From NCBI RefSeq assembly GCF_020784725.1, contig NZ_JAJGTZ010000004.1, positions 1 through 51,586 on the forward strand: a stretch of 51,586 bases of DNA. Direction: 5' to 3'. Both the position numbers and the translations under genes were made by a program. The notes under the pieces are model-generated. The model was not told where the DNA came from. It ran no database searches and was given only the letters and a program-made list of their open reading frames with translations. The DNA comes from Limosilactobacillus reuteri (GTDB lineage: Bacteria > Bacillota > Bacilli > Lactobacillales > Lactobacillaceae). Of this stretch, positions 1 through 51,586 are shown one piece after another; positions within the stretch are counted from its first letter, which is position 1, and each line of letters starts with the position of its first letter.

Positions 1-38
1 TCACGCTGGTATCGTGGGTTCAAATCCCGCACGGGTCA
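1..38 (+). tRNA. 3' part of a tRNA, probably tRNA-Glu(TTC) or tRNA-Asp(GTC)
   Basis: Only the 3' half is inside the window. A T-arm (GTGGG stem, TTCAAAT loop, CCCGC) is followed by a 3' acceptor strand ACGGGTC and discriminator A. The preceding bases TCAC-GCTGG fit the end of an anticodon loop ending in TC-AC, as in Glu(TTC) or Asp(GTC). Discriminator A favours Glu. The identity cannot be fixed without the missing 5' half. Confidence 0.6.
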
Positions 39-43
39 CTTTT

Positions 44-116
44 GGAGGATTAGCTCAGTTGGGAGAGCATCTGCCTTACAAGCAGGGGGTCACAGGTTCG
101 AGCCCTGTATCCTCCA
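44..116 (+). tRNA. tRNA-Val(TAC)
   Basis: A complete cloverleaf: acceptor GGAGGAT pairs with ATCCTCC, the anticodon loop is CTTACAA with anticodon TAC, the T-loop is TTCGAGC, and the discriminator is A. CCA is not encoded. It lies 5 bp after the partial tRNA, in one closely spaced cluster that was probably transcribed as a polycistronic precursor. Confidence 0.95.
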
Positions 117-152
117 TTACAGCTTAATAGTTGTATACACCCATGACACAAT

Positions 153-225
153 GGCTCGGTAGCTCAGTTGGTAGAGCAACGGATTGAAGCTCCGTGTGTC
201 GGCGGTTCGATTCCGTCCCGCGCCA
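153..225 (+). tRNA. tRNA-Phe(GAA) with an acceptor-stem mismatch
   Basis: The anticodon stem ACGGA/TCCGT encloses loop TTGAAGC, giving anticodon GAA. The D-arm and T-arm are normal. The acceptor 5' strand GGCTCGG faces CCGCGCC, so position 4 pairs T with C; a perfect stem would need CCGAGCC. All other stems are intact, so the tRNA is probably functional, but the mismatch is unusual. Confidence 0.92.
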
Positions 226-230
226 TTTAT

Positions 231-313
231 GGGGGAGTAGCGAAGTCTGGCTAAACGCGACGGTCTGTAAAACCGTTCCTTCGGGTTCGGTGGTTCGAAT
301 CCACTCTCCCCCA
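231..313 (+). tRNA. tRNA-Tyr(GTA)
   Basis: A type II tRNA with a long variable arm. Acceptor GGGGGAG pairs with CTCCCCC, the anticodon loop CTGTAAA carries GTA, and the discriminator is A. It begins 5 bp after tRNA-Phe. Confidence 0.95.
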
Positions 314-320
314 TTTTTAT

Positions 321-391
321 AGGGATATAGTTAAACGGTATAACTACGGTCTCCAAAACCGTCATTGTGGGTTCGATTCCTACTATCCCTG
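321..391 (+). tRNA. tRNA-Trp(CCA)
   Basis: Acceptor AGGGATA pairs with TATCCCT, the anticodon loop CTCCAAA carries CCA, and the discriminator is G as usual for bacterial tRNA-Trp. It is 71 nt long. Confidence 0.95.
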
Positions 392-407
392 CTTAACTGA
401 ATATTTT

Positions 408-483
408 GGCGGTATTGGTGAAGTTTGGTTAACACACCGGTTTGTGGGTCCGGCACGCGTGGGTTCAAATCCCACATACCGCC
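408..483 (+). tRNA. tRNA-His(GTG)
   Basis: The anticodon loop TTGTGGG carries GTG. The eight-base-pair acceptor GGCGGTAT/ATACCGCC includes the extra G at -1 paired with C73, the identity element of tRNA-His. Confidence 0.93.
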
Positions 484-519
484 CTTTTGATTAAGCGTAT
501 TACTTAATCTTAACTATTT

Positions 520-590
<71 letters not shown>

Positions 591-604
591 TTTAGTTAGC
601 TGAT

Positions 605-689
605 GCCTCTGTGGCGGAATTGGCAGACGCGCTGGACTCAAAATCCAGTTCCCGTTGAGGGAGTGTGGGTTCGACCCCCACCGGAGGCA
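605..689 (+). tRNA. tRNA-Leu(CAA)
   Basis: A type II tRNA with a long variable arm. Acceptor GCCTCTG pairs with CGGAGGC with one wobble, the anticodon loop CTCAAAA carries CAA, and the discriminator is A. It is the last tRNA of this cluster. The other tRNA-Leu in the window (CAG) is at 39878. Confidence 0.95.
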
Positions 690-730
690 TATTTAAGCAG
701 GAATGCGAAGTATCAGCTAAGCTAAAGTTA

Positions 731-771
731 ACACCTGTAACTCTTTTGTATCAAAGGTTACAGGTGTTTTT
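731..771 (+). terminator. Rho-independent terminator of the tRNA cluster
   Basis: An eleven-base-pair stem ACACCTGTAAC/GTTACAGGTGT is followed by a short T-run. It lies about 40 bp after tRNA-Leu(CAA) and probably ends the cluster transcript. Confidence 0.85.
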
Positions 772-989
772 GATTTTAAAATAATTTTACTTTGATTCGA
801 TTTGTACGTCTTTTGTGCATCATTGTTAGAATTTGGGAAACCTCTTAAAAGCTAATCGGTATAAAAGATGTTTTTTATGAAGAAAGCATATGTTAAAATT
901 AAATTAGAATAATAATGAAAAGGTGCAAGTCTATAATTGACTGGTTTTATTCGATGTCTCCAAGAATTATGAGAAGAGAGGTTGAATTA

Positions 990-1088
990 ATGAAAATAAT
1001 TATCAGTATTATAATTTTAGCAATAGGTGTATACGCAAGTTATAGACTCGGCAAGTGGGGATTAAAGGTTCGAAATAAGGATGATTGA
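990..1088 (+). CDS. Small hydrophobic peptide, 32 aa, function unknown
   Basis: ATG at 990 follows a good ribosome binding site (AGAGAGG) 7 bp upstream. The peptide is 32 residues: a hydrophobic segment rich in Ile (residues 2-15) followed by a short basic and acidic tail containing RLGKWG and ending KDD. It is likely a single-pass membrane peptide. The shape recalls small membrane peptides such as type I toxins, but no diagnostic motif was recognised and no antisense RNA could be shown. It stands alone between the tRNA terminator and the hairpin at 1247. Confidence 0.45.
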   Translation: MKIIISIIILAIGVYASYRLGKWGLKVRNKDD

Positions 1089-1532
1089 AGAGAGTAGGAA
1101 ATAACTTTCTCGACATGACAGTGGGCTAAGCTAGGCCAATGCAATGACTAGCACGGCACGGGCTGATTATCATTCGTACTTAGACTCGCGCCTTGTGGCA
1201 ACGTGAAGCTAGTTCCATGTTATATTACTAGTGTTCATAAAAGCAGTTGAGGCTGAGAGAAAACAAAAATTTTCTCTCAGCCTCTTCAATAATAAAAGAA
1301 ACAAAAATTTTTAATGGATGAACAGTCATGAACTATTGGTAATAGAATTATTTACTAAAAGTCAATTAAGAAGTAATACGAACTAGAGACTAGCATAATA
1401 TTAACTCCTGTAATTTTTGCCCATCACCTGAATTAAAGTGTTTCTTCTTTAAAAAAACTAATAAAGTTTAAATTAGGTTCTTGTCTGTTGTTGTCTTTTT
1501 AGGTACCATTACGTAAATGGAGGAATCGTTAA
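1089..1532. other. Gene-free stretch before the acetyltransferase
   Basis: No open frame with a ribosome binding site was found here. It holds the hairpin at 1247-1290, then AT-rich sequence leading to the acetyltransferase ribosome binding site (GGAGGA just before 1533). Nothing else was recognised. Confidence 0.6.
1247..1290. terminator. Terminator-like hairpin
   Basis: A long near-perfect stem (TTGAGGCTGAGAGAAAA against its complement) encloses a short loop. There is no strong T-run on either side, so termination efficiency is uncertain. Hairpins with the same GAGGCTGAG-type arms occur at 38167 and 51421, which suggests a common terminator style in this genome. Confidence 0.5.
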
Positions 1533-2084
1533 ATGATCGAAGTACGTAAAGTGTCTACAAAGTCAAATGATTTTAAGAATATCAAGCAGGTTTATAATAC
1601 CGTATTTCCACAAAATGAACTTTTACCATTATCCTTGCTTAGAATGCGGGCCCAGGCTGGAAAAGCTGAATTTTGCAGTATTTATAATGAAGAAAAGTGG
1701 GTGGGCTTTTTCTACACAGTTTACAATAAACGAATAGCCTACATTTTCTTCTTGGCAATTGATCCGCGGTATCATGGTCAGGGTCTTGGGAGCGCAACTT
1801 TAGGTATGCTAAAGAAACGTTATGCCGGAAAAATAGTCACCCTTAGTGCTGAACGTCCAAATAGCCAGGCCGCTAATAATGAACAACGAATCAGACGACA
1901 TCGTTTCTACGCCAAAAACGGGTTTATCAAAACTGGCTTTTATACCGTTGAAAAAGATAATGAAAAATTTGATCTTTTAAGTACACAACCTAATGTAAAT
2001 CCACAGCTTTACCAACAACTAATGGATAGCTATTTGACTAAGCATCGACGTCATTACTTACCATATAAAATTATTAAAGAGTAA
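1533..2084 (+). CDS. GNAT family N-acetyltransferase
   Basis: This 183-residue protein has the GNAT fold signature. Residues about 40-135 form the acetyl-CoA binding core, with the motif A element RYHGQGLGSATL (R/Q-x-x-G-x-G/A) after a strand ending FLAIDP, and a later helix with RFYAKNGF typical of the last GNAT motif. Such enzymes move an acetyl group from acetyl-CoA to an amine; the substrate cannot be read from the sequence. The start has GGAGGA 7 bp upstream. The gene is monocistronic: its stop overlaps the edge of the structured repeat at 2084. Confidence 0.85.
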   Translation: MIEVRKVSTKSNDFKNIKQVYNTVFPQNELLPLSLLRMRAQAGKAEFCSIYNEEKWVGFFYTVYNKRIAYIFFLAIDPRYHGQGLGSATLGMLKKRYAGKIVTLSAERPNSQAANNEQRIRRHRFYAKNGFIKTGFYTVEKDNEKFDLLSTQPNVNPQLYQQLMDSYLTKHRRHYLPYKIIKE

Positions 2085-2266
2085 AAATAGGGGGCGAGAC
2101 AGAAGTCACTTGTGACTTCGTTTTTCGACGCGAAGCTAGCCTCTGGGAGCCCCCGCAAGCAACAATAGGCCTCTAATGTTCGGTTTTGCCGGACATTAGA
2201 GGCCATTGTTGTACTGCGTATTTGCTTTTTATAAAAGTATCTTAACTTATGTCACAGTCCTATTTT
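2084..2266. repeat. Structured ~183-bp intergenic repeat, copy 1
   Basis: The two ends pair (AAAATAGG with CCTATTTT). Inside are a small hairpin at 2102-2119 (GAAGTCAC/GTGACTTC) and a long hairpin at 2160-2211, in which CAACAAT pairs with ATTGTTG and GGCCTCTAATGT pairs with ACATTAGAGGCC around a T-rich loop. A second copy lies at 19911-20092 with compensatory changes in the stems. It sits between two convergent genes and overlaps the stop codons of both. It could be a MITE-like element, a bidirectional terminator or an RNA gene; no coding potential was seen. Confidence 0.8.
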
Positions 2267-3662
2267 AGTTTTTCTGATCTTTAATTTTGAATGATAAGAG
2301 CAATGCCACCACAATTAAGACTATTGCAAAGTAAATACCGTAGTGGAAACCATTAGTAAAGCGAACAGCTTCCGATCCACTAATAGAAGAACTCCCCCAA
2401 GCTAAGCAACTAGTCGCTAAGGCTGTTGCAAGTGCACCAATAACTTGTTGCATTGTGTTCATGATTGTACTGCCGTCTCCAGATTCTAATCCTGAAAGCG
2501 CACTTAAAGCACTAGTTTGGGCAGGAGACATTGCTAAAGGACAACCAATCATTAAAATAACATGCGCGCATACAACGTAAATAATGGAACTATGTGGTGT
2601 AGTAAAGGCCAGCATCAAAGCGCCAAATAGGGCAAGGATAAAACCAATTAAGGCAGGACGTTTAGCCCCGATACTATCGTAAAGGCGACCTGCAATTGCA
2701 GAAGTAGCTGCATTGATAATTCCACCAGGGAGCATTACTAGTCCAGTAAGGGCCACAGAAACTAAGAGCCCTCGTTGGTAGAATAGCGGTAAAAGATACA
2801 TCGTGGAAAGAATGATTCCAAAGTCAAGCATCACGATGGAAGAACCAATTGTGAAGGCCGGATATTTAAAGATACGAAGATTTAAAATTGGTTCTTCCAG
2901 ATGAAGTTGCCGATGGATATAAAAAATTAAAACAATAACACCGATTATTAATGCACTAAGAACTGCTGGTGAAGTCCAACCGTCTTCACTCGCTAAACTA
3001 GCACCGATAACCAGTCCCGAACACCCTACTGCCGACTCAATAATTGAAAGCATATCAACATGTGGCCTAGTAATTTCGCCAACATTTTCTAATGAAATAA
3101 TCGCAAAGACTAAGGCAATAAATAAAAACGGGATAAATAACCAGAAGATCCATTGCCATGATAGCTTAGCAAGAATTAGTCCAGTTAAAGTAGGACCAAT
3201 TGCAGGGGCAAACATGATTACGAGGGCACACATTCCTAGAACTGCTCCTATTTGTTTCGGTGGGAAGATTTGCATTGCTACTGCAAACATTAATGGAAGA
3301 ATTAAACCTGTTCCGATTCCCTGAATCATTCGTCCAATCAGCAAAATAGTAAAATTATGCGCTAAAGCAGAGATGCAAGCCCCAACCATGAAGTCAATTA
3401 ATGCAAAAATAATGACTTGGCGAGTTGTAAACCACTTAGTAATTATACTGGAAAGTGGCAAGATAATCCCAATAATTAACATATATCCAGTAACTAACCA
3501 TTGAATTGCTGACGTACTTACTTGAAAAGCAGCCATCAATTTTGGCAAGGCAATATTTAATGAAGTCTCACTAAACATTCCGACAAAAGCTCCCAGCAGC
3601 ATACTAACCATCATTAATTTAGGATGTGCTGCTTGTTTACGAGCTTGTAAAGCATTTTCCAT
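2265..3662 (-). CDS. MFS drug:H+ antiporter, DHA2 (EmrB/QacA-like) family
   Basis: The protein is 465 residues long and highly hydrophobic, with about 14 membrane segments as in DHA2 exporters. The N-terminal region carries ALPKLMAAF and AIQWLVTGYMLIIGI, the segment typical of EmrB/QacA proteins, followed by the GRMIQGIGTG motif near residue 112. Such pumps expel toxic compounds using the proton gradient; the substrate is unknown. The ATG at 3662 is preceded by AAAGGAG. A paralogue with the same layout lies at 22246. No local regulator gene is adjacent. Confidence 0.88.
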   Translation of the reverse strand: MENALQARKQAAHPKLMMVSMLLGAFVGMFSETSLNIALPKLMAAFQVSTSAIQWLVTGYMLIIGIILPLSSIITKWFTTRQVIIFALIDFMVGACISALAHNFTILLIGRMIQGIGTGLILPLMFAVAMQIFPPKQIGAVLGMCALVIMFAPAIGPTLTGLILAKLSWQWIFWLFIPFLFIALVFAIISLENVGEITRPHVDMLSIIESAVGCSGLVIGASLASEDGWTSPAVLSALIIGVIVLIFYIHRQLHLEEPILNLRIFKYPAFTIGSSIVMLDFGIILSTMYLLPLFYQRGLLVSVALTGLVMLPGGIINAATSAIAGRLYDSIGAKRPALIGFILALFGALMLAFTTPHSSIIYVVCAHVILMIGCPLAMSPAQTSALSALSGLESGDGSTIMNTMQQVIGALATALATSCLAWGSSSISGSEAVRFTNGFHYGIYFAIVLIVVALLLSFKIKDQKN

Positions 3663-4066
3663 AAATATAAAAACTCCTTTTATCCTAAAAATTGCACAAG
3701 GATTAGTCTAGCAAATTGCTCTATCTGCTCGTAAGTTATTTTTTTAATAACTAATAATCTTAAGTATACTAATTAAGATTATTAAGTTAGGTTTAACGTT
3801 TTCAAATTTGATCTTTTTGGTACAAAAAATTCTATTCGGTGATAATAGGAATTTAAAAATAAATGATTTAAAAGGTCACCTAAGAATCTCAAAATAGCGT
3901 CGTTACTTGTGATTTCATTTTATTCCTGGTAGATCAGAATAGAGTATAAACAAATATTTAAGAAACTAAATCGACCACAACATATAGTGTTTTGAATGTC
4001 AATACTTCCTATAAGTTGTATTTTGAGCTATGATAGATAACGTTAATTACGAGAGGGGAAATAAAA
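3663..4066. other. Divergent intergenic region between the MFS and nrdD genes
   Basis: About 400 bp without a gene. The nrdD side holds the NrdR box at 3975 and a TATGAT -10-like hexamer at 4029-4034. The MFS side is AT-rich; no palindromic operator was clear there. The middle shows nothing recognisable. Confidence 0.6.
3975..3990 (+). promoter_or_regulatory. NrdR box upstream of nrdD
   Basis: The 16-mer CCACAACATATAGTGT matches about 14 of 16 positions of the NrdR consensus (aCaCwAtATaTwGtgt). NrdR represses ribonucleotide reductase operons when dATP is plentiful. A second, much weaker half-match about 29 bp downstream could be the partner box usually found about three helical turns away. 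A -10-like TATGAT follows at 4029. Confidence 0.75.
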
Positions 4067-6301
4067 ATGAAAGTGCAAATAATCGATAAGAAGGATCTTA
4101 AAAGTTTGACAAGTATTCAAGTAGTTAAACGTGATGGAACAGTTACACCATTTTATTCCTATAAGATTAACCTTGTTTTAAATGCGCTCAACGCTGATGA
4201 GCAGACTAGCCAAAGTGTTTATGTTGCCTTATTAGATGCCCTACTTAATCAAACAACTGTCACTACTAAAAAAATTGCGGATCTTTTTGTTAAAGGACTG
4301 GTTAATGCGAACCATGAAGAATTGGCAAAAGTTTATCGTGATTATCGCCAGCATGATGAAGAAGCATTTGCTGAAGCTACTAATCCCCAAAATAAGTTAG
4401 AGCAGCTTTTCGATCGAAACTCACGAATTGTTCACGAAAACGCTAATAAAGATAGTCATGTTTTTAATACTCAACGGGACCTTGAAGCAGGAGTTGTGAG
4501 TCGTGCATTAGGATTACGAATGCTTCCTGGTATTGTGGCCAAGGCGCATCTTCGTGGTGATATTCACTGGCATGACCTTGACTATTCACCGGTAACGCCT
4601 GAAACTAACTGTTGTTTAATTGACTTTGATGAGATGTTTAAGCATGGATTTAAGATTGGTAATGCCTGGGTTTCTTCACCACGCTCGATTCAAACGGCAA
4701 CCGCGCAGATGTCGCAGATTATTGCTAACGTGGCGTCCCTGCAATATGGGGGATGTTCTGCTAATCGGATTGATCAATTATTAGAACCATATGCAAAGCT
4801 AAATTACGAAAAGCATATGAAGGATGCTGAAGAGTGGATAGTACCAGAGAAACGGGAAGAATTTGCTCGTGAGAAGACTAAAAAAGATATTTACGATGCA
4901 ATGCAGGCTTTAGAATACGAGATTAATACCCTTTATTCTAGCCAGGGCCAAACCCCATTTACGACCATTAACTTTGGCTTAGGGACAAGCTGGATTGCTC
5001 GGGAAATCCAAAAAGCCATTTTGAAGATCCGGATTAAGGGCCTTGGTAAAGAACATCGTACAGCCATCTTTCCTAAATTAACTTTTACTATTAAACGAGG
5101 CTTAAATCTTGACCCCGAAGATCCTAATTATGATATCAAGCAACTAGCGCTTGAATGTTCAACGAAGCGGATGTATCCAGATCTTTTGATGTATGACAAG
5201 ATTAAGGAATTAACAGGAAGTTTTAAGACACCAATGGGTTGCCGTTCGTTCTTACAGGGATGGACAGATCCAGAAACTGGTAAAGAAGTAAACTCAGGAC
5301 GGATGAACTTAGGGGTTGTGACGGTTAACTTGCCACGGATTGCCCTTGAGGCTCATGGCGATAAGCAACTCTTCTGGGAGATCTTTCAAGAGAAGATGAA
5401 TATTTGTAAGATTGCCTTGGATTACCGGATTAAGCGCACTAAAGAAGCTAAACCGGAAAATGCTCCCCTCCTGTATATGTATGGTGCATTTGGTAAACGG
5501 TTAAAAAAGACTGATAGTGTCGATGAAGTCTTTAAGAATAGTCGGGCGACCGTTTCGCTAGGTTATATTGGTTTATATGAAGTATGTACGACTTTCTATG
5601 GGTCAAATTGGGAGCATAATAAAGAAGCACATGACTTTGCAATTGCAATTACTAAGGCAATGCATGATTTATGTGCTGAATGGGAAAAAGAAGAAGGATA
5701 CCACTTTAGTCTTTATTCCACTCCTGCCGAATCGTTAACAGATACATTCTGTCAAGATGATTTGAAGAAGTTTGGTCGGGTTGAAGATGTAACTGATAAG
5801 GAATACTACACAAATAGCTTCCACTATGATGTCCGTAAACATCCGACACCATTTGAAAAATTATCATTTGAAGAGGCTTTTCCTAAGTATGCGGCCGGTG
5901 GCTTTATTCATTATTGCGAATATCCTAACTTGCGCCAAAATCCAAAAGCTTTAGAAGCGGTTTGGGACTGGGCATATGAGCATGTAGGTTATCTTGGAAC
6001 GAATACTTCAATTGATCAGTGTTTTAAGTGTGGATTCAAAGGTGAATTTGAAGCAACTGCTCGTGGTTTTAAGTGTCCGCAGTGTGGAAACCATGACCCA
6101 GCAACTTGTGATGTTGTTAAGCGGACATGTGGTTATCTTGGTAACCCTCAGCAGCGACCAATGGTTCATGGACGGCATGAGGAAATTATTCACCGGGTTA
6201 AACATATGAATGCAGGAATGATCAAGAATGCAGCTGAATTTGAACAGCACCGGCAAATGGATAATAAAGCCCATGCTCATATTACTGGTGATCAAATTTA
6301 A
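4067..6301 (+). CDS. nrdD: Anaerobic (class III) ribonucleoside-triphosphate reductase
   Basis: The 744-residue protein reduces ribonucleoside triphosphates to deoxyribonucleotides without oxygen, using a glycyl radical. An N-terminal ATP-cone (residues about 15-105, starting VVKRDGTVTPF) is the allosteric site. The C-terminus carries a zinc site of two CxxC pairs (C652/C655 and C670/C673) and the glycyl radical motif RTCGYLG with Gly689. The start has GAGAGGGG upstream. It is the first gene of nrdD-nrdG-sufBD-like. A weak hairpin follows the stop, which may lower expression of the activase. Probable control by NrdR. Confidence 0.97.
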   Translation: MKVQIIDKKDLKSLTSIQVVKRDGTVTPFYSYKINLVLNALNADEQTSQSVYVALLDALLNQTTVTTKKIADLFVKGLVNANHEELAKVYRDYRQHDEEAFAEATNPQNKLEQLFDRNSRIVHENANKDSHVFNTQRDLEAGVVSRALGLRMLPGIVAKAHLRGDIHWHDLDYSPVTPETNCCLIDFDEMFKHGFKIGNAWVSSPRSIQTATAQMSQIIANVASLQYGGCSANRIDQLLEPYAKLNYEKHMKDAEEWIVPEKREEFAREKTKKDIYDAMQALEYEINTLYSSQGQTPFTTINFGLGTSWIAREIQKAILKIRIKGLGKEHRTAIFPKLTFTIKRGLNLDPEDPNYDIKQLALECSTKRMYPDLLMYDKIKELTGSFKTPMGCRSFLQGWTDPETGKEVNSGRMNLGVVTVNLPRIALEAHGDKQLFWEIFQEKMNICKIALDYRIKRTKEAKPENAPLLYMYGAFGKRLKKTDSVDEVFKNSRATVSLGYIGLYEVCTTFYGSNWEHNKEAHDFAIAITKAMHDLCAEWEKEEGYHFSLYSTPAESLTDTFCQDDLKKFGRVEDVTDKEYYTNSFHYDVRKHPTPFEKLSFEEAFPKYAAGGFIHYCEYPNLRQNPKALEAVWDWAYEHVGYLGTNTSIDQCFKCGFKGEFEATARGFKCPQCGNHDPATCDVVKRTCGYLGNPQQRPMVHGRHEEIIHRVKHMNAGMIKNAAEFEQHRQMDNKAHAHITGDQI

Positions 6302-6306
6302 TTATC

Positions 6307-6341
6307 AAAAGGCCAGTTGCTCGCAAAGCTACCGGTCTTTT
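6307..6341 (+). terminator. Weak hairpin between nrdD and nrdG
   Basis: Imperfect arms (AAAAGGCCAG against CCGGTCTTTT) are followed by TATTATATAG. It could be a partial terminator or a processing site that adjusts the nrdD:nrdG ratio. The stem is short and no strong T-run follows. Confidence 0.4.
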
Positions 6342-6362
6342 ATTATATAGGAGGAAAAATAA

Positions 6363-6941
6363 ATGGTAGAAACACGATTACCCCGTAACCCTAAACCACA
6401 AGAATGGTTAGCGAAGGATCATTCACTACAATATATTGCAGACTATAAGCCCTTTAATTTTGTGGATGGAGAAGGGGTCCGGTGTAGTTTATATGTTAGT
6501 GGCTGTCTTTTTAATTGCCCTGGTTGCTATAACAAGGCGGCGCAGAATTTTCATTACGGACAACCCTACACCCAGGATTTAGAAGACCAGATTATTGAAG
6601 ATCTTTCTCAAAGCTATGTTCAAGGATTAACTTTATTGGGCGGTGAACCATTTCTTAATACTCAGGTTTGCCTTAAGTTAGTTAAACGGGTCCGGAAAGA
6701 ATTCGGCCATGAAAAGGATATTTGGTCTTGGTCTGGATATACTTGGGAAGAATTAATGAAGGAGTCGAGCGATAAACTTGAACTTCTGCACTATCTCGAT
6801 ATCTTAGTCGATGGCCGATTCTTGCTGGCTAAAAAGGACCTTACCCTTCAATTTAGGGGGAGTTCTAACCAACGAATTATTGATGTTCCGCAATCTCTTC
6901 AAACGGGGAAAGTGGTTATTTGGGATAAACTTGTTCATTAG
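6363..6941 (+). CDS. nrdG: Anaerobic ribonucleotide reductase activating protein (radical SAM)
   Basis: A 192-residue radical SAM activase that installs the glycyl radical on NrdD. The CxxxCxxC cluster motif is at C48, C52 and C55 within SGCLFNCPGCYN, and binds a [4Fe-4S] cluster that cleaves S-adenosylmethionine. LLGGEPF near residue 97 is the SAM-binding GGE motif. Length is close to the family norm (about 155-200). A strong AGGAGG lies upstream of the ATG. It sits 61 bp after nrdD and 11 bp before the SufB/SufD-like gene, so all three are probably co-transcribed. Confidence 0.96.
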   Translation: MVETRLPRNPKPQEWLAKDHSLQYIADYKPFNFVDGEGVRCSLYVSGCLFNCPGCYNKAAQNFHYGQPYTQDLEDQIIEDLSQSYVQGLTLLGGEPFLNTQVCLKLVKRVRKEFGHEKDIWSWSGYTWEELMKESSDKLELLHYLDILVDGRFLLAKKDLTLQFRGSSNQRIIDVPQSLQTGKVVIWDKLVH

Positions 6942-6952
6942 AGGAGAAAATG

Positions 6953-7849
6953 ATGGCAAAAATTTGGAAGCAAGAGCCAGCATGGTTAGAGAAAAAACGT
7001 CAACTGGCAGTTCTACTCCAAGCACGTTTCCCAACTTTACCGGGCCAAGAAGAATGGATAGATTACTGGCAAAAAGGGACAACTGGCGTAAGCAAGGGCT
7101 GGCTTTCCTTACAGGAAGATAGGTTAACAGCGATGCCTCTTGAAGAAGCTGTTAATGAATATTCAACGTTACTACAGGAAAATTTGATGGAGAAGGCCAT
7201 CTTTTGGCAGGATAGCCAGTTAGTGGCCACCCACCTTGCAAATATTAATTGTGGCCAGTTTATATATCTGCGTCCACAAATTATTCGGGAGCGTCCAATT
7301 GTTTTTAATCCTCACCTTAACTCTGCAAACGTTCATAATATTATTGTTATCAGTGCAGGAGCTCATGCAATAATTGAAGAACGAATGGTTAATGATACGA
7401 TATTGCCATCATATGAAGGGACAGAGATTTTAGTAGGAGCTAACGCGCATGTCACGTACCGCCAGGCAAATCACTCAACTAGTAAAAATATCTATCGGAC
7501 AATCCATGCATATCAGGCTCATGGGTCAACGTTGCAGTTTGAAGTAGCGAGTCAAGTTCAAACTAAAGCGACTGTTGATCTTTATAGTTTTCTGGATGGG
7601 CAAAATACGCAGTGGGCTCCGACGATTGCTTTAAGCGGGACACAACATTTAACTGCAATGGTCGATGGTTTTGGTAAGGGAACTTCTGCCACTCTTACCC
7701 AGTATCGGGATCCTGAAATGGTCAATGAAGCACCTTTTAAAGTAAAAGCCGGAGAACCACTGACAATTAGCGAGGATATTCATCCATTAAAAGAATTAGC
7801 TAGTAGTGAGAGCTGGTTAAAACAAATAATGAGTGCTGAACAGAACTAA
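6953..7849 (+). CDS. SufB/SufD family protein, probable Fe-S assembly factor
   Basis: The 298-residue protein resembles the beta-helix core of SufB/SufD scaffold proteins: a strand-rich segment from about residue 120 (NIIVISAGAHAIIEE, then EILVGANAHVTYRQ) followed by repeated short strands to residue 260. The N-terminal 115 residues are helical. SufBD scaffolds build or transfer iron-sulphur clusters. Placement straight after nrdG suggests it serves the [4Fe-4S] cluster of NrdG, but that is inference. The second of two adjacent ATGs (6953) is chosen because GAGGAG is then at normal spacing. No sufC or sufS is adjacent. Confidence 0.65.
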   Translation: MAKIWKQEPAWLEKKRQLAVLLQARFPTLPGQEEWIDYWQKGTTGVSKGWLSLQEDRLTAMPLEEAVNEYSTLLQENLMEKAIFWQDSQLVATHLANINCGQFIYLRPQIIRERPIVFNPHLNSANVHNIIVISAGAHAIIEERMVNDTILPSYEGTEILVGANAHVTYRQANHSTSKNIYRTIHAYQAHGSTLQFEVASQVQTKATVDLYSFLDGQNTQWAPTIALSGTQHLTAMVDGFGKGTSATLTQYRDPEMVNEAPFKVKAGEPLTISEDIHPLKELASSESWLKQIMSAEQN

Positions 7850-7890
7850 AGTTAATTACAGCAATGTTACAAGAAAATATTAATAACGAA

Positions 7891-7942
7891 AAATAAGTCG
7901 TTGAAATTCTTCTTTTAAGAACAATTCAGCGACTTATTTATT
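7891..7942 (+). terminator. Terminator of the nrdD operon
   Basis: A long stem, AAATAAGTCG-T-TGAA against TTCA-G-CGACTTATTT, has a smaller inner hairpin (TTCTT/AAGAA). It is followed by TATTATTATG rather than a clean T-run. It is the only strong hairpin between this operon and the LysM gene. Confidence 0.7.
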
Positions 7943-8046
7943 ATTATGTTACAAATTTTGGCTAATTCTGGGGGAAAGTTAGCCAGGCCTAAGTTGCCAT
8001 CAGGGCGTGGCCGAGGTTGATTTACTTGACAGACTATTAAAATTTT

Positions 8047-8121
8047 TATTACAAAGTATTACGAAAATCAACTGAATTGATATTTCGGAGTAATCCGTAT
8101 GTAATTTTAAGGGAGTATAGT
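8047..8121 (+). promoter_or_regulatory. Promoter with paired TTAC/GTAA repeats, LysM gene 1
   Basis: Two TTAC motifs spaced 10 bp apart (TATTACAAAGTATTAC, 8047-8062) are followed by two GTAAT motifs spaced 11 bp apart (8090-8105) and a TATAGT -10 at 8116. No good -35 exists, as expected for an activated promoter. The same elements with the same spacing precede the paralogue at 11239. The 11-bp repeat of TTAC-type half-sites resembles the WalR/VicR operator (TGTWAH-N5-TGTWAH), whose targets are wall hydrolases; that assignment is inference. Confidence 0.6.
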
Positions 8122-8221
8122 AATAGTTGTTGAGAGATATGAGAACTCAACAACTTAAACTAAATTAATAAATAACTAATTAATAAAAAAGAATTTTATG
8201 AAAAGGATGGGATTTTTCTTT

Positions 8222-9055
8222 ATGAAGTTAACTAAGAACATCGCGAAAATCACTGCTGCCGTTGCAGGTGCTGTTGCTTTGGGAACATTTGCTACTGCAA
8301 CTACTGCTAACGCTGATTCTGTTTACACGGTGCAAAGTGGTGATACTTTATCAAGTATTTCCTATAAGTTAGGTCATGACTTAACTTATGTTGACTCTTT
8401 AGTTTCAACTAATCAAATTGCCAATAAGAACTTAATTTATGTTGGTCAAAAGTTAGTAATTAAAGACGACGGTGAAGTGACCCAAGCTACTGCTCAACAA
8501 GCAGCTACCTTACCTGAAGTATCTCAAGCTCCAGCATCAGCTAGTGTTGAAAGTCAACAACCTAGTCAGGCTCCGGTATCAGCTAGTGTTGAAAGCCAAC
8601 AACCTAGTCAAGCTCCAGTAGCAACTAGCCAAGTACAATCTTCAGCTGCACCGGTTTCTGCTCCTACTCAATCACAGGCTCCAGTACAATCCCAAGCACC
8701 GGTTCAACAACAAGCACCAGTTCAATCAGTAGCTCCACAACAATCAACTGTTTCAGCTGCTGCTCAACAAAGCTATAGTGCACCAGTACAAGCACAAGCT
8801 ACTAGTTCAAACTACAGCGCAAGTGTTAGTGGTAATGATGCTGCGGCTAAGGCTTGGATTGCAGCTCGCGAATCAGGCGGTAGCTACAGTGCTCGTAACG
8901 GTCAATACGTTGGTAAGTACCAATTGTCAGCATCATACTTAAATGGTGACTACTCAGAAGCTAACCAAGAACGAGTAGCTGACCAATACGTAACTAGCCG
9001 TTATGGTTCATGGAGTGCTGCTCAATCATTCTGGCAATCACATGGTTGGTACTAA
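8222..9055 (+). CDS. Secreted LysM protein, aggregation-promoting factor (Apf)-like
   Basis: The 277-residue wall protein begins with a signal peptide (residues 1-32, cleavage near TANADS), then one LysM domain (VYTVQSGDTLSSI to KLVIKDDGE, about residues 33-78) that binds peptidoglycan. A Gln/Ala/Pro/Ser linker follows, containing tandem copies of SQAPxSASVESQQP. The last 75 residues (AAAKAWIAARESGG to SHGWY) match the C-terminal domain of Apf surface proteins. The start at 8222 is preferred over ATG 8198 because AAAAGGATGG lies between them and the paralogue starts at the same place. Apf proteins affect cell shape and aggregation in lactobacilli. Confidence 0.88.
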   Translation: MKLTKNIAKITAAVAGAVALGTFATATTANADSVYTVQSGDTLSSISYKLGHDLTYVDSLVSTNQIANKNLIYVGQKLVIKDDGEVTQATAQQAATLPEVSQAPASASVESQQPSQAPVSASVESQQPSQAPVATSQVQSSAAPVSAPTQSQAPVQSQAPVQQQAPVQSVAPQQSTVSAAAQQSYSAPVQAQATSSNYSASVSGNDAAAKAWIAARESGGSYSARNGQYVGKYQLSASYLNGDYSEANQERVADQYVTSRYGSWSAAQSFWQSHGWY

Positions 9056-9080
9056 AATTTAATTATTAATTGTTAAAGTA

Positions 9081-9119
9081 GGAAATTGTCTCAGTAAAAG
9101 GGATGATTTCCTCTTTTTT
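9081..9119 (+). terminator. Terminator after LysM gene 1
   Basis: Arms GGAAAT/ATTTCC enclose a long loop and are followed by CTCTTTTTTG. The stem is short but the T-run is good. Confidence 0.6.
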
Positions 9120-9209
9120 GTAAAATGAAAAAAAGTTAATATTATTTTCATCCTAATCTTAAAAAATATATTATAATAGAGTTATTCAAGTGATGAAAGG
9201 ATGAGATCC

Positions 9210-10910
9210 ATGTCAAAAGAGAGTCAGATTATTGATACAAAATCATTATATGTAAATCCTGACCGCAGTGTTGCAACGTTAAACTATAGTCAAAATTACT
9301 TTACTGATATTCCTTCATTAATTAATAGTGATGAAGTAAAGGAAATTGTTCGTCTGTATTTAGCTTCGCGTAACCCTGATAATGATGATGATGCTTTTGA
9401 TAATGCCACTGTTAACAAGTTTGTTGATATCTTAAAGAAAGTTCTTTTTGATGATGATAGTGCATTTGATGAATATGACCCTAAAGATATTCTTGAGAGT
9501 GTTGAAGAATTATACTCATACTATCGTTCACTATTACGGGTATCAGTAATTAATCTTAGTGATAATCAGATTATCGGTAACGAATTCCGGACTATTGATA
9601 CTCAATTCAACGACTTAGTGCGTAAAGCATACCGGATCCTCGAAGAAAAGCTCCAAGGTTTTGAAAACCGGACTTATCGACAAGTTAATGCGGCAACTAA
9701 CGCAACAATTTTAGTTCAACAACAAGATTGGAAGATTCCAGCTGGTTATGAAGAATTAAAGGATATTGATTTTATTAATACCGTGATGCTTCGTCCGCCA
9801 ATGATGATGCATACTAAGAGCAACAAACGGGAAGGGGTCTTTTCTGAAGTAAAAGATAACCCGATCGAACGTTTCCGTGGTGAACGTGGTAAATGGTATT
9901 GTTACCCAGCTAAGATTGGTGAAAGTTTAGCTTTTATTTACTTCAATGTTGATTACTTGGTAAATGGGATCGCTCTTTCGAACTTATTTGAAATTGCATC
10001 CCCTGATGAGATTAAGGGGCAAAAACCTGATATGATTCTTCTTTTCGGTCTAAAAGAAACAGAAGGCATGGTTTCTCATTACTATCGTGACGAAAAGAAT
10101 GATTTATGGGTCGGTGAAGTACCTTACACAGATAAGACTACTTACTTTGGTTACATGAAGAAGATGTGCTTGACGCTCCATAACCTTCATCAAATTTACA
10201 ATGGCCGCTTGCCAATTCACGGTTCCATGTTGAAGATTAAATTTACTAATGGTAAAGAAAAGAATGTTGTTTTCTTCGGTGATTCAGGTGCCGGAAAGTC
10301 AGAATCAATTGAAGCATTGCAAGAATTAGCTGACGATAAGATTGTTAGCATGGAAACAATCTTTGATGACATGGGAAGCTTTACCCTTACTGATGGTGAA
10401 CCAGGGGTATATGCTCAAGGAACAGAAACGGGTGCCTTTGTTCGTCTTGATGATTTGAGTAGTGCCGTGGCCTTCAATAACATGGACCGTGGTGTTTACC
10501 TTAATCCTGAACAAAAGAATGCCCGGGTTATTATTCCTGCTGATACCTACGAAAATGTAATCAAACATCACCATATTGATATGTGGCTATACGCTAACAA
10601 TTATAGTGATGAAGTTGGTATTCATCGTTTTGATACAAAGGAAGAGGCAGAAAAAGTATTTATTGCTGGGCAACGGAAAGCTCTTGGAACAACTGATGAA
10701 GTTGGAATGAGCAAGACATTCTTTGCTAACCCATTTGGTCCAGTTCAAGAACCAGAATTAACTAAGCCAATTATTGACAAGGTCTTTACAAAGTTATTTG
10801 ACCAAGATGTATACGTGGGAGAAATCTTTACTCACCTTGGTAATGATAAGTCAAAAGATGCTTTGAAAGAATCAGCTCAAGAATTGCTTGATGTTTTGAT
10901 GAATAATTAA
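9210..10910 (+). CDS. PEP carboxykinase/HPr kinase-like P-loop protein
   Basis: The protein has 566 residues. A P-loop FFGDSGAGKSES lies near residue 355, followed by METIFDDMGSF, an acidic metal-binding motif about 30 residues later. Together they place it in the PEPCK(ATP)/HPr-kinase nucleotide-binding superfamily. The P-loop GDSGAGKSE is closer to HPr kinase than to the usual PEPCK GLSGTGKTT, and the N-terminal 180 residues look unrelated to classical PEPCK. Lactobacillus homologues are often labelled PEP carboxykinase; the true reaction is not shown here. ATG 9210 is chosen over 9201, which would sit directly on the AAAGGA binding site. A TATAAT lies at 9172. It is flanked by the two Apf-like genes and has its own terminator. 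Confidence 0.7.
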   Translation: MSKESQIIDTKSLYVNPDRSVATLNYSQNYFTDIPSLINSDEVKEIVRLYLASRNPDNDDDAFDNATVNKFVDILKKVLFDDDSAFDEYDPKDILESVEELYSYYRSLLRVSVINLSDNQIIGNEFRTIDTQFNDLVRKAYRILEEKLQGFENRTYRQVNAATNATILVQQQDWKIPAGYEELKDIDFINTVMLRPPMMMHTKSNKREGVFSEVKDNPIERFRGERGKWYCYPAKIGESLAFIYFNVDYLVNGIALSNLFEIASPDEIKGQKPDMILLFGLKETEGMVSHYYRDEKNDLWVGEVPYTDKTTYFGYMKKMCLTLHNLHQIYNGRLPIHGSMLKIKFTNGKEKNVVFFGDSGAGKSESIEALQELADDKIVSMETIFDDMGSFTLTDGEPGVYAQGTETGAFVRLDDLSSAVAFNNMDRGVYLNPEQKNARVIIPADTYENVIKHHHIDMWLYANNYSDEVGIHRFDTKEEAEKVFIAGQRKALGTTDEVGMSKTFFANPFGPVQEPELTKPIIDKVFTKLFDQDVYVGEIFTHLGNDKSKDALKESAQELLDVLMNN

Positions 10911-10936
10911 GATTACGATTAAGACAATTTTGTCAT

Positions 10937-10974
10937 CGCCCTGTAACAAACAGTCTGTTACAGGGCGCTTTTTG
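10937..10974 (+). terminator. Terminator after the PEPCK-like gene
   Basis: A perfect stem CGCCCTGTAACA/TGTTACAGGGCG with a short loop is followed by CTTTTTG. Confidence 0.9.
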
Positions 10975-11104
10975 TGTCGTCAAGAAAAAATGAGCAGTTT
11001 TTTTGAATAATTTTTACATGAGATAATTCTAGTTATAATTTTACGAGTTACTCAAAAGCGATTAAATCAACGTTTGAGCGACTATAAAAAAATCAGCGAA
11101 CGTT

Positions 11105-11179
11105 TGTTACAAAAAATTACAGAAATAACGAAATTTGATAAGTCCTAGTAACCCGTTCGTAACCCTAATCCTGTATAGT
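11105..11179 (+). promoter_or_regulatory. Promoter with paired TTAC/GTAA repeats, LysM gene 2
   Basis: TTAC motifs at 11107 and 11117, GTAAC motifs at 11148 and 11159, and a TATAGT -10 at 11174 reproduce the promoter of the paralogue at 8222. The distances are identical: 41 bp from the first TTAC to the first GTAA, and 26 bp from there to the -10. The sequence between the motifs is largely different, so the motifs look conserved by function. Confidence 0.65.
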
Positions 11180-11238
11180 AGTTATCGTTGAAATGAGTTA
11201 TTTGATTAATTAAGAGAAAAGGATGGATTGAATTTATA

Positions 11239-11946
11239 ATGAAGTTATCTAAGAAAGTAGCCAAGATTACAGCAGCGATTACTGGTGCAGTTGCATTAGG
11301 AACAGTAGCTACTGCAACGACTGCAAACGCCGATAGTATTTACACGGTGCAAGCAGGTGACACCCTTTCTGGGATTTCTTACAAATTAGGTCACGATCTA
11401 ACTTTTGTAGATACATTAGCAAACCATAATAATATTGCTGATAAGAACTTGATTTACGTTGGTCAACAATTAGTAATCAAGGATGATGGTGAAGTTGCAC
11501 CAGCTACTCAAGAAGAAGTTGCTACTTTACCAGCCGCAAATGTTGCACCACAAGCAGATACACAAGCTACACCTGCTGAAAATCAAGCACAACAAAACCA
11601 ACAAGTACAATCAAACCAAGGAGCACCGGTTGCTCAACAACAAGTACAAACTCCACAAACACAAAATGTACAACAACCATCTAGTGCTCAAGCATCAACT
11701 GGCTATAACTCAAATGTAGCTGGAAATGATGCTGCTGCCAAGGCTTGGATCGCAGCTCGCGAATCAGGTGGTAGCTACAGTGCACGGAATGGTCAATACA
11801 TTGGTAAGTACCAATTGTCAGCATCATACTTAAACGGTGACTACTCAGAAGCTAACCAAGAACGAGTAGCTGATCAATACGTAGCTAGCCGTTACGGTTC
11901 ATGGAGTGCTGCTCAATCATTCTGGCAATCACACGGTTGGTACTAA
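11239..11946 (+). CDS. Secreted LysM protein, aggregation-promoting factor (Apf)-like, second copy
   Basis: This 235-residue paralogue of the protein at 8222 has a signal peptide (residues 1-32), a LysM domain (IYTVQAGDTLSGI onward), a Gln-rich linker and the same C-terminal Apf-type domain ending SHGWY. The two proteins are nearly identical in the signal peptide, LysM and last 75 residues but differ in linker length and composition, so the linker evolves freely. The ATG follows AAAAGGATGG. The promoter matches that of the first copy, suggesting shared control, while the copies are separated by the PEPCK-like gene. Confidence 0.88.
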   Translation: MKLSKKVAKITAAITGAVALGTVATATTANADSIYTVQAGDTLSGISYKLGHDLTFVDTLANHNNIADKNLIYVGQQLVIKDDGEVAPATQEEVATLPAANVAPQADTQATPAENQAQQNQQVQSNQGAPVAQQQVQTPQTQNVQQPSSAQASTGYNSNVAGNDAAAKAWIAARESGGSYSARNGQYIGKYQLSASYLNGDYSEANQERVADQYVASRYGSWSAAQSFWQSHGWY

Positions 11947-11993
11947 AATAAGATTTAATAAAATAGATAATCAACAAATTTCAAACATACGAT

Positions 11994-12033
11994 AAAAGAG
12001 GTTGGAAAAATTTTAGTTTTTCCAACCTCTTTT
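11994..12033. terminator. Bidirectional terminator
   Basis: A long stem AAAAGAGGTTGGAAAAA pairs with its complement, with A-run and T-run on the two sides. It serves the LysM gene and the convergent exonuclease-like gene. Confidence 0.85.
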
Positions 12034-12066
12034 CGTTTAACTATTATAAAATTCAGTTCGGTTTTC

Positions 12067-12828
12067 TTATAATTCAACATTAGCAATAAGTTCAATCGGA
12101 CAGTGACTTGAACCTTTAACATCTGAAAGAATCTTGGCTTCTTCAATTCGTTCTTTCCATACATCAGAAACTAAGAAGTAGTCGAGACGCCAACCTACAT
12201 TTCGTTCCCGTGCATCATAACGATAACTCCACCAGGTATAGGCACCATGTAAATTAGGGTGGAGATAACGGAAAGTATCCGTAAAGCCGGCATTAAGCAA
12301 TTTACCAAAATCAACTCGTTCTTGTTTTGTAAAGCCGGCTTTATGATGATCTTCTGTTGGCTCTGCTAGGTCAATTGGTTGATAGGCAACGCTCATATCA
12401 CCACCAATGATTACTGGCTTACTACTTTGCAAATTAGTAACATAATCAAGGAAAGCACGATCCCAGTCAAGACGATAATCAAGGTGTTGCAACTTTTCCC
12501 CTGAAACTGGGACGTATACATCAATCAAATAGAAGTTTGGATATTCAAGCGTGATTAGCCGCCCTTCTTTGTCAAAGATTGAATTATTCATTCCATATAT
12601 AACGTTTTCTGGCTTATATTTAGTGAAAATGGCGGTACCAGAATATCCCTTCTTTTCCGCATAATTCCAGTATTGGTAATAATTAGGAATTTGAATCGGT
12701 TTTTCACCTTTATCCAATCGTGTTCGTTGTAGACAGAAGAAGTCAGCATCTTGGCGTTTAAAATCTTCGACAAATCCATGAGTAATGGCTGATTTTAAGC
12801 CATTGACACTCCAAGAAATAAATTTCAT
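12067..12828 (-). CDS. ExoIII/AP-endonuclease family protein with a degraded active site
   Basis: This 253-residue protein aligns end to end with the ExoA/ExoIII family of Mg-dependent AP endonucleases (MKFISW start, GYSGTAI, RLDYFLVS and terminal HCP motifs). Key residues are changed. The invariant Asn of SWNVNG is Ser7. The metal-binding Glu of LQETKL is Arg35. GDxN is GDMS (Asp144 kept, Asn to Ser146). The final SDH is SSH (Asp to Ser241, His242 kept). Tyr105 and Asp216 remain. Loss of the metal-binding Glu should abolish or greatly alter nuclease activity. The frame is intact with a usable ribosome binding site, so this may be a repurposed DNA-binding paralogue or a recent inactivation by substitutions. 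Confidence 0.85.
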   Translation of the reverse strand: MKFISWSVNGLKSAITHGFVEDFKRQDADFFCLQRTRLDKGEKPIQIPNYYQYWNYAEKKGYSGTAIFTKYKPENVIYGMNNSIFDKEGRLITLEYPNFYLIDVYVPVSGEKLQHLDYRLDWDRAFLDYVTNLQSSKPVIIGGDMSVAYQPIDLAEPTEDHHKAGFTKQERVDFGKLLNAGFTDTFRYLHPNLHGAYTWWSYRYDARERNVGWRLDYFLVSDVWKERIEEAKILSDVKGSSHCPIELIANVEL

Positions 12829-13123
12829 GTTAATCCTTCTTTCAATTTAACCAAATCTTGTCTCTGTAATAATTGTACAAGGAATTTACTTTTTTCTTAA
12901 GTGATAAGACTCTTTTTGTGAGGTTTGATACAAAAACAGTTGGAGATGTTAAATAAAAATATTCATATTGTATATACAAAAATACCAACTTTAAGAATAA
13001 ATGATGCCATATATTAAGGGGATCGCCTACTTATCTTGAAAGTGTTTATATAATATTATTTATATATAAAGTTACGTTTATCACAAAATTGTCAAAGAGT
13101 CACAACTTAGAGGAGGGTGTCTA

Positions 13124-14365
13124 ATGACTTCAAAGTATGAAACAGAGTCGAAAGGTTACACGATGACAACCGTAATGCAGGAAGCTGCACGATGTTTATT
13201 ATGTCATGATGCACCATGTTCACAAGCCTGCCCAGCACATACTAATCCGGCAAAATTTATTCGAAGCGTTCTTTTTCGTAATGTCAAAGGGGCAGCTGAA
13301 ACGATTCGGGAAAACAATGCGTTAGGATCAATCTGTGCGCGTGTTTGTCCAACTGAACGTTACTGTGAAAAGGCCTGTACTCGGGCTAAAATCGACGGAC
13401 CAATTGATATCGGTGGGATTCAACGGTATGTCACTGATATGGAACGAAAGATGAATATGAAGATCCTTAAAGCCGGTAAGCCAAACGGGATGAGTATTGC
13501 CATCATTGGTAGTGGCTCATCAGGTTTACAGGCAGCTACGACTCTCCGTGAAAAGGGCTATGCAGTTGATATCTATGAAAAAGCTGCTAAGGCTGGCGGT
13601 TACTTGACCTATGGCATTCCTGAGTATCGGTTGCCGGAAGAAATTGTGGATTATGAAGTTCAACGAATTGTCGACCTTGGTGCTCACATTGTCTATAACA
13701 CAACTGTCGGTAAAGATATTTCAATGGATGACCTTAAAGCTCGTTACAATGCAGTAATTGTTGCTATTGGGACAAGTGAAGCAAAGATGCTTCCAATGTT
13801 TGAACACAATATCTGTACCGAATCAGCAATCTCATTCCTAGCCCGGGCAAAAGAAAGTAAGGGCAATTTAGAAGATCTTCCGCAAAATGTCCTTGTTATT
13901 GGTGGTGGGGATGTTGCAATGGATGTTGTAACAACCTTAAAGAAGCTTAACGTTCCTTATGTCACCGATGTTGTTTATGAGCAGTTTGATGAATTCAAAG
14001 CTTCTAAAAAAGAACTTGCCGGTGCTCAAGAAGCTGGTGTAACAATTGTTGATGGTTACGTTCCCAAAGAAGTTCATCAGAATCGTGCTACCTTTACTCA
14101 CCGGAAGATTAAGAGTGAATTAACTATTACTGCTGATAAGATTATTTTAGCAGTTGGTCAAAAAGCTAATGCAGAAGGACTAGACATTGACTTACAGCAT
14201 AATGAAATTCCATTCCGTGAACCACGATTCCGGACAAAAGATCCCAAAGTCTTTGCGACTGGTGATATTGTTGCCGGAAATAAAACCGTTGTAGTAGCTG
14301 TACAGAAAGGAAAAGAAGTAGCAGAAGAAATAGATCGGTTGTTAGGAGGACAAGAAAATGATTAA
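13124..14365 (+). CDS. preT: NAD(P)-dependent dihydropyrimidine dehydrogenase subunit PreT
   Basis: The 413-residue protein is related to the small subunit of glutamate synthase and the N-terminal half of dihydropyrimidine dehydrogenase. Residues 20-90 carry Cys clusters ([14 protein letters not shown], then CARVCP and CEKAC) that bind iron-sulphur clusters. An FAD-binding GSGSSG motif is near residue 128 and a second Rossmann motif GGGDVAMD for NAD(P)H near 263. It passes electrons from NAD(P)H to PreA. The ATG follows GAGGAGGG. It overlaps preA by 8 bp, so the two are translationally coupled. Confidence 0.9.
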
Positions 14366-15656
14366 AAAAGATTTATCTGTAGACTTTTTAGGCGTTCATT
14401 TTGAAAATCCATTTTGCTTGTCGTCCTCACCTGTTGGGAACTGTTACGAAATGTGTAAGAATGCGTATGACGCTGGTTGGGGTGGAATCGTATATAAGAC
14501 TTTATCACCAACACACTTTAAGATTGATGAAGTTTCTCCCCGATTCGATGAATTAGCCAAGGAAGACATGCATTTTGTTGCTTTTAAGAATATGGAACAA
14601 TTATCAGAACACCCCTTGGAACAGGACTTGGCTGATATGCGACGGTTAAAAGAGGAATATCCCAATAAGGTCTTGATTGCTTCGATTATGGGTGAAACCT
14701 TGGAAGACTGGACCAACTTAGCCAAGTTAGTAACTGAGGCTGGAGCTGATATGATTGAATTAAACTTCTCTTGTCCGCAGATGACCTCCCATACCATGGG
14801 TTCTGATGTGGGAACTAATCCAGAATTATGTAAGAAGAATTGTGAAGCTGTTAAACGCGGGACGAGTCTTCCAGTTCTTGCAAAGATGACACCCAATATT
14901 ACGACGATGGTTCCGGTTGTTAAGGCATGTCTAGAAGGAGGGGCAGATGGCTTCTCCGCAATCAATACGGTTAAATCAATTGTTGATGTTGATCTTAAGA
15001 AGAAGGTTGGTTTACCAAATATTGATGGTAAATCTGCTGTTTCTGGATTATCTGGGAAAGCTGTTAAACCAATTGCTTTACGTTTCTTACAACAATTACG
15101 CTCAGCAGCTGGCCTTGAACAACTACCAATTTCTGGGATTGGGGGAATTGAGACCTGGGAAGATGCTGCTGAATTTATTCTTTTGGGTGCCACTACTCTC
15201 CAAGTTACAACTGCGATCATGGAATATGGTTATCGTATCATTGATGATCTTACTAATGGTTTAATGCATTATATGGAAGAACAACATGTAGACCACCTTC
15301 AAGATCTTGTCGGCTTAGCTAATAAGAATATTATCCCTACTAACCAACTTGACCGAAATTACAAGGTTTACCCTAAGATCGATTGGGATAAGTGTATCGG
15401 TTGTGGTCGTTGCTTTATCTCATGTCAAGATGGTGCCCACCAAGCTTTAACTTGGGATGATGAAAAACGGCAACCAGTCTTTGATAAGAGTAAGTGTGTC
15501 GGTTGTCAACTTTGTGCACTTGTTTGTCCAGTGGGGGCTATTAAGTTAGGCCTTGTTGAGATTAAGCCGGGTCACAAAGGCAACCCAGCAGAAATTGATG
15601 TAGGATCTCAACGTCTTCATCGCTATCACCCAGTAAAGGCTAATCAAGAAAATTAA
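14358..15656 (+). CDS. preA: Dihydropyrimidine dehydrogenase subunit PreA
   Basis: The 432-residue protein has a DHOD-like FMN barrel (residues about 1-320) with the catalytic cysteine in NFSCPQM. The C-terminal ferredoxin domain has two [4Fe-4S] motifs, [11 protein letters not shown] and [12 protein letters not shown]. With PreT it reduces uracil or thymine to the dihydro form, the first step of reductive pyrimidine breakdown; the reverse direction is also possible. No dihydropyrimidinase or ureidopropionase gene is nearby, so the rest of the pathway is elsewhere or missing. A strong terminator follows. Confidence 0.92.
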
Positions 15657-15672
15657 TTAGCTTGCCTTATAT

Positions 15673-15721
15673 AAAAATCGAACTACAATTTTGCCTTTTA
15701 CAAAGTTGTAGTTCGATTTTT
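15673..15721. terminator. Bidirectional terminator after preA
   Basis: The perfect stem AAAAATCGAACTACAA with its complement has a 17-base loop. It serves preTA and the convergent aldo/keto reductase. Confidence 0.88.
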
Positions 15722-15746
15722 AGTCTATTACTACGCCACGTCGCTA

Positions 15747-16595
15747 TTAAATTACTGCAAGGGGTTCTTTTTTGTTTGGTGATGGAAACTCTTTTTGTAA
15801 AGCGAGTAGTTCATCATCACTTAGTTCAATATTACCAGCTGCAACATTTTCTTCAGCATGTTTTGGGTTACTGCTCTTTGGAATAGCAAGGACATTTCCA
15901 ATTCTCAAAACCCATGCAAGCATGATCTGACTAACGGTCACATGGTGATCTGCGGCAATTTCTTTTAGTAGCGGATTCTCAGTTAACTTTCCCGATAAGC
16001 TATCACCTTGTGCAAGCGGGGAATAGGCTATTAATGGGAGTTGATGCTGTTTCATTAAGGGAAGGAGGTCAAATTCAATTCCGCGACTATCGAGATTATA
16101 GAGATCTTCGTTGGCAACGCAATCAGTGCCATTTTTTAGGCGCCATAATTCTTCAAGATCACTGACATCGAAGTTTGAGACCCCCCATGCTTTAATCTTT
16201 CCTGCCTTTTTAACTCTTTCTAATTCGTTGACTGTTTCTGCTAACGGAATCCCACCCCGCCAGTGTAAAAGATAAAGGTCAAAATAGTCTGTTCCTACGG
16301 CTGCTAAGCTTTGATCTAAACTATGCTCAAGTTTTATCTTACTGGCATTTGAAGGAAGAACTTTATCAATTAAGAATAGCTTTTCTCGGCTATATGGTTT
16401 GATGGCCTCAGCTACAAGCGCTTCAGAACGACCATCGCCATACATTTCCGCCGTGTCAATAGCTTGTGCGCCAGCGTCAATTGCTGTTTGGATTGCTTTA
16501 ATTTCTGTTGAGCGATTGACGAGGGAATCACCCATATTCCATGTTCCAATTCCAATTGCAGGCATTGAAACATTATTGATTGTGACTTTTTTCAT
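15747..16595 (-). CDS. Aldo/keto reductase
   Basis: The 282-residue single-domain barrel uses NADPH to reduce aldehydes or ketones. The catalytic tetrad is visible: Asp and Tyr in IDTAEMYG, Lys in FLIDKVLPS and His in YLLHWRG. The C-terminal NADPH-binding segment AIPKSSNPKHAEEN is present. The substrate is unknown. The ATG at 16595 follows AGGAG. It is a single gene convergent with preA and divergent from hsp20. Confidence 0.92.
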   Translation of the reverse strand: MKKVTINNVSMPAIGIGTWNMGDSLVNRSTEIKAIQTAIDAGAQAIDTAEMYGDGRSEALVAEAIKPYSREKLFLIDKVLPSNASKIKLEHSLDQSLAAVGTDYFDLYLLHWRGGIPLAETVNELERVKKAGKIKAWGVSNFDVSDLEELWRLKNGTDCVANEDLYNLDSRGIEFDLLPLMKQHQLPLIAYSPLAQGDSLSGKLTENPLLKEIAADHHVTVSQIMLAWVLRIGNVLAIPKSSNPKHAEENVAAGNIELSDDELLALQKEFPSPNKKEPLAVI

Positions 16596-16727
16596 CTTGC
16601 GCAGCTCCTTTCTGTTTTCCTACTTTTATTATATTCTTTTTAGTCAATGGGCCCTAGCATATTAGTTGCATTTTATTTGAAAGCATTTAACATAGACAGT
16701 GAATAAGAAAGAAAGGAAGCATTCTTT

Positions 16728-17159
16728 ATGGCTAATGAATTACAAAACCGTAATAACTTATTTGATAGTTTGATGAACATGCGTAACTGGATGAACGATG
16801 ATTTCTTCTCTAACCTAACTCCAGTTGCTGATCACATGAAGACAGATGTTACAGAAGATGACAAGAATTATACCGTAAAGATTGACATGCCTGGATTTGA
16901 TAAGAAGGATATTCACATTAATTATGCTAATGATATTTTGACAGTTACTGGTCATCGGGATACCTTTGATGATGATGGTGACAAGGATGGCAACGTTTTG
17001 CATTCTGAGCGGCGGTATGGCCAAATGAGTCGGCAATACCGTTTACCAGATGTAAATAAGAAGGATATCAAGGCTCAATATAAGAATGGTGTTTTGACAA
17101 TTACTCTTCCTAAGAAGGACGAGACTGATGACGATGAAAATCATATTGATATTGAATAA
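16728..17159 (+). CDS. Small heat shock protein, Hsp20 family
   Basis: The 143-residue ATP-independent chaperone has an alpha-crystallin domain from about residue 35 to 130 (YTVKIDMPGFDKKDIHINY, later YKNGVLTITLPK, the conserved G-V-L motif). The N-terminal arm (NNLFDSLMNMRNWMNDDFF) and an acidic C-terminal tail are typical. It holds unfolding proteins during stress. No CIRCE or CtsR operator was recognised in the short upstream region. A strong terminator follows. Confidence 0.93.
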   Translation: MANELQNRNNLFDSLMNMRNWMNDDFFSNLTPVADHMKTDVTEDDKNYTVKIDMPGFDKKDIHINYANDILTVTGHRDTFDDDGDKDGNVLHSERRYGQMSRQYRLPDVNKKDIKAQYKNGVLTITLPKKDETDDDENHIDIE

Positions 17160-17171
17160 TTAAATTAAGTT

Positions 17172-17226
17172 AAATAAGGAGGTTGAGAAAAAACAAAAGT
17201 TTTTTTCAATCTCCTTATTTTTTTGT
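17172..17226 (+). terminator. Terminator after hsp20
   Basis: A stem of about 15 pairs (AAATAAGGAG-GTTGA type arms) is followed by TTTTTTTG. Confidence 0.85.
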
Positions 17227-17233
17227 TCGTTTC

Positions 17234-17262
17234 TTGAACATATGTTCGGCAAAGGATATAAT
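17234..17262 (+). promoter_or_regulatory. SOS promoter: LexA box overlapping the -35
   Basis: TGAACATATGTTCG at 17235-17248 differs by one base from the Gram-positive LexA operator CGAACATATGTTCG. It overlaps a -35 TTGAAC (17234-17239), which is exactly 17 bp from a perfect TATAAT (17257-17262). LexA bound here would block RNA polymerase, so the polymerase operon should be induced by DNA damage. Confidence 0.88.
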
Positions 17263-17294
17263 AGTATTTACTAAAGCAATGGAGGTACATTACA

Positions 17295-18794
17295 ATGGGG
17301 CAAACATATATGGCAATTGATTTAAAATCATTTTATGCCTCGGTCGAATGTACTGAGTATGGGCTCGATCCTTTAAATGTTAACCTAGTAGTTGCCGACG
17401 AATCGCGAACTAGTAAGACAATTTGTCTTGCCGTCTCACCAGCTTTGAAAAAATTTGGCGTTGCTGGTCGTCCGCGATTGTATGAGGTAGAACAACGGGT
17501 AGCGTACTTGAATAATTGTCGTGCCGAAGAAATGGCTCGCCAGCGATTATCACCAGTTGTTTCAATCTATCGGAATGAACTATTAAAATCACCGGAACTT
17601 AAAATTGGTTATAAGATCGCACGTCCACGAATGAATTTTTATCTTGAAAAAAGTGCCGCCATCTATGAAATTTATTTACGCTATTTACCACCAGAAAAGA
17701 TCCACGTTTATTCTATTGATGAGGTAATGATGGATATTACTGATTATCTTAATGAATACCATGTTAGCGCCCGTTCCTTAGCTAAGGAAATTATCCAAAC
17801 AATCAAAGCAGAGACGCAAATTACTGCAACGGCAGGGATTGGGACCAATCTTTTCTTAGCGAAAGTAGCGATGGATATAGTAGCTAAACGAATTCCAGGA
17901 GATAAAGACGGGGTCCGGATTGCACAGATGAATGAACATACTTTTCGCCGTTACCTTTGGGCGCACCAGCCCCTAACAGACTTTTGGCGAATTGGTCCTG
18001 GATATGCGCGCCGACTAAAAAAGCTGGGTCTGCATACAATGGGAGATATTGCTCGTTGTTCATTGGGAAAATTATCTGATCCAATGAATGAGGAAGTATT
18101 ATACCGCGAATTTGGAAAAAATGCGGAAATCATTATTGACCATGCATGGGGATACGAGCCCGCGTCCATTAAAGATATCAAGAATTATCATTCATCTGAT
18201 CACGGGATATATTCTGGCCAGGTATTACCACGACCTTATAGCTTTACAGAAACCCGGTTAGTGATTCAAGAGATGGTTAATTCGCTAGCTCTTCAGTTAA
18301 CCAAGCAAAACTTAGTAACTGATCAAGTTGCTTTAAGGATCGCATATGATATTTCTAACATATCTGAGGATTACCAAGGGTCATTAGTGACAGACTTCTA
18401 TGGACGCCAGGTACCAAAGCCAATGCATAGAAGGACTAATCTTCCCTTACCAACTTCATCTGGTACAGAATTAATGGAGGCATTTATGAAGCTATATGAT
18501 TCTGGCCTTGATCGGCGATTGACAGTTCGCAAAATTACGGTAATAGCGAACCACCTTCTCTCACCAACGCTTGCTCGATTGGCGAATTATAATGAGCAGT
18601 TAGATTTATTTACTGACTCAACAAAAAAACATAAAAATCGTTCCCAAGTTCAAAAAAATGATCAAAAACTGCAAAGACTTGTCCTTGATTTGCAAAATGA
18701 ATATGGTAAAAACGCCATTATTCGAGCGGCTGATTTGAAAAAAGGTGCCACTATTTTAGAAAGAAATAATCAGATTGGGGGACATCAAGCATGA
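17295..18794 (+). CDS. Y-family translesion DNA polymerase (UmuC/UvrX type)
   Basis: The 499-residue polymerase copies damaged DNA with low fidelity. The first catalytic Asp is in AIDLKSFYASVE (residues 8-19) and the paired acidic residues are in SIDEVMMD near residue 140. A helix-hairpin-helix region (FWRIGPGYARRLKKLG) and a little-finger domain follow. Gram-positive plasmids, phages and chromosomes carry this UmuC-like subtype. GGAGG precedes the ATG. Its stop overlaps the start of the YolD-like gene (ATGA), and the LexA box lies just upstream, forming an SOS mutagenesis operon. Confidence 0.93.
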   Translation: MGQTYMAIDLKSFYASVECTEYGLDPLNVNLVVADESRTSKTICLAVSPALKKFGVAGRPRLYEVEQRVAYLNNCRAEEMARQRLSPVVSIYRNELLKSPELKIGYKIARPRMNFYLEKSAAIYEIYLRYLPPEKIHVYSIDEVMMDITDYLNEYHVSARSLAKEIIQTIKAETQITATAGIGTNLFLAKVAMDIVAKRIPGDKDGVRIAQMNEHTFRRYLWAHQPLTDFWRIGPGYARRLKKLGLHTMGDIARCSLGKLSDPMNEEVLYREFGKNAEIIIDHAWGYEPASIKDIKNYHSSDHGIYSGQVLPRPYSFTETRLVIQEMVNSLALQLTKQNLVTDQVALRIAYDISNISEDYQGSLVTDFYGRQVPKPMHRRTNLPLPTSSGTELMEAFMKLYDSGLDRRLTVRKITVIANHLLSPTLARLANYNEQLDLFTDSTKKHKNRSQVQKNDQKLQRLVLDLQNEYGKNAIIRAADLKKGATILERNNQIGGHQA

Positions 18795-19237
18795 GGGAAA
18801 ATGAAGATCTATTGAAAATAGAAAAAAGCTTGTTCAGTGATATCTCAAAATATCGGGATATTATCAACATCCCTCGACATATTTCTCAAGCTCATACACC
18901 AATGTCCACGAAAGATCGGGCTGCTCAGTTTTCTCCTTTTGCAGCCTTGACTGGCTATCATCAATTATTAGCAAAGGTAGGGGAAAAGTATGGTCATAAA
19001 ACTTATCCCACAGCTGAGATGAGGCATCGAATAAAATTTCAACTTGCCATGATTGAACGAGATCAATCGCATCCGATAGTAAAGGTTGAATTTTTTAATG
19101 GTAGAACAGGTTTTTATGAAGAATACACAGGTCAATTAAAACGAATTGATCATCATGCTCATCACCTAATATTTGATGATGGAAAAAAGATTGTAATTCA
19201 AAATATTCGTAAAATTAAAAGAGACCAGCAAAACTGA
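18791..19237 (+). CDS. YolD-like protein, partner of the Y-family polymerase
   Basis: This 148-residue protein contains HTPMSTKDRAAQFSPFAALTGY (residues about 35-56), a signature of YolD-like proteins encoded next to UmuC-type polymerases in Firmicutes. The C-terminal half looks like a small beta-barrel (VKVEFFNGRTGFYEEYTG). It may act in the place of UmuD, but its biochemical role is not established. The start overlaps the polymerase stop by 4 bp, so translation is coupled and control by LexA is shared. Confidence 0.8.
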   Translation: MRENEDLLKIEKSLFSDISKYRDIINIPRHISQAHTPMSTKDRAAQFSPFAALTGYHQLLAKVGEKYGHKTYPTAEMRHRIKFQLAMIERDQSHPIVKVEFFNGRTGFYEEYTGQLKRIDHHAHHLIFDDGKKIVIQNIRKIKRDQQN

Positions 19238-19245
19238 TCTCTTTT
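19217..19245. terminator. Bidirectional terminator after the polymerase operon
   Basis: The stem AAAAGAGA-C-CAG pairs with CTG-A-TCTCTTTT. It overlaps the end of the YolD-like gene and also faces the convergent HdeD gene. Confidence 0.75.
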
Positions 19246-19260
19246 AACGCAAGGTATAAG

Positions 19261-19785
19261 TTAAAATGCTTGAATAAGTTTCATAATTCCGAAAACAATC
19301 AAGAATGTTGAAACTAACCATACCACTGTAATAGCAGAAAGTAATGGGCTAAATAAAAGAATAACCCCTAATACCAAGCTCAAAATTGCTAGAATTACAA
19401 TGAACCAGTAGTATCCTCGATGAAATTCCTTGAAAAACTTGGCACTGAGCAATTCAGTGATTGAGTCAAGAATAAACCAGATAGCGAAGATAATAGCAAT
19501 AAAGAGTACACCAAAACTTGGTTGGAACAGAAAAATAATTCCTAAAATAATATCTAAAATTGCAGAAAAAATTAACCAACCTGATGATTCTTCCAAGACT
19601 TGACTAATTTGTTGACGGAACCATAATTCATAAATTCCGCGGAAAATAAAAGCAATTCCAGCAACAATGGCTAAGAAGTGAAGGGTTTTATCTGGGCGCA
19701 TGAATGATGCGATTCCAGCAATGATAAATAAGACCCCGATAATTAAGCTAAACCAGTCAAAGCCTCTTTTAGTTTCTTCAAACAT
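19261..19785 (-). CDS. HdeD/DUF308 family membrane protein
   Basis: The 174-residue protein has six predicted membrane segments arranged as three repeated hairpins, typical of DUF308. It shows FSLIIGVLFIIAGIASF, then ILDIILGIIFLFQP, then ILSLVLGVILLFSP. In E. coli HdeD is linked to acid resistance; here that is only a family hint. The ATG follows GGGAGG. It is monocistronic, and the structured repeat copy 2 lies about 125 bp upstream. Confidence 0.85.
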   Translation of the reverse strand: MFEETKRGFDWFSLIIGVLFIIAGIASFMRPDKTLHFLAIVAGIAFIFRGIYELWFRQQISQVLEESSGWLIFSAILDIILGIIFLFQPSFGVLFIAIIFAIWFILDSITELLSAKFFKEFHRGYYWFIVILAILSLVLGVILLFSPLLSAITVVWLVSTFLIVFGIMKLIQAF

Positions 19786-19910
19786 TGAAAAACCTCCCTA
19801 AAAATAAAATCATTAATATCATAATTCAATTGGATTGATAAAACAAGAAGAAAGAGATTATCAATAAAGTAGTTATAATAAAAGTAGTTATAATATTAGG
19901 ATGAAATAGC

Positions 19911-20092
19911 AAAAGGGGGGGCGAGACAGAAGTCACTTATGACTTCGTTTTTCGACGCAAAGCTAGCTCTGGGAGTCCCCGTAAGCAACAATAGGCCTCC
20001 AACGTTCGTTTTTGCCGGACGTTGGAGGCCTATTGTTGTACTGCATATTTGCTTTTTATGAAAGCAACTTGACTTATGTTATAGTCCCTTTT
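19911..20092. repeat. Structured ~182-bp intergenic repeat, copy 2
   Basis: This is the same element as 2084-2266. The ends pair as AAAAGGG/CCCTTTT. The small hairpin is at 19929-19946. The long hairpin at 19986-20038 is perfect in its outer 20 pairs (CAACAATAGGCCTCCAACGT and complement). Compared with copy 1, two T-A pairs became C-G, an outer bulge is closed, and the terminal stem changed on both sides. It sits between hdeD and the small gene at 20112, whose stop codon lies 20 bp beyond its right end. Confidence 0.8.
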
Positions 20093-20111
20093 GTCGTAAT
20101 TTTCCAGGAAA

Positions 20112-20279
20112 TTAAAGGTGCTCTTTAATCCCGTTGGGAAAATCCTTATCAATCTCCTTTAAGATTGGTAATAATGAATTGACATATTCATGATATGCTT
20201 CAATTGGCTTTAGATCTTTTGCTCGTGATTGTAGTAAGGTAAGAGCAATATCGTGCGCTCTTTGTTCATTTGTAATCAT
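20112..20279 (-). CDS. Small hypothetical protein, 55 aa
   Basis: The ATG at 20279 is preceded by GGTGG at a normal distance. The 55-residue protein is soluble and helical (MITNEQRAHDIALTLLQ to FPNGIKEHL) with no membrane segment. It is not a family I recognise. It lies 11 bp downstream of the VanZ-like gene on the same strand, so the two are probably co-transcribed. Confidence 0.65.
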   Translation of the reverse strand: MITNEQRAHDIALTLLQSRAKDLKPIEAYHEYVNSLLPILKEIDKDFPNGIKEHL

Positions 20280-20290
20280 CTTTTACCACC

Positions 20291-20857
20291 TCAGTTATTC
20301 AGTTTATCAGATTTTCCACCTACTAACATAAATTGTTTAATAACTTGATGAAAAATCGTTTGATCAAGTATGATTGTTACTGCAAAACCAATTGTAGTTC
20401 CGATAGTATTGCTAATCAAATCATCCACATCAGCAACTCTTCCAATATGGAAAAGAAGGTCGCAAACAAATTGGTTACACTCGATAAATAGGCTGAAGAA
20501 AAAGCCATAGAGAATAGCACGACTGAAAGGCATTTGGTGATTAATCAAATAAAGATAAACTCCTAGTGGTAAAGTCATCACAATGTTTAAGAAAAATTCT
20601 TGGCTGAGTCCTTGGAGGGGGATGATATTAAATGGTACCCCGTGAAAATAAAATAAAAGTTTATTAGCAGAACTAAAATTAAATATTGAAGGGGTTAAGC
20701 AGAGCCAGTCAATTGCAGTTAAGTAGATAAAAAAGGTTGCAATTGTAATATGCTGGCCAAAGTTAGGAAATTTTTCCCAAAGGTGGTTATGGGTGATAAG
20801 GACAGAGCCTGCAAAAAAATAAATGAAAAATGGGATCCAATGAACTAGTGCGTGCAA
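20291..20857 (-). CDS. VanZ family membrane protein
   Basis: The protein has four to five membrane segments and the VanZ-like core: LPLGVYLYLI, then FFSLFIECNQFV and VDDLISNTIGTTIGF, the conserved D-D-x-x-x-N-x-x-G pattern. The prototype VanZ gives low-level teicoplanin resistance; the general role of the family is unclear. I place the start at TTG 20857 because GAAGGAG sits 8 bp upstream of it; the ATG at 20902 has no ribosome binding site and would add 15 residues. The product is 188 residues. Confidence 0.82.
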   Translation of the reverse strand: MHALVHWIPFFIYFFAGSVLITHNHLWEKFPNFGQHITIATFFIYLTAIDWLCLTPSIFNFSSANKLLFYFHGVPFNIIPLQGLSQEFFLNIVMTLPLGVYLYLINHQMPFSRAILYGFFFSLFIECNQFVCDLLFHIGRVADVDDLISNTIGTTIGFAVTIILDQTIFHQVIKQFMLVGGKSDKLNN

Positions 20858-20990
20858 TGTAATTTCTCCTTCTACGAAAAATACTATACAATAGGTTTTC
20901 AATGTTATATATCATAGTTGATTTTTTTAGTAATGGCTAGTAAACCTGCCTAGGATTAATAAAACTTCAATTATTGAGGAAGAGAGGATT

Positions 20991-21636
20991 ATGGCAGAAA
21001 AACAAGAATTTACACGTAAACTTAAAAGCCGTCATATTCAATTAAGGGCGCTTGGTGGAACGATTGGGACGGGATTATTTCTCGGAGCGGGGAAGGTAAT
21101 TCACGTCATTCTTTTAGCATATTTAATTACTGGAATTATTTGTTTTGGAATTATGCGAGCCCTAGAAGAATTGCTTCTTTCCGATTTACATTATCATTCG
21201 TTTATGGATGCGATTCGGGATTATCTTGGTAATCGTGTGAGTTTTGTAATGGGCTGGACATATTGGGCGTGTTGGCTAGCATTGGCGATGGCCGAAGTTA
21301 CCGCCATTGGCTTATATTTTCAACTATGGTTTTCTCAAGTTCCCCAATGGCTACCGGGATTAGGAACTTTCCTATGTTTCCAGCGTTGCTACCACAAGTT
21401 TTCTCTTTGTATGGGCTATCATCATTTTGGTACACCTAAGATATATTCGGCAGCAACTACAATCAAGGACTTTTAAGATGCCAGGCGCATCTTTTACTGA
21501 CTATATTATTTTAGTTTTTCTTTTTATTGTGCTAATTATTTTATGTATAGAGAAGCAAACTTTAATTGCTCTTATACTAACTTTAGCTTGGTTTGCAATT
21601 CTTGCCGTTGCTTCATTAACACAAAAGAAAGCATAA
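20991..21636 (+). pseudogene. Decayed amino acid permease (APC family)
   Basis: The N-terminal part (20991-about 21370) is a clear amino acid permease start: KLKSRHIQLRALGGTIGTGLFLGAGK and the following membrane segments. A few residues are missing after GAGK. The frame is then lost near 21370. The C-terminal end of the same family (LRYIRQQLQSRTFKMPGASFTDYII to TQKKA) reappears in another frame at about 21436-21636. Roughly half of a ~450-residue permease is missing, so this is a pseudogene with internal deletion and frameshift. Confidence 0.85.
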
Positions 21637-21665
21637 AAAATTCCCCGAGTTTTCGGGGAATTTTT
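21635..21665. terminator. Bidirectional terminator
   Basis: A perfect stem AAAAATTCCCCGA with its complement lies between the permease remnant and convergent perR. Confidence 0.88.
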
Positions 21666-21666
21666 A

Positions 21667-22122
21667 CTAACGATTCAAATGTAATTTACGTTGACACTCG
21701 GGACAAATGCCATGGACTTCGATGTTATTTCCTGTAACTAGATAACCAGTCTTTTCATGAGTCATAACCGTTAATTCTTTCGTGATTGCAGTAAAATGCT
21801 CATCAAAAACATCAGAGATCTTACCACAATTATCGCAGACGACATGATAATGCGGATGGCCGAAATAGTCAAAGTGGGCACTACCATCACCATTTTTTAG
21901 CTCAATTACAAGATTGTAATCAACGAAGAGCTTTAGAGTATTGTATACAGTTGCCATGCTGATATTGGCAACTGAGTCTTTAAGGTCATCATAAATCATT
22001 TCAACGCTCGGATGAGTATGATGGTTGATTAAGTAATTTAAGATGGTTTTCCGTTGGGGAGTAAGACGAACCTTGTTTTCGCGGAGATGGTCAAGCGCTC
22101 GATCAAATTCTGCTTCTGCCAT
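21667..22122 (-). CDS. perR: PerR-type peroxide-responsive Fur family repressor
   Basis: The 151-residue regulator has an N-terminal winged helix (residues 1-80, ISMATVYNTLKLF as recognition region). The C-terminal dimerisation domain has the structural zinc cysteines CDNC and CPEC. The metal-sensing residues match PerR rather than Fur: Asp in AHFDYF, His pair in PHYHVVC and Asp in ISDVF. It represses peroxide-defence genes until His oxidation. The start at 22122 follows AAAGGGG; an upstream ATG at 22182 lacks a binding site. A PerR box lies just upstream, suggesting autoregulation. Confidence 0.88.
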   Translation of the reverse strand: MAEAEFDRALDHLRENKVRLTPQRKTILNYLINHHTHPSVEMIYDDLKDSVANISMATVYNTLKLFVDYNLVIELKNGDGSAHFDYFGHPHYHVVCDNCGKISDVFDEHFTAITKELTVMTHEKTGYLVTGNNIEVHGICPECQRKLHLNR

Positions 22123-22138
22123 AATGTCGTCCCCTTTC

Positions 22139-22153
22139 TTAAAATAATTATAA
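22139..22153 (-). promoter_or_regulatory. PerR box upstream of perR
   Basis: On the minus strand the 15-mer TTATAATTATTTTAA matches 14 of 15 positions of the PerR operator TTATAATNATTATAA. It lies 16 bp before the perR start codon. Confidence 0.7.
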
Positions 22154-22211
22154 TCTAATAACATTATAACATTTACATTCACTAATTCAAAACCTATAAT
22201 ATTTAGCAGTC

Positions 22212-22226
22212 AGATAATAATTATTC
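22212..22226 (+). promoter_or_regulatory. Possible PerR box upstream of the MFS gene
   Basis: AGATAATAATTATTC matches about 11 of 15 positions of the PerR operator and lies 20 bp before the MFS start. It is a weaker site than the one for perR; AT-richness makes chance matches possible. Confidence 0.4.
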
Positions 22227-22245
22227 TAAAGAGGGAGAGAGTGAT

Positions 22246-23685
22246 ATGGCTCAAAGTATCGCACGTAATGGAAAAAGATATCGTCGCTTTTGGTTTATTT
22301 TTACTTTATTAGTTGGTACCTTTACGATGTCAATTAGTCAATCATCGTTGTCAACTGCCTATCCAACTTTAATGAATGCTTTTGGGGTTTCAGCATCAAC
22401 AGTTCAATGGTTGACGACTGGTTTTATGCTCGTAATGTGTGTCAGCATGCCAATTAGCCCATGGATGCTCAACAATATGAGTTTTAAGGCAATGTTCATT
22501 GGAGCACTGGGGCTATTTGATATCGGATCTTTGATGATTGTTTTAACACCATCATCTTGGGGAATTAATGGCTTTTGGTTTATGATGATTGGACGGGCCA
22601 TGGAAGCTTTTGCTGTCGGAGTTTTATTCCCATCTTATCAAACCGTTTTGCTTGAAATTACGCCTAAAGAAGAGCGGGGTTCAACAATGGGAATTGCTGG
22701 TTTAGTAATGGGATCCGCTCTTGCCTGTGGACCGATTGTTTCAGGAATTGTTCTAAAATTCTTTAGCTGGAAGAGCCTTTTTATCCTGTTCATGCTTGTC
22801 ATTTCGGTAATTATTTTAATGGCTGCTAGTGGGTTGATCCAAGATGTAATGGAGCGGCATGAAACAAACCTTGATTGGCTATCAGTAATCTTACTAGTTG
22901 GATTGATTGGGATTATGTACGTTGTTGACCAAACCGGAAAAAAGAATCCTGCATGGGGAATAAATACAGGAATCTTTATCGTTAGTCTTATTGCGGTTAT
23001 CTGGTTCTGTATTCGGCAGCTTCATCTCAAGCATCCACTGTTGGAATTGCGGGTATTGAAGACTTTTAATTATGATTTAGCAATTCTTTTGACATCAATT
23101 TCGTATATCGCATTAATTGTAACGACAATTATTTTTCCTCTTTATTATCAAGGAGTATTGAAAGTTAATCCATTTGTTTCAGGAATGTCCCTAGTGCCGG
23201 GAGCAGTTTTTCTTAGTATTTTGAATCCTTTGTCCGGAAAATTAGCTGATAAGATTGGGTTTAAACCGACAATGCTGGTAGGAATGTTTATGATTATTAT
23301 CGGCTGGGTTGCTGGCTTAACCGTCCTTAACCATCTCAGCTTGCTGGGAATGATCATTTGTGCAATGGTGATTGAAGGAGGAAATGCGTTTGTGATGATG
23401 CCAGCTGTTACACTGGGAGCAAATGCTTTGCCAGATGAATTAGTACCCCATGGAACAGCCGTAATTACGATTGTCCGGCAAGTTCTCGGTTCCGCGGGTG
23501 TTACTATTTCAACACTGATCTTAACGGTTGCTACTACAAATGCACTTCAGCGGGGAAGTTCGGCTCAAATCGCTTCCCTTCACGGCTATCATTTAGTATT
23601 TATCGGCATGATCATCACTGAATTGATTGGTCTCATACTAGCATTTATGCTAAAAAATACTAATAAAGAAAAAAGTACAAAATAA
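22246..23685 (+). CDS. MFS drug:H+ antiporter, DHA2 (EmrB/QacA-like) family
   Basis: The 479-residue protein has about 14 membrane segments. It shares with the exporter at 2265 the features SLSTAYPTLMNAFGVSASTVQWLTTGFML and GRAMEAFAVGVLFPSYQ, characteristic of DHA2 pumps. The substrate is unknown. The ATG follows GAGGGAGAG. It is divergent from perR with a possible PerR site between, so it may belong to the oxidative-stress regulon. Its terminator is at 23703. Confidence 0.88.
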   Translation: MAQSIARNGKRYRRFWFIFTLLVGTFTMSISQSSLSTAYPTLMNAFGVSASTVQWLTTGFMLVMCVSMPISPWMLNNMSFKAMFIGALGLFDIGSLMIVLTPSSWGINGFWFMMIGRAMEAFAVGVLFPSYQTVLLEITPKEERGSTMGIAGLVMGSALACGPIVSGIVLKFFSWKSLFILFMLVISVIILMAASGLIQDVMERHETNLDWLSVILLVGLIGIMYVVDQTGKKNPAWGINTGIFIVSLIAVIWFCIRQLHLKHPLLELRVLKTFNYDLAILLTSISYIALIVTTIIFPLYYQGVLKVNPFVSGMSLVPGAVFLSILNPLSGKLADKIGFKPTMLVGMFMIIIGWVAGLTVLNHLSLLGMIICAMVIEGGNAFVMMPAVTLGANALPDELVPHGTAVITIVRQVLGSAGVTISTLILTVATTNALQRGSSAQIASLHGYHLVFIGMIITELIGLILAFMLKNTNKEKSTK

Positions 23686-23702
23686 CCAAAAATTCGTATA
23701 TA

Positions 23703-23740
23703 AAATAGGGAGGAGGTAATTTCTGCTCCCTATTTATTTA
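23703..23740 (+). terminator. Terminator after the MFS gene
   Basis: The stem AAATAGGGAG pairs with CTCCCTATTT around a 13-base loop and is followed by ATTTA. Confidence 0.7.
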
Positions 23741-23757
23741 AAAAAGAGGTATTAATA

Positions 23758-24297
23758 ATGACACTTAAACGACCACGATGGGCTAATACTACACCGGAAA
23801 TGCAAAACTATTATGATCACTATTGGGGATTTCCAGTTCATGATGACCAGCAGTTATTTGCAATGTTATCTTTAGAATTATTTCAGGCCGGTTTAACCTG
23901 GCAAACAATCTGGCGGCGACGAGAAGCATTTAATCAGGCATTTGCTAATTTTAATATTGAAAAAGTTGCGTGCTTTACTGATGAGGATATTAATCGATTA
24001 TGTGAAGATGAAACTATTATTCGTAATCGTTGTAAAATATTAGCGGTAATTAATAATGCGCAAGTGATTTTAAAATTACGGAAAACGGGAAAGACATTTG
24101 ACAATTATGTGTGGCACTTTGTTGGTGATCAACCTCAAGACTTGGGATTAACTACCGATATTAAATTAGCTCCTAAAACACCGGCTTCAGAAGAAATAGC
24201 CAAGCAAATGCGGAAGGATGGCTTTAAATTTGTTGGCCCGACAATTATTTACTCTTTCATGACGGCAGTGGGGATGGTCAATGCCCGTTTGAAGTAA
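23758..24297 (+). CDS. tag: DNA-3-methyladenine glycosylase I-like protein lacking the zinc site
   Basis: The 179-residue protein follows the Tag fold throughout: PRWANT start, DHYWGFPVHDD (residues 20-30), LELFQAGLTWQTI with the catalytic Glu40, a helical core and a final TAVGMVNARLK. Tag removes 3-methyladenine from alkylated DNA. The E. coli enzyme holds its ends together with zinc (Cys4, His17, His175, Cys179). Here the N-terminal Cys is absent and the protein ends before any C-terminal His/Cys pair, so the zinc snap is missing. AGAGG precedes the ATG. It is probably an active zinc-free variant. Confidence 0.85.
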   Translation: MTLKRPRWANTTPEMQNYYDHYWGFPVHDDQQLFAMLSLELFQAGLTWQTIWRRREAFNQAFANFNIEKVACFTDEDINRLCEDETIIRNRCKILAVINNAQVILKLRKTGKTFDNYVWHFVGDQPQDLGLTTDIKLAPKTPASEEIAKQMRKDGFKFVGPTIIYSFMTAVGMVNARLK

Positions 24298-24314
24298 GAA
24301 TGTATGGATTAACA

Positions 24315-24344
24315 TTGATTGTTGGTTAATAATTGTGCTAAGAT
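24315..24344 (+). promoter_or_regulatory. Promoter of the metK leader
   Basis: TTGATT (24315-24320) and TAAGAT (24339-24344) are 18 bp apart and would start a transcript just before the SMK box. Confidence 0.5.
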
Positions 24345-24360
24345 TATTCTCGTTATAAAG

Positions 24361-24455
24361 CAATTCCCGATAGGATTCACGTCTGAACGTGAAGATGCCT
24401 TGTAACCGCAACTACAAACTATTTGAAAGTTTCAATAGAATATGGGGGAATTAGA
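24361..24455 (+). promoter_or_regulatory. SMK-box (SAM-III) riboswitch
   Basis: The conserved elements are present in order: TTCCCGATAGGAT, a hairpin TTCACGT-CTGA-ACGTGAA, and the core AGATGCCTTGTAACCG. After a linker comes GGGGGAAT, the Shine-Dalgarno sequence, which can pair with ATTCCC at the 5' side. When SAM binds, this pairing hides the ribosome binding site of metK. The linker contains an extra hairpin (CTATT-T-GAAA/TTTCAATAG) not needed by the core. SMK boxes are typical of Lactobacillales metK genes. Confidence 0.93.
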
Positions 24456-24457
24456 AA

Positions 24458-25645
24458 ATGGCAGAACGACATTTATTTACATCCGAATCAGTATCAGAGG
24501 GACATCCAGATAAGATTGCTGACCAAATCAGTGACGCGATTTTAGATGAATTGCTTAAGAAGGATCCTGATTCACGGGTTGCAGTGGAAACATCAGTTAC
24601 TACTGGATTAGTATTAGTCTTTGGTGAAGTTTCTACTAAGGCCTATGTTAATATCCAACAGATTGTGCGGGACACAATTCGTAAGATCGGTTATACAGAT
24701 GGCAAGTACGGTTTCGATGCTGATAACTGTGCGGTTATCACTGCGATCGATGAACAATCACCAGACATTGCGCAAGGGGTTGATGACTCCTTAGAAACGC
24801 GTGAAGGTGAAGCTGACCCGCTTGATAAGATTGGTGCCGGTGACCAAGGATTGATGTTTGGTTACGCTACTGACGAAACACCTGAATACATGCCATTGAC
24901 ATTGGTTTTAAGCCATAAATTAATGCGTAAGATTGCTCAACTACGTAAGGATGGTGTTATCTCTTACCTTCGTCCAGATGCAAAGGCCGAAGTAACTGTA
25001 GAATACGATGAGAATGACAAGCCATTACGTGTTGATACCGTTGTTTTAAGTACCCAGCATGATCCAGAGGTTTCACTTGATCAAATTAAAAAGGATATTA
25101 AAGAACAAGTGATTGAAGCAGTCATTCCAGCTGAGTACCTTGATGACCAAACTAAGTACTTCATTAATCCAACCGGTCGCTTTGTAATCGGTGGACCTCA
25201 AGGGGATGCTGGTTTAACTGGACGAAAGATTATTGTTGATACTTATGGTGGAGCTGCCCATCATGGTGGTGGAGCCTTTTCTGGCAAGGATGCTACTAAG
25301 GTTGACCGTTCTGCTAGTTATGCTGCGCGCTACATTGCTAAAAACATTGTTGCAGCGGGTTATGCTAAGAAGGCTGAAATTCAAGTTGCTTATGCCATCG
25401 GGGTAGCAGAACCAGTATCGATCATGATTAATACTTATGGTACCGGTACCCGTTCAGAAGAAGAATTAATTGCCGCTGTTCGAAAAGTATTTGATTTACG
25501 TCCAGCTGGAATTATTGAAATGCTTGACTTGAAGCGGCCAATTTACAAGCAAACTGCTGCTTATGGTCACTTTGGTCGGACTGATGTGGATTTACCATGG
25601 GAACACCTTGATAAAGTTGACGAATTAAAAGAAATTTTAGGCTAA
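24458..25645 (+). CDS. metK: S-adenosylmethionine synthetase
   Basis: The 395-residue enzyme makes SAM from methionine and ATP. The family hallmarks are visible: [17 protein letters not shown] at the start, the ATP-binding loop [12 protein letters not shown] near residue 126, and the phosphate loop GGGAFSGKD near residue 270. Length is normal. The start codon lies 8 bp after the GGGGG Shine-Dalgarno of the SMK box, so translation is controlled by SAM. No other methionine gene is adjacent. Confidence 0.98.
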
Positions 25646-25661
25646 TAATTTAGTTACACGC

Positions 25662-25690
25662 TTGCAATCATTAACGGTGGTTGTTAAAAT
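25662..25690 (+). promoter_or_regulatory. Promoter of the leuS leader
   Basis: TTGCAA and TAAAAT are separated by exactly 17 bp and lie just before the T-box leader. Confidence 0.65.
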
Positions 25691-25696
25691 AGGCGT

Positions 25697-25930
25697 TAAA
25701 TATTTGATCGTAATAGAAATAGTAGTTTTTGACGAGGTCAGCAGAGATCCTGTGGTGGTGTGAACAGGAGACTGGTCATTTACGAACTCATCTAGATGTG
25801 ATTATTACTGAATTTTAGTAGGTAATGACGTTTACCGCGTTAAGGTCCTAAGCGCCATGGATTCCATGGAAAACGGGTGGTACCGCGGAGTTATTTCGTC
25901 TCGTAGATTGATTTCTACGGGACTTTTTTA
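25697..25930 (+). promoter_or_regulatory. T-box leader of leuS (specifier CTC)
   Basis: The stem I region holds AGGAGACTGG-type elements and a specifier loop GAACTC, giving the Leu codon CTC at 25787-25789. The T-box sequence GGGTGGTACCGCG is at 25875-25887. The antiterminator competes with a terminator hairpin GTCTCGTAGA/TCTACGGGAC (25898-25923) followed by seven T. Uncharged tRNA-Leu would stabilise the antiterminator and switch on leuS. Confidence 0.92.
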
Positions 25931-25966
25931 TTACGATTATTAAAATCAGAACAAGGAGTAGAAAAT

Positions 25967-28387
25967 ATGGCTTACGATCATAAGACGATTGAAAAAAAGT
26001 GGCAAAAGTTTTGGAAGAAGAATGAAACTTTTAAAGCAGACCTTAATAAGGACCAAAAGAAGTATTATGCATTAGACATGTTCCCATATCCATCTGGTCA
26101 AGGACTCCACGTTGGTCACCCAGAAGGTTATACAGCTACGGATGTAATGTCACGGATGAAACGGATGCAAGGATTTAATGTCTTACATCCAATGGGGTGG
26201 GATGCATTTGGATTACCAGCTGAACAATACGCATTAAAGACTGGCCACAACCCTAAGGACTTTACGAACAAAAATATTGATCATTTCCGTGACCAAATCC
26301 AATCACTTGGCTTCTCATATGACTGGGACCGGGAAGTAAATACGACTGATCCTAAATTCTACAAGTGGACTCAATGGATTTTTGAACAGCTCTATAAGAA
26401 GGGGCTTGCTTACGAAAGTGAAATTATGGTTAACTGGGCCCCTGATTTTATGGGTGGGACAGTTGTTGCCAACGAAGAAGTTGAAGATGGCAAGACTAAA
26501 CGTGGCGGCTATCCCGTCTATCGTAAGCCAATGCGCCAATGGGTTTTAAAGATTACTGCTTATGCGGATCGTTTGATTGATGATCTTGATCTTGTTGACT
26601 GGCCGGAAAGCGTTAAGGAAATGCAACGTAACTGGATTGGTCGTTCAGAAGGTGCTTCAGTATTTTTCCCAGTTGTGGGGAATGAAGATACTAAGATTGA
26701 AGTGTTTACGACGCGGGCAGATACGCTCTTTGGTGCTTCTTATGTTGTTCTTGCTCCCGAACAAGAATTAGTTGATCAATTGACAACACCAGAACACAAG
26801 GCGGAAGTTGAAAAGTACAAGGAAGAAGCATCACGGCGGTCTGATCTTGAGCGGACTGACTTAAACAAGGACAAGACTGGTGTATTTACTGGTTCTTACG
26901 TTATTAATCCAGTTAACGGTGAAAAACTACCAATTTGGATTAGTGATTACGTGCTTGCTTCATATGGAACTGGAGCAGTAATGGCTGTTCCTTCCGGAGA
27001 TCAACGTGATTATGACTTTGCTACTAAGTTTGACTTGCCAATTAAGCCTGTTATTGAAGGAACAGATGTGTCAGAAGGTGCTTTTGATGGTGACGGTAAA
27101 CACATTAATTCTGGTTTCCTTGATGGCTTGAACATTGCTGATGCAAAGCAAAAGATGATTGATTGGCTTGAAGAACACGATGCTGGTCATAAGAAGGTTA
27201 ACTACCGTCTTCGTGACTGGATCTTCAGTCGGCAACGTTACTGGGGGGAACCAATTCCAGTTATCCACTGGGATGATGGGACAACCTCATTAGTTCCAGA
27301 AGATGAACTCCCACTTGAATTGCCAAAGACTGATAACATCGAACCATCAGGAACTGGTGAAAGTCCATTGGCGAATGTTGAAGATTGGGTTAACGTTTAT
27401 GACGAAAATGGTCGTCATGGTCTTCGTGAGACTAATACCATGCCACAGTGGGCCGGTTCATCATGGTACTGGCTTCGGTACACCGATCCTCATAATGACA
27501 AGGAATTTGCCTCAAAAGAAGCGCTTGATTATTGGTCACCAGTTGATCTCTATGTTGGTGGGGCTGAACACGCTGTTCTTCACTTGCTCTATGCTCGATT
27601 CTGGCATAAGGTTCTTTATGACCTCGGTCTCGTACCAACTAAAGAACCATTCATGAAGCTTGTTAACCAGGGGATGATTCTTGGTTCAAACCATGAAAAG
27701 ATGTCGAAGTCCAAAGGTAATGTTGTTAACCCTGATGACATTGTTGACCAATATGGGGCTGATACTTTACGTCTTTATGAAATGTTCATGGGACCACTTG
27801 AGGAATCTGTGCCTTGGGATGAAAAGGGACTTCATGGTGCTAATAAGTGGGTTCATCGTGTATGGCGGTTGTTAATGGATGATAATAACCACCTCCGTGA
27901 CCGGGTATCTACTTTCAACGATGGCAAGCTTACCAAGGTTTACAATCAAACTGTTAAGAAGGTTACCGAAGACTACGAACGGATGCACTTCAATACGGCT
28001 ATTTCTCAATTGATGGTCTTTGTAAACGAAGCCTACAAGGTTGATGATTTACCAGTTGAATACATGAAAGGCTTTGTAAAGATGATTGCCCCAATCATGC
28101 CTCACATGGCTGAGGAACTCTGGAGTCAATTCGGTGAGAGTGAGACAATCACTTACCAACCATGGCCAACTTACGATCCAAAAGCCTTAGTTGAAGATGA
28201 AGTTGAAATGATCGTTCAGGTTAACGGTAAGGTACGGGCTAAGATTAAGATGGCCAAGGATACTGACCGTGATGAAGCACAACAACTTGCTTTAGCAAAC
28301 GAACATGTTAAGAAGTTTACTGACGGCAAAGACATTAAGAAAGTCATTGTTGTCCCTAACAAAATCGTTAATATCGTTGCAAAATAG
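25967..28387 (+). CDS. leuS: Leucyl-tRNA synthetase
   Basis: The 806-residue class I synthetase charges tRNA-Leu. HVGH at residues 48-51 is the HIGH motif and KMSKS is at about 578-582. The CP1 editing domain lies between (residues about 225-420), including the [16 protein letters not shown] editing-site region. The C-terminal [11 protein letters not shown] is the usual tRNA-binding end. AAGGAG precedes the ATG. Expression is controlled by the T-box upstream, and a terminator follows at 28397. Confidence 0.98.
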
Positions 28388-28396
28388 TAAATTAAT

Positions 28397-28432
28397 GAAG
28401 AGCAGGGAATTTATATTTTCCTGCTTCTTTTT
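28397..28432 (+). terminator. Terminator after leuS
   Basis: The stem GAAG-A-GCAGG pairs with CCTGCTTC and is followed by TTTTTATTT. Confidence 0.8.
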
Positions 28433-28449
28433 ATTTGAGGAGACCAGTT

Positions 28450-28713
28450 ATGGAAATAGTGAGTTACCCAGCAATTTTTACCCCGAAAGATAATGAAATT
28501 CAAGTTGATTTTCCAGATTTACCGGAAGCATTTACTCAGGGAAAAACAATGGATGAGGCAATGGATTTTGCTAAATTGGGCTTAGCGATTACCCTTAATG
28601 ATAAGCTCGGCCACTTTGAAGAGCCCCCTGCCGTAAGCTCATTAGAGATATTAGAGCAACAACATCCAGATCAAATCATTAAAATGGTAACTGTCGATTT
28701 GGAACAATACTAG
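28450..28713 (+). CDS. HicB-like antitoxin-fold protein, orphan
   Basis: The 87-residue protein has the HicB partial RNase H-like fold: YPAIFTPKDNEIQVDFPDLPEAFTQGKTMDEAMDFA, the pattern of strand, strand and helix with the F-P-D-L-P turn. HicB proteins neutralise HicA toxins, but no hicA lies on either side and the DNA-binding tail common in HicB is missing. It may be a stand-alone regulator. The start at 28450 is chosen because GAGGAG lies about 8 bp upstream. An in-frame TTG at 28435 would sit on that site. Confidence 0.75.
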   Translation: MEIVSYPAIFTPKDNEIQVDFPDLPEAFTQGKTMDEAMDFAKLGLAITLNDKLGHFEEPPAVSSLEILEQQHPDQIIKMVTVDLEQY

Positions 28714-28827
28714 GTTAAAGAAATATTAAAAAGAGTAAATCGAATTGCGCCAGCTTTTTATTCACGATAAAATGATTAAGATTGCGTAAACTCGATTAAA
28801 ATAAAAAAGGTAGGATTGCAACAAATC

Positions 28828-30477
28828 ATGGAAGAAAATAAAGTAAATGATTTGAGCAGCACCACCGTTAAAAAAGATTCGCGAACAAAAATGATTACAG
28901 GATCAGCTTGGATGACAGCTGGTAGTATTACTTCGCGAATCTTAGGGGCGCTGTACATTATTCCGTGGGTCACATGGTTAGGAGCTTACAGTAATGAAGC
29001 GAATGCCTTATATGCTCAGGGTTACAATATTTATAATATGTTTTTAGTGATTGCAACGGCAGGTATTCCTTCTGCAATTTCTAAAATGGTCGCGCATTAT
29101 AATGGAATAAATCAGTATGGCGTTAGTCGCCGACTGTATCATTCTGGAATGTACGTTGCGATGGCAATGGGTGTAATTTGTACGACAGTAATGATGTTTG
29201 GGGCCCGTTTAATGGATAATGGAGATCCAAATATGATTCCGGTTATCCGTTCATTAGCTTGGGCTATTTTGATTATTCCGGGGATGTCGATTACCCGAGG
29301 ATTTTTACAAGGATATAACTGGATGGCACCCTCGGCAATTTCACAATTTGTTGAACAGCTTTTTCGGGTTATTTATATGTTGGCGGCTACTTATTTCATC
29401 ATGAAGATTCAAAATGGTAATTGGGTTAGTGCTGTTTCCCAATCAACATTTGCGGCCTTTATCGGGGCAATTGGTGCAGTGATCGTCTTGGGAATTGCCT
29501 GGATGCGTCACCAACGTGAAATGAATGACTTGGTTGCACATGGTGAAGTAAACACTGAGGTTTCAACCCAAACATTAATTTTTAAGATTATTTATCAGTC
29601 AATTCCGTTCATCATTATTGAATCAGGGGTAACGATTTTCCAATTAATTGACCAATATACTTTTAAACGGATGATGCCATTAGTTGGTCACTTTACTAAA
29701 TATCAGATGGATGTTACTTATGCCTTGTTTGCGTTCAATGCCAATAAGCTTTACATGATTGTTATTTCATTGGCTTCCGCATTAGCCGCAACAGTTATTC
29801 CTTTGCTTGCGACAGCCCGAGCCCAGAACGATCAAGAGGATATGCGGAAACAGATTCAAAATGTTCTCTTGCTATTCTATTTCGTGATGATTCCGGCAGC
29901 TCTTGGATTATCCGCGGTTGCCCAGCAAATCTACACCGTCTTTTACCGTTATGATGCGGCAGGGGTCGTGGTACTGCAATTTGCGGCTTACATTTCGATT
30001 ATGTTAGGCTTGTATACTGTGGCCGCAGCGATGATGCAGGGGATTTCTGAGAATAAAAAAATGATGATGTTCTTAGCCATCGGAATCGTAATTAAATTTA
30101 TCCTCCAGTTCCCATGTATTTGGATTTTTGAAGGATTAGGACCACTGGTTTCAACTGGGCTTTCAATGTTTGTGATTAACTATATGATCCTGCATTCCTT
30201 TAATATGGAATTTCACCTACGATTTGATAAGATGGCCCTACCAACTAACCAGATTTTAGCTTACTCCTTAGTGATGTTTGCTGGGACAAAGATTGTAATG
30301 TTAATCATTGGCCATTTTGTTAGTCCATATGGGCGCTACACAGCTTTCTTCTCCTTGATTCCAGGAGTAATAGTCGGAGCAGGAATTTATCTTTACCTCT
30401 GCTTAAAGTCACGCCTAGCTGATCAGCTATTGGGACCACGAGTAGCAAGGTTACGAACGATTTTACACATTAAATAA
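28828..30477 (+). CDS. Polysaccharide/lipid flippase, MOP (MATE-like) superfamily
   Basis: The protein of about 549 residues has 12-14 membrane segments. The N-terminal GSAWMTAGSITSRILGALYIIPWV is typical of the PST/MurJ-like flippases (YtgP-type) that move lipid-linked cell-wall precursors across the membrane. The exact substrate is unknown; it could take part in peptidoglycan or polysaccharide export. The start is uncertain: TTG 28816 has AAAGG at close spacing, while ATG 28828 is further from the TAGGA site; I use the ATG. A strong terminator follows. Confidence 0.85.
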   Translation: MEENKVNDLSSTTVKKDSRTKMITGSAWMTAGSITSRILGALYIIPWVTWLGAYSNEANALYAQGYNIYNMFLVIATAGIPSAISKMVAHYNGINQYGVSRRLYHSGMYVAMAMGVICTTVMMFGARLMDNGDPNMIPVIRSLAWAILIIPGMSITRGFLQGYNWMAPSAISQFVEQLFRVIYMLAATYFIMKIQNGNWVSAVSQSTFAAFIGAIGAVIVLGIAWMRHQREMNDLVAHGEVNTEVSTQTLIFKIIYQSIPFIIIESGVTIFQLIDQYTFKRMMPLVGHFTKYQMDVTYALFAFNANKLYMIVISLASALAATVIPLLATARAQNDQEDMRKQIQNVLLLFYFVMIPAALGLSAVAQQIYTVFYRYDAAGVVVLQFAAYISIMLGLYTVAAAMMQGISENKKMMMFLAIGIVIKFILQFPCIWIFEGLGPLVSTGLSMFVINYMILHSFNMEFHLRFDKMALPTNQILAYSLVMFAGTKIVMLIIGHFVSPYGRYTAFFSLIPGVIVGAGIYLYLCLKSRLADQLLGPRVARLRTILHIK

Positions 30478-30487
30478 CAATGCACAC

Positions 30488-30525
30488 AAAAAGGTTCAGA
30501 GTGAGAATTTGCTCTGAACCTTTTT
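30488..30525. terminator. Bidirectional terminator
   Basis: The stem AAAAAGGTTCAGAG is followed by its complement and lies between the flippase and convergent nnrD genes. Confidence 0.9.
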
Positions 30526-30541
30526 AATGTCCTAAAATTTC

Positions 30542-31402
30542 TTAATTCAAAAAACCAATATGGTGGTCTTCATTCATCCCCTCCATCTTTTTCATGAAGG
30601 TTGGGAGAGCACGACTAATTTGGTGAGGGAGAACGACATACTGGCTTTCGGCGATCTTTTCTGCAATCGCACTGTGCGCATAAACGGCAGCGAGGACGGC
30701 TTTATCTGCCTTCTCGTTAAACTCAGCAGTGAAACCTCCCACCATCCCGGCAAGAGTATCACCCATTCCACCAACCGCTTGGGCCGGGGTACCGATTGGC
30801 AATTGATATACTTGGTCACTAGTATAAATTTCCGTATGGTGTTTCTTTAAGACAACAGTAGCACCAAGTTTTTCTTGAGCCGCCTTGTTTTTATTTTCGG
30901 TTTGATCACCAATCTTGATTCCAGAGAGCCGTTGCCATTCCATTTCATGAGGAGTATAAATAATGTTTCCCTGTGGTTGTTCAAGCTTTTCCATCGCCAT
31001 AAGGGTAATTGCTGACCCATCAATGATCACATTTTGTTTCTCGGTTGTATGAGCAAAAACATTCTTCAAAATTCGTAAACTTGTTTCATCATTTCCAAGA
31101 CCTGGCCCAACAACCACACTGGTAGCAGCTTTAGTAAGATCAGCGACTAAGGCATCATCAGTAAAATCAGCGAACATCGCTTCTGGCAACTGCGCATGGA
31201 GGGCACTAGCGTTGATTTCATCAGTGGCAGTTGTTACAAGACCGGCACCAGCACAGACAGCCGCGGTTGACGCCATAATAATTGCGCCACCAAAATTACG
31301 ATTGCCACCGATAAGGGTAACCTTACCAAAAGTACCTTTGAAACTGTCTTCAGGACGGGGAGTAATAACATCCTTTAAGATTTGGTCAGTAAGTTTTTTC
31401 AC
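30542..31402 (-). CDS. nnrD: ADP-dependent NAD(P)H-hydrate dehydratase
   Basis: The 286-residue ribokinase-fold enzyme repairs hydrated NAD(P)H. The family motifs are visible: GTFGKVTLIGGNRNFGGA near the start, VVVGPGLG in the middle, YTPHEMEWQRL, and the nucleotide-binding GGMGDTLAGMVGG near residue 215. The epimerase domain that is fused in some bacteria is absent. GTG at 31402 is used as start, with AAGGAG 8 bp upstream. It is divergent from pepV. Confidence 0.92.
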   Translation of the reverse strand: MKKLTDQILKDVITPRPEDSFKGTFGKVTLIGGNRNFGGAIIMASTAAVCAGAGLVTTATDEINASALHAQLPEAMFADFTDDALVADLTKAATSVVVGPGLGNDETSLRILKNVFAHTTEKQNVIIDGSAITLMAMEKLEQPQGNIIYTPHEMEWQRLSGIKIGDQTENKNKAAQEKLGATVVLKKHHTEIYTSDQVYQLPIGTPAQAVGGMGDTLAGMVGGFTAEFNEKADKAVLAAVYAHSAIAEKIAESQYVVLPHQISRALPTFMKKMEGMNEDHHIGFLN

Positions 31403-31490
31403 AGTTAAGACTCCTTATTATTTTATTTAATAGACAATTTAATGGTATCATTAAAATTAGTCAAAGTAGAATATTTTGGAGGGATTAATC

Positions 31491-32894
31491 TTGACTGATT
31501 GGATGAAAGCCGCAGAGGCACAAAAAGAAAACTATTTAAATGATCTCGTCGCATTAATGAAGATCCCCAGTGTCCGTGATGATTCGGCGGCAACAGATGA
31601 ATATCCGCTTGGCCCTCGTCCCGCCCAAGCGCTAAAAGCATTTTTAGAGATGGCAGAACAAGACGGTTTTAAAGTAAAGAACATCGATAACCTTGTTGGG
31701 TATGCTGAATGGGGTGAAGGTGATGAGACACTTGCCATTTTAGCCCATCTTGATGTAATGCCTGCTGGTAAGGGCTGGGATACGGATCCATTTGACCCAG
31801 TTATCAAGGATGGCAACTTATATGGTCGTGGTGCTTCTGATGATAAGGGACCTGGAATGGCCGCTTACTATGCCTTGAAGTATTTGAAAGATCAAGGTGT
31901 AAAGTTTAACAAGAAAGTTCGTTTTATTGTTGGAACTGATGAAGAAAGTAATTGGACTGGAATGCACCGTTACTTTGAAGTTGAACCAGCCCCAACACTT
32001 GGTTTTTCACCAGATGCGGAATTCCCAGTAATTAACGGTGAAAAGGGTCAAGTATCACTCTTACTTGATGTTCCTGCTGGCAATGGGAATGCATCAACAC
32101 AACTAGTTAGTTTTGAATCTGGTTTGCGTTTCAACATGGTACCGCGGGAAGCAATGGCCCTTATTCGAACAGATAATCCTCAAGAAGTTACGAATGATTT
32201 TGGTCACTTTATTGAAGAAAATCCGGTTGAAGGTAATATTGAATCAACAGATAAAGGTCTTAAAATTACTGTCATCGGAAAAGCTGCCCATGGAATGGAA
32301 CCAGAAAAGGGAATCAATGCAGCAACCTACCTTGCAAAGTTCTTAAACCGATATGACTTTGGTGGGGGCGCAAAGAGTTTCATTGAATTCTTAGCTGACT
32401 ATCTTCATTTAGATACGCGAATGGATGGTTTTGATAGTGCTTACACTGATCCGGTAATGGGTGAATTGACCATGAATGCCGGAATCTTAAACTTTAATGC
32501 GGACAAGGGTGGTCACATTGATATGAACTTCCGCTTCCCTAAAGGCATGACACCAGATAAGCTAGAAGAAACGGTTAAAGCAATTGCTGATAAGTTGGAA
32601 ATTAATGTTAAACAAGGACCAGCACAAGAACCTCACTATGTTGACCCTGAAGATCCAATCGTTAAGACATTGATGCAAGCTTATATTGACCAAACTGGAG
32701 ATGTAAATGCAAAACCAGAAGTCGTTGGTGGAGGAACTTACGGTCGTTTAATGAAGCGGGGCGTTGCCTTTGGTGCTTTAATGCCGCATACACCAAATAC
32801 AATGCATCAGGCTAATGAATATCAACCTGTTAATGATTTAATTACATCGATGGCGATTTACATGGAAGCAATTAATAATCTCGTTACTGATTAA
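31491..32894 (+). CDS. pepV: Dipeptidase PepV, M20 family
   Basis: The 467-residue di-zinc exopeptidase releases amino acids from dipeptides. The metal and catalytic residues are in LAHLDVMPAGKGW (His and Asp), YGRGASDDKGPG (bridging Asp), GTDEESNW (catalytic Glu pair) and GFSPDAEFP (Asp). A C-terminal His lies in MPHTPNTMHQANE. TTG at 31491 is the likely start because GGAGGG lies 7 bp upstream and the reading begins TDWMKAAEAQ. A longer in-frame version at 31476 would overlap that site. usp follows 40 bp downstream. Confidence 0.93.
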   Translation: MTDWMKAAEAQKENYLNDLVALMKIPSVRDDSAATDEYPLGPRPAQALKAFLEMAEQDGFKVKNIDNLVGYAEWGEGDETLAILAHLDVMPAGKGWDTDPFDPVIKDGNLYGRGASDDKGPGMAAYYALKYLKDQGVKFNKKVRFIVGTDEESNWTGMHRYFEVEPAPTLGFSPDAEFPVINGEKGQVSLLLDVPAGNGNASTQLVSFESGLRFNMVPREAMALIRTDNPQEVTNDFGHFIEENPVEGNIESTDKGLKITVIGKAAHGMEPEKGINAATYLAKFLNRYDFGGGAKSFIEFLADYLHLDTRMDGFDSAYTDPVMGELTMNAGILNFNADKGGHIDMNFRFPKGMTPDKLEETVKAIADKLEINVKQGPAQEPHYVDPEDPIVKTLMQAYIDQTGDVNAKPEVVGGGTYGRLMKRGVAFGALMPHTPNTMHQANEYQPVNDLITSMAIYMEAINNLVTD

Positions 32895-32934
32895 TTTTGT
32901 GCTAAAATAAAGACAGAAGATGGAGGTGTCAAGA

Positions 32935-33432
32935 ATGAGTTATCAAAATATTCTTGTTGGTGTTGATGGTTCAAAGCAAGCTGATATGGCTTTTGAAAAA
33001 GCGGTTGACATTGCTAAGACCAATGATGCCAAGTTATATTTACTAAGTATTATCAATGGTGAACGTTATCCAAGTACTGGTCCTGGTGGATACGGCTTTG
33101 TTAGTCATAGCATTTATGATTCCGCAATCGAAACGATGCAAAAGAAATTAGCTGACTACAAGAAAAAAGCAGAAGCCGCTGGAATAAAAGATATTAAAAC
33201 CGATGTGAAGGTTGGTAACGCTAAGGTTGAACTGGCGGAACGTTATCCTAAAGAAAATGATATTGATTTAATCATTATTGGCGCAACCGGATTAAATGTT
33301 GTCGGTCGTCTGCTCGTTGGTTCAACGGCTGCTTATACTATTCGTGAAGCACCATGTGATGTTACCGTTGTTAAAACAAACTTGAAGAATCAAAAGTTGG
33401 ATATCAAGGAAACGACATATCCTGAAATGTAA
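32935..33432 (+). CDS. Universal stress protein, UspA family
   Basis: The 165-residue alpha/beta protein has the ATP-binding pattern G-x2-G-x9-G-S: GATGLNVVGRLLVGSTA near residue 120. The N-terminal YQNILVGVDGSKQAD is typical. Such proteins bind ATP and help survive stress. GGAGGTG precedes the ATG, so the in-frame 32920 start is rejected. It lies 40 bp after pepV and is probably co-transcribed. A terminator follows at 33438. Confidence 0.93.
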   Translation: MSYQNILVGVDGSKQADMAFEKAVDIAKTNDAKLYLLSIINGERYPSTGPGGYGFVSHSIYDSAIETMQKKLADYKKKAEAAGIKDIKTDVKVGNAKVELAERYPKENDIDLIIIGATGLNVVGRLLVGSTAAYTIREAPCDVTVVKTNLKNQKLDIKETTYPEM

Positions 33433-33437
33433 AACAT

Positions 33438-33467
33438 AAAGACTAGGAGAATTTTCTTCTAGTCTTT
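33438..33467 (+). terminator. Terminator after usp
   Basis: The stem AAAGACTAG pairs with CTAGTCTTT and is followed by TCTAGTTT. Confidence 0.75.
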
Positions 33468-33539
33468 TCTAGTTTAAAAATGCAAATTCATAATTTTCAC
33501 GTATATATACTATAGGACATTATGAAGGAGTGTTTTATT

Positions 33540-34571
33540 GTGTTAAATCGTCGTGCTATTACGAGTGCATTAATTGTTTTAACAAGTCTTAATGGACAAC
33601 CGATTAAAGCGGACACTATCCAACAAGCACAATTTGATGCAAATGAAGATGTGAAACGTGCAAAGCCAATTGATGAAGAGACCTTAGTTAATCATGATGA
33701 AGAATATATTGATGCTTATTTAACAGAATATGAAAATGTTACTCAAGCAAAGGAAAATGAGCAAAATAATGCTTTGACAAGGGCAGATGAAGAGCCCGAG
33801 CATAAAATAGTCCAATCATCAACTGAAACTTCTGCTGAACAAAGGCGGCTGCTAGAAAAAGATAAAAAAGATGAGCAAGTTTATCAACCTCAACAACCTT
33901 CTGCAGGCCAAGCACGATTTATTAATCGAATAGCCCCAGCTGCTCAACAAATTGGTCGGGAATATGATTTGTATCCGTCAATTATTATTGCACAAGCGGC
34001 CTTAGAGAGCGATTGGGGATGCAGTACGTTGGGAAAGGCGCCTAATAATAATCTTTTTGGGGTTAAGGGGTATTTTACCCGTCAAACAGTTGCTCAACCC
34101 ACGACTGAATATGACGAGCAAGGACATAAGTTTCAGGTTGTTAGTAATTTTCGGCAGTATGCAAGTGAATATGAAGCGTTAAGAGATTATGCTCAAACAT
34201 TAGAAGCCCCACTTTATCAAGGAGTTCACTGTCAAAATACCAAAAATTATCGTGAAGCTACACGAGCACTTTGCGGACGATATGCAACAGATCCGGAGTA
34301 TGATCGGAAGCTAAATCAGCTGATTGATACTTACCAACTTACTAAATATGATGATCAAGTTAACATCAGCAATGAAAAGGCTAATCCTGTTCCGGTGACA
34401 GACAGTAAAGAGGAGAGTAAGGTGACACCAATTGTTGACAAACATCCCGTTCAAGCGAGGAAAAACGATATTAATATCCCTCAATATGTTCCTTTGCTTG
34501 GTGGAGTGGGGACGGCAGGAATGATTGAAATTTTTCGTCGTTTGTTAAAGAAAAAGAAAGAGCATGATTAA
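33540..34571 (+). CDS. Secreted glucosaminidase-type peptidoglycan hydrolase
   Basis: The 343-residue protein has a short N-terminal signal-like segment (residues 1-25), an acidic linker with many Glu/Gln, then a glucosaminidase/FlgJ-type domain from about residue 125: FINRIAPAAQQIGREY, SIIIAQAALESDWG with the catalytic Glu, NNNLFGVKG, and ALCGRYATDPEYDRKLNQLI. The C-terminus ends in a hydrophobic stretch plus RRLLKKKKEHD, the shape of a sortase signal, but the position of LPXTG holds IPQYVP. It may be membrane-held. GTG 33540 is preferred, with AAGGAG 9 bp upstream; ATG 33522 precedes that site. Confidence 0.83.
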   Translation: MLNRRAITSALIVLTSLNGQPIKADTIQQAQFDANEDVKRAKPIDEETLVNHDEEYIDAYLTEYENVTQAKENEQNNALTRADEEPEHKIVQSSTETSAEQRRLLEKDKKDEQVYQPQQPSAGQARFINRIAPAAQQIGREYDLYPSIIIAQAALESDWGCSTLGKAPNNNLFGVKGYFTRQTVAQPTTEYDEQGHKFQVVSNFRQYASEYEALRDYAQTLEAPLYQGVHCQNTKNYREATRALCGRYATDPEYDRKLNQLIDTYQLTKYDDQVNISNEKANPVPVTDSKEESKVTPIVDKHPVQARKNDINIPQYVPLLGGVGTAGMIEIFRRLLKKKKEHD

Positions 34572-34596
34572 AAGGTAAAACTCTAATCATGCTCTT
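34558..34596. terminator. Bidirectional terminator
   Basis: AAGAGCATGATTA pairs with TAATCATGCTCTT. It overlaps the stop of the hydrolase gene and faces the convergent kinase. Confidence 0.82.
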
Positions 34597-34605
34597 ATCA
34601 ATTAT

Positions 34606-35238
34606 TTAGCGTAACGACTTCAACCGTTCATCAATCATTGCTAAGACCGCCTCAACGTTCTTAGGATCTTCAAGGTCATAACGCTCTAAATCAATTTTCA
34701 TTTTTGGACTAGCATCGTAATCTTTGTACCATTGCTTGTAGGCATTCCACATCTTGTAATAGTAATCCTTTAACTCTGGATTAGTATCAATTTGCTCGTA
34801 ATCCCGCCCGCGCTTTTTAATTCGGTATAAGATGGTTTCAAAATCAGTTTCAGAATAAACCATTAAGTCTGGTGCGCGCTTAGGTAATTGTTGGAGGTCA
34901 CTCATCATATTGTCGAGAAGCTTTAAGTATACTTCTAATTCAGTATCAGTGATGTTACCCTCGGCGTTATTTTCTCGCGTAAACAAGGCATCTTCGTAAA
35001 TCGACCGGTCAAGCACATTGTTATCATCAGTGAGTGCTTGTTTAATCATTGAGAAACGCTTGTTTAAAAAATAAATTTGGAGTAAAAAGCCGTACTGTTT
35101 TGGATTTTTATAATACAGTGGTAAAACTGGATTTTCTCCGACTGGTTCAAAAAATGCTTTTGTATGTAAGTGTTCGGCAATCTTCTCGGTTAAAGTTGTT
35201 TTACCGACACCAATCATCCCTGCTGTAATAATCACCAT
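34606..35238 (-). CDS. Deoxynucleoside kinase (dAdo/dCyd/dGuo kinase family)
   Basis: The 210-residue enzyme phosphorylates deoxynucleosides for salvage. The P-loop is GMIGVGKTT at residues 7-15. The substrate region FFEPVGENPVL and the DRSIYEDALF motif (E-R-S type) at about residue 77 are characteristic, and a lid with RIKKRGRDYE follows. Lactobacilli often carry tandem kinases of this family; here one is seen, so specificity (dA, dC or dG) is unknown. GAGGGG precedes the ATG. Confidence 0.9.
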   Translation of the reverse strand: MVIITAGMIGVGKTTLTEKIAEHLHTKAFFEPVGENPVLPLYYKNPKQYGFLLQIYFLNKRFSMIKQALTDDNNVLDRSIYEDALFTRENNAEGNITDTELEVYLKLLDNMMSDLQQLPKRAPDLMVYSETDFETILYRIKKRGRDYEQIDTNPELKDYYYKMWNAYKQWYKDYDASPKMKIDLERYDLEDPKNVEAVLAMIDERLKSLR

Positions 35239-35453
35239 AATGGCCCCTCTTTACTTTTTTGTCACAAAAAATATCTTACTACAAAATATTGTGGAATGAC
35301 ATAACTAATTTTACAATATTTGGTGGTTACCAGATTTAACTTATCGTGGTAAAAGTTATCGCATCTACATTGGTAGCGATTATAATAAAAGTAGAGATGT
35401 GATTAAATTTTAAAAATCTAATCATGTGAAAAATTAATATTAAGGAAGTAAAG

Positions 35454-36062
35454 ATGAGAAAAGAAAGTGAAAGTGAAAATCGCGTTCAATTAACAATGGC
35501 CAAGCAGCAAGGAACATTAATTGAGGTTCATAACTTGCCAAATGATGATTATTTTAATGTCGGCTTTGTCGTTGCTCTCGATCCAGTATTTTGTTTGATG
35601 ATCAGCATTGATTGGGATGGTAAAATCAACGGATTAATTGCTATCCGGATTAAAAGTATTCTTTATACGGAACGCCATAGTGACTACCTAATGGCGGTTT
35701 CTGAAAAAACTAAAGTTGCCCATGATCACAACTATTTTGATATTTGGCAAGTACAAAAATTTATTGATAATCATCCAGCAATTACCCAAGGGAACCTATT
35801 ATCAAACCTTCTCAATGATTCCTATGAGAACCGCCTTCCAGTAGTGATTGGCACTGAAAAGTATAAGGGGAGTGATGATTTTACAGGAATAATTACTGCT
35901 CTCACACCCATTAAAGTAACAATTCATTACTATAATGACCATGACCTGTCATCATTATGGGAATATGATATTTTGCGAGCAAAGATTGACTATCTCCGTG
36001 TTCGAGGTACTCAAATGGCAACCGGGAAACAGATTTTTAATGATATTTTTAACGAAATGTGA
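35454..36062 (+). CDS. Hypothetical protein with two probable small beta-barrels
   Basis: The 202-residue soluble protein is not recognised. Two segments look alike: residues about 20-85 (GTLIEVHNLP to ERHSDYLMAVS) and 128-195 (RLPVVIGTEK to VRGTQMATG). Each reads as a series of short strands ending in an I-x-x-I-x-Y pattern, which suggests duplicated Sm/SH3-like barrels. That is an inference from pattern only. AAGGAAG precedes the ATG. It stands alone between the kinase and rbsR. Confidence 0.7.
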   Translation: MRKESESENRVQLTMAKQQGTLIEVHNLPNDDYFNVGFVVALDPVFCLMISIDWDGKINGLIAIRIKSILYTERHSDYLMAVSEKTKVAHDHNYFDIWQVQKFIDNHPAITQGNLLSNLLNDSYENRLPVVIGTEKYKGSDDFTGIITALTPIKVTIHYYNDHDLSSLWEYDILRAKIDYLRVRGTQMATGKQIFNDIFNEM

Positions 36063-36143
36063 TTGCAATATGAGTTGAGATAGTTTAAATTAATTAAATG
36101 TTATTAACTAGATAAAACTGTTTACTAAAGAGGTTGAACAGCC

Positions 36144-37160
36144 ATGAAAAAGAAAATAACAATTCGTGATTTAGCAAAAGAAGCTGGTGTTTCTGTAACC
36201 ACTGTTTCGCAAATTTTGAATAATAAAGGTGATCGGTTCAGTACGGCGACCCAGGAACGTGTTTTAACATTACGGGATAAATATAAATACGTTCCTGACT
36301 TTAATGCCCGGAACTTAATTTTAAAGAGTGCCAAGACAATTGGGGTACTAGTTCCCAATATTGCTAACCCATTTTTTGGTACTTTTGTTGAGGGAGTGCA
36401 GAGTATTGCCCGTGAAGCAGAATTCATTCCACTTGTCTTTAGTGCCAACCGTGATCCAAAATTGGAAAAGTATTACCTTTCCCAGATGATTGAACGATCA
36501 ATTAGTGGATTAGTGATTGCTAGTGCAACGATGACTACAGAGACAATTAAAGAAGTTATCTCCTTTAATGAGATTCCTTACATCTTGTTTGATCAGAATC
36601 ATACGCAAGAGGGTGATCGAGTTCAAACGAATGATTACCTTGGTGGCCAAATTGCGGCTAAACACCTCATTGGACTTGGGCACAAACATATTGCCGTTCT
36701 TACCTCTGATAATCCAACTGAAAACTTAAATCACCGAATGAATGGGTTCAAAAATATTATTAAAGAAAATAACCTAAGTTTAGATCCTATTCACGATGTT
36801 ATTCGGGCACCCTTGACGAAGAATGGCGGATATGAAGCAGCAAAAGATGTTTTAGCAACTGGTGCTTCTGCTGTTTTTGCGGCAAACGATGAAATGGCAA
36901 TTGGATTGTTGCGTGGGTTGCACGAATTAGACGTTAAGGTTCCTGAAGATATTTCTGTAATTGGTTATGATAATATCTACTGGGACGACTATGTTTATCC
37001 ACGATTAACTACGGTACAACAGCCAATTTTTGACCTTGGCGCTGGAGCTACTAAAATGCTCATTGAACAGATTAGCCATAGTAGTGCTGAAGCCCGCGTT
37101 CAAAACTTTCCAGTAAAATTAATTAAACGAGATAGTACAAGTTCCTATCGTCCAAAATAA
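36144..37160 (+). CDS. rbsR: LacI family repressor, probable ribose regulator
   Basis: The 338-residue regulator has an N-terminal LacI helix-turn-helix (residues 1-55, IRDLAKEAGVSVTTVSQILN) and a periplasmic-binding-protein-like sensor domain with FAANDEMAIGLLRGL and ISVIGYDN. The next gene is ribokinase, 56 bp downstream, so it likely senses ribose and represses rbsK. No ribose transporter genes follow. GAGG precedes the ATG at normal distance. A perfect palindromic operator was not evident in the upstream AT-rich sequence. Confidence 0.88.
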   Translation: MKKKITIRDLAKEAGVSVTTVSQILNNKGDRFSTATQERVLTLRDKYKYVPDFNARNLILKSAKTIGVLVPNIANPFFGTFVEGVQSIAREAEFIPLVFSANRDPKLEKYYLSQMIERSISGLVIASATMTTETIKEVISFNEIPYILFDQNHTQEGDRVQTNDYLGGQIAAKHLIGLGHKHIAVLTSDNPTENLNHRMNGFKNIIKENNLSLDPIHDVIRAPLTKNGGYEAAKDVLATGASAVFAANDEMAIGLLRGLHELDVKVPEDISVIGYDNIYWDDYVYPRLTTVQQPIFDLGAGATKMLIEQISHSSAEARVQNFPVKLIKRDSTSSYRPK

Positions 37161-37216
37161 TATGGTATGATGATATTATCAATTAGATGCCAATTGTTTA
37201 AGGAGGAAATAAACAA

Positions 37217-38140
37217 ATGACAAATCATGTAACAATTGTAGGTAGTTTAAATGTTGATACAACAATGAAGGTTAAGCGGATGCCATTACCTGGGGAAACG
37301 ATTGCCGCTTTAAGTAAAACTAATGCTGCTGGGGGAAAAGGAGCAAACCAAGCCGTTGCTGCTGCACGTTCAGGCGCGGAAACAGCTTTTGTTGGTCAAG
37401 TTGGTGATGACGCTGGTGGTAAGATGATGATCAATGACCTCAAGAACAACAACGTCGACACAACTGGGATCCACGTTGACGATCAAGCAGGTACTGGATC
37501 TGCCGCCATCTTGCTTGATGAAAGTGGTCAAAACAGTATCTTAGTGTACGGAGGAGCTAACCAACAATTAAGCGTTAAGGAAGTAGAAGATGCTCGCGAT
37601 CAAATTGCCGCTGCTGATTTTGTGATTGCTCAATTTGAAACTCCACAAGAAGCTACTTTACGGGCATTCCAAATTGCAAAGGAAAATGGTGTAAAGACAA
37701 TCTTGAATCCTGCGCCTGCTCATGAAATTAACCCTGACTTATTGAAGTTAACAGACTTAATTATTCCAAATGAAACAGAAAGTGCTGCTTTAACAGGGAT
37801 TATTATTACAGACGAAACTTCAATGCTTATGTCAGCTGCAAAGTTTGCTCAAATGGGTGTCCGTAACTTAATTATTACTGTTGGAGCAAAGGGTGCCTTC
37901 TACTGTACTCAAGATGGTTACAACTTCATTCCTGCTTTTAAGGTTAATGCTGTTGATACCACTGCTGCTGGTGATACCTTCATTGGTGCTCTTTCATCCC
38001 AATTAAAGCCTGATATGAGTAACATTGAAAAGGCAATTGTCTACGCTCAACGAGCAAGTTCATTAGCTGTTCAAAAGCTTGGTGCATTACCATCAATTCC
38101 TACTTATGACGAAGTAGTTGCTGCATCAAAGAATAACTAG
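37217..38140 (+). CDS. rbsK: Ribokinase
   Basis: The 307-residue PfkB family sugar kinase makes ribose 5-phosphate. The N-terminal substrate motif GGKGANQAVAAARSG (residues about 38-52), the VGDDAGG element and the C-terminal DTTAAGDTFIGAL with the catalytic Asp match ribokinase closely. AGGAGG precedes the ATG. It lies downstream of rbsR with no transporter or RbsD in the window. A strong terminator follows at 38167. Confidence 0.94.
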   Translation: MTNHVTIVGSLNVDTTMKVKRMPLPGETIAALSKTNAAGGKGANQAVAAARSGAETAFVGQVGDDAGGKMMINDLKNNNVDTTGIHVDDQAGTGSAAILLDESGQNSILVYGGANQQLSVKEVEDARDQIAAADFVIAQFETPQEATLRAFQIAKENGVKTILNPAPAHEINPDLLKLTDLIIPNETESAALTGIIITDETSMLMSAAKFAQMGVRNLIITVGAKGAFYCTQDGYNFIPAFKVNAVDTTAAGDTFIGALSSQLKPDMSNIEKAIVYAQRASSLAVQKLGALPSIPTYDEVVAASKNN

Positions 38141-38166
38141 ATTTATTTAAATATAAATTAAAAATG

Positions 38167-38204
38167 GAAAGGCTGAGGAAAGCGAAAACTTTTCTCAGCC
38201 TTTC
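38167..38204 (+). terminator. Terminator after rbsK
   Basis: The stem GAAAGGCTGAG-GAAA pairs with TTTTCTCAGCCTTTC and is followed by TATCTTTTT. Confidence 0.88.
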
Positions 38205-38280
38205 TATCTTTTTCAGCAACCTTGCGCTTAACGTATCAATTTAGTAAACTGTTGAACAAATAATAATGGAGGTTTTCTTT

Positions 38281-38511
38281 GTGAAAGCAGAATTTATTCT
38301 TAAGGTGGTTATTCCGCCATTTATCATCTTTGCGATTCTAGTATGGCTAACTGCTGAACATTATATCTCTGGATGGATAATGTACCTTCTATGGGTAATT
38401 GGTTTCGTGGTTGCAAATATCATTGTGACAAAGATTTCTACCCGGTGGAGTATCCAGCGAATGCGTGAGAAACGAGCAAAGGAAGAGAAAAATAATGATA
38501 AAAGTAATTAG
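38281..38511 (+). CDS. Small membrane protein with two membrane segments
   Basis: The 76-residue protein has two hydrophobic segments (about residues 5-24 and 31-50) and a highly basic tail (RMREKRAKEEKNNDKSN). I do not recognise a family. GTG 38281 is the likely start because GGAGG is 9 bp upstream; an in-frame 38266 start overlaps that site. Its end overlaps the start of the CPBP protease gene by 17 bp, so the two are coupled and may work together. Confidence 0.7.
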   Translation: MKAEFILKVVIPPFIIFAILVWLTAEHYISGWIMYLLWVIGFVVANIIVTKISTRWSIQRMREKRAKEEKNNDKSN

Positions 38512-39172
38512 ACGGTGGATATCTAAGGTGATTTTAATTGCACTGATGGTAATTGCAATTGAAGTTCCCCCGATGGCAGTTAATTTTGCTCTACGTTATT
38601 CAAGGACTAACCAACTCATTGTGGATGGTTTTATGGCCTTATTCATTGGTTTGATGTTAGCGATTATTTGGTGGGCACACCGGACATATGAAGCTTATAA
38701 CCAATTAGGACAGCCCGCAGGAATAAAGGTTGGTTGGATTGTTGGTGGTTACCTAGCGATTATTTTGGGAATGGATGTTCTTAGCTATCTCAATCAACTT
38801 ATCTATCATCAAACTGAGACAGCGAATAATGCGGCACTAGGAAGCATGCTTGGTCATAATGAAGTAATTACGATCGTATTTTGTTTTTCGGCGGTTGTTC
38901 TAAGTCCAATTGCTGAAGAATTTATTTTTCGTGGTACATTGACAAATATGTTCTTTAAGCGTGGCAACATTTTGCCTAAAGTTATCCTCTCGGGGGTAGT
39001 ATTTTCTACAGGTCATATGAGTACTAATCCCATTAGTTTCTTGATCTATGCTTATATGGGGATGGTCTTGGCCTATGTTTATTTGCGAACGGACGACATT
39101 CGAAATTCAATTGCAATTCATATGATTAATAATGCGTTTGCGATGTATGTACTCTTAGTTCAAGTTATCTAA
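38495..39172 (+). CDS. CPBP family intramembrane glutamic protease
   Basis: The 225-residue protein has about six to eight membrane segments and the Abi/CAAX-protease motifs: EEFIFRG (motif EExxxR) near residue 148, FSTGHMS (FxxxH) and HMINN (HxxxN/B). In lactobacilli such proteins are often linked to bacteriocin self-immunity or protein maturation, but no bacteriocin gene was seen here. The start at 38495 follows AAAGGAAG. It is coupled to the small membrane protein upstream. Confidence 0.86.
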   Translation: MIKVIRRWISKVILIALMVIAIEVPPMAVNFALRYSRTNQLIVDGFMALFIGLMLAIIWWAHRTYEAYNQLGQPAGIKVGWIVGGYLAIILGMDVLSYLNQLIYHQTETANNAALGSMLGHNEVITIVFCFSAVVLSPIAEEFIFRGTLTNMFFKRGNILPKVILSGVVFSTGHMSTNPISFLIYAYMGMVLAYVYLRTDDIRNSIAIHMINNAFAMYVLLVQVI

Positions 39173-39181
39173 AGCTAAACG

Positions 39182-39210
39182 TTGAAATCGCTTACAGATG
39201 GTGGTACATT
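39182..39210 (+). promoter_or_regulatory. cre site overlapping a promoter-like sequence
   Basis: TTGAAATCGCTTACA (39182-39196) fits the CcpA cre consensus WTGNAANCGNWNNCW at every fixed position. Its TTGAAA could be a -35, with TACATT 17 bp downstream as -10. The next gene starts 307 bp later with a terminator-like hairpin in between, so no obvious target exists. Confidence 0.5.
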
Positions 39211-39445
39211 ATAAGTGTGGAAAGATTAGAGTGGTAAGATCCCCTATATCAATCTAGCACCGAAGAAGTTAATAGTAGGATAGAAGCAACATAAGTGTGA
39301 CATGAAATTTTAGACTGAATATTTATGTAATAAGGTCACCAGGGTGCACTAGGTTGATGATATAAATGCGACTTTGCGGAAGTTAGAATCAAAAATGAAT
39401 TAATAATTAGTTCCTTAGCAAAGTAGCAGATTCTTTCCGCGATAA
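39211..39445. other. Gene-free stretch downstream of the cre site
   Basis: About 235 bp without a convincing open frame. It could be the leader of a small RNA started at 39210, or the scar of a lost gene. No family was recognised. Confidence 0.4.
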
Positions 39446-39479
39446 ACAAAAGAGGCTGGAAATGTTTCGGCCTCTTTGT
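39446..39479 (+). terminator. Terminator-like hairpin
   Basis: ACAAAAGAGGC pairs with GCCTCTTTGT around a 13-base loop, followed by TATTTTT. It lies before the YbjQ-like gene and would end a transcript coming from the left. Confidence 0.72.
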
Positions 39480-39516
39480 TATTTTTAAATGGTAAAGAAT
39501 TTAGGGAGGATAATAG

Positions 39517-39795
39517 ATGTTTTTATCAACTGAGGGGTTTCCTCAAGCTCACCGCATTTTAGGGATTGTTAATGCGACCAGTCATTTGGCGATGCCTACC
39601 GAAGCAATTGATTCATTTGAGTCCATGGACCAATTATTTAGTGATGTTCAAGAAAAATTAAAGCGGCGGGCCAGTGAAAAAGGTGCAGATGGTGTTGTTG
39701 GGGTTCGTTTTACTACGGATGTTGCCAATATGCAGGTTGCACCCAAATTCTTGGTCCTAACTGCATATGGAACAATGATTCAATTTGTTAAATAA
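39517..39795 (+). CDS. YbjQ-like (heavy-metal-binding domain) protein
   Basis: The 92-residue protein resembles the YbjQ/UPF0145 family: a first strand ILGIVNATSHLA, a helical middle (LFSDVQEKLKRRASEKGADGVVGVRF) and a final strand FLVLTAYGTMIQF. Members form pentamers; their role is not clear. AGGGAGG precedes the ATG. It is the last host gene before the tRNA-Leu that borders the prophage remnant. Confidence 0.78.
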   Translation: MFLSTEGFPQAHRILGIVNATSHLAMPTEAIDSFESMDQLFSDVQEKLKRRASEKGADGVVGVRFTTDVANMQVAPKFLVLTAYGTMIQFVK

Positions 39796-39877
39796 GAGCA
39801 AATTGAGGATTGTTAATAAAAATACTTGTAATTTTTGATGAGTTCGGTATACTTAATAATGTTACAAAATAGTTAGT

Positions 39878-39961
39878 GCCTCAGTGGCGGAACTGGCAGA
39901 CGCGCAACGTTCAGGTCGTTGTATGGTTATCCATGTACAGGTTCGAATCCTGCCTGAGGCA
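39878..39961 (+). tRNA. tRNA-Leu(CAG), probable prophage attachment gene
   Basis: A type II tRNA with long variable arm. Acceptor GCCTCAG pairs with CTGAGGC, the loop TTCAGGT carries anticodon CAG, and the discriminator is A. Phage-derived sequence starts right after its 3' end, as expected for a tRNA used as attB; the integrated element restores the tRNA end. No second copy of the tRNA 3' end was found at the right side of the remnant. Confidence 0.94.
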
Positions 39962-40249
39962 TTTTTTTGTATTTTAAATACTTTTCAATAGTGTCTAAAT
40001 CGTTGATATATCAGCATTTTTGATTTTAGGTTTACACTATAGAACGCTATTTTTAATTAAATCCACGACAATTTCACGACAAAATAATATATCTTCTTGC
40101 CAACGTGGGCCACCTGTTTTTAGGTGGTTTTTTATTTTGCCAGTGGGAAATTAGAAACATCCCCAAAGAGGTTTTAAATCGAGTAGGGGATATTAATATC
40201 AGCGTTGCTAATATATGAGGTGGTAATTAGCTATTTATGGGTGTAAGAA
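39962..40249. other. Left end of the prophage remnant, gene-free
   Basis: Two copies of CACGACA at 40064 and 40075, 11 bp apart, may be integrase arm-type sites because they lie close to the attachment gene. A terminator is at 40110. No open frame was supported. Confidence 0.5.
40110..40134 (-). terminator. Terminator at the left end of the prophage remnant
   Basis: The six-pair stem CCACCT/AGGTGG is followed on the plus strand by seven T. The best T-run supports plus-strand transcription; on the minus strand it has a weaker tract (A-rich GTTTTT loop), so the direction is not certain. Confidence 0.5.
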
Positions 40250-40552
40250 CTACTTAAATTGCACCGCTAACCGCTCATGAAGTGAGTTAGAAACTTTTAT
40301 TAGTTGATGATTGTATTTAAATATTAATTGCCTGTTTTGTTTGAGTAGGGTAGGCGTTTGATGTTTGAAAATACCTAGACCATCAACAAAATGCAAGTGG
40401 GTAAATGGTATCTTGATTAAGCTATCGTTTAATTGCTTCTCGTTGGCTTGGATTAGGTTGTCTAATCGTTTAATATCACTCATCAATTTAGTATAGGTCT
40501 CATATCCAGCGCTAAAGTTAGAAAGGTTTCTCTCAAATGCTGTTAGGTTCAT
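40250..40552 (-). CDS. Phage-associated hypothetical protein
   Basis: The 100-residue protein is largely helical and probably coiled-coil (YETYTKLMSDIKRLDNLIQANEKQLN). I do not recognise a family. GAGGTG precedes the ATG. It is the last surviving gene of the leftward early block, 98 bp after the helix-turn-helix gene. Confidence 0.65.
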   Translation of the reverse strand: MNLTAFERNLSNFSAGYETYTKLMSDIKRLDNLIQANEKQLNDSLIKIPFTHLHFVDGLGIFKHQTPTLLKQNRQLIFKYNHQLIKVSNSLHERLAVQFK

Positions 40553-40650
40553 GAATGTATCACCTCTGCGTCTTAATCATTACTAGAGGGTTGTTCCAAT
40601 GTTTGCTTAGTGTACTCGGGTAGGTGCTGTATTAATAGATTGGCTAATGA

Positions 40651-41004
40651 TTATTCATCTTGATATTGTGGCATTTGATTAGCAGCGTTCATAATGTTAT
40701 TAATTCCTAATTGGATGTCCTCAATTTCATAGCAATTATGGATTAACATATCAAAAATATCAGCAAGTCTTTTATTGTCTTTGGGGATGTCAATCTGTAT
40801 AGTGGGGATATCGTACTTCTTAATCCATGAATTAAAGATACCCCGTGATACGCCACAATAGGTGTTAGCTTCTCCCTTGTTTAGATAAGGCGGGAAGCTG
40901 TTTTTAGTTTGAACATCCTTAATCGCTTCGCTAAGTGCATCCCCAATCATTGCTTTGATTGCTTCCTGTAAATCATCTGGCAACTGCACTTGTAAACTTT
41001 CCAT
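40651..41004 (-). CDS. Phage helix-turn-helix protein, DUF771-like
   Basis: The 117-residue protein has the phrase LNKGEANTYCGVSRGIFNSWIKKYDIPT (about residues 47-75), a MerR/excisionase-like winged helix typical of small phage DNA-binding proteins (DUF771 style). The first 35 residues are a helical region. I choose ATG 41004 because GGAG lies 8 bp upstream; the ATG at 41022 overlaps the stop of the Rha-type gene. It may be an early regulator or a recombination directionality factor. Confidence 0.7.
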   Translation of the reverse strand: MESLQVQLPDDLQEAIKAMIGDALSEAIKDVQTKNSFPPYLNKGEANTYCGVSRGIFNSWIKKYDIPTIQIDIPKDNKRLADIFDMLIHNCYEIEDIQLGINNIMNAANQMPQYQDE

Positions 41005-41021
41005 CTTCTCAACTCCAATCA

Positions 41022-41756
41022 TTAAACCGGCTTTTTACTTAATCGGTGTTTAAGTTCTTGATAGCCACTAACACCACTTGTATATAAGCCAATCATTTTA
41101 TTTTCAGTGCTGATATACGCTTCTCGCTCATCACTAGTGAGGACTTCTGCAAATGCTGATACATCTTTAGAGAAACCTCTATCACGTTTGAGCTTGGCTG
41201 CATTGTGGCCCGTTGCTACCATGTACAACAAATTAGTTAGTTGCATAATTTCACGCCCTAAGTTGTCGCCTGTGTAATACTGCTGGATAGTATCGGTTAA
41301 TTGCTTACGCAAATACTTTTCTAAGTCGTACAGGGTGTTACGCTTGGTTAGTTCCTGCTCCATTTCATTAAAGCGAGAAATATAGGCTAATTTAAATGCT
41401 AAGGCGTCACGTCCATTAAAGCCCATTGTTAGCAACATAAAGCCGTCTCGGTTCATATCATATGAGCGAACTGTTCGCCCGTCTTTGGTGATATAGGTTG
41501 AGGGGATGAAACAATCATCAAACTTCATTTTGCTAACGTGGTTCAACGTTTCTAAATCCACTGGGCTCAAATTTGGGTTCAGTGTTTTACTGGGCTCACT
41601 TTTGAGCCGAGTAAAATTACTCCAGTCACTTTTTAGGTGGTCAATATCACGCAAAATGTTTTTATGTTGCTTATGAAAAACTTTGGCCACGTCCCGACTA
41701 TTAACTACTGCATTGCGATTTTTAATAATCACGTTGAATAAAATATCTGATGTCAT
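41022..41756 (-). CDS. Rha family phage regulatory protein
   Basis: The 244-residue protein begins with the Rha domain: NAVVNSRDVAKVFHKQHKNILRDIDHL (about residues 14-40), FIPSTYITKDGRTVRSYDMNRDGFMLLTMGF (residues about 83-113). The rest is a variable C-terminal domain similar to phage antirepressor tails. Rha-type proteins interfere with or regulate phage development. GGAGG precedes the ATG. Position downstream of the Cro-like gene is normal for an antirepressor. Confidence 0.88.
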   Translation of the reverse strand: MTSDILFNVIIKNRNAVVNSRDVAKVFHKQHKNILRDIDHLKSDWSNFTRLKSEPSKTLNPNLSPVDLETLNHVSKMKFDDCFIPSTYITKDGRTVRSYDMNRDGFMLLTMGFNGRDALAFKLAYISRFNEMEQELTKRNTLYDLEKYLRKQLTDTIQQYYTGDNLGREIMQLTNLLYMVATGHNAAKLKRDRGFSKDVSAFAEVLTSDEREAYISTENKMIGLYTSGVSGYQELKHRLSKKPV

Positions 41757-41758
41757 GA

Positions 41759-42036
41759 TTAAACCTCCATCGGTTCTTCAACTGTCAAATTAGGACACGG
41801 GTAAACGTCCTTAACACGCTTGACGTAAAGCATTTCTAAATTCCATTTCAGCTCATCAGCGCTTTTTTGCTCAATCTCTTTTCTGTCAGTGGTGTTGAAC
41901 ATGTCACCAACAAACTTATAAGCTAAGTCTTTTCGATATTTCTTAACTTTTTCCTTGCTATGAAACGCTCCATAAAGTGAAACTGCTGTGTTTGTGTCGT
42001 TCTTGTCGTAAATAGCAAGAATTAAATATCATTCAT
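41759..42036 (-). pseudogene. Frameshifted small phage gene
   Basis: From ATG 42036 (GAGG just upstream) the frame reads MNDI and then stops at TAA. A second frame continues without stop from ILAIYDKNDTNTAVSLYGAF to VEEPMEV, ending at 41759 next to the ribosome binding site of the Rha gene. One missing T in the run ATTTAA would join them as a 92-residue protein. The product has no family I recognise. This is either a real inactivating deletion or a sequencing error in a homopolymer. Confidence 0.7.
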
Positions 42037-42049
42037 TCAAAACATCCTC

Positions 42050-42295
42050 TTACTTATCCTGTGTTACTACTGCGGTATTGTCTTTAATATCTGCTGTGGC
42101 GTACTCATCAATGAGCCAATCGCTCAACTTCTTATAAGTATCTGGCGTTACCTTGCGATGGTTGCGCTTAAAGATGTTGTCTAGCGTCCACCGACTTAAA
42201 TCAAGTTGACGTCCAAGCGTTACAGTAGATAAATTGAGTTCCCCACGTTTCCGTTTTAATGCTGTAACTTGATTATCTGTTAGAAACATTGGCAT
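42050..42295 (-). CDS. Cro-like helix-turn-helix regulator
   Basis: The 81-residue protein has a DNA-binding helix-turn-helix (residues about 8-45, ALKRKRGELNLSTVTLGRQLDLSRWTLDNIF). It is the first gene leftward from the switch, facing the CI-like repressor, with the operators in between. By position it plays the part of Cro. The ATG at 42295 has a weak ribosome binding site (AGAGATGA). Confidence 0.8.
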   Translation of the reverse strand: MPMFLTDNQVTALKRKRGELNLSTVTLGRQLDLSRWTLDNIFKRNHRKVTPDTYKKLSDWLIDEYATADIKDNTAVVTQDK

Positions 42296-42317
42296 CTAGT
42301 ATCATCTCTTTTGATGT

Positions 42318-42382
42318 CAACAAATTGTTGGCTTACGGCTAATAAGATACACCCAACAAATAGTTAGGTCAACTATTTGTTG
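42318..42382. promoter_or_regulatory. Phage operators between the Cro-like and CI-like genes
   Basis: Three related half-site pairs: the palindrome CAACAAATTGTTG (42318-42330), and CAACAAATAGTT (42354-42365) which is the exact inverse of AACTATTTGTTG (42371-42382). All share CAACAAAT. Their place between divergent regulators is that of OR/OL sites bound by CI and Cro. Confidence 0.8.
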
Positions 42383-42422
42383 ATTAAACATTAAAAAGGA
42401 CTTATTATTATGTAGTGAAAGA

Positions 42423-43088
42423 GTGGTGAAAATCGTGTCGAAAAATAAAAAAGAGCCTATGAATAATAATCGAATTAAAGAAATTCGACTATCACAACAT
42501 AAAACTCAAAAAGATTTAGCAAAATTATTAGGAGTTTCGGAGCAAGCAATTGCATATTATGAAAAAGCTTTGCGTGAGCCCTCTTTAGCCTCATGGGTAA
42601 AAATGGCTGATTATTTGAACGTTCCAACTCCATATTTACAAGGTATAAGTAATTACATAAAAGATGAAAGTGATAGCTTAGAACCTTTAATGTTTGATGA
42701 GAATGGGAAGATTAATTGGAACATAATTCAGAAATTATTTGAAAATGACCTTTCGACTCATGACTACAGTAAAAGACAGTTTGAAGAAGCAAATCTGATT
42801 ATTGATGCACTCTTTTCAAATCAGCCAGAAGAAAAAGAAAACTATAAAAAAATAATAGCCGATTCAAAATTTACTAATGGTTTTGATGATTTACCTGAAC
42901 CAGTTGCAGCGTATACTGGTACTCTTAGCAGGGTTAGTGAAATGTTTTTTAGTGCGCAGAAAGGTGATAGTGTCGCTAAAGAATGTATTCAAGAAATTGA
43001 TGAATTATATTTTGAAAAATATGATCCTCATGTAGTCCATGAAGCACAAGAAAGACTACAAAAAACTAAACATAATAATAAAAAATAA
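42423..43088 (+). CDS. CI-like phage repressor (XRE family)
   Basis: The 221-residue protein has an N-terminal XRE helix-turn-helix (about residues 15-75: NRIKEIRLSQHKTQKDLAKLLGVSEQAIAYYEKALREPS). A C-terminal part of about 130 residues has no recognisable peptidase (LexA-like) motif, so cleavage by RecA-type induction is not evident. Several GTG/ATG starts are possible (42423, 42426, 42435, 42459); none has an ideal ribosome binding site. It diverges from the Cro-like gene and is followed by the cargo genes. Confidence 0.82.
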   Translation: MVKIVSKNKKEPMNNNRIKEIRLSQHKTQKDLAKLLGVSEQAIAYYEKALREPSLASWVKMADYLNVPTPYLQGISNYIKDESDSLEPLMFDENGKINWNIIQKLFENDLSTHDYSKRQFEEANLIIDALFSNQPEEKENYKKIIADSKFTNGFDDLPEPVAAYTGTLSRVSEMFFSAQKGDSVAKECIQEIDELYFEKYDPHVVHEAQERLQKTKHNNKK

Positions 43089-43289
43089 CATCACGTCTAA
43101 AAAGTTATTGATATATTAGTAGTTCTATTATAGTTAACTGCAAAATGTCATTATTACTATGTTCAATACAATTTCACTCATAGTTGAATCCTATGTAACT
43201 TACTTCCATAAGCTATTAGATAGCTAATTTTGGAATATTGTTGTAATGCAAGAAAAAATAATTATTAGATTTATAATTTGGGGGATTTT

Positions 43290-43925
43290 ATGAAAAATAG
43301 AGACACGGTATTGGGAGGACTTTTCCTATTCATTATTATTGTCTGGCTATTTAAATATCTAATGCTTTTGGGAGCATTAGTATCGCTTGGAGCAATTATT
43401 TATTATGTCGTTAAAGCAATTAAAAACAGTAACAATAGAAAAACGTTGCTATTGCAAAGAGTATTACCAGCCTTCGTATTATTGTTAATATGCAGCGGAA
43501 TTTATGGCGCTATGTCAGGTAATTCAGAAACGGTATCGCAATCTGCTAGCTCAGCTAAGGCATCCTCCTCGAGTAATGATAATGAGGAGAAAAGTAGTAG
43601 CAGTGAAGATGAATCAAGCAGCGACAGTGAGGACGATGAATTGTCAGATAGCGAAGGGGATTCAGTGGACACTTCTTCAAATGAAAGTAACGCTGATTAC
43701 AGCACGAACGATAAAGATAACTCAACTGCTACAAGCAATGACGATGCTAACACCACTAAGGGTGATATGGAGACCGACCAACAAGGCACAATAGTTGGTA
43801 ATTCACGCACGATGGTTTACCATACTCCAGATCAGCAAGGCTATCGCATGAACTCAGCTAATGCAGTTTACTTTAATACTGAAGCCGAAGCACAAGCTGC
43901 TGGTTATCGTAAATCTGCAAGATAA
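43290..43925 (+). CDS. Phage-cargo membrane protein with Ser/Asp-rich linker and Ada-like tail
   Basis: The 211-residue protein has two hydrophobic segments (about residues 8-40 and 56-75). A long low-complexity Ser/Asp/Glu/Asn linker (about residues 80-160) follows. The C-terminal 45 residues (IVGNSRTMVYHTPDQQGY to EAQAAGYRKSAR) resemble the Ada-like metal-binding tail seen on secreted nucleases and competence-type proteins. Such a tail would sit outside the cell. GGGGG lies upstream of ATG 43290. The gene lies right after the repressor, where lysogenic conversion genes usually occur. Confidence 0.72.
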   Translation: MKNRDTVLGGLFLFIIIVWLFKYLMLLGALVSLGAIIYYVVKAIKNSNNRKTLLLQRVLPAFVLLLICSGIYGAMSGNSETVSQSASSAKASSSSNDNEEKSSSSEDESSSDSEDDELSDSEGDSVDTSSNESNADYSTNDKDNSTATSNDDANTTKGDMETDQQGTIVGNSRTMVYHTPDQQGYRMNSANAVYFNTEAEAQAAGYRKSAR

Positions 43926-43961
43926 TTAAAAAAGCCCTCTCCGGAGAAAGAATGTGAATGA

Positions 43962-44390
43962 ATGAAAAACGAAGAATATCAACGATTACATGATTTGCCC
44001 AAAGAATTGGATGATTATAACATCAATATGGCTGCTCAATTTACTCAAGTTAGTATGAGTGGGCACGGAAAATTTAATACAAAAGAAAAATTTACTGTAA
44101 TTCAGAATCGTAAGGGACATCATAGAGTGAATAATCTTACCTACATTTTGCGGAGTTCAAAAGGTACTCTTATTCGTGTTGATATAAATGGGAAAACACA
44201 TTGTCATATTTCAACACCACATGTGCATATTTTTGATGAAGCACATAACAATGGTATTGACGCTTTCCCTCTTTCAGAACTTAAAAATTATCCCTATTTA
44301 TCTGATGATGTGCTAAAATCACTAAAAGCTTTTTTAGTCTATAATAACTTTGAAATCAAAGAATTAACAATTTCAAATAATCTAGTATAA
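43962..44390 (+). CDS. DUF6978 family protein
   Basis: The 142-residue protein resembles DUF6978 members: a strand-rich core FTVIQNRKGHHRVNNLTYILRSSKGTLIRVDINGKTHCHI, then TPHVHIFDEAH with paired His residues, and a helical end. No function has been established that I know of. It is 13 bp before the DUF1828 gene, and this order is a recurring pair in phages and mobile elements of lactobacilli, suggesting a joint function. The start has only a weak ribosome binding site (GGAG about 14 bp upstream). Confidence 0.72.
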   Translation: MKNEEYQRLHDLPKELDDYNINMAAQFTQVSMSGHGKFNTKEKFTVIQNRKGHHRVNNLTYILRSSKGTLIRVDINGKTHCHISTPHVHIFDEAHNNGIDAFPLSELKNYPYLSDDVLKSLKAFLVYNNFEIKELTISNNLV

Positions 44391-44403
44391 GGAGGTGTCA
44401 ATA

Positions 44404-45177
44404 ATGACTAAGACAACTCAAGAACTATTAGATGATTACTATCATTTTTTAAGTAAAAGTTATCAAATAAACAAATTGGATGATGCTGAAGAAATCGTTA
44501 CTCCGTTTACTGATAATATCGGAGACAATGTTACTCTTTATCTATCACAAATTAAGAACCATAAAATTAAACTAGATGATGATGGTTATACTCTTGATAA
44601 TCTAAAGATGATGAACGTAAATTTGTCTGATACACGCCAACAATTGTTAAGAAGGATTTGTAATCAATATGAAGTCTCTCTCTCAAACGAAGGCATCTTA
44701 TTTAACACTGGTACACCTTCTGACTTTCCTATAATGAAATTAAATTTAACATCAGCAATTCTAAAAATTGGTGATCTTTCATTCACACAACACTCCCGAG
44801 TTAAAAAGATGTTTGTTGATGATGTTATATCAACACTCAAGAAAAAAGATCTTGGTGGTATACCAAGTAGCTTCGTTGGACGCAGTGGAGTAAATTATCC
44901 ATTGCCTTATGTCGTTCCTCAAAGAAAACATCATCCACTTAAAGTAGTTGATGTAGCAAATAATATAAGTAATGGAAATATGATGCAAACAGCTTTTCAA
45001 GTTAACGATATTAAAAATAATGTTGAATTTGATTATACTGATCCAACCTTTTTACTTATTTATAACGAAAAAGTTGCAAGCCCAAGCAAACAGTCAATGA
45101 AGATTGCAAATGATGTAGGTATTAGTGCAGTTCCATTTAGTGAAATGGATCGTATTACCGATTTACTAACTGCATAA
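44404..45177 (+). CDS. DUF1828/DUF1829 domain protein
   Basis: The 257-residue protein has the DUF1828 region (about residues 30-125; KLDDDGYTLDNLKMMNVNL then TRQQLLRRICNQYEVSLSNEGIL) followed by a DUF1829-like half. The D-D-x-G strand pattern is typical. The biochemical role is unknown. AAGGAGG precedes the ATG at normal spacing, so the 44395 GTG start is rejected. It forms a tight pair with the DUF6978 gene. Phage repressor-linked position suggests an immunity, superinfection-exclusion or toxin-antitoxin-like role, which is inference. Confidence 0.78.
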   Translation: MTKTTQELLDDYYHFLSKSYQINKLDDAEEIVTPFTDNIGDNVTLYLSQIKNHKIKLDDDGYTLDNLKMMNVNLSDTRQQLLRRICNQYEVSLSNEGILFNTGTPSDFPIMKLNLTSAILKIGDLSFTQHSRVKKMFVDDVISTLKKKDLGGIPSSFVGRSGVNYPLPYVVPQRKHHPLKVVDVANNISNGNMMQTAFQVNDIKNNVEFDYTDPTFLLIYNEKVASPSKQSMKIANDVGISAVPFSEMDRITDLLTA

Positions 45178-45406
45178 TTTAAACTGGTCGAAAACTCGGC
45201 TGATTAGATCTGCGCATAATTGCGCACATCTTACTCACCTCAATTTTGGGGTGAGTACATCTGTCCAGAATTGGACAAATCTTTACTCAACGCAAAACTG
45301 CGCTCAGTCTATCCCTTTTTGGTGACCGAAAATACGGCTACGAAACTCAAATACATACCTCCAATATTCCACGTTGGCAAGCTGTGCGATTGAAAGAGGT
45401 AATTTT
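45178..45406. other. Gene-free stretch with hairpin array
   Basis: Between DUF1828 and the integrase fragment no open frame is supported. It contains four hairpins at 45211-45302, and a 13-base sequence CCACGTTGGCAAG at 45369-45381 that is the inverse of one at 40096-40108. Confidence 0.6.
45211..45302. repeat. Array of four short inverted repeats
   Basis: Stem-loops in a row: TGCGCA-TAAT-TGCGCA (45211-45226), TACTCACCTC-AATTTT-GGGGTGAGTA (45232-45257), TGTCCA-GAAT-TGGACA (45262-45277) and CGCA-AAAC-TGCG (45291-45302). Each unit except the last has an AATT-type loop and is preceded by ATCT. No T-runs follow, so they do not look like terminators. Confidence 0.75.
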
Positions 45407-45563
45407 ATGAGTTATGTAAGAAGGATACTACGGTTATGCAAGCTATCAAGATAATGAGGGAAAGTGGCATCAGAAATCAGCCGGCTGTTTTAATTTAAAG
45501 CGTGAAGCACTGCAAGCAGCCAATAAACTAGAAGCAGAGTTAGACCAGGTAAACCTTGTATGA
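45407..45563 (+). pseudogene. Phage integrase fragment, N-terminus only, frameshifted
   Basis: ATG 45407 follows GAAAGAGG and reads MSYVRR. After a shift the frame continues as GYYGYASYQDNEGKWHQKSA, then FNLKREALQAANKLEAELDQVN, the arm-binding (AP2-like) N-terminal domain of tyrosine integrases. It stops at 45561 and no catalytic domain follows. The element can no longer excise by itself. Confidence 0.75.
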
Positions 45564-45614
45564 CACTAGCTAAGTATTATTGGCGCTGGTATGAACTCTA
45601 TGAAGCATCATAAT

Positions 45615-45647
45615 AGCTCGGTAAACATTGATTTGCCGGGCTTTTTT
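45615..45647 (+). terminator. Terminator at the right end of the prophage remnant
   Basis: AGC-T-CGG-T-AAA pairs imperfectly with TTT-GCCG-GGCT and is followed by six T. Confidence 0.7.
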
Positions 45648-45683
45648 CTTTATATTGAAATAAAACTGCAAAGGAAGACCAAG

Positions 45684-46079
45684 ATGAAAGCTTTATCAAT
45701 TCATCCTGAATATGGAATGGAAATCTTAAATGGCACAAAAACAGAGGAATACAGGACATGGACAACTAAATATCGTGGAGACCTTTTAATTTGCAATAGT
45801 GCTAAGAAGACACGTGGGGCGGTATCTGGTCATGCGTTATGTGTTGCCAAGATCATTGGAATTGCAGAACGGGACGATGGTGAACAAAAATACTACGCGT
45901 GGATAATTGCTCCATTTGAGGAAGGTGGTTCTTATTGGATTGAACCGTTAAAAGTTAAGGGACAGTTAAAATTGTTTAACGTCGATGACCGCTTGATTAA
46001 ACCTGCGCCATTTACTAACCCTTTCTCAAAAGCTGGTAAGCAATGGTACCAAGAAAAGATTGCCCCCTTAATCTATTAA
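45684..46079 (+). CDS. ASCH domain protein
   Basis: The 131-residue protein has the ASCH fold: MKALSIHPEYGMEILNGTKTEEYR, RGDLLICNSAKKTR, ALCVAKIIGIAE, WIIAPF. The family is linked to RNA or modified-nucleotide binding and some members cleave RNA or acetylated cytidine. The substrate here is unknown. ATG 45684 follows AAGGAAG; the in-frame ATG at 45591 has no binding site and is inside the terminator region. It may be host or prophage cargo, as it lies right at the edge. Confidence 0.83.
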   Translation: MKALSIHPEYGMEILNGTKTEEYRTWTTKYRGDLLICNSAKKTRGAVSGHALCVAKIIGIAERDDGEQKYYAWIIAPFEEGGSYWIEPLKVKGQLKLFNVDDRLIKPAPFTNPFSKAGKQWYQEKIAPLIY

Positions 46080-46166
46080 GATATTTTCACCAACTAACTT
46101 ATGCGTTATGATAGAAAATAAAAAATGAAGGGGCAATAGCTTATCGGAAAGATTAGAATTAACAAC

Positions 46167-46502
46167 ATGGCATTTAATACTTACAATGGTGTGTTTGCAG
46201 AAGAGAAAAAGCTTGGTCAAAAAATTGAAATTGACTGTGAAATGGACTATCCAATTGAAACGATGGTTAAAACCGATGAATTAGAGGAAACTGTCAGTTA
46301 TGCTGATATTTATGAAACCATCGCGGAGTTTGTTGCCCATCATAACTACAATTTGATTGAAAGCCTTGCTAATAACTTATTGCATGAGCTTTTCAAGACA
46401 TACCCGATGCTTGATGAGATTCGTCTTCGCATTCGTAAATATAGTGTGCCAATCGCTGGAATTTTCGATAATGTCGAAATTGAAGTAGCAGGGAGCAAGT
46501 AA
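46167..46502 (+). CDS. folB: Dihydroneopterin aldolase, uncertain start
   Basis: The 111-residue reading aligns with FolB: FNTYNGVFAEEKKLGQKIEI, ETVSYADIYETIAEF, NYNLIESLANNL and a terminal strand. It converts dihydroneopterin to hydroxymethyldihydropterin in folate synthesis. FolB proteins normally start M-x-K-I-R-I-N-N, and exactly GKIRINN is encoded upstream of this ATG, but the codon where ATG is expected (46143) is ATC. AAGGGG lies 9 bp before that ATC, while ATG 46167 has no binding site. So translation may begin at ATC, or less well at 46167. It is the first gene of the folate operon, 2 bp before folK. Confidence 0.88.
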   Translation: MAFNTYNGVFAEEKKLGQKIEIDCEMDYPIETMVKTDELEETVSYADIYETIAEFVAHHNYNLIESLANNLLHELFKTYPMLDEIRLRIRKYSVPIAGIFDNVEIEVAGSK

Positions 46503-46504
46503 TT

Positions 46505-47017
46505 ATGACTGAAGCATATCTAAGCATTGGGAGTAATATGGGCGACCGGTTAACAAACCTTCAAAAAGCTATTCAGATGCTGAATGTGCCACCTAAAATT
46601 GATGTTACGACGATCTCCTCAGTTTATGAAACAGAACCGGTGGGGGATGTCAAACAAGATTCTTTTTATAATATTGCGGTTAAGGTTGCGACCGAGTTAA
46701 CAGCTCAGCAACTTCTCGACCACCTTCACAATATCGAACAGGAGTTACATCGACGCCGGCTCATTCATTGGGGCCCACGGACAATTGACCTTGATATTAT
46801 TGATTTTGGTCATCAACGTATTAAAACCCCAACGTTAACGATCCCTCATCCAGAAATGGCTAACCGACAGTTTGTTTTATTGCCAATGCGCGAAATTACT
46901 AATCAAAATGATCCTTATTATCAACAATTGGATCACTTGTTAAATAAGACTTCAGATCATAATTGGCTTAAAAAGATATATGGACAAGAGGTGTTTTCAT
47001 GGACCAACAAAAAATAG
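46505..47017 (+). CDS. folK: 2-amino-4-hydroxy-6-hydroxymethyldihydropteridine pyrophosphokinase
   Basis: The 170-residue enzyme transfers pyrophosphate from ATP to hydroxymethyldihydropterin. It shows SIGSNMGDRLTNLQKAI at the start and GPRTIDLDIIDFG with the metal-binding Asp pair near residue 97, plus TIPHPEMANRQFVLLPM. Length is normal. It starts 2 bp after folB and overlaps folE by 19 bp. Confidence 0.96.
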   Translation: MTEAYLSIGSNMGDRLTNLQKAIQMLNVPPKIDVTTISSVYETEPVGDVKQDSFYNIAVKVATELTAQQLLDHLHNIEQELHRRRLIHWGPRTIDLDIIDFGHQRIKTPTLTIPHPEMANRQFVLLPMREITNQNDPYYQQLDHLLNKTSDHNWLKKIYGQEVFSWTNKK

Positions 47018-47577
47018 CAAGGGCTGTTAAAGATTTATTAATTGCAATCGGGGAAGATCCGGAACGAGAAGGATTGGCAGAAACACCTCAGCGCGTTGCC
47101 AAAATGTACCAAGAAGTTTTTTCTTCCCTTAATCATCAACCAGAAGAAATGGCCAACTATAAGGTTTTTCATGTTGATGATGTGCCGGAAATGGTATTAG
47201 TGCAGCACATTCCTTTTTATTCAATGTGTGAACACCATTTGCTGCCCTTTTTCGGATACGCGAATGTGGCTTATGTCCCCAAAGATAAGAAAGTTATTGG
47301 TCTCAGTAAGATTCCCCGGTTGTTAGATTTTGTAACGAAGAAACCCGGGATGCAAGAACGCATTACAACAGACTTAGTAGCCGAGTTGCAACGAATCCTT
47401 GATCCAGCCGGGGTTGCAGTGACTATTGCGGCCCGTCACCTTTGTATGGAAATGCGGGGTGTTAATAAGGCTGGTCAATTTACTTATACTGATAAGTTTA
47501 CAGGTCAATTTAAGACTGACCGTGATTTGAAACAAGAATTTCTAAATCAAACGAGGAATTATCGTGCAGACCTATGA
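46999..47577 (+). CDS. folE: GTP cyclohydrolase I
   Basis: The 192-residue enzyme opens GTP to dihydroneopterin triphosphate, the first step of folate synthesis. Zinc ligands and catalytic residues lie in YSMCEHHLLPFFG and AARHLCMEMRGV. Length is normal for FolE. The ribosome binding site lies inside folK (AAGAGGTG), and its end overlaps folC by 14 bp, so translation along the operon is coupled. Confidence 0.96.
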   Translation: MDQQKIARAVKDLLIAIGEDPEREGLAETPQRVAKMYQEVFSSLNHQPEEMANYKVFHVDDVPEMVLVQHIPFYSMCEHHLLPFFGYANVAYVPKDKKVIGLSKIPRLLDFVTKKPGMQERITTDLVAELQRILDPAGVAVTIAARHLCMEMRGVNKAGQFTYTDKFTGQFKTDRDLKQEFLNQTRNYRADL

Positions 47578-48823
47578 ACGAATTAACGCGGGTTTTAACC
47601 GCCAAATGTTGGGAGGACAACAGGATCGGGTAAAATTTTTACGACGAATTCTTACTCGGTTAGAAAATCCTGACCAGCGCTTTAAAATTATCCATATTGC
47701 GGGGACAAACGGAAAAGGCTCGACCGGGACAATGTTAGAACAGGGTTTGCAAAATGCTGGATACCGGGTCGGCTATTTTAGTAGTCCGGCTTTGGTAGAT
47801 GAGCGGGAGCAAATTAAGGTTAATGAACATTTGATTAGTAAAGAAGACTTTGTAATCACTTACCAAAAGATCATCAAGCACCTGCCGACTGATATTTCAC
47901 CTGATGATATTACCATTTTTGAGTGGTGGACCTTAATAATGCTGCAATATTTTGCGGATCAAAAAGTGGATTGGGCAGTCGTTGAATGCGGCTTAGGCGG
48001 ACAAGATGATGCAACCAATATTATCAATGCGCCTTTTATTAGTGTGATAACGCATATTGCCCTTGATCATACGCGGATCTTAGGCCCAACGATTACTAAA
48101 ATTGCTCAGGCTAAAGCAGGGATTATCAAGACGGGGACTAAGCAAGTATTTTTAGCGCCACATCAAGAAAAAGACGCTTTGACAATTATTAAGGAAAAGG
48201 CTCATCAACAAGGAGTAGGATTGACGCAAGCAGATACTCAAACAATTGTTGATGGAAAGGCGATCCTAAAAGCTAACCACAAAATATATAAAGTTCCCTT
48301 TAATTTGTTGGGGACTTTCCAAAGTGAAAATTTAGGAACCGTTGTCAGTGTATTTAATTTTCTTTTTCAACGAGGGCTTGTCACTTCTTGGCGGCCTTTA
48401 CTATCTACGCTTGCGACAGTGAAGATTGCTGGTCGAATGCAAAAAATTGCTGATCATCCTCCTATTATTTTGGATGGGGCCCATAATCCAGATGCAGCCA
48501 AGCAACTTACCCAAACTATTTCTAAGTTTCCCCATAATAAAGTAATTATGGTTCTTGGCTTCCTCGCTGATAAAAATATTAGTCCGATGGTTAAAATTTA
48601 TCAGCAAATGGCAGATGAGATAATAATTACTACTCCTAACCATCCCACCCGCGCTCTTGAAGCAAATGAATTAAAATCAGTTTTGCCTCAAGCGACTATT
48701 GCTGATAATCCACGAAAAGGGTTAGTGATGGCAAAAAAGATTGCAGAGCCGAATGATTTAATTATCGTAACGGGTTCTTTTTATACGATTAAAGATATCG
48801 AGGCCAATTTAGATGAAAAATAA
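47564..48823 (+). CDS. folC: Folylpolyglutamate/dihydrofolate synthase
   Basis: The 419-residue Mur-ligase-like enzyme adds glutamate to folates. The ATP-binding loop is HIAGTNGKGSTGTMLE (about residues 44-60). VVECGLGGQDDATN and the LDGAHNPDAAKQ motif near residue 305 are characteristic. It overlaps folE at its start and the rdgB-like gene at its end by 11 bp. Confidence 0.94.
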   Translation: MQTYERINAGFNRQMLGGQQDRVKFLRRILTRLENPDQRFKIIHIAGTNGKGSTGTMLEQGLQNAGYRVGYFSSPALVDEREQIKVNEHLISKEDFVITYQKIIKHLPTDISPDDITIFEWWTLIMLQYFADQKVDWAVVECGLGGQDDATNIINAPFISVITHIALDHTRILGPTITKIAQAKAGIIKTGTKQVFLAPHQEKDALTIIKEKAHQQGVGLTQADTQTIVDGKAILKANHKIYKVPFNLLGTFQSENLGTVVSVFNFLFQRGLVTSWRPLLSTLATVKIAGRMQKIADHPPIILDGAHNPDAAKQLTQTISKFPHNKVIMVLGFLADKNISPMVKIYQQMADEIIITTPNHPTRALEANELKSVLPQATIADNPRKGLVMAKKIAEPNDLIIVTGSFYTIKDIEANLDEK

Positions 48824-49400
48824 CTTTATTATTGCAACCCATAATATTCATAAAATTAAAGAAATTGAAACCATTCTAAATTTTTACCACCAACATGGTG
48901 AAGGGTATCGAAAAAAGTTGCCTCAACAAGCTTTTCCTCCTGAATCAACAGTGAGTTATGAAGAAAACGCAAAGGCGAAGGCCCTCTTTATCAGTCAACA
49001 ACTACCGGCAGCAAAAATAATTGCCGATGATTCCGGTTTAGAGCTTCCGGCTTTTCCTGGAAGGTACGGGGTGCAGACAGCGCGGGAATTGGCGCAAGAA
49101 GTTCCCAATGGTGATTTAAATGATTATTTGATTCACTTAGTCGATGGTAAATCACGACAATTTATAATGAAAACAACAATTGCCCTAGCGATAAATAATC
49201 AAGTGGTTAAAATTGGTCATGGTCAATTAAAGGGGACAATTGCTCATGCTGAACGCGGAGTTAATGCGACCGGTTTTGATCGGATTTTTATTCCAGCTGG
49301 CGAATCACAAACGCTTGCCGAAATGGATCAGCCGACCCGTATTTCTTATTTATATCGTGCACGGGCTGTTAAAAATTTATTAGATCAATTAGGAGAATAA
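48813..49400 (+). CDS. rdgB: RdgB/HAM1 family non-canonical purine NTP pyrophosphatase
   Basis: The 195-residue enzyme hydrolyses dITP and XTP. It shows FIIATHNIHKIKEIETIL at the start, the active site IADDSGLELPAFPGRYGVQTAR and the C-terminal RISYLYRARAVKNL. In lactobacillus folate operons a gene of this family often sits between folC and folP; it may remove the pyrophosphate of dihydroneopterin triphosphate, a step lacking a dedicated enzyme here. That is inference from context. Confidence 0.92.
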   Translation: MKNNFIIATHNIHKIKEIETILNFYHQHGEGYRKKLPQQAFPPESTVSYEENAKAKALFISQQLPAAKIIADDSGLELPAFPGRYGVQTARELAQEVPNGDLNDYLIHLVDGKSRQFIMKTTIALAINNQVVKIGHGQLKGTIAHAERGVNATGFDRIFIPAGESQTLAEMDQPTRISYLYRARAVKNLLDQLGE

Positions 49401-49401
49401 A

Positions 49402-50565
49402 ATGAAAGTTACTGAAAAGTTAGTTACTAAAGACCATTCGAAGTTAGTGTCCGCGATCTTGGCCGACCAAGTTAATCGCCATCAGCAGCTTTTATTGACT
49501 TGGGAGTGTCCAGATGTGGAGACGACTGGAATGGTGGAGCAATTTATCCGTCATTTTGATACTCCCGTCGCTTGTGTTGAAAAGCGCGTAGAATTTTCTT
49601 TTCCGCTCCTTTCTCTAAAAGAACTAATAGCGCGGGTGAAAGAGCGGTGGGAGAACGACCAAGAATTAATTGCTTCTCTTGAGCAGGTTTATCGTCATCA
49701 CCAAATTATTTGGCGTGCAGGTCGGCTTACTTTTGATCTGACAGAGCAACCAGTGATTTATGGGATTTTAAATGTAACTCCTGATTCATTTTATGATGGA
49801 GGTAAATTTCAATCCTACTCCGCTATCGTCGATCAAATTGCTAAGATGGTAGCTGCCGGTGCAAACGTAATTGAAGTCGGGGGGCAAACTACGAAACCGG
49901 GTGGCTTTAAAGAGGTTGATCCTGAAGAAGAAATTGCGCGAATTATGCCGGCCATTCAGCTTCTTCGTGAAAACTATCCCCAGGTTGCTATCGCAGTTGA
50001 TACGTATAAACTTCCAGTAATGGCGGCGGCAATTAAGGCTGGGGTAGATATTATCAATGATGTGCAGGCATTTAATTCAAAACAAAAACTAATTTTGATG
50101 GCTAAAGCAAATGTTGGAATGGTAACGATGCATAGCAGCCGAACCCATGACTATGATAACCTTACCGTAGCGATGCAGAAATTTTTTGAACATAATCTTG
50201 GGACAATAGCGGCTGCTGGTATTGATCTTGAACGAGTGATTTTAGACCAAGGAATTGGGTATGCCAAGGTTGCTGACGGTTATCAAGATTATGCGATGAT
50301 GCGCAACGTTGACCAGCTTAATTACCTCCATCGTCCAATTATGGTTGCGATCTCCCGAAAAGGTTTTGGTCAAAAATTATTTAACTTAGCAAAAGAAGAC
50401 CGTCTCGGCGTAACATTGATTGCTGAGACAGCAATGTATTTGCGAGGCGGTCGTGTTTTACGAGTTCATGATGTTGAGGAAACTAGTCAATTAGTGAAAA
50501 TGATCGACACTATTGAAAATAGTTACTGGTTTAGATCCACCAACAACCAATCCCCAAGGCAATAA
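49402..50565 (+). CDS. folP: Dihydropteroate synthase with N-terminal extension
   Basis: The 387-residue enzyme joins hydroxymethyldihydropterin pyrophosphate and para-aminobenzoate. The DHPS core begins near residue 114: YGILNVTPDSFYDGGKF, then EVGGQTTKPGG, AVDTYK and INDV. The first ~110 residues are an extra domain with no motif I recognise; typical DHPS has about 270-280 residues. It follows rdgB by 1 bp and ends the operon. Its 3' end overlaps the convergent YisL-like gene by 35 bp, with no terminator between. Confidence 0.95.
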   Translation: MKVTEKLVTKDHSKLVSAILADQVNRHQQLLLTWECPDVETTGMVEQFIRHFDTPVACVEKRVEFSFPLLSLKELIARVKERWENDQELIASLEQVYRHHQIIWRAGRLTFDLTEQPVIYGILNVTPDSFYDGGKFQSYSAIVDQIAKMVAAGANVIEVGGQTTKPGGFKEVDPEEEIARIMPAIQLLRENYPQVAIAVDTYKLPVMAAAIKAGVDIINDVQAFNSKQKLILMAKANVGMVTMHSSRTHDYDNLTVAMQKFFEHNLGTIAAAGIDLERVILDQGIGYAKVADGYQDYAMMRNVDQLNYLHRPIMVAISRKGFGQKLFNLAKEDRLGVTLIAETAMYLRGGRVLRVHDVEETSQLVKMIDTIENSYWFRSTNNQSPRQ

Positions 50566-50866
50566 TAAGGGCAACAAAAAGTAAGGCTGTTAGATAGGGA
50601 TTGCCAAATGTTTCCCGTTTAAGGCGGAAAGCAGTTTCCATTAAGATATAGATTAGAATTAAAAAGATGATCCATACTAGGTTGCTCAGAAGCTGAGTTT
50701 TAAAATGAAGAAAGGTATGGACAATCGAAGCGGTCAATAAAAGGAAAAAGAATAAGCGGCTTAGTTCAAGCCAGTTAGTCACTTTCCGTTCAATTTTTGC
50801 ATGTAAACCAGTGGTAGTGGTGAGAATCAAAATAATGATTAAGACCGCCACTATTATTTTGAACAT
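50531..50866 (-). CDS. YisL/DUF1516 family membrane protein
   Basis: The 111-residue protein has four hydrophobic segments (FKIIVAVLIIILILTT, LFFFLLLTASIVHTF, LVWIIFLILIYILM, LTALLFVALIIALGIG), the layout of DUF1516. Its role is unknown. AAAGGAG precedes the ATG at 50866. Its last 11 codons are antisense to the end of folP. Confidence 0.83.
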   Translation of the reverse strand: MFKIIVAVLIIILILTTTTGLHAKIERKVTNWLELSRLFFFLLLTASIVHTFLHFKTQLLSNLVWIIFLILIYILMETAFRLKRETFGNPYLTALLFVALIIALGIGCWWI

Positions 50867-51007
50867 ATGGGTAAACTCCTTTCGGCTTTGATTTTAGCAT
50901 TAATGAGAGGAACTGACTATATGCTTTTGACTTGAAAATATAATAAAAAAAGTGTATGGTACGTATATTGCTTGCGTAAAAATAAATAATATTTGAGGTG
51001 AAATCAA

Positions 51008-51280
51008 GTGGCAGATTTTGAAATTGGCGATATTGTAAAAGGAAAGAAATTCGGTCCCCTCGAACATGAATTTTCTGGTGTTGTTGAAAAGGTTTATACT
51101 AATTCAATTATGGTATCTATCCAAGATTTTGATCCGTCTGATAAAAGTGGGGTTAACGAATTAAATGGCCGCGCTGTTATTCGCCAAAAAGAAGCTAAGA
51201 TGGTAAAGGCTGTTCCTCGTGAAGAAAAAAAGGATGACGAAGAAACAGCAGAAGATGCTAAATCTTCAAAAAAATCTTAA
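51008..51280 (+). CDS. DUF2187 (KOW-like) small protein
   Basis: The 90-residue protein has a KOW/SH3-like core: FEIGDIVKGKKFGPLEHEFSGVVEKVYTNSIMVSI, then NGRAVIRQKEAKMV, followed by a charged Lys/Glu tail. DUF2187 proteins are of unknown role and could bind RNA. GTG start at 51008, with GAGGTG 7 bp upstream. A small hairpin (CTAACTAAG/CTTAGTTAG) without T-run follows before tRNA-Gly. Confidence 0.82.
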   Translation: MADFEIGDIVKGKKFGPLEHEFSGVVEKVYTNSIMVSIQDFDPSDKSGVNELNGRAVIRQKEAKMVKAVPREEKKDDEETAEDAKSSKKS

Positions 51281-51343
51281 AAAAAGATGACAAATAGTTA
51301 GAAGAGGTATATACTAACTAAGTATTGAACTTAGTTAGTTAAT

Positions 51344-51414
51344 GCGGGTATAGTTTAGTGGTAAAACTCAACCTTCCCAAGGTTGCGTCGCGAGTTCGAT
51401 TCTCGTTACCCGCT
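51344..51414 (+). tRNA. tRNA-Gly(CCC)
   Basis: Acceptor GCGGGTA pairs with TACCCGC, the discriminator is T, and the anticodon stem CAACC/GGTTG closes loop TTCCCAA with anticodon CCC. It is 71 nt long. Confidence 0.94.
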
Positions 51415-51420
51415 CTTATA

Positions 51421-51467
51421 AAAAAGCTGAGGCTAGGAGAAAACTTTCTCCTAGCCTCAGCTTTTTT
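51421..51467 (+). terminator. Terminator after tRNA-Gly
   Basis: A very strong stem AAAAAGCTGAGGCTAGGAGAAA with its complement is followed by TTTTTT. Confidence 0.9.
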
Positions 51468-51485
51468 AGATTAATGTCTTTAGGC

Positions 51486-51586
51486 CTGGTTGAGTGCGCG
51501 AGCAGAGCGAGTGCACGAAACAAAAAACCACCTGCTATGCGGGTGGGCGATAAAAATTATATAAAAAGGCCTCTTTTGCCTTAAGA
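51486..51586. other. Possible end of a mobile element
   Basis: A hairpin CCACCTG/CGGGTGG (51528-51546) and GC-rich GAGTGCGCGAGCAGAGCGAGTGCAC differ in style from the surrounding AT-rich DNA and resemble ends of IS200/IS605-type elements. No transposase is inside the window, so this is only a suspicion. Confidence 0.25.

What the first reader, a model, noticed from the sequence alone, without database searches (positions are those of the whole stretch)
2084..2266. Intergenic repeat with compensatory base changes (copies at 2084 and 19911)
Two copies about 18 kb apart share their whole architecture: paired ends, a small hairpin and a 20-pair long hairpin. Where they differ in the stems, both sides changed together: CTCTAATGT/ACATTAGAG became CTCCAACGT/ACGTTGGAG, and the closing AAAATAGG/CCTATTTT became AAAAGGG/CCCTTTT. 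That is the signature of selection on structure rather than sequence. It could be a non-autonomous MITE with foldback ends, a 3'-end RNA element or an undescribed RNA family. Copy 1 lies at the 3' ends of two convergent genes and copy 2 downstream of the small gene at 20112.
Basis: seen in the sequence. Interest (0 to 1): 0.72.

Follow-up and report, generated by a model that had tools for sequence, protein, structure and literature searches.

The report
Mobile element that replaces gene terminators
The repeat is a short mobile DNA element of a gut lactobacillus that inserts by swapping out the hairpin that ends a gene's transcript, and it appears to bring a stop signal of its own.

Summary
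The two copies are real (elements 2090-2261 and 19917-20088), members of a dispersed ~170-bp family (43 matches in this genome). Their ends, GGGAGCGAGACAGAAGT / GGGACTGTGACATAAGT, match the terminal repeats of IS1182-family insertion sequences in sister species. At 18 of 25 sites examined, at least one close relative has a short segment in place of the repeat; 44 of these 51 segments (16 of 18 sites) are hairpins more stable than 99 of 100 shuffles, centred on the lost segment to a median of 1 nt. So the repeat replaced an intrinsic-terminator-like hairpin, without target duplication: the insertion mode reported for IS1272 (PMC4923244, PMC5678879), here in a gene-less element. The internal stems do covary (22 of 36 pairs) and look like a bidirectional terminator, so the element probably supplies a substitute; termination is inferred, not measured. 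A second element family with other IS1182-like ends occupies the same places in sister species at 7 of the sites, with one copy in this window.

The parts
2090..2261 (+). group-A element, copy 1 (172 bp)
   Evidence: ends located (L001:1521-1692); replaces a hairpin present in five relatives
19917..20088 (+). group-A element, copy 2 (172 bp)
   Evidence: L011:1507-1678; one search shows a hairpin at this site in G034 and G037; G002 and G004 hold group-B element sequence there
2084..2089 (.). left residual arm of the replaced hairpin, copy 1
   Evidence: aligned to the relatives' terminator-like hairpin
2262..2266 (.). right residual arm of the replaced hairpin, copy 1
19911..19916 (.). left residual arm at copy 2
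   Evidence: AAAAGG; relative G037 has TAAAAG|CCGGAAG...CTTTCGG|CTTTTG
20089..20093 (.). right residual arm at copy 2
2102..2119 (+). hairpin H1 followed by GTTTTT; terminator-like on the + strand
   Evidence: scan; covariation; 52 of 59 sequences keep hairpin and T-run
19929..19946 (+). hairpin H1 of copy 2 followed by GTTTTT
   Evidence: scan
2160..2211 (+). long hairpin P2, copy 1
   Evidence: folds; helix 2
19986..20038 (+). long hairpin P2, copy 2
   Evidence: fold; self-match
1093..1286 (-). group-B element: a second family with the same siting habit
   Evidence: 80% identical over 194 bases to a copy elsewhere in the genome; flanks ATTGAAGA / TTCAAT are complementary

Best explanation
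The repeat is a non-autonomous mobile element (MITE) of the IS1182 insertion-sequence family in the Limosilactobacillus reuteri group. A transposase acting in trans recognises its ends and inserts it into intrinsic-terminator-like hairpins, discarding the hairpin and leaving only outer A-tract and T-tract arms, with no target duplication (replacement shown by comparison of genomes; the transposase step inferred). The element carries structured RNA of its own: H1 plus a T-run on the + strand, and a P0/H1 hairpin plus the site's residual T-tract on the - strand. The gene that lost its terminator thus gains a substitute, which would explain why the insertions are tolerated and why the internal stems are kept by compensatory change (inferred).
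For: Ends equal to IS1182-family terminal repeats (L. agrestis right end the same as the element's, its transposase 84% identical to the G042 one). Hairpin in place of the element at 18 of 25 sites (51 site-genome pairs); 44 of 51 beat 99 of 100 shuffles; median axis offset 1 nt among those with at least 8 pairs across the centre. Flanks complementary beyond composition, 6 of 2000 permutations as high. Site: 10 convergent, 13 tandem, 0 divergent, 2 with one neighbour uncalled. Stems covary, 22 of 36 pairs. H1 and T-run kept in 52 of 59; - strand end folds at -17 to -27 kcal/mol. Published precedent for the insertion mode.
Against: No IS1182 transposase was found in this draft genome, so the mover is assumed from relatives. 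7 of the 51 segments are not convincing hairpins by shuffling (four at L012, L007/G004, L013/G002, L011/G036). The + strand 3' end of the element is a weak fold (-3 to -15), so + strand termination must rest on H1. P2, the largest stem, has no T-run directly after it and no role in this model. No transcript data.
Confidence: 0.85

Rival explanations
1. An ordinary MITE that inserts into A/T-rich intergenic DNA next to gene ends; terminators were lost afterwards, and the internal hairpins are by-products of foldback origin.
For: Many families of MITE sit in intergenic DNA; gene ends commonly have terminators, so finding hairpins there is not in itself surprising.
Against: The lost interval coincides with the hairpin at most sites, and the outer arms remain on both sides of the element; compensatory changes in the internal stems are not expected of by-products.
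Confidence: 0.08
2. A structured RNA family (regulatory or 3'-end RNA) that is spread by duplication and not by a transposase.
For: Strong covariation, position at gene 3' ends, compatibility of P0 with the - strand transcript.
Against: The ends match those of IS1182 elements, and unrelated sites in different species were taken in either orientation with replacement of a hairpin.
Confidence: 0.04
3. The element is ancestral at these sites, and the relatives' hairpins are deletion products of it.
For: Some copies are old: L025 is shared by 5 of 5 relatives other than G035.
Against: At a given site the hairpins of several relatives are homologous to each other and do not resemble the element (e.g. 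L003 in five relatives); at different sites they are unrelated.
Confidence: 0.02

Closest known systems
IS1272 / TnSha1 of staphylococci, IS1182 family (PMC4923244 passages; PMC5678879 abstract and passages)
   Same: IS1182-type ends; insertion into hairpins, several confirmed there as terminators; partial or whole loss of the hairpin; no target duplication
   Different: Those carry a transposase (and fabI in TnSha1); this is a gene-less element of ~170 bp with conserved internal RNA-like structure, in lactobacilli
IS1182-family MITEs of Methanosarcina acetivorans and Paracoccus yeei (PMC3852290, PMC11578231; passages)
   Same: Short gene-less elements assigned to IS1182 transposases by their terminal repeats
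   Different: MITEPye1 is reported with direct repeats; I saw no mention of terminator replacement or covarying stems in the passages
SPRITE, BOX and RUP repeats of Streptococcus pneumoniae (PMC10969869 passages)
   Same: Small dispersed intergenic repeats; SPRITE is described as rho-independent-terminator-like
   Different: Other sequences and hosts; hairpin replacement is not mentioned in the passages seen; not compared by sequence here
EFAR repeats of Enterococcus faecalis (recalled, no paper seen)
   Same: Recalled as intergenic foldback repeats proposed to act as bidirectional terminators
   Different: Not compared here; the search listed no paper on them; a lead only

Membership tests
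MITE of an IS1182-family element | short, many copies, terminal inverted repeats | tested here: met
   151-179 bp in the 20 complete own copies, 43 matches, ends 14 of 18 identical in inverted orientation by eye
MITE of an IS1182-family element | ends match those of a transposase-bearing IS of the family | tested here: met
   group-A IS1182 elements in G042, G047, G010, G031 and one end in G002; transposase over the NF033551 cut-off
MITE of an IS1182-family element | partner IS present in the same genome | tested here: not met
   0 matches in G000; the genome is a draft in 43 contigs; the partner is present in the sister species L. agrestis
MITE of an IS1182-family element | mobilised in trans by the transposase | not testable with these tools
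   needs a laboratory assay
IS1272-type hairpin-replacing insertion | target is a hairpin; hairpin lost; no target duplication | tested here: met
   18 of 25 sites with a short segment in a relative, 44 of 51 segments clear hairpins
Intrinsic (bidirectional) terminator | GC-containing hairpin followed by a T-run, on each strand | tested here: inconclusive
   + strand H1 plus GTTTTT; - strand end hairpin with 3-7 T in the next 8 bases; no transcript data
a family in Rfam release 15 | match at gathering threshold | tested here: not met
   Searches (window; five loci, relaxed threshold) gave only matches far below gathering scores for the repeat
EFAR | sequence similarity to EFAR | not tested
   recalled only; no EFAR sequence or paper seen

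The most novel reading that the evidence does not exclude
A mobile terminator: a selfish DNA element that spreads by exchanging host terminators for its own covarying bidirectional terminator, in competition with a second, independent family for the same places, so that transcript ends across a bacterial lineage are repeatedly rebuilt by transposable elements.
Probability: 0.6. Interest if true: 0.78.

Novelty: new variant of a known kind. Interest (0 to 1): 0.62.

Why it matters
It extends hairpin-replacing transposition, reported for a staphylococcal IS, to gene-less repeats in lactobacilli, and offers a natural experiment: orthologous gene ends that carry a native hairpin in one species and a transposed substitute, of either of two families, in another. 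It is also a caution: matched differences between the arms of two repeat copies can come from different insertion sites and not from selection on RNA.

Tried and rejected
Rfam gave nothing for the repeat at gathering threshold and only weak unrelated matches at a relaxed one. A TA target duplication, considered from flanks, was dropped once empty sites were seen. The closing pair as covariation was rejected. Group-B IS1182 as mover of this element was rejected because its ends are GAGGCTGGGAAAAAACT-like. The measure 'at least 8 pairs across the centre' is a weak control: 322 of 678 random windows also meet it; I rely on shuffles, axis offset and homology. By that measure 17 of 18 sites pass; L016 fails because its alignment runs into the element.

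Left out of the counts: G035, whose gene order differs around these sites; three pairs with gaps under 15 (L016/G002, L020/G034, L025/G035); 13 pairs with gaps over 120, of which 10 hold group-B sequence only, 2 hold group-A sequence (one with an 82-base group-B stretch) and 1 is unresolved; pairs where one flank did not align near the site. Of the 30 own loci, 24 sites plus L001 were examined; L018, L026 and L027 lie at contig ends and were not, and L021 and L022 are the other halves of L008 and L009. The 13 weaker matches that were not fetched were not examined. In one search two more distant genomes, G007 and G038, also have both flanks of copy 1 without the repeat between them; their gaps were not examined for hairpins. 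In one search the crude search for end repeats found group-A ends in 8 and group-B ends in 7 of 33 loci; the rest gave none or chance repeats (some group-B ends are visible beside them by eye). Searches scored at most 17 and 4 candidates per genome, so copy numbers and the family-wide count are lower bounds. One search has no valid comparison for L192 (see below).

Full report
What is there. The copies at 2084 and 19911 belong to a dispersed family: 43 matches in this 2.0 Mb draft, about 38 places after setting aside three opposite-strand self-matches of the palindromic hairpin and joining two copies split by N. Of the 30 loci fetched, 20 carry both ends: 15 are 169-179 bp and 5 are 151-155 bp, lacking about 21 internal bases. 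The consensus ends are GGGAGCGAGACAGAAGT and, on the other strand, GGGACTGTGACATAAGT.

Distribution. With a 170-base copy as query 34 of 47 genomes of the genus match. Of 201 genomes drawn from the family 7 match: 6 of the genus, this one included, and one other with a 24-base match only (at most 4 candidates scored per genome).

Ends belong to IS1182. The IS1182 transposase model matches 24 of 50 genomes of the genus, 12 over its cut-off, and not this one. Two groups appear by their ends. Group A (L039 G042, L040 G047, L041 G010, six loci of G031, and the one visible end of L042 in G002) has GGGGCTGTGACATAAGTC or, in G002, GGGACTTATGTCACAGTCCC, which is the right end of the repeat. Group B (L032, L227, L237 of G031; L034 and L233 of G034, one element; L037 and L058 of G005) has GAGGCTGGGAAAAAACT or close to it. 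The group-A protein P0001 scores 311 bits to the IS1182 model, cut-off 270, with DDE_Tnp_1, DUF772 and DDE_Tnp_1_6. Among eight genomes searched with it, G002 has an 84% identical copy, this genome, G004 and G022 none, and the other four more distant ones, 51% identical at most apart from one 66-residue stretch at 71% in G036. In G015 a group-A IS begins within the long hairpin of a related repeat (L044:1340); the contig ends before its other side.

Empty sites show replacement. The flanks of copy 1 match five close relatives as two pieces with a short gap, and the gap holds a terminator-like hairpin: L. agrestis GAGTAAAAATA[AATCCCCACTACCTAAATGATAGTGAGGATT]TATTTAGTTTTTC against GAGTAAAAATA[element]TATTTTAGTTTTTC here. 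I located 24 further sites in six relatives, fetched 113 regions and compared them. With copy 1, 18 of 25 sites have at least one relative with a short segment instead of the element, 51 site-genome pairs after the exclusions told under Tried and rejected. Of these 51 segments 44, at 16 of 18 sites, are more stable than at least 99 of 100 dinucleotide shuffles; the mean energy is -17.9 against -8.5 kcal/mol for 678 windows drawn elsewhere in the fetched regions; where at least 8 pairs cross the centre, the hairpin axis is a median of 1 nt from the centre of the lost segment. The seven weak ones are four at L012, L007/G004, L013/G002 and L011/G036. Gene ends often have terminators, so their presence alone proves little; what counts is that they fill the replaced interval and that their outer arms flank the element. 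At the remaining 7 sites no relative gave a usable short segment; at six of them (not L014) at least one relative has the element itself.

The closing AAAATAGG/CCTATTTT and AAAAGGG/CCCTTTT are the element's ends plus such left-over arms, from two different hairpins. Over the 20 complete copies the two flanks are complementary beyond composition: 5.2 of 8 against 4.6 when right flanks are dealt out anew, 6 of 2000 permutations as high. It is a mark of insertion, not of selection on RNA.

Internal structure is kept. From 141 profile matches in the held sequences I took the 62 that reach both ends of the model, less N-containing and identical ones: 59. On their alignment, not fitted to a structure, 36 pairs of H1, P2 and its base are formed in 97.0% of cells and 22 pairs have a change on both sides; 0 of 500 shuffles reach any of the five measures, and sliding the partner by 1-3 columns lowers pairing to 33-45%. 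The shuffles do not keep relatedness, and orthologous copies are among the 59. RNAalifold finds most of H1 and P2 on its own. G-U cells exceed A-C cells 182 to 35, but 58 of the 182 come from one pair that is G-U throughout and 22 from the loop-closing pair, so a preference for the + strand is only suggested.

Terminator logic (inferred). On the + strand H1 is followed by GTTTTT or a near variant: 52 of 59 sequences keep at least 6 of 7 pairs and at least 4 T after it, and the scan flags it in both window copies, where 0.3 and 0.4 terminator-like sites are expected from shuffles. On the - strand the left end pairs with the inner CCCCC block around H1 (P0): the fourth pair is A-C in + letters in 49 of 56 sequences, that is G-U in the - strand transcript, and A-T or G-C in 6; the sixth is C-G in 44 and T-A in 8 of 56. 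In the 20 complete own copies the - strand end folds at -17 to -27 kcal/mol with 3-7 T in the next 8 bases; the + strand 3' end is weak, -3 to -15. Of 25 sites, by a simple ORF call, 10 lie between convergent genes, 13 between tandem genes, none between divergent genes, and 2 have one neighbour uncalled.

Two families, same places. In 10 site-genome pairs at 7 of the sites the relative carries a different element, called group B here because its ends (GAGGATGAGAAAAAAC, GAGGCTGAGAGAAAAC) resemble those of the group-B IS (at L011/G002 only 98 of 190 bases match). Conversely, at the place where L. agrestis has the group-A element of L195, this genome, G034 and G036 have a plain hairpin and L. balticus a group-B element; at the place of L194, L. 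balticus and G034 have group A, this genome group B, and G036, G037 and G002 a plain hairpin. A group-B copy lies in this window at 1093-1286 with arms ATTGAAGA/TTCAAT.

Known and new. Insertion of IS1272 and TnSha1 into hairpins, several confirmed as terminators, with deletion and no duplication is in PMC4923244 (passages), and as inverted-repeat replacement in PMC5678879 (abstract and passages). IS1182-family MITEs are listed in PMC3852290 and PMC11578231 (passages). PMC9208149 reports IS1182 as over-represented between convergent genes (passage). A MITE review, PMC10969869, does not contain the terms IS1182 or Lactobacill (passages). Ten searches of open-access papers listed no paper that I recognised as describing this repeat or a MITE that replaces terminators; most listed papers were seen as titles and abstract starts only, and subscription journals are largely missing. 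Hence: a new variant of a known kind.

Limits. No transposition assay, transcript data or dated tree; the mover is not found in this draft; terminator function is predicted; P2, the largest stem, has no role that I can show. A possible one is as a landing place for further IS (L044).

Noticed in passing
window 1093-1286 (-); also L328, L086, L076, L181, L143, L146, L128, L341: A second dispersed element family (group B) with ends like the other IS1182 group of the genus; it takes the same gene-end positions and shares the inner motif CTAGCTTCGCGTCG with the long variant of group A.
   Followed up: partly
L044:1279-1340 (G015): A group-A IS1182 element begins inside the long hairpin of a related repeat, so the repeat's own hairpin may serve as a target; the contig ends before the other side.
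   Followed up: partly
L059:3187-3250 (G036): A group-B IS is followed by TTCTTAACTAAGGGACTTATGTCACAGTCCCTTTTTT, which looks like the right end of a group-A element: possible nested replacement.
   Followed up: no
G035: L067, L098, L108, L121, L122: Around the sites compared, genes of G035 are in another order or orientation than in this genome, often with intergenic DNA missing; rearranged, or an assembly problem.
   Followed up: partly
L026:1-123 and L027:1642-1759: At two contig ends a copy of the repeat is cut by the same foreign sequence (GGGTATCTGTCAACTGG...), probably another insertion sequence.
   Followed up: no
L101:246-394 (G002): A variant whose whole left part is one long hairpin (GGGAATGAGGCAGAAGTCA...TGACTTCTGCCTCGTTCTCCC), a natural strengthening of the P0/H1 pairing.
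   Followed up: no
window 24348-24460 and 25698-25906: SAM-III riboswitch and T-box leader by Rfam.
   Followed up: no
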